Virus record (IMG/VR): IMGVR_UViG_3300033149_000173
Location: 1-41,322 of that record
DNA: 41,322 nucleotides
Source of the DNA: a virus
Reading direction: 5' to 3' (one strand)
Of the stretch, positions 1 to 41,322 are shown one piece after another (within the stretch, counting starts at the first letter, position 1; the number at the start of each line of letters is the position of its first letter). Under the pieces are notes generated by a model. The model was not told where the DNA came from, ran no database searches, and saw only the letters and a program-made list of their open reading frames with translations. The position numbers were made by a program, and so were the translations under genes.

Positions 1-184
1 AACCCAATTACCTAACGGTTTTTATCAAACTGAATACCAAGATCCAAATGAAGATACTTGGCACGACGTAACCCGTAGAGAAACTATTGAAGGAGCAGAG
101 CAAGCTATTGATGGTTCAGTAGAACACTATGCTAAAAAAGTAGATTTCTTAAAAGGGCCAAAAGTCGTTAAAACCTTTAAATAA
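1..184 (+). CDS. C-terminal end of an unrecognised phage protein (5' truncated)
   Basis: An open frame enters from the left edge (codons begin at base 2) and stops at TAA 182-184, giving about 60 residues. The visible part is hydrophilic and ends with the basic tail FLKGPKVVKTFK. I do not recognise the family and the start is outside the window. The lack of internal stops, the codon use like that of its neighbours, and an A/T-rich leader for groEL straight after the stop support a real gene. No function is proposed. Confidence 0.7.
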   Translation, partial: TQLPNGFYQTEYQDPNEDTWHDVTRRETIEGAEQAIDGSVEHYAKKVDFLKGPKVVKTFK

Positions 185-209
185 CAATTAAATTAAATTA
201 AATTAAATT
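185..209 (+). promoter_or_regulatory. A/T-rich translation leader of groEL made of AATTA repeats
   Basis: The 25 bases between the upstream stop and the groEL ATG are almost entirely tandem AATTA units and contain no Shine-Dalgarno-like purine run. Bacteroidota and their phages typically start translation from such A-rich, unstructured leaders. The repeat may also be a simple-sequence expansion. Confidence 0.45.
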
Positions 210-1766
210 ATGTCAAATATGATAGTAAAAAATCTTAACTTCGGTAACGAAGCTAGAGATAAAGTATTTGAAGGGATTGAAAAACTTACACAAGCTGTTA
301 GCTCTACATTAGGAGCTAGCGGCAAATGTGTTATTTTAGAAGATTCCAATGGTAATCCTATAATTACTAAAGATGGTGTAACTGTAGCAGAAAATATAAT
401 ATTAAGAAACCCAGTAGAAAACATGGGTGCTACACTATTAAAACAAGCTGCTAAAAAAACAGTACAAGAAGCTGGTGACGGAACCACAACTGCAACTGTA
501 TTAGCTCACGCTATTTTAGATAATGCTTATAAAGTGTTAGATAAAAAAAACGTAAGAATAATAAAAGAAGGTGTAAATAGTTGTGTTGATAAAGTTGTAA
601 AATATTTAGATAATATTTCAATACCTGTTAAAGATGAGATGCTTGATCACGTTGCAACTATATCTACTAATAATGATAAAAAATTAGGTACATTAATAGC
701 TAATGCTTTTAGATCAGTAGATAAAACAGGTGTGGTAATGATGGAAGTGTCAGTTTCAGGTGAAACTAAAACAGAAGTAATTGATGGTGCACAGTATCCT
801 AAAGGTATAACATCACCTCATTTTATAACAAACAAAGAAAACAAGTCTGCAGAGTTAGATAATCCATTAGTTTTAATTATTGATTCTGAAGTTTCTACTA
901 TAAGACAAATACAGTCTATATTAGAACATGTTATAAAAAATAAAAAACAATTATTAATAATAGGTGATTTAAGTCCTGATGTTTTAACTGCGTTAGCAAT
1001 GAACAAAACAAAAGGCAATATAAAAATAAATGTAGTAGAAGCTCCAGTGTTAGGTATAAATAGAAAACAAATACTAGATGATATTGCGTTGCTTACAAAT
1101 GCTGTTGTTATAAATGAAAATTTAGGTGACGACATGGATTTAATAGATGTAAACTATTTAGGTTCATGTTTAAAAAGTGTTACTACAGAAGATGAAACTA
1201 TTATACAAATAGGTGAAACAAAACCGGAAACATTAAGTATAATAGAAGAAATTAAAAAGGAATTAAAAAGTTGTAAAATACCTGACAAGATAATAAGTTT
1301 AGAAAAAAGATTAGCTAGATTATCTGCAAAAATTGCAGTTGTAAAAATAGGGGCTAATTCAGAAGTTGAACTAAAAGAAAAACTAGATAGAGCTGAAGAC
1401 GCTATATGTGCTACTAAAGCTGCTATAAAAGAAGGTATAGTTCCTGGAGGAGGAGTTGCTTTATTAAATGCTTCTTTTAATGTAAAAGGAGATAATCAAG
1501 GCGAACAAATTTTATTAGAATCTATTATGTCTCCTTATAAAGTTATATTAAATAATGCTGGTATAGACGAAATAGTTATACCTGCTGAAGATGGTGTAGG
1601 TATAAATGTAATAAATAAAGCTAAAGCAAACATGATAGATGAAGGTGTAATTGATCCTTTGCTTGTAACTAAAAGCGCATTAAAAAATGCTGCTTCAGTA
1701 GCTACTACAATTTTATCTACAGATTGTGTAATTAATAATATTAGAGTTGATGAAAGCAATAGGTAG
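210..1766 (+). CDS. groEL: Phage-encoded GroEL chaperonin (60-kDa subunit)
   Basis: This is an ATP-dependent folding chamber subunit working with a GroES lid in the cytoplasm. At 518 residues it is slightly shorter than bacterial GroEL (about 548). Visible hallmarks are the nucleotide-binding ITKDGVTVA (51-59), the GDGTTTAT ATP loop (89-96), the late EDAICATKAA segment carrying the Asp that corresponds to the catalytic Asp398, and the PGGG motif just after it. The C-terminal Gly-Gly-Met tail is missing and the protein ends in a charged peptide. The groES start overlaps its last 17 bases, so the pair is translationally coupled. Its product probably folds virion proteins such as the capsid protein. 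A host chaperonin fragment is unlikely because the gene is complete and embedded in the phage operon with phage-like codon use. Confidence 0.96.
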   Translation: MSNMIVKNLNFGNEARDKVFEGIEKLTQAVSSTLGASGKCVILEDSNGNPIITKDGVTVAENIILRNPVENMGATLLKQAAKKTVQEAGDGTTTATVLAHAILDNAYKVLDKKNVRIIKEGVNSCVDKVVKYLDNISIPVKDEMLDHVATISTNNDKKLGTLIANAFRSVDKTGVVMMEVSVSGETKTEVIDGAQYPKGITSPHFITNKENKSAELDNPLVLIIDSEVSTIRQIQSILEHVIKNKKQLLIIGDLSPDVLTALAMNKTKGNIKINVVEAPVLGINRKQILDDIALLTNAVVINENLGDDMDLIDVNYLGSCLKSVTTEDETIIQIGETKPETLSIIEEIKKELKSCKIPDKIISLEKRLARLSAKIAVVKIGANSEVELKEKLDRAEDAICATKAAIKEGIVPGGGVALLNASFNVKGDNQGEQILLESIMSPYKVILNNAGIDEIVIPAEDGVGINVINKAKANMIDEGVIDPLLVTKSALKNAASVATTILSTDCVINNIRVDESNR

Positions 1767-2010
1767 AAATTTAATAATAGAAAAAACCAAAGAAGGAACC
1801 ACAAAGACAAAAGGTGGTTTGCTTTTAGGTGAAAAACATAAAGATGATATTAGATATACTAAAGCTACTATTTTAGCTGTAGGTGATGAAATAAAAGGAT
1901 TAAATGAAAATGATACTATTTATTTTGATAGACACGCAGGTCATAAAATAGAAGTAGAAGATAATACTTATCATGTTATAAAATCACAAGATGTGGTCGT
2001 TGTTTTATGA
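1750..2010 (+). CDS. groES: Phage-encoded GroES co-chaperonin
   Basis: This 86-residue protein has the size and pattern of GroES. A strand near the start (IGRNLIIEKTKE) is followed by the mobile-loop motif GGLLL (22-26, normally GGIVL) that binds GroEL. After that come TILAVGDEI, a NENDTIYFD turn (normally GDxVxF) and the closing strand YHVIKSQDVVVVL. I chose ATG 1750 over the TTG three bases upstream. It overlaps the end of groEL by 17 bases, and its own TGA overlaps the next start in an ATGA, so three genes are coupled. It should form the heptameric lid for the neighbouring phage GroEL. Confidence 0.93.
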   Translation: MKAIGRNLIIEKTKEGTTKTKGGLLLGEKHKDDIRYTKATILAVGDEIKGLNENDTIYFDRHAGHKIEVEDNTYHVIKSQDVVVVL

Positions 2011-2453
2011 AAAGGCTAGAAGCATCAGATTTAAAAGATCTGAATTTGCTGAAACATTATCGTATAATACGTAAGTGGGCTTGTAAGAACAACGGCTTAA
2101 ATGATGCTGAATTAGAATTGTTAATTTATTTAGATTGTGTAGATATGTTTACCATAAAAGATTTTAAAATGGGTACATACTCTTATAGTTGGGATAAAAA
2201 AAGATGGAACAAATTAATAAAGAATAACTGGATAGTTATTTGGCGTCATAGAAATAGAACAACTCAAAAATATAATATTTATAAAATATCGTTTAAAGCA
2301 AAGCAACTTATAAATAAAATTTATAAAATAATGTTAGGTTATGAAGATATACCTACAAGCGAAAGAAGAAATATTATAATGAGAAAAGATACGTATACAA
2401 ATAAAGTTTTAAGAACTTCTATATATAATGTTAATATAGATAAAAATAGATAA
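2007..2453 (+). CDS. Winged-helix-like (MarR-like) protein, possible DNA-binding regulator
   Basis: The 148-residue basic protein starts with a helical stretch LLKHYRIIRKWACKNN, then an ELELLIYLDC helix. These are followed by a segment with the spacing of helix-turn-helix plus wing, where KRWNKLIKNNWIV precedes a beta-like turn with an RNRTTQKYN wing and a YKISFKAKQLI helix. This matches the arrangement of MarR-type winged-helix proteins, which I believe occur beside structural genes in related marine phages, but no diagnostic motif proves it. It is coupled to groES by an ATGA overlap. A regulator of late genes is possible, and so is a virion-associated DNA-binding protein. Confidence 0.55.
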   Translation: MKRLEASDLKDLNLLKHYRIIRKWACKNNGLNDAELELLIYLDCVDMFTIKDFKMGTYSYSWDKKRWNKLIKNNWIVIWRHRNRTTQKYNIYKISFKAKQLINKIYKIMLGYEDIPTSERRNIIMRKDTYTNKVLRTSIYNVNIDKNR

Positions 2454-2455
2454 AC

Positions 2456-3136
2456 ATGGCTTTTAAAAATAATGTAAAACGCGCTGCGAAAATAATGTTT
2501 GGAGATGACTCACAAAGAGATTTACCTCATCCATTAAAACACTGTGGTAGTGATATGATGCACTCTGAAGGTTGGAATAAAATGAGACAAATGAATAGTC
2601 CCGGCACAGCAGGTAATGACGCTAGTTATAAGAAAGCTGAAAAACTTAGAACAAATCATCCAGCAAAAAAAAATCATGGTTATGATGCTTTAGATGAAAT
2701 AAATAGGATTGGGAATTTTGAAAGAAGTCAAAGACCTCAACCTGTAATTCCAGGTATGCCGACTACAACAAAGTTTAGTGGAACTAAACTACCAGACGTT
2801 AAACCTCCTGTTTTTGGAAGTGGTAGTTATGCAAACCCACAAAGCACTACTGATTCAGGTGCTAACAATAATAGTAATACTATAAATCCATATAGTTTTA
2901 TGGATGATCCTATGTTAGATGCTGAAAGAGATCCAAATAGAAATAAATTTGGTTTTCATAAAAGAAACTTACCTTCACTTGATGCTAGACTTAAACAAGC
3001 ATTAGCTGACGGTAAATATGCAAAAGCAAAAAGAATACAAAAGAAAAAAGATAATTTTATCAAGAGTCAAACTAAAAGAGCAGGTGAAGATTTTATGAAT
3101 GAGTTTGCGCCTGACGTTAATAACGAAACAGAATAA
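2456..3136 (+). CDS. Unknown phage protein with N-terminal MAFK tag
   Basis: This 226-residue hydrophilic protein is rich in Asn, Pro, Lys and His and looks largely disordered. It opens with MAFKNNVKRAAK, a variant of the basic MAF(K/R) leader shared by the proteins starting at 5002, 5364 and 6329. The C-terminal third is helical and very basic (DGKYAKAKRIQKKKDNF near 180-195). No enzyme motif is visible. It starts three bases after the previous stop, within the same operon. It may be a virion-associated or scaffolding accessory, but this is inferred only from its neighbours. Confidence 0.75.
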   Translation: MAFKNNVKRAAKIMFGDDSQRDLPHPLKHCGSDMMHSEGWNKMRQMNSPGTAGNDASYKKAEKLRTNHPAKKNHGYDALDEINRIGNFERSQRPQPVIPGMPTTTKFSGTKLPDVKPPVFGSGSYANPQSTTDSGANNNSNTINPYSFMDDPMLDAERDPNRNKFGFHKRNLPSLDARLKQALADGKYAKAKRIQKKKDNFIKSQTKRAGEDFMNEFAPDVNNETE

Positions 3137-3138
3137 TT

Positions 3139-3651
3139 ATGGCAAGAAAAAAAATATCTTATAAAATACCTCCATTAAGACAAATGGGTTTACCTGGTGG
3201 TTTAAAGCAAACAGGTTTTGCTCATGAAGGAGTTCAAGGTATGACTAATTATCAACAGTTTGCAACTCCTGAAACTCATACAATGGGTCATATGGATAGA
3301 ACAGCTCAATATGGTCAAAATCCAGGTGGTTTTATGCCAACTTATATTGCTAATACAAATCCTATTAATCCTCAGTTACAAAATCAAACATTAGCTCCAT
3401 TAAGTGGCGCGAGAGAATATGTAGATAAAAACGGTGTTTCAAAACAAACTTTAATGCAAAATGCTATAAATACTGGTAAACCTTTAGTTGACAATGTTAA
3501 AGAATCAGTGAATACATTTTCATCTGACATAGATCCTGCAGACAAAACAGAGTTTAAAAATGAAGTAATAAACGATGTTATGTCAAACGTGAATCCACCA
3601 GAAATGCAGGCACCGCAAAATAAATTAGAAGAATTATATAAACCAGTTTAA
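3139..3651 (+). CDS. Unknown Pro/Gln/Asn-rich phage protein
   Basis: The 170-residue protein begins MARKKISYKIPPLRQ and is rich in Gly, Gln, Met, Asn and Pro through the first 100 residues, then becomes helical and acidic (roughly 105-160). It has no Cys, membrane segment or recognised motif. It lies two bases downstream of the previous gene and has the same codon use. It is a short, probably flexible virion or assembly accessory of unknown role. Confidence 0.7.
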   Translation: MARKKISYKIPPLRQMGLPGGLKQTGFAHEGVQGMTNYQQFATPETHTMGHMDRTAQYGQNPGGFMPTYIANTNPINPQLQNQTLAPLSGAREYVDKNGVSKQTLMQNAINTGKPLVDNVKESVNTFSSDIDPADKTEFKNEVINDVMSNVNPPEMQAPQNKLEELYKPV

Positions 3652-3661
3652 CACAATAGTT

Positions 3662-3874
3662 ATGAATCATAAAAAATATGATCCAGCAATGGAAAAGTTA
3701 AAGCCAGGAACTAAAGTTGGTATAGTAGGTGAATCACATATATGGGATGGGCCACTAGATCAAGTTGGTAGACCTCACGGTCCAGGCTTAAGTTCAGGTA
3801 TATACGGTAAAGAAGTATTAAAAGCTCCTTGCTCGTATAAAGCAGGACCTATAACTCAACTTGCAAAAGGATAA
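3662..3874 (+). CDS. Small unknown protein, Gly/Pro-rich
   Basis: This 70-residue frame starts at ATG 3662, ten bases after the preceding stop. It has a compact Gly-rich centre (GTKVGIVGESHIWDGP and GRPHGPGLSSGIYG) and one Cys near residue 57. It has no known motif or membrane segment. Its composition resembles the His/Gly/Pro-rich protein at 4300, so the two may act together, but this is speculative. Confidence 0.65.
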   Translation: MNHKKYDPAMEKLKPGTKVGIVGESHIWDGPLDQVGRPHGPGLSSGIYGKEVLKAPCSYKAGPITQLAKG

Positions 3875-3900
3875 CAGTAAGAGAGCTGTATAAAACTCAA

Positions 3901-3940
3901 CAATAACATTTAACATTTAACAATAACATTTAACACAAAA
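3901..3940 (+). repeat. Direct repeat in the leader of the 97-aa protein gene
   Basis: The 15-base word CAATAACATTTAACA occurs exactly at 3901-3915 and again at 3921-3935, a 20-base period. The two copies fill the leader just before ATG 3944. With the downstream terminator at 4259 they frame a single-gene unit. A role in translation or mRNA stability is inferred only. Confidence 0.7.
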
Positions 3941-3943
3941 ATT

Positions 3944-4237
3944 ATGGCAAATTACATTAAAATTAAAGCTGCAGATGTTAACGTAGCAAACGTAACTTCT
4001 GATTTATTATTAGGAGAGGTTGTTTATGTAGCACAAGGTTTAGCAAATGGTAGTGGTGATGCAAATAAGTTTATCGTTTATAACAGTATCGGTAAAAGCT
4101 TTTTATTCACTGTAACTGGAAAAGCTAAAGAATGGGCTAACGCTATGCAATCAGCTATTACTGCTAATCCAGGCGGCGTTATGTCAATAGTACAAAACAA
4201 TACAGGGGTAAAAATTACTGCAATTGTTATAGCATAA
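3944..4237 (+). CDS. Small beta-rich presumed virion protein
   Basis: This 97-residue protein has alternating hydrophobic and small residues throughout (for example EVVYVAQGL, KFIVYNS, KSFLFTVTGKA, GVKITAIVIA). It has no charged tails, Cys or signal peptide. Such compact beta proteins in phages are often capsid decoration or minor structural proteins. It has its own long leader with a direct repeat and is followed by a strong terminator, which suggests strong, separately ended expression and fits a structural protein. The family is not recognised. Confidence 0.75.
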   Translation: MANYIKIKAADVNVANVTSDLLLGEVVYVAQGLANGSGDANKFIVYNSIGKSFLFTVTGKAKEWANAMQSAITANPGGVMSIVQNNTGVKITAIVIA

Positions 4238-4258
4238 CACAAATTATTAATCATAATT

Positions 4259-4284
4259 CCCTGTTAGTTTTCTAGCAGGGTTTT
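4259..4284 (+). terminator. Intrinsic terminator
   Basis: CCCTGTTAG at 4259-4267 pairs with CTAGCAGGG at 4272-4280 (nine pairs, one G.U) around a TTTT loop and is followed by TTTT at 4281-4284. This is a classic rho-independent terminator placed between the 97-aa and His-rich genes. Confidence 0.85.
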
Positions 4285-4299
4285 ATTAAAACTAGAAAA

Positions 4300-4944
4300 A
4301 TGGGACACGGACATTATTCAGGAAACCACCCAAGGTTTTCTAAAAGACAAGAAGAACATTATGATGCTAGAATGGCTCATGATAAAGATTTGAGTGCCTC
4401 TGCAAGATTACATTATTTAGAAAATGATGAAACTCATCATCCAGCTAAAATGGATTATCCAGCAAGAGAAATGGACATGCCGGTTCAAAATTTTGCTTAT
4501 GCAGCTAAACAAGCTAAAGAAGCAGGAGATAAAGCTTTTAAATATGCAGGAAAAACTTTTCCAGTAAAAGAAAGTGAAGATTTATCTAATCCTGTATTAA
4601 GCGACGATATGAACTTAACAGGCAAATCTTATGTAGGAGATAGAGATGGTAAACTAGGTTTTAGCGTACCAAATAAAAAGCTAGATATGCCAGTTAGAAA
4701 ACATGGAGCTATGAAAGGTGATCAATCAGCTACTCATATAGATTACGCGCACTATAAAGGTACTGATAAAGGTTATCATGGACATAGTGGTTCATCTCAC
4801 GGAGATCAATCAGCTACACATAGAGATTACATAAAAGGTAATGTATCTCACCCTGCTAGAGAGCATGGTAAGCCTCATGGACCTGCTATGAAGACAGCTG
4901 GAAGACCAGCAATACTTAGACATTGTAGTCCAGGACACAAATAA
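4300..4944 (+). CDS. His-rich protein with internal GDQSATH repeats
   Basis: The 214-residue protein begins MGHGHYSG and is strikingly rich in His, Gly, Lys, Asp and Met. The motif GDQSATHxDY appears twice (about residues 140 and 169), HPA(K/R) several times, and (D/M)MPV(R/Q) twice. The C-terminus ends HCSPGHK. It has no predicted membrane segment. The density of His suggests metal binding or a repetitive interaction scaffold, but no known fold is recognised. It sits alone between two hairpin terminators, so it is probably its own expression unit. Confidence 0.75.
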   Translation: MGHGHYSGNHPRFSKRQEEHYDARMAHDKDLSASARLHYLENDETHHPAKMDYPAREMDMPVQNFAYAAKQAKEAGDKAFKYAGKTFPVKESEDLSNPVLSDDMNLTGKSYVGDRDGKLGFSVPNKKLDMPVRKHGAMKGDQSATHIDYAHYKGTDKGYHGHSGSSHGDQSATHRDYIKGNVSHPAREHGKPHGPAMKTAGRPAILRHCSPGHK

Positions 4945-4961
4945 AGTTCTTTAAAATAATA

Positions 4962-4983
4962 AGCTCCGGTTTTTACCGGGGCT
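4962..4983 (+). terminator. Hairpin terminator-like element after the His-rich gene
   Basis: AGCTCCGGT (4962-4970) pairs with ACCGGGGCT (4975-4983), nine pairs with one G.U, around a TTTT loop. The downstream run is ATTATAAAA rather than poly-T, so it could be a weak terminator or a 3'-end stabiliser. Confidence 0.65.
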
Positions 4984-5001
4984 ATTATAAAAAAAAATAT
5001 T

Positions 5002-5364
5002 ATGGCATTTAAGATGAAGGGTGCACCTTATTGCACTTGTAGTATGAATACACCTATATACAATATGGATATGGAGGAAGGTACATTAGGTGTTGCCACA
5101 AAAAATGGTAGTATACTTGTTGAAAGAAAAATGTCACCAGCTGAACAACAAGGTACTATAAACCATGAATTAATTCATTTACAAGATATAAAAGATTATA
5201 GAACTTCAGGAGGATCTAAAGGTTTAGATTATAACGAAGATGAATTAATATTTGACGGGGTATCATATCCTCGTAAAGACGGTAAAATAAAATATGAAGG
5301 TAAATGGAGACCTGAAGGCTGGCCAGGTTTTAAATGGGAACAAAAAGCTTATAGAAATTCATAA
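5002..5364 (+). CDS. Small zincin-like putative metallopeptidase with HELIH motif
   Basis: In this 120-residue protein, HELIH at residues 55-59, followed by LQD and a nearby Asp/Lys cluster, matches the HExxH zinc site of minimal phage metallopeptidases. A third ligand is not obvious. Before it is a short beta-rich region containing GTLGVATKNGSILVER. The N-terminus has MAFKMKG, the tag shared with its neighbours, and two Cys in CTCS at 13-16. The stop overlaps the next start in TAATG. It could process virion proteins or act on the host envelope. Catalytic activity is inferred from the motif alone. Confidence 0.7.
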   Translation: MAFKMKGAPYCTCSMNTPIYNMDMEEGTLGVATKNGSILVERKMSPAEQQGTINHELIHLQDIKDYRTSGGSKGLDYNEDELIFDGVSYPRKDGKIKYEGKWRPEGWPGFKWEQKAYRNS

Positions 5365-6329
5365 TGGCATTTAAATTAAAAAACCCTTTAAAATCACCAC
5401 TAAAACACAGTCATGATTTGTATCAAACAAAACCTAGTTATGGCGAAGACTTAGGACCTTATGGTTTTGCTTATGGAGAAGAAGGCCCTAAACAAATAGT
5501 GAGATACCAAAGAAGCAGCATAGATGATTCGTATCGTGGAGGTGATCAAGAGTGGGCTGGCTTTGATCCTAACATGAACACAGACTTAAGTCAAATTGAC
5601 TATGATAGTTTGGATGCTGCGCAAAAAAGATATTACGATAGATATACTGATCCTGAAATAAGAAAAAAATTAATGGAGCAAGCAACATTTGCAACAGGTG
5701 AAAAAATGAATGAAGAAGATATTAACAAAATGATTATATCTACTTTAAACGTTCCTTATAATGAAACTACTAATGTAGGAAGAAAAGGTGCTGATGCAAC
5801 TTTTATGCAAGATAATATGCAAGGTAAAGGACCAATTTACATTGGTCAAGGTCCTAAAACTCAAATTAGATTTCTACCAGGAACAAGTGACGCGGTAAAA
5901 GGTGAAGAAATAAGCCACGTAGTTACAGGACATTTACAAGATGAAACAGCTTATAAGTATTTAGGGAGTCCTAATGAAGCTAGAACAGGTTCAGACGCGC
6001 AAGGACGTATTGCTAGTTATTTAAATCAACCAAGTGAACTTTATGGTAATCTTTATAAACTTGGTTCTCAAATAGGATTAGAACCAAATGAACAAATAGA
6101 AAATGTTGAAGCATTAGAAAAAAGAATAAAAGAAGCTGGTTTATCGAGCGGTAACAGTCACCTTTTACGTTTATGGGATACACCAGAAGAAAGACAAAAA
6201 CTACTTAATGCTTTAAATAATGTAGCATTTCAAGAGCAAAAATCACCTGGAACAACTAAATGGAATAAACTATCAGCTAAAGAAATGCTAGGTGATATAG
6301 AACAAGATAATCAATCAATGTATTCATAA
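5364..6329 (+). CDS. Metallopeptidase-like protein with degenerate zinc motif
   Basis: This 321-residue protein has the leader MAFKLKNPLKSPLK. The central region resembles phage peptidases. GEEISHVV (180-187) occupies the HExxH position but the first His is Glu (E181, with H185 kept). It is followed about 40 residues later by SYLNQPSELYGNLYKLG, the usual region supplying the third ligand. The loss of the first His suggests a pseudo-enzyme or altered chemistry. It is coupled to both neighbours by TAATG overlaps. Next to an intact HELIH protein, it could be a regulatory or structural paralogue. Confidence 0.65.
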   Translation: MAFKLKNPLKSPLKHSHDLYQTKPSYGEDLGPYGFAYGEEGPKQIVRYQRSSIDDSYRGGDQEWAGFDPNMNTDLSQIDYDSLDAAQKRYYDRYTDPEIRKKLMEQATFATGEKMNEEDINKMIISTLNVPYNETTNVGRKGADATFMQDNMQGKGPIYIGQGPKTQIRFLPGTSDAVKGEEISHVVTGHLQDETAYKYLGSPNEARTGSDAQGRIASYLNQPSELYGNLYKLGSQIGLEPNEQIENVEALEKRIKEAGLSSGNSHLLRLWDTPEERQKLLNALNNVAFQEQKSPGTTKWNKLSAKEMLGDIEQDNQSMYS

Positions 6330-7642
6330 TGGCTTTTAGAATAAAAAACCCTTTTAAACCTCAACCTACTCTTAGTAATCAACGAACGCTAGGTAGAGAT
6401 GGAAGAGTTATTTCGCCAGTAAGACAAACTGATGATGATACTAGAGAAGGAACAGTATTAGATTATAAAGACGCTGTAGCAATGGGTGATAAATTAAAAT
6501 TTGAAGATTTAAGTAGAATAGACGATCCCAGAACTGCAGAAGAATATGATGCTAGTATTTCTATGCAACCTGATATAGAAATGTCTAATCCTAGTTTAAT
6601 GGATAGAGGTGTTAAGTTTTTATATGATAATCCTATTATAGGTAAGGTTGCTAGTAAATATCCTTTAATTAATGAAGCATATAAAGGTGCTACTAAATTT
6701 ATGATGGGTAAATCTGGTGGTAAAGGCGGTGGAGTAAGTATGGACGAAATAATTGAGAACATTAAAGGTGGCGAAAACTATACAGGTTCAGATCAAGTTG
6801 GTTGGAAATCAGAAGGTGGTCCAACATTAGCTGATCAATTTTTATCTTCTAAAGATTTGTTTAAAGTACAAGATGAAGCACCTAAGTCAGATGATTATAG
6901 TTGGATGAAAACTTATAGTCTTAAAGGTGATGAATTTGACAAGGGCATCGATGCTGTAGATACTACTAGTAATTATGAATTATACGGTAGAGATGGTTTA
7001 ATAAAACCAGAGGCTTTAGAATCAGATTCTCCTAATTTTGATAGAAGAACATATAGAGAAAATTTTCCATACGCGTTAGCTGACGTTATGCGTCGTACTG
7101 AAGCTTATGATGAGCGAGGTAATTTAAAAGACTCAGGGTATAATCCTAATAAATCTATGGAAGAAAACTTTAAAGATTTATACAAAGGTAAAACTTTTTA
7201 CGGCACAGGAGAAGAAAATATTAATTTAGGTAGAGGTTATTTAGGTGCTGATATGGGTGGTATGAGAGCTGGTGTAAGTACTAAAGGTAATTTACCATAT
7301 ATGAGTGTTTGGGATGCTAACGATTATCAAACACTTGGTAAAGGCGGTTGGTTATCTAAATGGGAACAAAATAATCCAAATGCAACTGAAGAAGAAAAAG
7401 ATCAAGCAAAAAGAGGTTATATGCAAGCTCAACTTTTAAGTAGAGCTTCACGTGATCAAGGCGCTGCGGGTGGTTTTAAAACATATGATCAATTCTTTTT
7501 TACACCTGATAAGTATCAAGATTATATTTCAGATGAAGATAAAGAGTTTATGCAAGAGTTTTATGGTATACATGATGCTGGTGGAGGTATGGGATCAGGC
7601 CCAGAACCTGTAGTAATAAACGCGCGTAAGAAGAAAAAGTAA
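6329..7642 (+). CDS. Unknown MAFR-tagged phage protein
   Basis: The 437-residue protein begins MAFRIKNPFKPQP, matching the N-terminal tag of the preceding gene. It has Gly-rich linkers around 125-135 and 405-420, many Tyr, Trp and Asp, and a closing NARKKKK tail. The region near 305-340 (GRGYLGADMGGMRAGV followed by SVWDANDYQ) resembles a domain I associate with other marine-phage accessory proteins of unknown function. There is no membrane segment or enzyme motif. It is the last of three consecutive tagged genes and probably acts with them. Confidence 0.7.
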   Translation: MAFRIKNPFKPQPTLSNQRTLGRDGRVISPVRQTDDDTREGTVLDYKDAVAMGDKLKFEDLSRIDDPRTAEEYDASISMQPDIEMSNPSLMDRGVKFLYDNPIIGKVASKYPLINEAYKGATKFMMGKSGGKGGGVSMDEIIENIKGGENYTGSDQVGWKSEGGPTLADQFLSSKDLFKVQDEAPKSDDYSWMKTYSLKGDEFDKGIDAVDTTSNYELYGRDGLIKPEALESDSPNFDRRTYRENFPYALADVMRRTEAYDERGNLKDSGYNPNKSMEENFKDLYKGKTFYGTGEENINLGRGYLGADMGGMRAGVSTKGNLPYMSVWDANDYQTLGKGGWLSKWEQNNPNATEEEKDQAKRGYMQAQLLSRASRDQGAAGGFKTYDQFFFTPDKYQDYISDEDKEFMQEFYGIHDAGGGMGSGPEPVVINARKKKK

Positions 7643-7656
7643 AAACATTGTTAATC

Positions 7657-7670
7657 AAGTGATTATAAAA
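7657..7670 (+). promoter_or_regulatory. Leader element AAGTGATTATAAAA (copy 1)
   Basis: The 14-base word lies directly before the holin ATG at 7672 and recurs exactly at 25405-25418, also touching an ATG. A related form (11 of 14 bases) is at 18280-18293 inside the structured intergenic region. The function is unknown. Its position suggests translation initiation or transcript processing. Confidence 0.45.
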
Positions 7671-7671
7671 A

Positions 7672-8130
7672 ATGAGTAAAAAGAAATTTAAAGATACAAC
7701 TGTTGGACAATTATTGTTTGGTGCTGCTTCTGTAATAAATCCTACATTAGGAAACGTGTTACAAGGCGTAACATCCCCAAAAGAAGCTATTGAAGCTATT
7801 ACTAAATCAGACGCTCCTGCTGATGATAAAGTAAAATTACAACAAATAATATACGAACAACAAACAAAAGAAATTGAAGCTATCACATCAAGATGGCAAG
7901 CAGACTCTATGAGTGATTCATGGATGTCTAAAAACGTACGTCCATTAGTATTAATATGGTGTATATGTATATTTTCATTAGCTGGCATTTTAGACAGTGT
8001 TGAAACTATACCTTTTCATATTAATGAATTATGGAATGATACTTTTGAGAAGGTCATGATGGCCGTAGTCTTAGCCTATTTCGGCGGACGCACGACAGAA
8101 AAGGCAAGTAATATATTTAACAAAAAATAA
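7672..8130 (+). CDS. Holin of the GTA/3TM type
   Basis: A soluble amphipathic N-terminal half (1-87) of this 152-residue protein includes EIEAITSRWQADSMSDSW. It is followed by NVRPLVLIWCICIFSLAG (88-105) as one membrane segment and VMMAVVLAYFGGRTTEKAS (128-146) as another. The RP-rich start of the first segment and the GGRTxEK end of the second are the signature of the GTA_holin_3TM family, which permeabilises the inner membrane for lysis. Bases 8045-8105 encoding the C-terminal segment are clearly more GC-rich than the rest of the gene. A second holin-like gene lies at 38849. Confidence 0.8.
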   Translation: MSKKKFKDTTVGQLLFGAASVINPTLGNVLQGVTSPKEAIEAITKSDAPADDKVKLQQIIYEQQTKEIEAITSRWQADSMSDSWMSKNVRPLVLIWCICIFSLAGILDSVETIPFHINELWNDTFEKVMMAVVLAYFGGRTTEKASNIFNKK

Positions 8131-8138
8131 AAAAAATA

Positions 8139-8732
8139 ATGGGAAGTTACATAGCAAGTTTAAATGATTTCGCGGTTAGAGCAATACCGTTTGTTGCAAG
8201 TACAGTAAAACAAGATACTGCTTTAAATATTAGCGCGAATAATAGTGCTAATTTAGCAGCTTCACAAACAGCTGTATGTGTTCCTTCAGGTGGAACAGCA
8301 TATGCAAAATCAACTGATTATACTTTTGAATTAACAACGGATAGTAGTGTTCCTAACGCTTCTGTTAATAGTGTAAAAGCTACATACGTAGGTCCTAAAG
8401 CATACAATAAAGCTTTAGCTACAGAAACTTTTATATTTAATGCAGCTGCTTTAGCTCCACTAGGAAGTGATGGTCAAAATCCAATTTCAGGAACAGTTAC
8501 AGTTACTTTAGTAGCTGGTAACCTTGATTTTCCTGTATCTACTAAATATTGGAACAATGAATGTGTTGCAGTTTATGTAGGTGGTTCAGCTGGTAATATA
8601 GTTGGTACATTAGCTTCAGATGATTCTGAAACTACAATAGCAGTGGCTGCAAATTCAGGTGTTTTACCAGTCGCTTTTAAATCATTAAATAGTACTACTA
8701 CAACTGCAGGAAGTTTAGTTTTACTACAGTAA
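8139..8732 (+). CDS. Beta-rich presumed capsid/virion surface protein
   Basis: This 197-residue protein is rich in Ala, Ser, Thr, Val, Gly and Asn, with alternating hydrophobic strands across the whole length (FELTTDSS, TFIFNAAAL, VTVTLVAG, CVAVYVGGS, TTIAVAAN) and a C-terminus SLVLLQ. No signal peptide is seen. The composition is that of capsid fibre or decoration proteins. A position before the packaging genes is compatible with that. The exact family is not recognised. Confidence 0.7.
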   Translation: MGSYIASLNDFAVRAIPFVASTVKQDTALNISANNSANLAASQTAVCVPSGGTAYAKSTDYTFELTTDSSVPNASVNSVKATYVGPKAYNKALATETFIFNAAALAPLGSDGQNPISGTVTVTLVAGNLDFPVSTKYWNNECVAVYVGGSAGNIVGTLASDDSETTIAVAANSGVLPVAFKSLNSTTTTAGSLVLLQ

Positions 8733-8765
8733 ACACAATTAAAAACAATTAAATTTTATTAAATT

Positions 8766-9017
8766 ATGGCAAAAGCTAAAAAAATTACAAAAGAAGAATT
8801 AGAGAACGTTAAAAACTTAAATAATAAAGCTAATGAAATAGCTGTACAAATAGGAAGTTTAGAGGTTCAAAAAGATTTATTAGTAAAAGAATTTTTATCA
8901 AACAATGTACTTGTAGATAAAGCTAAAAATGAATTGCAAGAAAAATACGGAGATGTATCTATTGATTTAAAAGATGGTTCTATAAAATCAATTGATGAGG
9001 TTGAAAATGGAAAATAA
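8766..9017 (+). CDS. Small coiled-coil protein
   Basis: The 83-residue, highly charged protein has a long helix with heptad-like spacing over residues 8-65 (ELENVKNLNNKANEIAVQIG), and a short C-terminal strand with SIDLKDGS. Similar small coiled-coil proteins sit just upstream of terminases in related marine phages. A chaperone or assembly adaptor role is possible. It overlaps the next gene by 11 bases. Confidence 0.7.
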   Translation: MAKAKKITKEELENVKNLNNKANEIAVQIGSLEVQKDLLVKEFLSNNVLVDKAKNELQEKYGDVSIDLKDGSIKSIDEVENGK

Positions 9018-9234
9018 TATAAGAAAAATCAGTATAGGTACTGATTATAAGAATGACGCAATGCATTATGCAGTTGGACAACAAGTATATGGTGGTCATG
9101 AAATATCACATATATTGTTTAATGAAAAAGATAATTCTTACAACATACATATAAAAAAATCTAATGAGGTTTTGCCATGGAAGAAGTTTAACTCTAACAT
9201 GGCTATCTCAATAGAATATGATTTAGAGTACTAA
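9007..9234 (+). CDS. Small conserved-looking unknown protein
   Basis: I chose ATG 9007, giving 75 residues (MENNIRKISIGTDY...), over a TTG at 8992. It overlaps the preceding gene by 11 bases and its stop overlaps the next ATG. A beta-rich pattern ends with LPWKKFNSNMAISIEYDLEY. An HEISH string is present, but the protein is too small and lacks any peptidase context, so it is probably fortuitous. It is likely a small virion or DNA-metabolism accessory, function unknown. Confidence 0.7.
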   Translation: MENNIRKISIGTDYKNDAMHYAVGQQVYGGHEISHILFNEKDNSYNIHIKKSNEVLPWKKFNSNMAISIEYDLEY

Positions 9235-9842
9235 TGAAAAGCTTATATGATTTTATCGTAGAACCCCTAGGTGAAACATATAACAATGAAGTTCAGGTAG
9301 AGGATAAAAAGTTAATAGTAAATTCTAAAATAGAAAGCTTTAAATTTGTTAATAGACACGCTATTGTTAAAGCATGTCCTTTAGCCTATTATACCGGAAT
9401 AAATGTAGGTGATATTGTTATAGTTCATCAAAACGTTTTTAGAGTTTTTTATGATACTAAAGGTAAACAAAAGAAAAGTAGATCTTGGTTCAAAGATAAT
9501 TTATATTTTTGCCAACCAGATCAAGTTTATTTATATAAACAAAACGATGTTTGGAATACTTTTAATGATAGATGTTTTGTAAAACCTATAAAAAACAAAT
9601 CAACTCTAAGCAGCAAAAAAGAACAAGACTTAATCGGTATACTAAAATATGGTAATAGTTTCTTAGAAAGCAAGGAAATATATCCAGGAGACTTAATAGG
9701 TTATACTCCATACGGTGAATGGGAGTTTGTTATAGACGAAGAACGTCTTTATTGTATGAAATCAAATGATATTGTAATTAAATATGAAAATAAAGGAAAC
9801 GAAGAAGAATATAATCCAAGCTGGGCAAGTAGCAGTAGATGA
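9234..9842 (+). CDS. Tandem GroES-like (chaperonin-10 fold) protein
   Basis: The 202-residue protein appears to contain two GroES-like halves. The first runs from YDFIVEPLG (5-13) to INVGDIVIVHQNVFR (56-70) and LYFCQPDQVYLY. The second runs from CFVKPI (114-119) to YPGDLIGYTP (150-159) and EWEFVIDEERLYCMKSNDIV (162-181), the typical closing strands of a co-chaperonin. The mobile loop GGIVL is not evident in either half. It starts at the stop of the previous gene and overlaps the small-terminase candidate by 59 bases. It may be an additional lid or assembly factor for phage GroEL. A non-chaperonin use of the fold is also possible. Confidence 0.65.
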   Translation: MKSLYDFIVEPLGETYNNEVQVEDKKLIVNSKIESFKFVNRHAIVKACPLAYYTGINVGDIVIVHQNVFRVFYDTKGKQKKSRSWFKDNLYFCQPDQVYLYKQNDVWNTFNDRCFVKPIKNKSTLSSKKEQDLIGILKYGNSFLESKEIYPGDLIGYTPYGEWEFVIDEERLYCMKSNDIVIKYENKGNEEEYNPSWASSSR

Positions 9843-10062
9843 ACTAATAAAAGTTGCAAAAGAACCTATTGTTGATAGTGACGATGATATATCTGCAGAC
9901 AGACTTAAAAATGCAGCAGCTACAAAAAAATTAGCTATATTTGATGCTTTTGAAATACTTAACCGTATTGAAGAAGAAAAAAATATGCTAGAAGATAAGC
10001 CAAAAGAAGAAGTTAAAAAAGAAAAAACCTTCAAGGGTTTTGCAGAAGGAAGATCTAAGTAA
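9784..10062 (+). CDS. Small terminase subunit candidate
   Basis: In this 92-residue protein, the helical pattern IIQAGQVAVDELIKVAKEP, the ADRLKNAAATKKLAIFDAFE segment, and a charged tail ending GFAEGRSK look like the short DNA-recognition subunit found before TerL in this group of phages. It overlaps the upstream gene by 59 bases and couples to terL by TAATG. Position and size fit TerS, which selects the packaging site, but no helix-turn-helix is certain. Confidence 0.6.
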   Translation: MKIKETKKNIIQAGQVAVDELIKVAKEPIVDSDDDISADRLKNAAATKKLAIFDAFEILNRIEEEKNMLEDKPKEEVKKEKTFKGFAEGRSK

Positions 10063-12272
10063 TGTATTCTCAAACTTTATATAAAATATTAAAAGATCAT
10101 ATTAAGCCACATATTGTTAGTAAAAACAATAAAAAGAAAAAATGGGAATATGGTTATAATAAAGAGCACGATATTGTTATAATAAGTAAAAGCGGTCAAA
10201 TAGGTGAGATATATGAAATACAAAACCTTAAAATAGCTTTACCTAAACAAAAAAACATACACAGTTTTGAAAATAATAAATGGGATAAAACAGAGTATCC
10301 TAAATCTTTATCAAAAATTAAAACTGTTTTTGATTGGAAACAATATCCAGAAGATTTTAAAGAAAAATGGTATGATTATATTGATCAAGAATTTACTCGT
10401 AGAGAAGAAGGTTTTTGGTTTTATAATAAAGATAAAGCTACTTATATTACTGGCACTCATTATATGTACCTGCAGTGGTCTAAAATTGACGTCGGGGCAC
10501 CAGACTTTCGAGAAGCAAATAGATTATTCTTTATTTTCTGGGAAGCTTGTAAAGCAGATCAACGATGCTACGGGATGTGCTACCTTAAGAACAGGCGTTC
10601 CGGGTTTTCTTTCATGGCCTCTGGAGAGGTGGTCAACCTGGCAACCATATCAAGTGACTCCAGGTATGGTATATTATCAAAGTCCGGTCCTGATGCAAAG
10701 AAGATGTTCACAGACAAAGTGGTTCCAATTTCGGTTAATTATCCCTTCTTTTTCAAACCAATACAGGACGGAATGGATCGTCCAAAAACCGAACTTGCCT
10801 ATCGTGTCCCCGCCTCCAAGTTTACCAGACGTAAACTCGAGACCAATGAAACCGTGGAGGAGTTACAAGGACTTGATACCACCATCGACTGGAAGAATAC
10901 AGGTGATAACTCCTACGATGGGGAGAAACTCAAACTCCTTGTACATGATGAATCAGGGAAGTGGGAAAAGCCAAACAACATCCTCAACAACTGGAGGGTT
11001 ACAAAAACCACACTAAGATTAGGTAGTAGAATTATTGGAAAATGTATGATGGGTTCAACAAGCAACTCATTAGACAAAGGTGGTGATAATTTTAAAAAAT
11101 TATATGATGATTCAGATGTTACACAAAGAAACGCAAATGGACAAACACGTTCGGGACTCTATAGTTTGTTCATTCCTATGGAATGGAATTACGAAGGATA
11201 CATTGATTCTTATGGATTACCTGTGTTCGACACACCTGGAAAACCAATCATTGGACCTAGAGGAGATAAAATTGATATTGGAGTTATTAAATATTGGGAA
11301 AATGAAGTTGAAGGATTAAAGCAAGATCAAAACGCTTTAAATGAGTTTTACAGACAGTTTCCAAGAACAACTCAACATGCTTTTAGAGATGAATCTAAAG
11401 CTTCTTTATTTAATCTAGTAAAGATATACGAACAAATAGATTTTAATGAAGATACAAATAGCTACAAAATAGTAACTAAAGGATCTTTTATGTGGGAGAA
11501 TGGTGTTAAAGATACTAGAGTTATTTTTATGCCAAATGAAAACGGTAGATTTAATGTTTCATGGGTTCCACCTAAACATTTGCAAAACAATGTTATAATT
11601 AAAAATGGTGTTAAATATCCAGGAAACGAACATACAGGATGTTTTGGATGTGACCCTTATGACATATCTGGAACAGTAGATTCTAGAGGATCAAACGGTT
11701 CGTTACACGGACTTACTAAATTTTCTATGGAAAACGTACCTCCAAATATGTTTTTTTTAGAATATATATCAAGACCACAAACAGCTGAAATATTTTTTGA
11801 AGATGTTTTGATGGCTTGTATTTTTTATGGTATGCCAATATTAGCAGAAAACAATAAGCCAAGATTGCTGTATCATTTTAAAAGAAGAGGTTATAGAGGT
11901 TTTAGCATGAACAGACCTGATAAACTTTTTATGAAACTTTCAGTAACAGAAAGAGAAATAGGTGGAATACCTAATTCAAGTGAAGATATTAAACAAGCGC
12001 ATGCCGCTGCTATAGAATCATATATAGAAACCTACATTGGTAATTTAGGTTTAAAATATGGTGATATGTATTTTCAAAAAACATTAGAAGACTGGGCTAA
12101 GTTTGATATAAATAATCGAACAAAACACGATGCTTCTATTAGTAGTGGTTTAGCAATAATGGGTTGTAATAAAAATATGTATAAACCCATATTTACTAGA
12201 ACTTTAACACCAAAACCATTAGGTTTTAAAAAATATAGTAATAAAGGAAATATTTCAAAAATAATAAAATAG
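10062..12272 (+). CDS. terL: Large terminase subunit (ATPase plus nuclease)
   Basis: This is the DNA-packaging motor. It translocates DNA into the prohead and cuts concatemers. In the ATPase half, KNRRSGFS (176-183) occupies the Walker A position in a deviant form without the usual GK pair. KLLVHDESGKW (290-300) is Walker B with D296/E297, and MGSTSNS follows as the coupling motif. The nuclease half shows GCDPYD (D531), AEN (E596) and KHDA (D690), the RNase-H-like metal triad. The length of 736 residues matches crAss-like and related podoviral TerL. Codons from about 10560 to 11010 are markedly GC-rich (about half G+C) against about 30 percent downstream, suggesting a recombinant patch in the ATPase domain. 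Confidence 0.95.
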   Translation: MYSQTLYKILKDHIKPHIVSKNNKKKKWEYGYNKEHDIVIISKSGQIGEIYEIQNLKIALPKQKNIHSFENNKWDKTEYPKSLSKIKTVFDWKQYPEDFKEKWYDYIDQEFTRREEGFWFYNKDKATYITGTHYMYLQWSKIDVGAPDFREANRLFFIFWEACKADQRCYGMCYLKNRRSGFSFMASGEVVNLATISSDSRYGILSKSGPDAKKMFTDKVVPISVNYPFFFKPIQDGMDRPKTELAYRVPASKFTRRKLETNETVEELQGLDTTIDWKNTGDNSYDGEKLKLLVHDESGKWEKPNNILNNWRVTKTTLRLGSRIIGKCMMGSTSNSLDKGGDNFKKLYDDSDVTQRNANGQTRSGLYSLFIPMEWNYEGYIDSYGLPVFDTPGKPIIGPRGDKIDIGVIKYWENEVEGLKQDQNALNEFYRQFPRTTQHAFRDESKASLFNLVKIYEQIDFNEDTNSYKIVTKGSFMWENGVKDTRVIFMPNENGRFNVSWVPPKHLQNNVIIKNGVKYPGNEHTGCFGCDPYDISGTVDSRGSNGSLHGLTKFSMENVPPNMFFLEYISRPQTAEIFFEDVLMACIFYGMPILAENNKPRLLYHFKRRGYRGFSMNRPDKLFMKLSVTEREIGGIPNSSEDIKQAHAAAIESYIETYIGNLGLKYGDMYFQKTLEDWAKFDINNRTKHDASISSGLAIMGCNKNMYKPIFTRTLTPKPLGFKKYSNKGNISKIIK
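10560..11010 (+). other. GC-rich mosaic patch inside terL
   Basis: Hand counts give 30/60 G+C at 10561-10620 and 32/60 at 10801-10860, against 18/60 at 11881-11940 in the same gene. Codon choice shifts to GCC, CTC, GTC, ACC and GAG, which are rare elsewhere. The reading frame is intact and encodes Walker A to Walker B. A milder shift begins near 10470. Confidence 0.85.
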
Positions 12273-14687
12273 ATGATAACATATAATTATGCAGGTTCAT
12301 TTCCTAGTCAGGTGGTACCGGACGCGGAAAAGCAAACGATGGAATATGGTTACGCTGTAGGTAGAGCTATTGAAGGAGAGTGGTTTTCTGGAGATAGAGG
12401 AGGTATGGGTAACAGATACCAAAACAGCTGGTTAAATTTTCATAGACTAAGACTATATGCTAGAGGTGAACAACCTGTTCAAAAATATAAAGATGAACTT
12501 GCTGTAAACGGTGATTTATCATATCTTAATTTAGACTGGAAACCAGTTCCTATTATACCTAAATTTGTAGATATAATAGTCAATGGTATGTCTCAAAGAA
12601 TTTTTGATATAAAAGCATTTGCTCAAGACCCTGAGTCATTAAAGCAAAGAACAAAATACGCAGACGCTATAATGCGTGATATGTATGCTAAAGAAATGAT
12701 ACAAGCTACTAAAGAAGCTACAGGTTTAAATTTCTTTAATAGCGCTGATCCTAATAATATTCCTGAAACTCAAGAGGATTTAGACTTACATATGCAATTA
12801 AGTTACAAGCAGTCTATAGAAATTGCAGAAGAAGAGGCTATTGACAACGTTTTACAAGCCAACAAATATGAGTTAGTTAAAAGAAGATTAATAGAAGATT
12901 TAACAGTAATAGGTATAGCTGCAACAAAAACTAATTTTAATTTAGCAAATGGAATTGATATTGATTATGTTGATCCTGCTAATCTAGTATATTCTTACAC
13001 AGAAGATCCAAATTTTGAAGATATATACTATGTAGGCGAAGTTAAATCAATGAGTTTGGTAGAAGTAAAAAAACAATTTCCATGGTTAACTGATCAAGAA
13101 TTAGAAAAAATAGAAAAATATCCTGGTGATGCTAATTACACTAGAAACTTTTATGCTCAACAAGATTCTTATAATCAAGTTCAGGTGCTATATTTTGAAT
13201 ATAAAACATATAGTAATCAAGTTTTTAAAATAAAACAAACTGAGCAAGGTTTAGAAAAAGCATTAGAAAAGCCAGATACTTTTAATCCTCCATCTAATGA
13301 TAATTTTGAAAGAGTTGGTAGAGCTATAGAAGTTTTATATACAGGTGCTAAAATATTAGGTCATGATATGATGTTGGAGTGGAAACTATCAGAAAACATG
13401 ACTAGACCTAACGCTAATGTTAGTAAAGTTAATATGAATTATTGTATATGTGCTCCTAAATTATATAAAGGTATGATTGAATCTACGGTGAGTCGTATTA
13501 CAGGCTTTGCTGATATGATTCAATTAACACATTTAAAATTACAACAAGTGTTATCTCGTATGGTTCCAGACGGTGTATTTGTAGATGTTGATGGTTTAGC
13601 TGAAGTTGATTTAGGTAATGGTACTAACTATAATCCTGCAGAAGCTTTAAACATGTATTTTCAAACTGGTAGTATTGTTGGTAGATCAATGACTCAAGAA
13701 GGTGATATAAATAGAGGTAAAGTACCTATTCAAGAATTACAAACATCTTCAGGTGGCCAAAAAATAGCTAGCTTAATACAAACTTATCAATATTATTTAC
13801 AGATGATAAGAGACGTAACCGGATTAAATGAAGCTACGGATGCAAGTACTCCTGATGTAAAAGCGTTAGTAGGTTTACAAAAAATTGCTGCAGCTAATTC
13901 TAACACAGCTTTAAGACATTTAATGAAGGCTAGTTTATATTTAACTTTAAGAGTATGTGAAAACATTTCATTAAGAATAGCAGATGTTCTTCAATATCCT
14001 TTAACTAGAGCTGCTTTAATAGATTCTATATCTGCTTATAATACAGGTACATTAGAAGAATTACAAGAAAAAAGTTTACAAGACTTTGGTATATTTTTAG
14101 AATTAGAACCAGATGAAGAGCAAAAAGCGCAGCTTGAACAAAACATACAGGTTGCTTTAGCTTCTGGTGGTATAGATTTAGACGATGCTATAGATATTAG
14201 ACAAGTTAAAAATTTAAAACTAGCTAATCAATTATTAAAGCAAAAACGTAAAAAGAAATTAGAAAAAGATCAAGCAGCTCAACAAGCTAATATACAAGCT
14301 CAAGCCGCTGCTAATGCTCAAGCTGCTGAGCAAGCTACTTTAGCTGAAATGCAAAAAAGACAAGCATTAGCTGAAACAGAAGTTCAAATAGAACAAGCTA
14401 AATCTCAATTTGAAATACAACGTATGCAAACTGAGGCTAGTATTAAAAAAGAATTAATGGCTGAAGAGTTTAATTACAATATGCAATTAGCTCAAATTAA
14501 AGCAGATGCAGAAGGAAGAAAAGAACAAGAAATAGAAAACAGAAAAGATAAAAGAATTAAAATGCAAGGTACGCAAGAATCTCAATTAATACAGCAAAGA
14601 CAGAATAACGCTTTGCCTACTGATTTTGAATCTGCTGGTTTTGATTCTTTAGGTGGTTTTGATTTAGAACAATTTGAACCTAGATAA
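12273..14687 (+). CDS. Portal protein
   Basis: The 804-residue protein lies directly after terL and before the scaffold. It should form the dodecameric ring at one capsid vertex through which DNA moves. Supporting features are its length, an N-terminal region with PIIPKFVDIIVNGMSQRIFD (head-proximal alpha-beta core), and the segment RDVTGLNEATDASTPDVKAL typical of portals in crAss-like phages. A helical C-terminus about 120 residues long and rich in Gln, Ala and Glu (roughly 665-765) probably forms a coiled-coil barrel. The gene starts at the terL stop without a gap. No truncation is visible. Confidence 0.9.
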   Translation: MITYNYAGSFPSQVVPDAEKQTMEYGYAVGRAIEGEWFSGDRGGMGNRYQNSWLNFHRLRLYARGEQPVQKYKDELAVNGDLSYLNLDWKPVPIIPKFVDIIVNGMSQRIFDIKAFAQDPESLKQRTKYADAIMRDMYAKEMIQATKEATGLNFFNSADPNNIPETQEDLDLHMQLSYKQSIEIAEEEAIDNVLQANKYELVKRRLIEDLTVIGIAATKTNFNLANGIDIDYVDPANLVYSYTEDPNFEDIYYVGEVKSMSLVEVKKQFPWLTDQELEKIEKYPGDANYTRNFYAQQDSYNQVQVLYFEYKTYSNQVFKIKQTEQGLEKALEKPDTFNPPSNDNFERVGRAIEVLYTGAKILGHDMMLEWKLSENMTRPNANVSKVNMNYCICAPKLYKGMIESTVSRITGFADMIQLTHLKLQQVLSRMVPDGVFVDVDGLAEVDLGNGTNYNPAEALNMYFQTGSIVGRSMTQEGDINRGKVPIQELQTSSGGQKIASLIQTYQYYLQMIRDVTGLNEATDASTPDVKALVGLQKIAAANSNTALRHLMKASLYLTLRVCENISLRIADVLQYPLTRAALIDSISAYNTGTLEELQEKSLQDFGIFLELEPDEEQKAQLEQNIQVALASGGIDLDDAIDIRQVKNLKLANQLLKQKRKKKLEKDQAAQQANIQAQAAANAQAAEQATLAEMQKRQALAETEVQIEQAKSQFEIQRMQTEASIKKELMAEEFNYNMQLAQIKADAEGRKEQEIENRKDKRIKMQGTQESQLIQQRQNNALPTDFESAGFDSLGGFDLEQFEPR

Positions 14688-14700
14688 AACTATTTATTAA

Positions 14701-14720
14701 TTATTTAATTATATTATATT
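14701..14720 (+). promoter_or_regulatory. 20-base A/T leader before the scaffold gene
   Basis: TTATTTAATTATATTATATT immediately precedes ATG 14721. The identical 20 bases precede ATG 17439, so this is a repeated leader. It has no Shine-Dalgarno sequence. A shared translation-initiation context for head genes is inferred. Confidence 0.6.
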
Positions 14721-15917
14721 ATGTCAGAAACTAAAACAAATGAACCTGTTAAACAAGAAGGTGACTTTAAAATTAAAAAGAAAAGAGTACCTAAAAAATT
14801 AACAGTTCCAGAAGAAACAGTTAAAATTGATTTAGCAGCTCAAAAAAAGGCCGCAGAACCAATTAAAGTTGATTTAACTAAAACAGAAGAAAAAGATGCC
14901 GTTCAAAAGCAAGAAACAGAGAGCAGCGTGTTACGCGAAGAAGGATCCGAGGTGGGATTGCAAGAAGTGGGACAAACACACGAAGGGACCGCTGAGAATG
15001 TTATTGAAGAAATACCAGTAACTGAAGAAGAAAAAGAAAAAGAAACAAAAGAAAAACCTGAGCCGATAAAAAAAGTAGAAGCTCCGGTAAAACAGTTACC
15101 TGAAAATGTAGAGAAACTAGTTTCATTTATGGAAGAAACTGGAGGAACGGTAGAAGATTATGTAAGATTAAATGCTGATTATGAAAATATTGATAATGAA
15201 GCATTGTTAAGAGAATATTATAAAAATACTCGTCCACATTTAAGCTACGATGAAGTTAACTTCTTAATGGAAGATAATTTTAAAGTAGATGAAGATGTAG
15301 ATGAAGAACGCGAAGTTAAAAAGAAAAAATTAGCGTTCAAAGAAGAAGTTGGAAAAGCTAAAAGCTATTTAAACGGTTTAAAAAGCAAGTACTATGATGA
15401 GATCAAGTTGAGATCAAATGTAAATGCTGATCAACAAAAAGCTATAGATTTTTTCAACCGATACAACGAAGATCAGAAAACACTATCTAAACAAAGAGAG
15501 GTTTTTCAAAAAGTAACTAAAGATACTTTTACTGATGAATTCAAAGGTTTTGATTTTAAAGTAGGTGATAAAAAATTTAGGTACGGAGTAAGAAATCCTA
15601 ACGAAATAGTGGAAAATCAAACAGATATTACAAACTTTGTCGAGACGTTCTTAGACAAAGATGGCATGTTAGTTGATCCACAAGGATACCACAAAGCCAT
15701 GTATGCTGCAAGGAATTCTGATACTATTGCAAAACATTTTTATGAGCAAGGAAAAGCGGATGCTACTAAAGAATTAGTTGCTAAAACTAAAAACTTAAGT
15801 ACTGAACCTAGAAAAGAAAGCTCAGGAGATGTTTTTGTTAAAGGACTCAAAGTTCGCGCAATAAGTGGCTCTGATGCTTCAAAACTTAGAATAAAAACAA
15901 GGAAATTTAACAATTAA
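14721..15917 (+). CDS. Capsid scaffolding protein candidate
   Basis: The 398-residue protein between portal and major capsid protein is very rich in Lys and Glu, with a disordered, charged N-terminal 120 residues (for example EEEKEKETKEKPEPIKKVE) followed by helical segments. This is the typical make-up of an internal scaffold that is removed before packaging. The last 30 residues are basic (RIKTRKFNN), as in scaffold domains that bind capsid protein. Bases 14915-15000 use GC-rich codons unlike the rest. The assignment rests on position and composition, not on a sequence motif. Confidence 0.75.
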   Translation: MSETKTNEPVKQEGDFKIKKKRVPKKLTVPEETVKIDLAAQKKAAEPIKVDLTKTEEKDAVQKQETESSVLREEGSEVGLQEVGQTHEGTAENVIEEIPVTEEEKEKETKEKPEPIKKVEAPVKQLPENVEKLVSFMEETGGTVEDYVRLNADYENIDNEALLREYYKNTRPHLSYDEVNFLMEDNFKVDEDVDEEREVKKKKLAFKEEVGKAKSYLNGLKSKYYDEIKLRSNVNADQQKAIDFFNRYNEDQKTLSKQREVFQKVTKDTFTDEFKGFDFKVGDKKFRYGVRNPNEIVENQTDITNFVETFLDKDGMLVDPQGYHKAMYAARNSDTIAKHFYEQGKADATKELVAKTKNLSTEPRKESSGDVFVKGLKVRAISGSDASKLRIKTRKFNN

Positions 15918-15928
15918 AACTAATTAAA

Positions 15929-17371
15929 ATGAGTTTAACTCCACAATTTGGGTCTATTATCCCATCACAAAAACAAGAGTTACTTAATAGTAACTACTTA
16001 CAGTGGACTGATAAGGCAGGTAATGATTTTGTTGACTTTGCGCAGCAATATTTACCAGAAATCTACGAACAAGAAGTTGAGCGTTATGGAAACAGAACGT
16101 TATCAGGTTTCTTGAGAATGGTAGGTGCTGAAATGCCTATGACGTCTGACCAAGTAATTTGGTCTGAACAAAATAGATTACACATTGCGTATGACGGTGT
16201 TGCTATCGGAAATGGTGCAGGTGTAAATACTATTACAATTACTGTAACAGCTACAGTAAAAAACGTAGTATCTCCTAAGAGTACTATCGTTATTATGGAT
16301 GACGCTGGTAAAGAAATCAAAGCTTATGTATCTGCTAGTAATACTGCTACAGGTGTATTAAACGTTCTTCCTTACACAGCTGCTGATTTACAAGGATTTG
16401 CTGCAACTGGTAAAATCTTTGTTTATGGTTCTGACGTACAAAAAGGTCAGTCTGTAAGCAATGCTCCAGACGCTGCAGGTGCTGTAACTGGTGATCAATA
16501 CATCAGTGTTGATCCTGCTTTCACACAATTCTCTAACTCACCAATCATTATTAGAAGCAAGTACGTTGTATCTGGTTCTGATACTGCACAAATCGGTTGG
16601 GTTGAAGTTGCTACTGAAGACGGAACATCTGGATATTTATGGTATCTTAAAGCTGAGTCTGAAACAAGACTTAGATTTGAAGATTACTTAGAAATGTCTA
16701 TGGTTGAAGGTGAATTATCTAAAAATGGTGGTGCTGCTATTAAAGCACTTACTAAAGGTACACAAGGTTTATTTGCTGCTATCGAAGATAGAGGTAATGT
16801 AAACGTTGGATTCACTGCTGCTGCTGGTATTGATTCATTCGATGCTATTCTTAAAAACTTAGATACTCAAGGTGCTATTGAAGAAAACATGCTTTTCTTA
16901 CAAAGACAAACAGCTTTAGATTTTGATGATATGTTAGCTAATATATCTGGAGGCTATGCTGGTGGTACTGCATTTGGTTTATTTGAGAACTCTGAGGAAA
17001 TGGCATTAAATTTAGGTTTCTCTGGATTCAGAAGAGGTTCTTATGACTTCTATAAGACTGACTGGAAATACTTAAACGATGCTTCTACTAGAGGTGCTAT
17101 GGACGGTGTTAGTTCTATTGAAGGTGTATTAATACCTGCTGGAACATCTACTGTTTATGATCAAATTCTTGGTACAAACATTAGAAGACCTTTCTTACAC
17201 GTAAGATATAGAGCTTCTCAAGCTGATGATAGAAGAATGAAGTCTTGGCTAACTGGTTCAGTTGGTGGGGCATTTACTTCTACTCTTGATGCTATGGAAG
17301 TTAACTTCTTATCAGAAAGATGTCTTGTAACTCAAGGTGCTAACAACTTTGTATTATTCAAAGGAGTGTAA
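15929..17371 (+). CDS. Major capsid protein (HK97 fold, crAss-like type)
   Basis: This is the main shell subunit, 480 residues. It starts MSLTPQFGSIIPSQKQELLN and ends with NFLSERCLVTQGANNFVLF, a closing segment I associate with crAss-like capsid proteins. A long helical region (SRLRFEDYLE-like, about 248-268) and beta segments near 95-215 fit an HK97 core with an inserted beta domain. Codon use shifts toward C-ending codons (TTC, AAC, TAC, ATC) relative to neighbours, as expected for the most highly expressed gene. It is followed by a strong extended hairpin. No N-terminal processing site is evident. Confidence 0.9.
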   Translation: MSLTPQFGSIIPSQKQELLNSNYLQWTDKAGNDFVDFAQQYLPEIYEQEVERYGNRTLSGFLRMVGAEMPMTSDQVIWSEQNRLHIAYDGVAIGNGAGVNTITITVTATVKNVVSPKSTIVIMDDAGKEIKAYVSASNTATGVLNVLPYTAADLQGFAATGKIFVYGSDVQKGQSVSNAPDAAGAVTGDQYISVDPAFTQFSNSPIIIRSKYVVSGSDTAQIGWVEVATEDGTSGYLWYLKAESETRLRFEDYLEMSMVEGELSKNGGAAIKALTKGTQGLFAAIEDRGNVNVGFTAAAGIDSFDAILKNLDTQGAIEENMLFLQRQTALDFDDMLANISGGYAGGTAFGLFENSEEMALNLGFSGFRRGSYDFYKTDWKYLNDASTRGAMDGVSSIEGVLIPAGTSTVYDQILGTNIRRPFLHVRYRASQADDRRMKSWLTGSVGGAFTSTLDAMEVNFLSERCLVTQGANNFVLFKGV

Positions 17372-17382
17372 GTACTTGAAAT

Positions 17383-17414
17383 AAGGTAAGGGCGCTTCGG
17401 CGCCCATATACCTT
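17383..17414 (+). terminator. Extended UUCG hairpin after the capsid gene
   Basis: GGGCGC (17390-17395), loop TTCG (17396-17399) and GCGCCC (17400-17405) form a stable tetraloop stem. It is prolonged by AAGGTA (17383-17388) pairing with TACCTT (17409-17414) across a small internal loop. The downstream run is only TAACTTATTT, so it may end transcription partially or protect the capsid mRNA 3' end. Confidence 0.85.
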
Positions 17415-17418
17415 TAAC

Positions 17419-17438
17419 TTATTTAATTATATTATATT
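17419..17438 (+). promoter_or_regulatory. 20-base A/T leader, exact copy of 14701-14720
   Basis: The 20 bases before ATG 17439 are identical to those before the scaffold gene. They lie directly after the capsid hairpin and have no Shine-Dalgarno sequence. The function is inferred as a translation leader. Confidence 0.6.
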
Positions 17439-18245
17439 ATGGAAAAAAATAAAAAATCAGAGGTGGTTGAAAAACCTATTAAGGTTAATCCACCTAAAAA
17501 AGAAGTTAAACCTTCTTGGGAAATAAAAGATAGAAGATATTACTTAAATGATAATAAAGAACCATTAACATTTACAATACCTTCTAAACATACTAGAAAA
17601 CACTCGTTACTTTATTTTGACGCAGAGTCAGGTAAACAAAGAGAACTTAGATATGCTACTAATCAAGATTCTCCTTTTGTAGATGAACAAAAAGGTGAAG
17701 CAACTTTAGGTCATATAATTTTTAAAGATGGAGCATTAATGGTTCCTAAAGAAAAACAAAATCTTCAAAAGCTTTTATCATTATATCATCCGTTAAGAAA
17801 CAAAATGTATTCAGAGTTTAACGCTGTAGAAGAAGCTACTGATGAATTACAATTATTAAGCCTTCAAGTTGATGCTTTAAATTTAGCTAGAGAAATTGAT
17901 ATTGATTTAGCAGAAGCAATATTAAGAGTTGAAGTAGGTTCTAAAGTTAATGAGATGTCTTCAAAAGAATTAAAAAGAGATTTATTAATTTTTGCAAGAG
18001 CTAATCCTATATTGTTTATGGAGTTAGTAAGAGATGAAAATGTTCATCTTAGAAATGTTGCAATTAGAGCAACTGAAGCAGGTATTATAAAATTATCTCA
18101 AGATCAAAGATCGTTTAGTTGGGGTTCTAATAATAGAAAACTAATGAATGTTCCTTTTGATGAAAATCCTTATTCAGCAATGGCTGCTTTCTTTAAAACA
18201 GATGAAGGAGTAGAAATTTACAAGTCTATAGATAAAAAACTCTAA
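17439..18245 (+). CDS. Conserved head-region protein of unknown function
   Basis: The 268-residue protein follows the capsid gene. After a charged N-terminal 30 residues come a beta-rich part (YYLNDNKEPLTFTIP) and a mostly helical middle (ELQLLSLQVDALNLAREI and ELKRDLLIFARANP). The C-terminus has MNVPFDENPYSAMAAFFKTDE, a pattern I have seen in proteins next to capsid genes of crAss-like phages and marine myoviruses. A head completion or internal structural role is likely but not established. It shares its exact 20-base leader with the scaffold gene. Confidence 0.75.
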   Translation: MEKNKKSEVVEKPIKVNPPKKEVKPSWEIKDRRYYLNDNKEPLTFTIPSKHTRKHSLLYFDAESGKQRELRYATNQDSPFVDEQKGEATLGHIIFKDGALMVPKEKQNLQKLLSLYHPLRNKMYSEFNAVEEATDELQLLSLQVDALNLAREIDIDLAEAILRVEVGSKVNEMSSKELKRDLLIFARANPILFMELVRDENVHLRNVAIRATEAGIIKLSQDQRSFSWGSNNRKLMNVPFDENPYSAMAAFFKTDEGVEIYKSIDKKL

Positions 18246-18264
18246 AAACATGTAATAATAATAA

Positions 18265-18430
18265 TTGTAAAGAACGCGCAAGTGACTATAAGGACCAGCT
18301 AGTGCAAACTGTGTGTGAGAGCGGTCCGTGCAGATGTTAATCGTGGGCTTTACAAAACAGCAAAGAGATGAGCTCGCCTCCTCCCTTACATTCCCACCCA
18401 GGTGGGAGCGTAATAGGAAGCGGACTCATC
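18265..18430 (+). ncRNA. Candidate structured RNA between head and tail modules
   Basis: This is the largest non-coding interval (18246-18458) and is GC-rich (29/60 and 33/60 in two counted lines) against its AT-rich surroundings. Domain 1: TTGTAAAG (18265-18272) pairs with CTTTACAA (18348-18355). It encloses GCGC/GTGC (18276-18279 with 18328-18331), GGACC..GC with GC..GGTCC (18292-18299 with 18321-18327), and a TAGT-GCAA-ACTG hairpin with a GNRA loop (18300-18311). Domain 2: GATGAG/CTCATC (18367-18372 with 18425-18430), CGC/GCG, TCCT/AGGA, TTAC/GTAA and TCCCAC/GTGGGA (18392-18397 with 18402-18407) stack in order around a CCAG loop. No known RNA class is recognised, and the strand is assumed from gene direction. 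Confidence 0.7.
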
Positions 18431-18458
18431 CCCCTGGCCGTTTAAAAAATAAGATTAA

Positions 18459-19373
18459 ATGGCAATAAATGTAGATAAAGTTTACAAAACAGTCTTACTT
18501 ATAATCAACAAAGAACAAAGAGGTTATTTAACTCCAGATGAGTTTAATAAAATTGCAACTCAAGTTCAACTAGAAATATTTGAAAGCTATTTTGAAACGT
18601 TAAATCAACAAATAAGATTACCACAAAACGAAAGTGAATATGGTAATAGATATAAAACGGTTCAAGAAAAACTAGATATTTTTAAAGTACTAGGCAACAC
18701 TACTTATGTCGCTAGTAATCCTAACTATTTCAACACTCCCAACTCTGGAGTGGCAAGCGGTACGCAGACTTTTGCGACAGTTAATAATCAAACCGCTTAT
18801 ACATTAACAACAATAACACAAGCTCAAGTAGAAGATAGTAACGTTATAGTAACACTAAATGGTGTTGCTTATACTAATTATAATATAACTGGTGGTACTT
18901 TTAATCTTACCGCTGGATCTATTGCAGCTGGATCTACGTTATTAATAACTTTATATCCACAAGATTTTTATAAATTAGGAACTGTATTATACAAAGATGA
19001 TAAAGAAGTTCAATGTGTAGAAAGAAATGAGCTAGCTCAAATGAACATGTCTACTATTACAAAACCTTCTGAGTATTTTCCAGTGTATGTATATGAAGAT
19101 AAAAAAATTATAATATATCCTCAAACAATAAACTCTAATGTATCAGTAACTTATGTTAGAAAACCATCAGATGTAACGTGGAATTTTACAACTACTACTG
19201 GTTATTATGTTTGGGATCCAACAACTTCTGTTGATTTTGAATTAGATGTATCAGAGCAAAGCACAGTTATTTTAGAAGTTTTAAAATATGCTGGTGTAAC
19301 TATTAAAGATCCTGCTATAGTTCAAGCAGCAGCTCAAGAATTAGCAGCTAATGAAATAAACGAAAAACAATAA
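18459..19373 (+). CDS. Tail ring / head-tail connector protein with inserted beta module
   Basis: The 304-residue protein has a helical N-terminal region (MAINVDKVYKTVLLIINKEQ and EFNKIATQVQLEIFESYFE), as in adaptor proteins that dock on the portal. Residues about 98-168 form a beta module (QTAYTLTTI..., VTLNGVAYTNYNITGG, GSTLLITLYP) that looks inserted. The C-terminal part returns to mixed strands and helices (VSVTYVRKP and a closing helix). It is the first gene after the structured intergenic region and before the tail-tube gene, so a connector or ring role is likely. Confidence 0.7.
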   Translation: MAINVDKVYKTVLLIINKEQRGYLTPDEFNKIATQVQLEIFESYFETLNQQIRLPQNESEYGNRYKTVQEKLDIFKVLGNTTYVASNPNYFNTPNSGVASGTQTFATVNNQTAYTLTTITQAQVEDSNVIVTLNGVAYTNYNITGGTFNLTAGSIAAGSTLLITLYPQDFYKLGTVLYKDDKEVQCVERNELAQMNMSTITKPSEYFPVYVYEDKKIIIYPQTINSNVSVTYVRKPSDVTWNFTTTTGYYVWDPTTSVDFELDVSEQSTVILEVLKYAGVTIKDPAIVQAAAQELAANEINEKQ

Positions 19374-19379
19374 TAAAAA

Positions 19380-20648
19380 ATGGCTAGTATAATAAAACCA
19401 CCGAATAACGGTTTAATAACAGAAACAGCGCAACAATATTATGCAGGTTCACAAAACTTTAGAGGTGATGGTAACACCACTAAGTTTACAACTACATTCG
19501 ACACTGATTTATATTATGGTTCATGGAACCCTACAACTGCAGAATATGCTTTAAATAATTTTAAAATATATACTAGTTTATTAGGTACACCAGGAACATG
19601 GTCTGAATTTACAACACAATATGCTGTTTCAGGTAACACAATTGAGTTTACTCAAGGTGCTCCAGCAAATAATTTATTTATAGTTGTTCAGTTGAAATCA
19701 TTAAGCGGTGGTAAATATGGAGATACAGATCAAGAAAAAGCTTTTGGTGAAGTAGTTGAAGATAATTATGGTAGCTATCAATACATAAAACTAAATGATA
19801 TTATAAACAATTTTTTAGTAGGATATGTTGGAAAAGACAAATTAATACCTAATGTAAAAAGAACTGATGTAATATTTCATGCTAAAAGAGCAATGCAAGA
19901 ATTTAGTTATGATACATTAAAAAGTATAAAGTCGGCTGAGTTAACCATACCTGCTAACTTAACATTAATACTTCCTCAAGATTATGTTAACTATGTTAGA
20001 TGTTCATGGATAGATCAACTAGGTGTTAAACATATTATATACCCTACAAACAACATAACTATTAGTCCTTATTATACACAACTTCAAGATGATGATGGTA
20101 TTCCTACTCAAGATAATTTTGGAAATGATACAGAAGGTACATCAATAGTTCAAGAAAGATGGCATAAAGCAAATACTACCTTAATAAACAGTAATTTAAC
20201 TGAAGCTGAAATAAATAATTCTATTGATCCAGATTTTTATGGATACGGTTATGGTTGGGGCTTAGGTACTGGTTATGGTTATGGTGAAAGATATGGATTA
20301 GAACCGTCTGCTTCTCAAATGAACGGGTGGTTTAATATAAATGAAAGAGAAAACAAGCTTTCTTTTTCTAGTAATTTAGCTGGTAATTTAATGGTTTTTG
20401 AATATGTGTCAGATGGTTTAGCATATGATCTTGATAGTAAAGTACCTAAATTAGCAGAAGACGCTATGTATGCTTATATAATATATTCTATAATTTCTAC
20501 AAGAATTAATCAGCCAGAGTATGTTGTAATGAGACTTAAAAAAGAAAAAGCAGCTAAGCTAAGAAACGCAAAAATTAGATTGTCTAATATTAAACTAGAT
20601 GAAATAGTACAAGTTATGCGTAACAAATCTAAATGGATTAAAAATTAA
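19380..20648 (+). CDS. Tail tubular / ring protein
   Basis: The 422-residue protein starts MASIIKPPNNGLITETAQQYY. Residues about 28-108 are a beta module with GDGNTTKFTTTF, YAVSGNTIEFTQGAP and NNLFIVVQL, similar to those in the two flanking tail genes. The middle has a helix-rich stretch (TDVIFHAKRAMQEFSYDTLK) and TIPANLTLILPQDYVNYVRC, characteristic of podoviral tail-tube A/gp4-like proteins. A Gly/Tyr-rich segment (about 288-305) follows. It should form one of the rings between portal and tail hub. Confidence 0.75.
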   Translation: MASIIKPPNNGLITETAQQYYAGSQNFRGDGNTTKFTTTFDTDLYYGSWNPTTAEYALNNFKIYTSLLGTPGTWSEFTTQYAVSGNTIEFTQGAPANNLFIVVQLKSLSGGKYGDTDQEKAFGEVVEDNYGSYQYIKLNDIINNFLVGYVGKDKLIPNVKRTDVIFHAKRAMQEFSYDTLKSIKSAELTIPANLTLILPQDYVNYVRCSWIDQLGVKHIIYPTNNITISPYYTQLQDDDGIPTQDNFGNDTEGTSIVQERWHKANTTLINSNLTEAEINNSIDPDFYGYGYGWGLGTGYGYGERYGLEPSASQMNGWFNINERENKLSFSSNLAGNLMVFEYVSDGLAYDLDSKVPKLAEDAMYAYIIYSIISTRINQPEYVVMRLKKEKAAKLRNAKIRLSNIKLDEIVQVMRNKSKWIKN

Positions 20649-20650
20649 TA

Positions 20651-23600
20651 ATGGCAGAAAATAAAAACAGCTTCATCAAGTCTAAAATGAATAAAGACTT
20701 AGATGATAGACTAGTACCAAATAACGAATACAGAGACGCAAAGAATATTGCTGTCTCTAGATCTGAAGACCAAGATGTTGGCGCGCTAGAAGCTGTTTTA
20801 GGTAATGAAATTATAATAAACAGTGCTGCGGGTCAACAGTGCATAGGCACTTTTGTTGATGATGCTAGTGGTTATGTTTATTTCTTTTTAACAGATTACG
20901 AGGGTAGTACTTTAGCACCTTCTACAGCTAATTGCTCTATAAATAGATGGCAACCAAGTTCTAATACTACTGTTGCAACTGTTCTAGCAAGCGGTTCTTA
21001 TTTAAACTTTTCTACAGCTAATCCAATGCATGGTATAAACCTGTTAGAATCTTTATTGTTTTTTACAGATAATAGAAATCAACCTAGAGTTATAAATGTA
21101 GTAACTGCTACTCAAAACCCTAACTATTATAATAGTGAAGAAAGTGTAAGTGTTGCTAAGTTTTCTCCTTATGTTGCTCCTGCTTTAATAGATTTAAGAA
21201 GTGTTAGCGCTTTAAAACCTAGTACAATGTCTGATGCTGAAAACCTACCTAGTATTACTATAGGTTCTATTATTTGGGCTACTGATAATTTAGATGTAAC
21301 TAGATATAGAAATGGCGATTTAATACCACAAGCTGAATCTTTTGCTGATTGGACTAATTTTGATACTCTTAACACGGGTTGTTGGTGTTATTATGAAAAT
21401 CAATTATCTAATGGCGTTATATATCAAAAGCTTTACAATAGGCATGCTGTAACTGATACGAGAAATCTAGCTCCATATGGTTATAGATTAGCTGAAGAAG
21501 CTGATTATACTAACCTTATAACTGAAACACAAACAACAGCTCCAGCTAGTTTAAAATCTACGGATTTTTGGAGTAGTACAGCTGCCGCTACAAACAACAC
21601 ATCGGGATGGGATGGTACTCCTTCTGGTGAAAGGTCAGCAACTGCTAGTAATAATGATTTTAATAATTTAACTACTCAAGGAAAATGGTGGGTAGCTGAT
21701 GCTAATAAATATTTTTATTTACAAGACAATAATAACGCGCCAACTATAGTTGCAAACACAGGCACTAAACAAGGATATGCTGTAAGAGTTATACAAGAAG
21801 TTGGTTTTAAAGGTTGGCAAGGTGATCCTGAATTATTACGTGATAAATTTATAAGGTTTAGTTATAGATTTAGATTTGATGATGGTGAATATTCTATTAT
21901 AGCTCCATTTACTCAAGAGTGCTTTATACCTCAACACGAAGGTGAATTTTTAAATGAAGATGAAGACGATACAATGAGATCTACTATTGTAAAGTTTATG
22001 CAAAACAATATTAATAATATAATATTAAACATAGAGCTACCTTCATTAAATATAATAGACGATTATAAGATAAATGAAATAGATATTATATATAAAGAGT
22101 CTGACGCATTAGCTTATAAAATTCTTCAAAGCGTTGAAGTAAATCCACAATTTATAACTAATCTAAATAATACTAATATATATCAGTATACATATCAATC
22201 AACAGTACCTTTTAAAACTTTACCTACAGACGAAACAACAAGAGTTTACGACAAGGTTCCTGTAAAAGCTTTAGCTCAAGCTATAGCTGGTAATAGAGTT
22301 ATGTATGCTAACTTTACACAAGGATACAATGCTCCTTTAGGTTTAAATTATGCAGTTGGTTTAAGCGATAGAGTTGCGCAAATAGCAGAGGAATATCCTC
22401 AACATTCAGTAAAACAAAACAGAAATTATCAAGTAGGTATAATTTTAGCAGATAAATGGGGTAGGCAAACTGATGTAATATTATCTTCAAAAGACAATGT
22501 ATTAATTGCAGGTGGTGAACCAACTGAAGGATCAAATTATTTTACAACTTATAGACCTGTTGAAAACGCGTCACAGGTTCAAGGTTGGACAGGAGAAAAT
22601 TTAAATATAAGATTTGACTCTATTATAAATATTAATGGTGATACTAGTGGTTTATATGCACAGCCTAGCTTGTATACTGTAGAAGGACCAATGTCTAGTC
22701 CTTTTCCAGCTTTCTTTAATTGGAGTACACAAGAGCTTAATACAGTAGCTAATCAAGCTGCTTATACATTTCTTAATTTATCTTATCAAGATTTAAATGC
22801 TTCTACTTTATTTACACTTTGGCTAAATGAAGGAAAAGGCTGGATACAAGTTGCTTCTAATACATACGCTGTTACTGATAGTGGTAATGATGAAATAACT
22901 ATTACATTTAGTTCAGGCGCGCCCGCTGCTGCTAATTATAAATTAAGAGGAAGAGTGTTATACAACTCTCAATATAGATACCAAATAGAAAACTTTGGAC
23001 TTACTGTTTCAGCTACTACTGAATTGTTTGGTGCTGGGAAATATTTAAGAGGTAAATATCAAGACTATGTTGAAGTTGAATCATTTAGTCAACAAGGTTC
23101 AGCTGATAGATATTTATTCTTTACAAATGAAGAAATAGATAACGCGTATATGTTCCAAGGTGATACTGATCCTAGTAGTAATCCTAGCACTAGAACAGAA
23201 CCTAAAACTTTTCTTACTGTAAACAATTATACGTTTGATATAAATGTAAATGGTTTTTATTCATATAGAGTAGTAGTAAAACAACAACAACAAGAATTTT
23301 ATAATGTATATTTACCTGGAATAGTTAGTGGTTATCCAATACAAGGTAATACAACAGAAATAGGTAGTACTGCTTTTGTAACATTAATACATGATAATAT
23401 AAACAAAGTACCTAGACAATTAAAAGAAATAAGTAATCAAGATGTTCAATTTAACAGTGAATTAACTTGGTTTGGTAGAGTAACGAACAACTCTGTATTA
23501 ACTGCTGGTAACAATCAACAATACGGTCCTAATACAACACCTGATTCAGTTGAATTAATAGGTGCTATTAAAGATGTTTTTCCTGGTCTTGCATTTGCTG

Positions 23601-25387
23601 CTGCACCTAGTACTGCTGGTGAAATAAATGATAATGCTATATTTGATGTAGAATCAAAACCTTTTATAGCTAAAGTAAATGTACAAAAAGCTATTGGAGT
23701 ACAACAAGCAGTTTTTAATACTCAAGCTGTTGGATCAGAGTATCCAGACTCAATGTCTTTATCGGTATATGAAACTTCACCTACTGTTTCTAATTTAGAT
23801 TTATTTTACGAAACATCAACAAGTGGTTTAATATCAGATATTAACACAGCTATTGTAAGTTCTGGTACTGCGATAATTGGTTTAAGTACTTTTACTTGGT
23901 TGCATAACGAAGGTGATTGCGCGGGATCTGATTTAACAACTCCGTTTTTTGCATTAACTCCTCAAGGTAATGATGTTACAAGTACAGCTATTTTATCATC
24001 TGTTTATTCATTTGATTTACAAGATCAAGTAGATACTAGTGTTAATAGAAATAGTGAATTTCAAATTGTAGCTGCCGGTGGAGGATCTTGGAAAATACAA
24101 TTAGTAGACCCTCATGCTGCTTTGTTAAACTTTGAATTTTTAGAAAAATATCAATTTAATATACAGTTTACACAAGCAGATGGAACTGTTTCAAATCAAA
24201 CATTTGTAAGAACTTTATTAAATGATTTACCAGTTATAGATTTAGTCACTAATCCTCAACCAGGTCCAACTCAATCAACAATATTAAAAGCTACAGGTAA
24301 TGCGTTTAATGGTATAGGTTTAGTGAAAGGATTTAATGGTAGTTGTAATACATGCGACAGAACAAGAGATCTGCAGTGGACTATACAATCTGCAAGATGG
24401 CAAAATGGTTCAGGAGTATGGTATAGTTATATAACAGGAACTAATACAACAGCTCCTACATCTTCTACTGACATAGCAACTTATTATTTTATAAAAGCTC
24501 AAGGTCAAGAAAACCAAACAACTTGTACTGGTAATAGTCCAGAAAATTTTTATGGTATATGGTTAGAAAGAAAAACAAATGTAAGCGGACAACCAGGAAC
24601 TTTACAAGGTGATTTCTTTGCGCCTAATCTACATGAAGTTACTATTCAACTTACTGATCAAAATGGAACCGGAGCTTCAAGTATATTAGCTATACAGTTT
24701 ACGCCTACAGCTACAACTTACAGCAATGTTGTTGCGAGTTCTTATACTGCTTCTACAGTTCCTTCAAGTCCGTTTTATATAAATCCTGCTAATCACTGGC
24801 AAACCCCACCAACAGGTACTGGTATGGCGGCTACATGTCCAACAGCTACTTCAACTCCTGTTCTTCCAACATGGGTTGGTGAAATTGCTAACTGGACTAG
24901 TAATACTGTTTATATATACGCTAAAACATATAGTCAAACTAGTACAACATTTGTTTTAAACGCTACATTTGGTGGTTATAATACACAAGATACTACTGGA
25001 ATGAACGCTCCTGCAGAAGGTGATGGAACCAGAGCTTTTACTGGTCCAATAACAATTAACCACAGTACAGCTGGTGTACAATATCATGTTATAGGTACAT
25101 TAGCTGCATTTAATCCTAGTCCACTACAACAAAATAATGCTGTAGTGCCGGGTGATTCTGGAAACGTTGGTGATGGTCCATTTGATTGGAGTGATTGTAC
25201 TTGGATAAACAACAAGATAACATGGACAAGTCTAAGTACTTGTGGTGCTAATGCAAGATTAACTTTAGTATATGACACCGTGTTACAAAATCCACCACCA
25301 AGTCCTCAAAATGTTCAAGCTGTTAGTAATACTAGTCCACCTTTCCACACTACATCGTGGTATAAGACAACTGGCTGGCCATCATAG
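20651..25387 (+). CDS. Large tail hub / muzzle-type protein with inserted FISUMP domain
   Basis: The 1578-residue protein opens with KSKMNKDLDDRLVPNNEYRD, followed by NIAVSRSEDQDVGALEAVLGN. I link this N-terminus to the large tail (stabilisation or muzzle) proteins of crAss-like and related podoviruses. Residues about 198-380 match the Bacteroidota FISUMP domain: IGSIIWATDNLDVTRYRNGD, GCWCYYEN, YQKLYNRHAV, LAPYGYRL, DFWSST and GYAVRVI. A further beta module lies at about 696-772. The remainder is beta-rich and Thr/Ser/Asn-rich. The next gene looks like its companion. The FISUMP part may display a carbohydrate- or receptor-binding face. Confidence 0.8.
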   Translation: MAENKNSFIKSKMNKDLDDRLVPNNEYRDAKNIAVSRSEDQDVGALEAVLGNEIIINSAAGQQCIGTFVDDASGYVYFFLTDYEGSTLAPSTANCSINRWQPSSNTTVATVLASGSYLNFSTANPMHGINLLESLLFFTDNRNQPRVINVVTATQNPNYYNSEESVSVAKFSPYVAPALIDLRSVSALKPSTMSDAENLPSITIGSIIWATDNLDVTRYRNGDLIPQAESFADWTNFDTLNTGCWCYYENQLSNGVIYQKLYNRHAVTDTRNLAPYGYRLAEEADYTNLITETQTTAPASLKSTDFWSSTAAATNNTSGWDGTPSGERSATASNNDFNNLTTQGKWWVADANKYFYLQDNNNAPTIVANTGTKQGYAVRVIQEVGFKGWQGDPELLRDKFIRFSYRFRFDDGEYSIIAPFTQECFIPQHEGEFLNEDEDDTMRSTIVKFMQNNINNIILNIELPSLNIIDDYKINEIDIIYKESDALAYKILQSVEVNPQFITNLNNTNIYQYTYQSTVPFKTLPTDETTRVYDKVPVKALAQAIAGNRVMYANFTQGYNAPLGLNYAVGLSDRVAQIAEEYPQHSVKQNRNYQVGIILADKWGRQTDVILSSKDNVLIAGGEPTEGSNYFTTYRPVENASQVQGWTGENLNIRFDSIININGDTSGLYAQPSLYTVEGPMSSPFPAFFNWSTQELNTVANQAAYTFLNLSYQDLNASTLFTLWLNEGKGWIQVASNTYAVTDSGNDEITITFSSGAPAAANYKLRGRVLYNSQYRYQIENFGLTVSATTELFGAGKYLRGKYQDYVEVESFSQQGSADRYLFFTNEEIDNAYMFQGDTDPSSNPSTRTEPKTFLTVNNYTFDINVNGFYSYRVVVKQQQQEFYNVYLPGIVSGYPIQGNTTEIGSTAFVTLIHDNINKVPRQLKEISNQDVQFNSELTWFGRVTNNSVLTAGNNQQYGPNTTPDSVELIGAIKDVFPGLAFAAAPSTAGEINDNAIFDVESKPFIAKVNVQKAIGVQQAVFNTQAVGSEYPDSMSLSVYETSPTVSNLDLFYETSTSGLISDINTAIVSSGTAIIGLSTFTWLHNEGDCAGSDLTTPFFALTPQGNDVTSTAILSSVYSFDLQDQVDTSVNRNSEFQIVAAGGGSWKIQLVDPHAALLNFEFLEKYQFNIQFTQADGTVSNQTFVRTLLNDLPVIDLVTNPQPGPTQSTILKATGNAFNGIGLVKGFNGSCNTCDRTRDLQWTIQSARWQNGSGVWYSYITGTNTTAPTSSTDIATYYFIKAQGQENQTTCTGNSPENFYGIWLERKTNVSGQPGTLQGDFFAPNLHEVTIQLTDQNGTGASSILAIQFTPTATTYSNVVASSYTASTVPSSPFYINPANHWQTPPTGTGMAATCPTATSTPVLPTWVGEIANWTSNTVYIYAKTYSQTSTTFVLNATFGGYNTQDTTGMNAPAEGDGTRAFTGPITINHSTAGVQYHVIGTLAAFNPSPLQQNNAVVPGDSGNVGDGPFDWSDCTWINNKITWTSLSTCGANARLTLVYDTVLQNPPPSPQNVQAVSNTSPPFHTTSWYKTTGWPS

Positions 25388-25404
25388 TAAAATATTAAAT
25401 AAAT

Positions 25405-25418
25405 AAGTGATTATAAAA
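25405..25418 (+). promoter_or_regulatory. Leader element AAGTGATTATAAAA (copy 2)
   Basis: This is an exact second copy of the 14-base word found before the holin gene. It ends one base before ATG 25420. The function is unknown. Confidence 0.45.
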
Positions 25419-25419
25419 C

Positions 25420-26757
25420 ATGGCAACTACATTACAAATAAAATACTATAATACCTATATTTTAAAGAAGATAAACCAAACATGGAACTCTTCAACTGGT
25501 ACTATGGATAGAACAAATGCTCAATATGATTGGTATGTTGAAGAGTCTAGAATAAAAGGTGATTTTAATGGTAAGTTTTCTGGTATTGCACCAAGAGCTT
25601 ATTTAGCTACAGAAAATAAATACCAAGAGCAGTTTGGTAATACTATAATATACTCTGGTGTTTTTAATTCAAGAACAGATGTAAATGAAACTAATCAGTT
25701 TTCAGTTGCTAATGATATAACTAGAACAGTAGATCCAGCAAAAGGTACAATACAATTACTATATGCTGAAGATACTAATTTAAATATATTTCAAGAATAT
25801 AAAGTTAATAGAGCTTTAATTGATAAAGACGCTATATATACTGCAGAAGGTCAACCTATAACAACAAGCACTAATTTAGTAATTGGACAAATACAACCTT
25901 ATGCTGGTGAATATGGTATTGCAACAAATCCTGAATCATTTGCTGTTTATGGTTATAGAAAATATTTTACAGATGCTAATAAAAGTGCTGTAATGAGATT
26001 GTCTCAAGATGGTTTAACAGAAATATCTAGTTATGGTATGTTTGATTATTTTAGAGATCAATTAAGTTTAAGCAACCTAGGTAGTTTAGGTAAATTAATA
26101 GGTGGCTGGGATATTCACAGTAAACAATATGTTTTATCAATACAACCTACTATTGGTAAAAGTGAAGGATCTAGAGCTTTTACTTTAGGATTTGATGAAA
26201 AAGTTAGGGGCTGGACAAGCTTTTTTGATTTTGTTCCTGCTCAAATGTTTAGCGTAGATAATAGGTTTTACACCTTTAATTTAACAGGAGATCTTTATCA
26301 ACATTATTCTGAAAACGTAAATAGAGCTCAGTTTTATGAAGTTAAACACGATTCAACTGTAACTACTATTTTTAACGCTCAACCTTCTATGAGTAAAAGT
26401 TTTCAAACTATTAATTATGAAGGAGATGGTAACTGGGAACTAGAAACTTTTCAAACATTTTTAAATGACACATCAGATACAGCTCATTCTATAGGTGTTT
26501 ACAAAGTACCTACGTCATTAGCTAACATGGAACAATCTTTACTAAGAAATAATTTTAAAGCAAAAGAAAATAAATACTTTGCTAATTTAATTAACACTAG
26601 TCCATCAAATCCTGGTGAAATTATTTTTGGAGCTGATATATCAGGTGTAAAAGGATTTTTTGCAGTAGCTACATTTAAAGCTACTAATACAGCTGGATCT
26701 AGTCAAACAAACGAATTATTTGCTGTATCTACAGAATACAAGCAATCATCATATTAA
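25420..26757 (+). CDS. Tail hub companion protein
   Basis: The 445-residue beta-rich protein starts MATTLQIKYYNTYILKKI. Phrases such as SLGKLIGGWDIHSKQYVLS, KVRGWTSFFDFVPAQMFSVD and RFYTFNLTGDLYQHYSENVN are what I expect near the C-terminus of tail stabilisation proteins. In this phage the function is therefore probably split over two genes. It has its own ATG and leader 32 bases after the preceding stop, so a recent frameshift is not needed to explain it. A role in the distal tail is likely. Confidence 0.7.
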   Translation: MATTLQIKYYNTYILKKINQTWNSSTGTMDRTNAQYDWYVEESRIKGDFNGKFSGIAPRAYLATENKYQEQFGNTIIYSGVFNSRTDVNETNQFSVANDITRTVDPAKGTIQLLYAEDTNLNIFQEYKVNRALIDKDAIYTAEGQPITTSTNLVIGQIQPYAGEYGIATNPESFAVYGYRKYFTDANKSAVMRLSQDGLTEISSYGMFDYFRDQLSLSNLGSLGKLIGGWDIHSKQYVLSIQPTIGKSEGSRAFTLGFDEKVRGWTSFFDFVPAQMFSVDNRFYTFNLTGDLYQHYSENVNRAQFYEVKHDSTVTTIFNAQPSMSKSFQTINYEGDGNWELETFQTFLNDTSDTAHSIGVYKVPTSLANMEQSLLRNNFKAKENKYFANLINTSPSNPGEIIFGADISGVKGFFAVATFKATNTAGSSQTNELFAVSTEYKQSSY

Positions 26758-26762
26758 ATTAA

Positions 26763-27152
26763 ATGCTAATAAAAAAATTTAAAACCAATAAAGAAAAAAA
26801 TATTCTTAATTGGTGGAATGACTGGGGTTTAAAAACTCCAGACATAGAATGTCTACCTAAAAAAGGGTATGTTGTAATTTATAATAATATAAAAGTAGCA
26901 GCAGGTTATTTGTATTATACTAATGCAAAAATAGCTTATGTTGATTTTGTTATATCTAATATTAATTATAGAGAAAAAAATAGAAACGACTTGATTACAT
27001 TGCTAATTGATTACATGGTTAATAAAGCTTTAAAAAAAGGTTGTAAATTTGTATGGGCTACAACATCTAATAAAAACATAGTAGACAAAGTAAAAAAACT
27101 AAAATACAAAGTGTTAGACAAAAAACACGATATAATTTATAAATATTCATAA
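26763..27152 (+). CDS. GNAT-like acetyltransferase-fold protein
   Basis: The 129-residue protein has LNWWNDWGLKTPDIECLPKK near the start and GYVVIYNNIKVAAGYLYYTN, the beta4-like strand of small phage GNAT proteins. It then has YVDFVISNINYREKNRNDL and KKGCKFVWATTSNKNIVDKV, corresponding to the acyl-CoA-binding loop/helix and the last strands. The classic acyl-CoA loop RxxGxG is not well kept (REKNRN), so catalysis is uncertain. Similar genes lie between tail and ejection modules of many podoviruses. The substrate is unknown. Confidence 0.7.
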   Translation: MLIKKFKTNKEKNILNWWNDWGLKTPDIECLPKKGYVVIYNNIKVAAGYLYYTNAKIAYVDFVISNINYREKNRNDLITLLIDYMVNKALKKGCKFVWATTSNKNIVDKVKKLKYKVLDKKHDIIYKYS

Positions 27153-27154
27153 AT

Positions 27155-27826
27155 ATGGGAGCAGCATCAGGAGTAATCAGCGGAGCGGTTGGTATACTTG
27201 GAGCAGGGGCCGCACAAAGAAGAGCGAGAGATGATAGAAAAAGAGCGGAGCTTGAAACACAACGTCTTAAAGGTGAACTAAACACACTAGAAAATACTAG
27301 ACAGCCGATTATAAATCCTTATGAAAACATATCGGACACTAGTGGTGAACTATCAAACACATACGCTAATTTAGGCGTAGCAACAGAAGCAGCTAAATTT
27401 CAAGCAGAACAAGCTGATATATCTTTAGCAAATACATTAGATACTTTACGAGCTACAGGTGCTGGTGCTGGTGGCGCAACAGCTTTAGCTCAAGCGGCGT
27501 TGCAAAGTAAAAAACAAGTATCTGCTAGTTTACAACTACAAGAGGCACAAAATCAAAAGCTTTATGCTCAAGGTGAAGAAAGATTAAACAACATGAGGAT
27601 GCAAGAGCAACAAAGATTACAATCAGCAGATGTAATGGGTAAACAATTTATGTTTAATGTAGAGGAACAAAGACAGGTTGCAGAATTAAATAGAACTGCT
27701 GGCATGTTAGATAACGCTAACCAAGATCTAAGAGATATGCGTGCAGCTGAAGCCGCTGCTGAGGCAAATATGTATAATTCAGTTGGTCAAGTAGTTGGCG
27801 GAATTGGTAAATTAATAGGAAGTTAA
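27155..27826 (+). CDS. Internal virion (ejection) protein, gp14-like
   Basis: This 223-residue protein is mostly alpha-helical and Ala/Gln/Glu-rich. It has a Gly-rich hydrophobic N-terminus (GAASGVISGAVGILGAGAAQ), a basic segment and then a long coiled-coil-like region. The C-terminus is hydrophobic (VGQVVGGIGKLIGS). This pattern matches the smallest of the three T7-type ejection proteins, which forms the outer-membrane pore. It is followed by the medium and giant members in the T7 order. The assignment is by architecture, not by sequence identity. Confidence 0.75.
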   Translation: MGAASGVISGAVGILGAGAAQRRARDDRKRAELETQRLKGELNTLENTRQPIINPYENISDTSGELSNTYANLGVATEAAKFQAEQADISLANTLDTLRATGAGAGGATALAQAALQSKKQVSASLQLQEAQNQKLYAQGEERLNNMRMQEQQRLQSADVMGKQFMFNVEEQRQVAELNRTAGMLDNANQDLRDMRAAEAAAEANMYNSVGQVVGGIGKLIGS

Positions 27827-27827
27827 A

Positions 27828-29660
27828 ATGGCTACAAAACAATCATCAAGTTATCCCTTACCAGGAGTTAGTTTGCCTAATGTGAACTATGGTCAATACG
27901 CTCAACCAAGAAGAGGTAGATCTGTAGCTCCAGGAGCTGCAATGGTAAACGTATTACAAGGAGGTCAAAAACTAACTCAACAACAAGAAGAGGCTAGAAA
28001 ACAAGAAGAAGAAAGAAAGCGACAAGAAGAGCAACAAGTAATAAATAGGATGCAGCAGGTTCAAACCAATGCTGATCTTTGGAACTTAGAGCAAATGAGC
28101 AACATGAATACCATGCCTCAAACTTCAGCTATAGATGATCAGTTACAATCAACGTTACAAAAAAGACTTGACATTGCTACTCAAGCACAGGTTTATTTAA
28201 AAACTCAATTTGGAGATAAAGAAGCTAGAAAATCTGCACAAAAAGCTATTAATGATTACTATGATTTATTAACTTTAACAAAACAAACTACAACTAATTT
28301 TGGTGCTTTAGGTTCTTATTGGAAAGAAAAAGCTCCAACTATTGGTTCAGCTATAACTATTATTGGAAACGATCAAAATGAAATAGCTAATAATCAATAT
28401 TTTGTAAATGCTTTAGGTGGTGTTTATGACGATGCTAAATTTGAAATGTTATATGATGAAGCCAACAATGATATAATGATAAAGGTTTCCGGATACGAAC
28501 ACGATTTAGTAGATGGTAAAATGGTGCAAGGCGCTTATAGAGAAAAAATAATGAGTGCTAGAGCTTTTAATGCTAGAACTGGAGAAGGTAAAGATTTTGG
28601 TTTTGTTTCATCAGTACCTCAAGTAGTTAATGAAACTATTAAAAAACTATATCCTAACACTAAAACACCAGAAGGTGATGGGTTAGGTATTTTAAATGAT
28701 AGAGGTGTATTAGCTGATAAATATTGGAGCGGTGAAGAAGTAACAACTACCAATTTAAATGATGGTTATACTTCTACAGCTATTAATAAAAAGCTAAATA
28801 TAGATCTATTAAGAAAAGATATGATGGGCTTGTTAAGACAAAAAATTGGTGGTGTTGTTTCTACAGGTCCACAACAGGTTGCTAATTTTTGGAATATTGA
28901 TTTAAAAAATTTAAATAAAGGTTTTGAAAGTTCTTATCAACAATTATTACCAGATAATAAAGCTATGGAAGAAGCTTTATTTAATACAGTAGTAGAGAGT
29001 TTAACTAATTATGAAGGTATTACTAGAGATGAGAATGGCAATATATTTATGCAAACAAATAGAAGTATTAATAAGCCATCTGTTGACTCTTCAGGACCTG
29101 AAGGACCTCTAGATTATAGAGTAAATACATTACAGGAAGTTATAACGCTTAATAATAAAAATCCTAACATAGCTATAGCTTCTGTTATGAAAAAACTAGC
29201 TAATAAAGAGTTGTTTAATAAAGACGAAGTTTATGATGTATGGTTAAATTCTGCACCAGCTGCTGAACTTAAAACCAATGCTCCTACTAACAAAGATTAT
29301 TACGAGCTTAAAGAGCAAGATCCTAGAACAGCATTTAATAAAATGGATATAGAGGGTGAGTTGTTTGAAGTTAAAAATGGACGTGTAGTTAGTATAGGTG
29401 ATTATGATTTAAGTAAAGCTCAAGATAGATTTGAATATGTATTAAATAATTTATCTCCTACTGAAAGAAAGAAAATGGAAAACTTAAGTTCACTTAGGGC
29501 TTTAGCATGGGCTGCTGATTGGAGAGTTGATAATCCTCAAATAAAACCTGCTGAAGGTGTAGCAAGGACAAAAGACAACTACGAAACTATGGAGGAATAT
29601 ATTGCTAGAATGAAAGCTGCTTATAAAAAACAGTTTAAAAGAAATTATCCTTCAAATTAA
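27828..29660 (+). CDS. Internal virion (ejection) protein, medium member
   Basis: The 610-residue protein has a low-complexity N-terminus (residues 1-40), a Gln/Glu/Lys-rich coiled-coil stretch (about 50-75 with EEARKQEEERKRQEEQQ) and a longer helical body. It sits between the gp14-like gene and the 2633-aa gene. This order equals gp14-gp15-gp16 of T7-like ejectosomes. No enzymatic motif is recognised. It is expected to be packed in the head and injected to build the trans-envelope channel. Confidence 0.7.
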   Translation: MATKQSSSYPLPGVSLPNVNYGQYAQPRRGRSVAPGAAMVNVLQGGQKLTQQQEEARKQEEERKRQEEQQVINRMQQVQTNADLWNLEQMSNMNTMPQTSAIDDQLQSTLQKRLDIATQAQVYLKTQFGDKEARKSAQKAINDYYDLLTLTKQTTTNFGALGSYWKEKAPTIGSAITIIGNDQNEIANNQYFVNALGGVYDDAKFEMLYDEANNDIMIKVSGYEHDLVDGKMVQGAYREKIMSARAFNARTGEGKDFGFVSSVPQVVNETIKKLYPNTKTPEGDGLGILNDRGVLADKYWSGEEVTTTNLNDGYTSTAINKKLNIDLLRKDMMGLLRQKIGGVVSTGPQQVANFWNIDLKNLNKGFESSYQQLLPDNKAMEEALFNTVVESLTNYEGITRDENGNIFMQTNRSINKPSVDSSGPEGPLDYRVNTLQEVITLNNKNPNIAIASVMKKLANKELFNKDEVYDVWLNSAPAAELKTNAPTNKDYYELKEQDPRTAFNKMDIEGELFEVKNGRVVSIGDYDLSKAQDRFEYVLNNLSPTERKKMENLSSLRALAWAADWRVDNPQIKPAEGVARTKDNYETMEEYIARMKAAYKKQFKRNYPSN

Positions 29661-29668
29661 AATTAAAT

Positions 29669-32600
29669 ATGGAAGAATTATTTATCTATCAATTGCCTGA
29701 TGGTCAAAGGGTAGATGTTTCAAACTGGCCAGAGACAGAAAAATTCTTATGGTTAGCATCAAATCCAAATGCAAAAGCAGTTGAGGCTACAGAAGAAGAA
29801 ACAAACATGCAGACAATAGACGAAAGTATGTTTGGAGGCGGTAAGATGCGTATTCTACCTGAAACACCTTTTAGTCAAACTGGAATACCTTATGAAGATT
29901 TTGATTTAAATAAAATGACTCAAAATTTATTTAGCGAAAACATTCAAGCGTTTGATAGAGAAAGAGGAGAACTTGATAGTGAAGAATTGTTTGATATTAC
30001 ATTTTTTAGAGAAGATAAGTTAGATGATGAAACTAAAAAAACTATTTTACAAGCTTATAATATTAATAAAAATAAATTAAAACCTGAAGCTAGTAATTAT
30101 TCTTTTTCAAGTTTAGATGATGAGACTTCAGGTTTTGGTAGTGATGCTCCTTTTCCTGAAGACGCAATATATCAGCAACAAGATGTTAAACTGTTTTTAA
30201 AACAACCAGGTATTTTAAAAGCTTTAGAAGAAGGTTTGATAACTAAACAAGATTTATCTCAAGGTATGTATCCAGGTTATACTAGTTGGCCTACGCGTAC
30301 TAGTGGTGATATAGAAGGAATGTCAAGCATTACAACTGATGAAGGTAGACAATTATCTAACGCTGAGGTTTATGAATTAATGTGGCAATATGATATGCCT
30401 TATCATACTAATGTAGAAAGATTAAAAAGAGAAGCTAGAAAAAAAGTTGATAGATTTGTATTAAGAAATCCTAGTCAAATAGAAGCAATTATAGATTTAG
30501 AAAAACTAGATCAACCTTATATATTTGAAGAGTTTGCAGAAGAAGACGGTTTTGTAGAAGATTTTTTTGGTGTTGAGTCTTTAAAAATAGATCCTAATTT
30601 TAATATAAAAGATTTTAATGGATTTTTAGTTAATAGACAACATAAAGATTACATACAAGGCATGCTTAACCAAGTAAAAAATGATAGCAGCGAAAATGCA
30701 ATGAAGCATAAAGAGCTATTAAAATTACAAGGTTTAAATTTATATTTAAATGAGCAAATAACCAGAGATTTAAAACAACAAAAATTAATTTGGGAAAGAA
30801 ATAATCCTGGTAAAGATGCTGATACTGAAGGAATACAGTTTAATATATCTCCAGGAAACTTTAATCCTTCGTTTATAAAAGACTGGATGAAGGCAGAAAC
30901 ACCTTATGTTTATAATCAACTAGAGAAAAATCAATTAAAGATAGAAAAAGAATATCAAAAAGTTATTAAGTCTGGAGGTGATGTAGGTACAGGTGAGTTT
31001 TTAAACAAAGTAGGTACTAATGCATGGATAGGTTTTTGGCATGACTTTACTACTCCACTTGCTACGTATACAATGGATATGTTGCCTGGTGAATACACTG
31101 ATGATGTTGCAGAAAACTGGAGACGTAACACTTTAATTAACAACTTTGAAAGAGGTGATAATTTAAGATACGGTTATAAAAGAGGTAGAAAATTATTTTT
31201 AGAAGATTATGGTGTTGAATATTTAGTAGATAATACTAATAGAATTTATGATACTACTAATAAAATTGAAGCAACAGCTTTATTAACACCTGAACAAAGA
31301 TCTGAAATTATTGCAAGAGTAAGAAGAGATGGTTCTGCTGGTAGTAGCGCATCGGGTTATGGTTTAGCTTTTGAATCATCTAGAGTTATTGGAGATTTAT
31401 TTGGACAAATAGCTTTAACAAGAGGTATTGGTAAAACAAAAGCTGCATTAGGAGCTTATACTAAAGGTATGGGTGTGTTAGGTCCTACAAAAAGATTTTT
31501 AAAATCATTACCGGTTAAAAGTGTAGTTGCGGATGCTATTATAGCACAGTCTACTATAGGTTTTGTAAGAGGTTATGAAGATACCATGATGGCTGGAAGA
31601 GCAGCTGGTTTACCTGAAGATGAAGTTAGAGAGCTTGCTGCTAGCGCATCAACACAAACAGGTTTTTGGTATGCTATCACAGCACCTATAAGTCCACAAA
31701 CAAAAGCTCAAAACTTATTATTTGGTAAACCTGTTAAAGAAAACATTGAAGTAGCTGTTCAAAGATACATGAAAGGTGGTTGGAAAGGTTGGAGTGATTT
31801 TTGGAAAACACAAGGTCAAAGATTTGGAACTAAAGAAGGTTTAAAACAAACTGGAAAAGATATTATTAGAACAGCTGATATGATACAAAGAGAAGGTTGG
31901 AAAGAGCTTTTTCAAGAAAACATACAGCAGTTTGGAGAAACAACTCAAATTGGTGCTGATATTAATAGACAAGCTGGTCAACAAATAGTTAAAGAAGATT
32001 ATACTTTACAAGATTTTATACACACTTCTGCTTTATCATTTACAGCTGGTGCATTTATGCCAGGCGCAGGAGCAATAACTTCTTCTGCAAATCAGCAATT
32101 AAGAGAGTTTATGGGTTGGGATGCTGTTGATAGATTTAATTCTTTAGCATATATGGCTTATAATGAGTCTGATTTAAAATCATTGCTAGCTAGTCAAATA
32201 GAACAAGGTATATACACACAGCAAGAAGTAGATAATTTATTAGGTGAAGTTGATCAATATAAAAATACTATTAATCATGTTCCACCAAATATGTCAGCTA
32301 AAGCAGCTTCAACTATTTTATCTGATATACAACAGTTAAATCAACTAGAAAACGATAAGAAAAAAGCTCCTAAAGGTTTTACCGGCTATGATGATCAAAT
32401 TCAAGCGTTAAAAGACAGAATAAATAATACTTATTATAACGAGTTAACTAAGTCACAAAGAAAAGGTATAATGGCAGCCGCTAGAGCTGGTGTAGCAGGT
32501 GATACTATATATAAAGCTTTTGATAACGAACAACAAGCTTTAGATTATTTAAAAAGCACTGTAAACAAATACAGTAAAAGTCTTGGTAGAGAAATGACAA

Positions 32601-35600
32601 ACCAAGAATTTGAAAGATATTTAAAAAATAGATTTCTTAAAAAAGGTTCATTTGGAGCTATGTTTGATCAAGACGGAACTAAATATGCTCTTGAGTTTAA
32701 ATATAACGCGGCTAAACCTGATGCCTCTGGTAGACGTATGACTCAAACTGCTCAGCATGAGTTTTTTCATGCTTTAATAAACGAAGTAGTTAAAAATGAT
32801 CCTGAAGCAGGTAGGCTGCTTGGTAAAGCTTTATTTAATGAATTAGCTAAGTTAGATTTACAGTTAAAAGATGATGCAGATCAAAGTGTACTACCTAGTT
32901 CGTTTAAAAGAAGGTTATTAGGTTATTTACAAAGAGCCGAAGATGTAAAAGAAAAAGTTAGAAGAAGTGTTCAAAACAAAGCTATAACTAAACAAGAAGG
33001 TGATAGAATAATAGATGAATCACTAAGTAATAGTTGGGAAGAAGCTTTAACTTTATATTCAGAAGCTATTGGTGATCCTGATATACAATTAAACTATGAC
33101 GAAAATGCCATACAAAAAATTAGAAACTCTTGGAGAAGAGCTATGCAATTTGTTGGTGCAAAAGATATAGATTTAGGTAGTGGTAAAGATGTATTTAACA
33201 TGTTACGTGATTACAATAAAAGTGTTAAATCAGGTATGTTAAAATACAATAGAGCGTTTAAAAAGCTAGGTGAAAAACAAGGTTTAACAGAAGAAGAAAA
33301 ACAAGGTTTACGTCAAGAAGAAAAAGAACTTGAAACAACTACTAAAGAAAAACTTAAAAAGAAAAAAATAAGACAGCAAGAACAAGCTGATCGTTTTAAA
33401 AAAGTAGCTGAAAGTATAGTTGAAAAAAATAGAAAAAGAGCACAGCGTAGAGCAGCTGTTACAACGGCAGCAACAGCGGCAACAACTGATGAAGAAGAGA
33501 GTCAACTAGCAGATGAAATAGATACTAAGTTTTCTTTAAAAGTTACAAAAAGATTAAATCCTGATGAGTTTAAAGATAATATAAATAGTTATTATAGTCC
33601 TGAGGTTTTTTCTACACAAACAGGTATTGATAGTGTTGTATATGATATATTGCTAGATTATACAGATATTATAAGTTATAAAATACAGAGTCAATATTCT
33701 AATTTACCTAATGTTTTAATAGAAGACTTAATAGCTGAAACACAGGTAGAACTATTAAAACACATAAGAAATTTTAATAAAGAATTTTTAAAATTAAGAG
33801 AACAATTTAAAGATGGTTTAGCGGCGAAAGGAATGAGTCAAGCTGAAATATCTAAAAGACTTGAAGCTCAAGATAAAAAAGGTTATAAAAACAAAAAAGG
33901 TGAAACAATAACAGAGAACACTGATCTAAATGCATGGATAAATTCTCAGTTAAATAATAAAATAAAGGAAGCCTTAAAAAAACCTGGTATTACAACTCAA
34001 AAATTTACTGGTGAAATAGACGAAAGAACTACCGGTGAAATAGATGAATCAACTGCACAAGAACAAAAAATTAAATTTGATGAAGATCAAGATCAATTAA
34101 TTGAACTACTAAGTGATCCTGTTTTTAGTTTTGTAGATTTAGATGGTAATGCTATTACTATAGAAACTATACCATTAGGTGATAGGATTGTTAGTTTAGA
34201 AACTTTAGATGATCCTGACACAACTATAAATAAAAGAATAGCTGCAGAAGAAGATCCTGAAGTTAAAAAACAATTAGAACAACAAAAAAGAGATTTAAAA
34301 AGAGGTTTAGAATTAGAAGCTATACAAGGTAGAACTAAAGCTGAAAATGATGAATTACAAAGATTAAGAAGTTTTGAAGCTTTTGATTTAGGTTCTGGTT
34401 CTATTGTTAAAACTTATGAAGCTTTAAGAGTCAATCAAAATCCTGTAGAAATGATTATAAAGCAGGTAGAAAATGAAATATTAAGATCACCTAATATTGA
34501 AACACTACAGTTTTATAATTTTCAAAAACTATTACAAGACAAACTATATCCATTAGTTAGAACAATAACTTTTAAAAAAGGTTCTGATTTAGATAAATTT
34601 ATGTATGACAATTGGAAATTATTACTTGATGTTATTAATAATCCAGTTGACCCTATAACAGGTGAGTCTACTTATTCTGCTAAAATGATGCCAGAAGTTT
34701 TAAAAGAATTTAACGATGAAGGTCAAAGAATAAAAAAGAAAAAAGTAACAAGAGCATTGTTTTTACAAACATATTATGGTAAAGCTAAAGCTACAGAAAT
34801 TATAAATAAATATAGTAAAAAACCTGCATCAGAATTAAAACAATTAGGTCCTGTAGAAATAACAGAAAAAACAGGTAGAGAAATAGGATTAACTGGTGTT
34901 TTTGATAGAAGAACATCTTTAATTAGATTAATTACTAATGTTGCTGTATTACAACAAGCTAGAAAGTCTTTAAGAAATCAAAGTTTTTTAAATAAAATAG
35001 GTAATAAAAATCCTAACCTATATAATGAATTAAAGAACGATAACATAATGGATGCGGTTCTTAATGATATGGCAAGTGGTAAGTCATCTAGCGTTAGGTT
35101 TAGTATTAATAACGACTTGAGTCCTTTCTTTAAAGGTAGAACAGCTTTACAACAAATACTCATGTCTGAGGTTATGGCTAAAGCGAAGATAAACACTCAA
35201 GTTAAATCTAAGCGTAGCGAAGTTAAAAACTCTAGAAAGTTTTTTGTACCTAATCTAGGTAAGATGAAAGACCAAACAGTTGCTTTTTATTTAATAGATA
35301 AGTTTTCCAAAGGTTATAATAATTTTGAATTTAGAAATATTGAAAACTCACAAGGTAAATTAACTAAACAACTATTGGAAGAAGGTGATGTTAAGTTTTC
35401 TAGTGATTTCAACTATGATGAATATAGTACAGATTTAAATAAAGGTTTAAATCAGATTGTAGCTGAAAATGAAAACATATCTCCTGAAAAACAATTTGAT
35501 AATGTTGAAGCTAGAGCTAAAGGCAAAAAAGGTAAATATAGAAATACTTGGTGGATGGGCCCTGCTGATCAAGATTACAAAGGATTACTATGGATGTTAG

Positions 35601-37570
35601 CTAGAGCTAGTGGAGCAAAAGGTGATCAACAAATTGATTGGCTATATGAAAATTTATTAGACCCATATGAAATGGGTAATCTTAATTTACGTAAAGCTAG
35701 AATATCACTGCTTAATAGCTGGATGACATTACTAAATAAATATCCTGGAATAAAAGGTAAACTAGAAGAAAAAGTACCTGGATATGGTGAGTTTACATAT
35801 GGTGATGCTGTTAGAATTTATTTGTGGAATAAAGGTAAAATGCAAATACCAGGTTTAAGTAAGAAAAACGAATTTGAATTATCAAATATTATAAGAAAAG
35901 ATAAAACATTAAGAACATTTGCTGGTGAAGTTAGCTTGCTTTCTAAACAACCTAATGGTTATATTGAACCTGAAGCTGATTGGAGCTATAGTACCTTAAT
36001 GATAGATATTTCAAAAAAATTAGTTAATATTGATAGAAAAAAATATCTAGCACCTTGGATACAAAAAGTTGATTTAGTTTTTACACCTGAAATGTATAAT
36101 AAACTAGAAGCTGTTTACGGTAAACCTTATAGAGAAGCTTTAGAAAATATGATTTACAGTATGAAAACTGGTAAAAATCAAAATAAAGGAGAGCAAGACA
36201 AAGCAACATCAGGTTTTATGGGTTGGTTAAATGGTTCTGTAGGTGTAACAATGTTCTTAAATGCTAGATCAGCTATGTTACAGCTTATATCTACTATAAA
36301 CTATATAAATACATCAGACAATAATATTTTAAAATTTGGTGTAGCAATGGCTAATGTACCTCAAATGAGTAAAGACTTTTTATATTTATGGAATTCTGAT
36401 TACATGAAAGATAGAAGACAAGGTATGTTAACTAGCTTACAAGAACAAGAAATACAAGATATAATTAGAAACACTAAAGAAAAAGATTTTAAAACAGTAA
36501 TTAATAATTTAATTTCTTGGACACTTAAAAAAGGTTTTATATTAACTAGAATATTTGATAGTATTGCAATATCAGCAGGTGGTGCTACATTTTATAGAAA
36601 TAGAATAGGAACTTATTTAAATGAAGGTTTTAGTAAAACTGAAGCAGAAGAAAAAGCTTATTTTGATTGGTTTAGATTAACTGAAGAAGCACAACAATCC
36701 GGTGATCCTTCTAAAATATCTATGAACCAAGCAAGTCAAATGGGAAGATTAATGCTAGCGTTTCAAAACACACCTTTACAATATGGTAGAATAATTAAAA
36801 GAGGTGCTGTTGATTTAATTAAACGTAGAGGTACAGGATTAAAAGATCCTTCTCAATTTAAAATTGGTAAAGGTGACTTTAACAATGCTTCTAAAGTTTT
36901 ATATTATAGCACTCTTCAATATGCGGTATTTGCTTTTATACAAAACGCATTGTTTGCTAAGTTTTTTGATGAAGAAGAACAAGAGTGGCCAAGCGGTAAA
37001 TATGATAAACAAGAAAGTAGATTTTGGAATGGTTGGCTTGACAGTATGTTAAGAGGTGCTGGACTACCTGGAGCTTACTTAGCATGGGCTAAAAACATAG
37101 GTTTAAAAGGTTATCAATTATATAATGATCCTAAAAATATGTATAAATCAGGAGAGTTCGCGCTTGCTTTAACAGATGGTTTAACACCTATAGCAATAAA
37201 AGCTAGAAAAGTTTTCCAAGCATATAACACGTTAGTTTGGAATAAAAAAGAAAATGATTGGTTAGTAGAACAACATGGGTTATTTAGTTTAAAAAATCCA
37301 TACATGATACAGGCTACAGCTTCAGTAATTGAAGGATTTACAAACATACCTACATCTAGAATATATAATAAACTAACAAATGTTTCTAACGCATTTAATG
37401 AAGAATATAGTTATTTCTTAAGACTTATGTTCTTATTAGGTTATAGTACATGGAACTTAGGCTTAGAAGATGGATCAAGTGGTAGAAGAAACAGAGCAAG
37501 TGAATTAGATTTTGGTCCAAATATAGATTTTAACAATGATTTACGTTTTACACCTAAAATAAAATTTTAA
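29669..37570 (+). CDS. Giant ejection protein with metalloprotease and sigma-like segments
   Basis: At 2633 residues this is the largest gene here, with the position and size class of gp16-like injected proteins. N-terminal acidic half, then Gly/Ala helices near 560-620 and 775-800 that could cross membranes. HEFFH (1030-1034) with a downstream WEEALTLYSE (E1124/E1125) resembles a gluzincin site. Residues about 1195-1280 are a charged coiled coil. Residues about 1315-1440 resemble sigma-70 region 2: EDLIAETQVELLKHIRNFNK (1352-1371) and later AWINSQLNNKIKEALKK (from 1422). Near 2198-2208 is NARSAMLQLIS, typical of giant phage internal proteins, with a hydrophobic stretch at 2416-2433. No RNA-polymerase DxDGD motif is present. 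Confidence 0.75.
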   Translation: MEELFIYQLPDGQRVDVSNWPETEKFLWLASNPNAKAVEATEEETNMQTIDESMFGGGKMRILPETPFSQTGIPYEDFDLNKMTQNLFSENIQAFDRERGELDSEELFDITFFREDKLDDETKKTILQAYNINKNKLKPEASNYSFSSLDDETSGFGSDAPFPEDAIYQQQDVKLFLKQPGILKALEEGLITKQDLSQGMYPGYTSWPTRTSGDIEGMSSITTDEGRQLSNAEVYELMWQYDMPYHTNVERLKREARKKVDRFVLRNPSQIEAIIDLEKLDQPYIFEEFAEEDGFVEDFFGVESLKIDPNFNIKDFNGFLVNRQHKDYIQGMLNQVKNDSSENAMKHKELLKLQGLNLYLNEQITRDLKQQKLIWERNNPGKDADTEGIQFNISPGNFNPSFIKDWMKAETPYVYNQLEKNQLKIEKEYQKVIKSGGDVGTGEFLNKVGTNAWIGFWHDFTTPLATYTMDMLPGEYTDDVAENWRRNTLINNFERGDNLRYGYKRGRKLFLEDYGVEYLVDNTNRIYDTTNKIEATALLTPEQRSEIIARVRRDGSAGSSASGYGLAFESSRVIGDLFGQIALTRGIGKTKAALGAYTKGMGVLGPTKRFLKSLPVKSVVADAIIAQSTIGFVRGYEDTMMAGRAAGLPEDEVRELAASASTQTGFWYAITAPISPQTKAQNLLFGKPVKENIEVAVQRYMKGGWKGWSDFWKTQGQRFGTKEGLKQTGKDIIRTADMIQREGWKELFQENIQQFGETTQIGADINRQAGQQIVKEDYTLQDFIHTSALSFTAGAFMPGAGAITSSANQQLREFMGWDAVDRFNSLAYMAYNESDLKSLLASQIEQGIYTQQEVDNLLGEVDQYKNTINHVPPNMSAKAASTILSDIQQLNQLENDKKKAPKGFTGYDDQIQALKDRINNTYYNELTKSQRKGIMAAARAGVAGDTIYKAFDNEQQALDYLKSTVNKYSKSLGREMTNQEFERYLKNRFLKKGSFGAMFDQDGTKYALEFKYNAAKPDASGRRMTQTAQHEFFHALINEVVKNDPEAGRLLGKALFNELAKLDLQLKDDADQSVLPSSFKRRLLGYLQRAEDVKEKVRRSVQNKAITKQEGDRIIDESLSNSWEEALTLYSEAIGDPDIQLNYDENAIQKIRNSWRRAMQFVGAKDIDLGSGKDVFNMLRDYNKSVKSGMLKYNRAFKKLGEKQGLTEEEKQGLRQEEKELETTTKEKLKKKKIRQQEQADRFKKVAESIVEKNRKRAQRRAAVTTAATAATTDEEESQLADEIDTKFSLKVTKRLNPDEFKDNINSYYSPEVFSTQTGIDSVVYDILLDYTDIISYKIQSQYSNLPNVLIEDLIAETQVELLKHIRNFNKEFLKLREQFKDGLAAKGMSQAEISKRLEAQDKKGYKNKKGETITENTDLNAWINSQLNNKIKEALKKPGITTQKFTGEIDERTTGEIDESTAQEQKIKFDEDQDQLIELLSDPVFSFVDLDGNAITIETIPLGDRIVSLETLDDPDTTINKRIAAEEDPEVKKQLEQQKRDLKRGLELEAIQGRTKAENDELQRLRSFEAFDLGSGSIVKTYEALRVNQNPVEMIIKQVENEILRSPNIETLQFYNFQKLLQDKLYPLVRTITFKKGSDLDKFMYDNWKLLLDVINNPVDPITGESTYSAKMMPEVLKEFNDEGQRIKKKKVTRALFLQTYYGKAKATEIINKYSKKPASELKQLGPVEITEKTGREIGLTGVFDRRTSLIRLITNVAVLQQARKSLRNQSFLNKIGNKNPNLYNELKNDNIMDAVLNDMASGKSSSVRFSINNDLSPFFKGRTALQQILMSEVMAKAKINTQVKSKRSEVKNSRKFFVPNLGKMKDQTVAFYLIDKFSKGYNNFEFRNIENSQGKLTKQLLEEGDVKFSSDFNYDEYSTDLNKGLNQIVAENENISPEKQFDNVEARAKGKKGKYRNTWWMGPADQDYKGLLWMLARASGAKGDQQIDWLYENLLDPYEMGNLNLRKARISLLNSWMTLLNKYPGIKGKLEEKVPGYGEFTYGDAVRIYLWNKGKMQIPGLSKKNEFELSNIIRKDKTLRTFAGEVSLLSKQPNGYIEPEADWSYSTLMIDISKKLVNIDRKKYLAPWIQKVDLVFTPEMYNKLEAVYGKPYREALENMIYSMKTGKNQNKGEQDKATSGFMGWLNGSVGVTMFLNARSAMLQLISTINYINTSDNNILKFGVAMANVPQMSKDFLYLWNSDYMKDRRQGMLTSLQEQEIQDIIRNTKEKDFKTVINNLISWTLKKGFILTRIFDSIAISAGGATFYRNRIGTYLNEGFSKTEAEEKAYFDWFRLTEEAQQSGDPSKISMNQASQMGRLMLAFQNTPLQYGRIIKRGAVDLIKRRGTGLKDPSQFKIGKGDFNNASKVLYYSTLQYAVFAFIQNALFAKFFDEEEQEWPSGKYDKQESRFWNGWLDSMLRGAGLPGAYLAWAKNIGLKGYQLYNDPKNMYKSGEFALALTDGLTPIAIKARKVFQAYNTLVWNKKENDWLVEQHGLFSLKNPYMIQATASVIEGFTNIPTSRIYNKLTNVSNAFNEEYSYFLRLMFLLGYSTWNLGLEDGSSGRRNRASELDFGPNIDFNNDLRFTPKIKF

Positions 37571-37573
37571 AAA

Positions 37574-37663
37574 ATGAAAGAAAAATTTACAAAATTCGTA
37601 GACAAACTACAGGAAGCTTGGAATAAGCTATTATATAAATTAATGTTTAAAAAATATAAATAA
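37574..37663 (+). CDS. Tiny basic helical peptide (29 aa)
   Basis: ATG 37574 follows the giant gene by three bases and encodes MKEKFTKFVDKLQEAWNKLL plus a basic tail, ending at TAA 37663. The spacing of hydrophobic residues makes an amphipathic helix with a Lys-rich C-terminus, as in small lysis-helper peptides. It is too short for confidence by codon statistics, and its support is the tight packing between two real genes. Confidence 0.5.
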   Translation: MKEKFTKFVDKLQEAWNKLLYKLMFKKYK

Positions 37664-37670
37664 TAAAAAA

Positions 37671-38849
37671 ATGAAATTATGGAAAATTGTCCTCTTTGTG
37701 GTGGCATTTGCGGTCTCTGCTAATGCTCAAGAAAAAAACAAATTATTTAAAGACTTTCTAAAATATAGTACGGTTTATATTTCTGGAGATATTAAAAATT
37801 CAAAAGAAAATGCACCAAGTTATTTTGTAAGAACAAATCCTAATGGTAACCTATATGATGTACCTGTTGTAGTTGACGGTACAGACTATTATGACCATGA
37901 CTATCGCTATGGTTTTGGTATTCGTAAGATAGCAAGGTTTGATTATGAATTAAAAGGCAAACAATATTACGATGGAACTGAATCTAACGTATCTATGACC
38001 GCTCCTAATTCAGCTATTAATGGATTTGAATATGTATTTCATACTGAAAAAGAAAGAGTCAGAGATGATGTGTTTAAAAATCATCGATATTTCTTAAAAC
38101 ACAGTGGTAAATATCATATTGTTAAACTAGAAAGTAGAGCGCAGGGTAAAATTAACTTTGACTATAAGTCTGCAGAGCTAAGAGCTAAATTACCTATTGG
38201 TAAAAAGTTTAGTTTATCTGCTGGAGTTATGTATCGCACACATGAAAGACCTTATGGTTATAACCCAGTAGAAATATGGTTAAATGAAACAGACGAAAAC
38301 GGATGGGCTGTAAATCCATGGTATACACTTGGTTTTTATTATGGCTATGATGACATCTATTATACATATGAAGATAGTTATTCAGGTGAAACAGTGTCTG
38401 ATTGGTATTGGATCAATGAAGAAGGTCAAACCGTGGCTTATACAGATTTACAATTTAGACAGACAGTATTTACTGATCTAATGAATCGTTATAATAACGA
38501 GATATGGGAGACAATAGATGCTTTTGGAGTAGTATCTCCTGTGGTCGGTTTTGACTATTACCATTATAAAAATAATTTCTGGTTACATGCTTATGGTTCT
38601 TATTTATTACCATACCACAAGTATGTAAAAGGTGATGAAGATTTTAGTTATCACAATAGAAATAACTGGGGATTAGGAGGATTAGTGCAAGATGCTGAAA
38701 AAGAACAATGGGAAGATTATCAAACCGGAGTACAATTTGGATGGAAACTTAGTAAAAGTATAGGAATATTCTTTGAAGGTGAATATACTAAATTTTGGGA
38801 TAGTAAAATATATAACAGTTCAGTTGGTTTGAACATAACACTTAAGTAA
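37671..38849 (+). CDS. Exported outer-membrane beta-barrel-like protein
   Basis: This 392-residue protein has a clear signal peptide (MKLWKIVLFVVAFAVSANAQ, likely cut after ANA). The mature part is rich in Tyr, Trp, Phe, Asp and Asn with alternating strands: FSLSAGVMYR, AVNPWYTLGFYYGYDD, SPVVGFDYYHYKNNFWLHAY, YQTGVQFGWKL, IGIFFEGEYTKFW. It ends SVGLNITLK, a last-strand-like end with Lys instead of Phe. It is not a typical virion protein. Candidate roles are superinfection exclusion, altering the outer membrane, or aiding release. The host family is not recognised. Confidence 0.75.
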   Translation: MKLWKIVLFVVAFAVSANAQEKNKLFKDFLKYSTVYISGDIKNSKENAPSYFVRTNPNGNLYDVPVVVDGTDYYDHDYRYGFGIRKIARFDYELKGKQYYDGTESNVSMTAPNSAINGFEYVFHTEKERVRDDVFKNHRYFLKHSGKYHIVKLESRAQGKINFDYKSAELRAKLPIGKKFSLSAGVMYRTHERPYGYNPVEIWLNETDENGWAVNPWYTLGFYYGYDDIYYTYEDSYSGETVSDWYWINEEGQTVAYTDLQFRQTVFTDLMNRYNNEIWETIDAFGVVSPVVGFDYYHYKNNFWLHAYGSYLLPYHKYVKGDEDFSYHNRNNWGLGGLVQDAEKEQWEDYQTGVQFGWKLSKSIGIFFEGEYTKFWDSKIYNSSVGLNITLK

Positions 38850-39262
38850 TGAAGTTTAATAATAAAAAAACAACAGAAGAAATTTTAGCTCAAATAGAAA
38901 TTGATAAGATCAACGCTAAAAGTACAGCTAAAGAAATAGCTTCTAAACATTTAGGCAAGCATGCTATAAATTATATAACTATACTAGTTGTAATTGGAGT
39001 AGTAAGTTCTCAATTTTTAGAAGGTGGTGCTTTAACAGCTGTTATTGGTTTGGTATCTACCGCAGCAATGGCTTTAATAGGTATACTACAACACATTGTT
39101 GGAGCTAAAGAAAAAGAAGAAAAACCAGAGTTAGAAATAATTAAAAGTTTAATTAAAGAACTATCTGATAAAGAAGATGATCCAATGCAGGTTGATGTAA
39201 CTGATACAGATGTTACAGTAACTAAAGGTGAAAGTAAAGTAACAGCTAGTAAAAAGAAATAA
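38849..39262 (+). CDS. Two-TM holin-like membrane protein
   Basis: The 137-residue protein has hydrophobic segments at about 40-56 (YITILVVIGVVSS) and 61-84 (ALTAVIGLVSTAAMALIGIL). A charged helical N-terminus and a Lys/Glu/Asp/Thr-rich C-terminus flank them. The pattern suits a class II holin, and the neighbouring genes are envelope-related. It overlaps the stop of the beta-barrel gene. It is a second candidate besides the GTA-type holin at 7672, so one of them may do something other than lysis. Confidence 0.65.
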   Translation: MKFNNKKTTEEILAQIEIDKINAKSTAKEIASKHLGKHAINYITILVVIGVVSSQFLEGGALTAVIGLVSTAAMALIGILQHIVGAKEKEEKPELEIIKSLIKELSDKEDDPMQVDVTDTDVTVTKGESKVTASKKK

Positions 39263-39263
39263 A

Positions 39264-39551
39264 ATGGCAAATCAAATAGGTGAAGATACAAAAATAACAC
39301 TTGATCTTAAAACAATAGGAATAATAATAGGAGGCGTAGTGTCATTAGCGAGCTTATACTTTGTAATGCAGGCTGACATAGCTCTTGCTAAAGAATTACC
39401 TAAACCAGTTATTGATAGAGTTGAGTACGATTTAAAAGACGAATTGATTCGTCAGACAATAATGGATACACAGGAAGATGTAGAGGAAATAAAAGAAACT
39501 ATTGATAAGATAGATCAACGGTTGTACGATATACAAAGCAAACAAAGATAG
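39264..39551 (+). CDS. Single-TM coiled-coil membrane protein
   Basis: The 95-residue protein has one membrane helix (18-35, IGIIIGGVVSLASLYFVM), then a charged helix to the end with Asp/Glu/Lys heptads (EDVEEIKETIDKIDQRLYDI). Its topology resembles an i-spanin (short tail in, periplasmic coiled coil). No lipoprotein partner is evident, and the exported thioredoxin-like protein follows. The holin-like gene lies directly before it, which supports a lysis role. Confidence 0.65.
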   Translation: MANQIGEDTKITLDLKTIGIIIGGVVSLASLYFVMQADIALAKELPKPVIDRVEYDLKDELIRQTIMDTQEDVEEIKETIDKIDQRLYDIQSKQR

Positions 39552-39552
39552 T

Positions 39553-39951
39553 ATGAAATACTTAAATATAATTTTATTATTAATATCATTTAATATGTCT
39601 GCTCAAGAGTGGATTACTGATAGTAACTTTGATAATAAGATAAATGAAAGACAGGCTTTTGGTGATGATCAAACAAAACCTGTAATCGTGGAGTTTTATG
39701 CTCAGTTTAACGATGCGAATAAATTTAAACAGTGGTCAGAATTAAAGAATGTCATATATTATAGAGCAGATATAGCTGCATGTCCAGTTGCTAAGAAAAA
39801 ATATAAAGTACGTATGGCACCTACACTTGTAATATTTAAAGACGGTATAAAAGAAATAGTTTTTAAAGCAGGGTTAGATCTTATGCTACCTGCTGATTTA
39901 CAAGAAATACAAGAAGCAATAAATGAGGTTAATACCGCAAGTCAATTTTAA
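39553..39951 (+). CDS. Exported thioredoxin-fold protein lacking the CXXC site
   Basis: This 132-residue protein has a signal peptide (MKYLNIILLLISFNMSAQ). Next is KPVIVEFYAQFNDANKFKQW (42-61), aligned with the thioredoxin active-site region. The two cysteines of WCxxC are Asn53 and Asn56 here. The strand with the cis-Pro (MAPTLVIFKDG, P90) is intact. One Cys (77) remains elsewhere. The fold is therefore kept without redox chemistry, suggesting a binding or chaperone role in the periplasm. Confidence 0.8.
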   Translation: MKYLNIILLLISFNMSAQEWITDSNFDNKINERQAFGDDQTKPVIVEFYAQFNDANKFKQWSELKNVIYYRADIAACPVAKKKYKVRMAPTLVIFKDGIKEIVFKAGLDLMLPADLQEIQEAINEVNTASQF

Positions 39952-39953
39952 TT

Positions 39954-40511
39954 ATGAAAAAAAAGTTTATAATAAAATCTCCATATCCTCTTAAACAAGA
40001 AGGTGAAATTAGAACTATTAAGAATTTTGAAGCTCAGCAACTAGGAGGTAGTCCATCAGGTATGTTTATGATACCAATGGGTATATACAATAGGTTGTCA
40101 GATGCTAAAGATGAATTTAATCAAAGACAAGCTCAACAGCAGCAAATAAAACTTAACAAGGAAGGTTTTGATAGTATGGAAGACAAAATACAGTCTTATA
40201 AGTTTGATTTACCTCAAGATAATACTGGAGCTATTGACACCGTTGTTCCTAGAAAAAAGAGTAAAGAACCTAGAAAAACTACTAAAGGTAAAGGTAGAAA
40301 CTTTAGAACTACTAAAGAAGGGGCTGGTATGACTGAAAAAGGTGTTAAAGAATATAGACGTAAAAACCCTGGTAGTAAATTAAAAACAGCTGTAACAGGT
40401 AAAGTAAAACCTGGTAGTAAAGCTGCTAAACGTAGAAAATCATTTTGTGCTAGATCAAAAGGCTGGACCGGTGAAAGAGGTAAAGCTGCTAGACGTAGAT
40501 GGAAATGTTAA
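39954..40511 (+). CDS. Basic phage protein with conserved C-terminal DUF6321-like domain
   Basis: The 185-residue protein begins MKKKFIIKSPYPLKQEG, loosely like the MAFK-tag proteins, and has a Gln/Lys-rich middle. The C-terminal 60 residues (EGAGMTEKGVKEYRRKNPG onward, with PGSKAAKRRKSFCARSKGW and ARRRWKC) form a Gly/Lys/Arg-rich module I associate with DUF6321-type phage proteins. The strong positive charge suggests nucleic-acid binding, perhaps in the virion, which is unproven. The family label is from memory. Confidence 0.75.
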   Translation: MKKKFIIKSPYPLKQEGEIRTIKNFEAQQLGGSPSGMFMIPMGIYNRLSDAKDEFNQRQAQQQQIKLNKEGFDSMEDKIQSYKFDLPQDNTGAIDTVVPRKKSKEPRKTTKGKGRNFRTTKEGAGMTEKGVKEYRRKNPGSKLKTAVTGKVKPGSKAAKRRKSFCARSKGWTGERGKAARRRWKC

Positions 40512-40512
40512 A

Positions 40513-40659
40513 ATGAAAAAAAGAAAATTAAATAGTAAAAATCCTAAGTATTATCCAGTTGAAGAGGATCTGGTAAAAGAAAGAAAAGAGTTAATAGCTA
40601 CAATACCGTTTGGCAAAAAAAGAAAAGTTTATGCCTATGCTGTATTCAACGAAAATTAA
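40513..40659 (+). CDS. Small basic protein (48 aa)
   Basis: I chose ATG 40513 (MKKRKLNSKNPKYYPVEED), one base after the preceding stop codon. A longer frame from 40447 would overlap the upstream gene heavily. The peptide is Lys-rich at the start and ends with FGKKRKVYAYAVFNEN. The function is unknown. It sits in a run of small basic genes. Confidence 0.55.
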   Translation: MKKRKLNSKNPKYYPVEEDLVKERKELIATIPFGKKRKVYAYAVFNEN

Positions 40660-40664
40660 ATATT

Positions 40665-40823
40665 ATGAGTTCACCATTATACGCTAAAATTAGTTCAGCT
40701 TGTAAAGCTGCTGCAAAAAGAAAATTTAAAGTTTGGCCAAGTGCTTATGCTTCAGGTTGGGGCGTGAGATGCACTAAAGCAGGAGGTCCAAGTAAATTTG
40801 GAGGAAGTAAAAAGAAAAAGTAA
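40665..40823 (+). CDS. Small basic protein of the DUF5872-like type (52 aa)
   Basis: ATG 40665 to TAA 40823 encodes MSSPLYAKISSACKAAAKRK and then FKVWPSAYASGWGVRCTKAG, ending in Gly/Lys-rich KKKK. The WPSAYAS phrase with Cys and basic residues is characteristic of a small phage/algal-virus family I know as DUF5872. It probably binds nucleic acid or zinc, but the function is unknown. Confidence 0.7.
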   Translation: MSSPLYAKISSACKAAAKRKFKVWPSAYASGWGVRCTKAGGPSKFGGSKKKK

Positions 40824-40824
40824 T

Positions 40825-41211
40825 ATGACGTATATACAGTCTAACAATCCTTTTCCTGTAAAATGCTGGAAGGGATATGAAAGAGTTCCTGGCACAAAAA
40901 AAGGTGCTAAGGGTAGTTGTCGCAAGTCTTCACCTGCAAAAATGATAGATGATCCTTTACAAAAAAAGAAACAAAAAGGTGGAGGCACAACTAAAACATG
41001 TTTACCTGCTTCTAAAATACGTAGTATGAGTAAAGCACAAAGAAAGAAATTAGTTAATGCTAAAAAATCTGCAGGTGCCAAAGGTAAATATAGAAGATCA
41101 TCTAAAACAAATGTAAAGGGTGCTCGTAAAAAAGGAGCTACGCTTAGAGACTGGTTTGAAAAAGAAGACTGGAGAAGAGTTGATAACCCTAGTAAAAAAT
41201 GTGGAGAATAA
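40825..41211 (+). CDS. Basic Cys/Lys-rich protein, DUF5872-like relative
   Basis: I chose ATG 40825 (MTYIQSNNPFPVKCWKGYE) over an upstream TTG at 40798. The 128-residue protein is extremely Lys/Arg/Ser-rich, with four Cys (14, 32, 61, 126) and a C-terminal LRDWFEKEDWRRVDNPSKKC segment. The latter resembles the ends of DUF5872-type proteins. It probably belongs with the two preceding basic genes. Nucleic-acid binding is inferred from charge. Confidence 0.7.
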   Translation: MTYIQSNNPFPVKCWKGYERVPGTKKGAKGSCRKSSPAKMIDDPLQKKKQKGGGTTKTCLPASKIRSMSKAQRKKLVNAKKSAGAKGKYRRSSKTNVKGARKKGATLRDWFEKEDWRRVDNPSKKCGE

Positions 41212-41212
41212 T

Positions 41213-41322
41213 ATGGAAAATATAAGTAAACACATAACTTATGCTGAAGCAATACATTCACAAACTGCTAAGCGTAAAGGAATAGATAATACACCTAACC
41301 CTACTCAGTTAGAAAACATGAA
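41213..41322 (+). CDS. M15-type peptidase (lysin candidate), 3' truncated by window edge
   Basis: The 36 visible residues begin MENISKHITYAEAIHSQTAKR and continue KGIDNTPNPTQLENM. This is the usual N-terminus of the Peptidase_M15_3 (D-Ala-D-Ala carboxypeptidase-like) family, with HITYAEA..HS..AKR.GIDNTP. Such proteins are Zn endolysins or virion lysins. The catalytic His/Asp region lies beyond the window. It follows small basic genes and a holin-like block, supporting a lysis role. Confidence 0.75.
   Translation, partial: MENISKHITYAEAIHSQTAKRKGIDNTPNPTQLENM

Follow-up and report, generated by a model that had tools for sequence, protein, structure and literature searches.

Comparable systems in other phages

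In phage T7, which transcribes with its own single-subunit polymerase, the partial terminator Tphi lies behind gene 10 (capsid) and ahead of gene 11 (tail) and separates the expression of head and tail genes. Another structured phage RNA, the pRNA of phi29, is comparable in size to the element described here. Flavobacterium phage elemoE, ctfjg026 and Cellulophaga phage Calle_1 are cultured crAss-like phages that carry textbook intrinsic terminators, consisting of one short GC stem and a run of 5-8 T, at the head-tail junction and at the junction of the capsid-type virion protein gene (MCP). These terminators are followed by TAnnTTTG motifs, which we take to be the host-type promoter motif of Bacteroidetes. 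For crAss001, middle and late transcription is believed to rely on the RNA polymerase of the host (PMC8375218).

The window analysed here is a virus record of 41,322 bases whose gene content points to a crAss-like podophage. Compared by capsid protein, its closest cultured relatives are phages of Maribacter, Flavobacterium and Cellulophaga, and judging from these hosts its own host probably belongs to the Bacteroidota. The phage also encodes a GroEL/Cpn60-type chaperonin of 518 aa (210-1766). The features of the locus are as follows.

10062-12272: terminase large subunit (TerL)
12273-14687: portal
15929-17371: capsid-type virion protein (MCP)
17439-18245, plus strand: g268, last gene of the head block, directly 5′ of the element (268 aa, PHROG 34748, unknown function)
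18248-18263, plus strand: ACATGTAATAATAATA, a conserved box whose consensus in the family is ACAnGTrATnnTAATA; candidate for a promoter or another transcription signal
18264-18443, plus strand: element occupying the place of the ancestral 30-50-nt hairpin seen in relatives, from intergenic comparison with 136 relatives
18265-18355, plus strand: domain D1, with an 8-bp closing stem (18265-18272 with 18348-18355)
18355-18443, plus strand: domain D2, a long hairpin formed by a near-continuous inverted repeat
18459-19373, plus strand: g304, opening gene of the tail/connector block (virion structural protein of 304 aa, PHROG 14543)
20651 (start): protein of 1578 aa that matches the Crassvirus muzzle

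The gap between g268 and g304 (18246-18458, 213 nt) is the largest and most GC-rich space among the main genes, with 45 % GC against approximately 30 % around it. Three other gene borders (17372-17438, 4945-5001 and 4238-4299, the last with a terminator-like T-run) carry simple GC hairpins whose lower stems are AU-rich, so structured intergenic spaces are the rule in this genome and that at 18246-18458 is only larger.

Predicted fold of the element

Folding of positions 18240-18460 (221 nt, plus strand) gave a minimum free energy of -67.6 kcal/mol with a z-score of -4.50, and none of 200 dinucleotide shuffles was as good; the minus strand of the same stretch gave a z-score of -4.73. A preliminary description of this DNA had proposed GC-rich, structured non-coding sequence between the head and tail modules, which is borne out by the base composition and by a fold better than that of shuffles of equal composition. 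The two domains and the 8-bp closing stem it listed are also recovered and its start at 18265 is that of the D1 closing stem, but the structured part continues to 18443, past the end it had placed at 18430. Most of the excess stability comes from D2, which taken as 18354-18446 has z-scores of -5.8 on the plus and -6.6 on the minus strand (0/500 shuffles), while D1 alone (18265-18357) is modest at -2.5 and -1.3 respectively. Strand preference is split within the element, D1 favouring plus and D2 minus; the G-U pairs of D2 (7 versus 2, with the fold more stable on the minus strand) are small numbers for a choice of strand.

Within D1 the nested helices are predicted to consist of CGCG/CGUG, a GUGAC-side helix and GGACC/GGUCC. 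A GNRA hairpin had also been described, but it is not in the minimum free energy structure and appears just as a weak CGC-GCAA-GUG alternative. The helices of D2 are of approximately 6, 4, 4, 4 and 7 pairs, close to the 6, 3, 4, 4 and 6 counted by eye, around the CCAG loop (18398-18401) that had been correctly noted, the apical stem being 18391-18397 with 18402-18408. The CTGG suggested as a pseudoknot partner of this loop is present, one base from where it had been placed (18434-18437 rather than 18435-18438), and the pairing is not conserved: in the variant L082 the loop is UCAC with the CTGG unchanged.

As a stable GC-rich hairpin D2 resembles an intrinsic terminator, but the U-run of approximately five or more expected right after the stem is absent and D2 has GUUU/GUUUU, with 3-4 T. 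The sequence behind the stem reads GTTTAAAAAA in the window and GTTTTAAAAA in relatives of the species. A terminator scan of the plus strand called no terminator at the element and, as D2 is without a proper U-run, pure intrinsic termination is not established by the fold. The start of g304 is predicted to be open, with unpaired probabilities of 0.89-1.0 at 18444-18458, and the model therefore gives no sign of start-site masking.

Searches for homologues and known families

The comparison with Rfam that had been recommended returned nothing at the gathering threshold, which covers the phi29-type packaging RNA and the self-cleaving ribozyme classes described there; the sole match with E ≤ 10 was to a microRNA model of vertebrate type, on the opposite strand, and was judged to be chance. 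No tRNA or tmRNA was found. Searches for similar DNA gave none in phages and one match in plasmids, judged to be chance. Exact-seed scans of IMG/VR and of genome contigs recovered the element in the same species only, with seeds of 16-20 nt that relatives under roughly 85 % identity could escape; other seed hits (L163, L164, L177-L181) were judged chance or coding. A covariance model of the element searched against 40 complete records likewise found the same species only. Each species record searched, as well as the window, holds one copy at a single site, unlike REP- or MITE-like multicopy elements. The PF00078 reverse transcriptase expected of a retron was absent from the 62.9-kb record of L082, which may be incomplete, with positive controls. 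A protein-coding explanation was rejected: D2 is spanned by a frame of 44 aa, but this matches nothing in Pfam and its differences in L082 mainly change amino acids.

A short hairpin occupies the border in relatives

With the capsid protein and g304 as queries, IMG/VR yielded 160 loci. Of these, 136 were comparable in that g268 and g304 could each be located on either side of the border, the species itself being excluded; these comprise 93 distinct and 47 non-redundant sequences. In the loci compared g268 adjoins MCP. All 136 comparable relatives have a single short hairpin at the head-tail junction, within a border of approximately 50-115 nt. This hairpin spans 30-50 nt, its lower stem is AU-rich, and it has none of the D1 or D2 sequence. 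All 47 non-redundant borders are strongly folded (z from -3.5 down, mean -5.4) despite wide divergence in sequence. RNAalifold gave no consensus on the alignment of the relatives (A4), because stem length and sequence are too variable for a sequence aligner, and consensus folding gave way to z-scores for each sequence, pairwise compensation and a strand test. Among the pairs that differed in ungapped pairwise comparisons, the change was compensatory in 18 cases, one-sided in 94 and broke the pair in 52. In the predicted folds of the 47 relatives there are 110 G-U pairs on the plus strand against 29 on the minus, and the plus strand is the more stable in 46; shuffled sets gave approximately 92 and 93 G-U pairs, and none of 100 matched the observed strand difference. 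This asymmetry shows that the hairpin of the relatives is selected as sense-strand RNA. The 8 nt past the GC stem are T-rich in these relatives (4.5 of 8, against 31 % T overall).

The element was found in the window and in three contigs only, the loci that carry it being L001, L082/L084 and L083, all of the same species and at an identical position, with flanking genes differing by approximately 1-3 %. The closest other relatives (L085-L092, with 87-89 % identity in g304) have the short hairpin only. The element is therefore either recent or has been lost from every other relative, and one gain is the simpler account. The preliminary description had looked to homologous intergenic regions for conservation of an undescribed RNA class; with the element found in one species only and an ordinary border hairpin in every comparable relative, a new RNA class is not supported.

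Variation within the species is limited. L082 differs at six of thirteen sites in the apical stem-loop of D2 (18391-18408) with pairing kept except at the top pair, through one double compensatory change, one U-G to C-G change and one opened top pair. The remainder of its element has no further internal change, and the apical swap looks like one local replacement event. Such covariation, being one event, supports the apical stem only; the shuffle control on the three species rows (154/500) is uninformative with so few rows. In L083 an 8-nt deletion (18263-18270) removes six of the eight 5′-strand bases of the D1 closing stem (18265-18270), though an assembly fault is possible in this 6.5-kb metagenome contig. 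Of the compensatory changes that had been sought in the listed stems, there is thus one double change in D2 and, in D1, a closing stem largely deleted in L083. Elsewhere in the element, outside the changed apical stem-loop and the deleted 5′ bases, just two substitutions separate the variants.

A conserved box precedes the hairpin

Box-like strings, also written TAAGTGATTATAA, occur before several genes in the clade, and at the same offset before the hairpin in 33 of the 47 non-redundant relatives. The copy at 18248-18263 is the top PWM hit in the window; the next hits at gene starts, at 7655 (7655-7671) and 25403 (25403-25419), abut the start codon. Exact matches lie 5′ of an ERF-family gene in two phages (L182:1009 and L185:960), and a further copy is on the minus strand of L186 at 612. 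The box is a candidate phage promoter or other, possibly late, transcription signal. A 249-aa protein with weak similarity to sigma-70 regions 2 and 4, below the Pfam cut-offs, is encoded at L182:234-983 (same species) and L185:185-934. It adjoins a box copy and may be a phage sigma factor that reads the box.

Proposed role and alternative explanations

The element lies between g268 and g304, with conserved flanks, exactly where relatives have the border hairpin, so the simplest assumption is that the two serve the same purpose. On sequence comparison we consider it reasonably likely that in this lineage a conserved cis-acting hairpin (a terminator, attenuator or transcript-end protector) at the border of head and tail transcripts has been enlarged or replaced by the element. 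This reading is based on the conserved position and hairpin, the sense-strand selection in relatives, the terminators of cultured relatives and the restriction of the element to one lineage. The predicted open start of g304 and the reliance on host polymerase presumed for late transcription in crAss001 also speak for it. The family hairpin would form a border structure in the late mRNA between the head genes (TerL, portal, MCP and g268) and the tail genes from g304 onward, most likely acting as an intrinsic terminator or attenuator and as a transcript-end protector, whereby head and tail messages would be made and degraded separately. In this species a 180-nt two-domain fold would have taken the place of the short hairpin and most likely retained its function, to end or thin out transcription past the head genes and/or to shield transcript ends. 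A cis-regulatory role had been among those first proposed, and comparison with relatives favours such a role, at the RNA level and on the sense strand.

The terminators of the cultured crAss-like phages (the elemovirus, Calle_1 and ctfjg026) share with the element its flanking genes, its position and a GC-rich sense-strand hairpin, but each is one short hairpin with its T-run and TAnnTTTG whereas the element has 180 nt, two domains and only 3-4 T. The short hairpins of the clade have the same flanks and genes, mostly with the box, and are strongly folded sense-strand RNA but single and with an AU-rich lower stem. The element lies behind the capsid gene as Tphi does but has no homology to it, and we only infer termination there. 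Counting against a border hairpin are the want of a long U-run behind D2, the negative terminator scan, the greater stability of D2 on the minus strand and some 150 additional nt that far exceed the needs of a terminator. The box 5′ of the hairpin in this clade would also fit a hairpin in a 5′ leader.

It is possible, if on the unlikely side, that the box acts as a promoter, perhaps for a phage sigma factor, and that transcription begins just behind it. The tail mRNA would then carry the hairpin, or D1-D2, as its 5′ leader, which would shield the message from decay and/or modulate how g304 is translated. High conservation of the box directly 5′ of the hairpin in most relatives, its recurrence before other genes and the weakly sigma-70-like protein beside one copy would all be explained, and sense-strand RNA selection fits equally well. 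However the box is not a known promoter and abuts the start codon at 7655 and 25403, cultured relatives show the reverse order of terminator and then TAnnTTTG, and the hairpins end in a T-rich, terminator-like 3′ tail. We give less weight to a trans-acting small RNA of an undescribed family, of approximately 180 nt in two domains, arising from the head-tail border of the late transcript of this one crAss-like species, with the apical hairpin of D2 under changing selection; it could be a regulator, a host-factor decoy or a defence inhibitor, acquired at a tolerant site and perhaps processed from late mRNA. Its complexity beyond that of a terminator, its high stability and the want of homologues elsewhere would agree with this, as would an apical stem-loop that changes with pairing kept in an element with so few other substitutions. 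But neither an own promoter nor a clear terminator was found, D1 is only modestly structured and its closing stem is mostly missing from the L083 contig, covariation within the species comes down to one double change, and with flanking genes so similar the conservation of the element is uninformative.

Improbable too is a DNA-level element or the relic of a mobile or selfish insertion (a hairpin transposon end, a REP-like unit, or what is left of a retron or intron) inserted into the border hairpin. The jump in GC content, the abrupt presence or absence between close relatives and the nearly equal pairing of D2 on both strands would be expected of such a relic, but the element is single copy in the records searched, no target duplication was seen, no reverse transcriptase was found in L082, and plasmids, phages, IMG/VR and genome contigs outside the species gave no match. 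As for the packaging cofactor or ribozyme that had been suggested, the structured appearance and the location near head genes are all that speak for a pRNA-like molecule or a self-cleaving RNA. The element differs from phi29 pRNA in having no match in Rfam, which includes such families, in belonging to a different phage group and in not being conserved among relatives, which have the same terminase, portal and capsid genes without it, making either role highly improbable.

A structure first seen in a single genome can thus be put as a comparative statement, in which crAss-like phages keep a sense-strand hairpin at this border whose sequence drifts while the fold stays. If the element retains the role of that hairpin, the one lineage with a much larger fold would be a natural experiment on the ratio of head to tail messages in abundant phages.

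Other enlarged gaps

A large gap in L015 proved to be frameshifted coding sequence. In L043, L053 and L124, a small subclade, the border is approximately 114 nt long and includes an additional, AT-rich hairpin as well as a second one; this is another lineage-specific enlargement.
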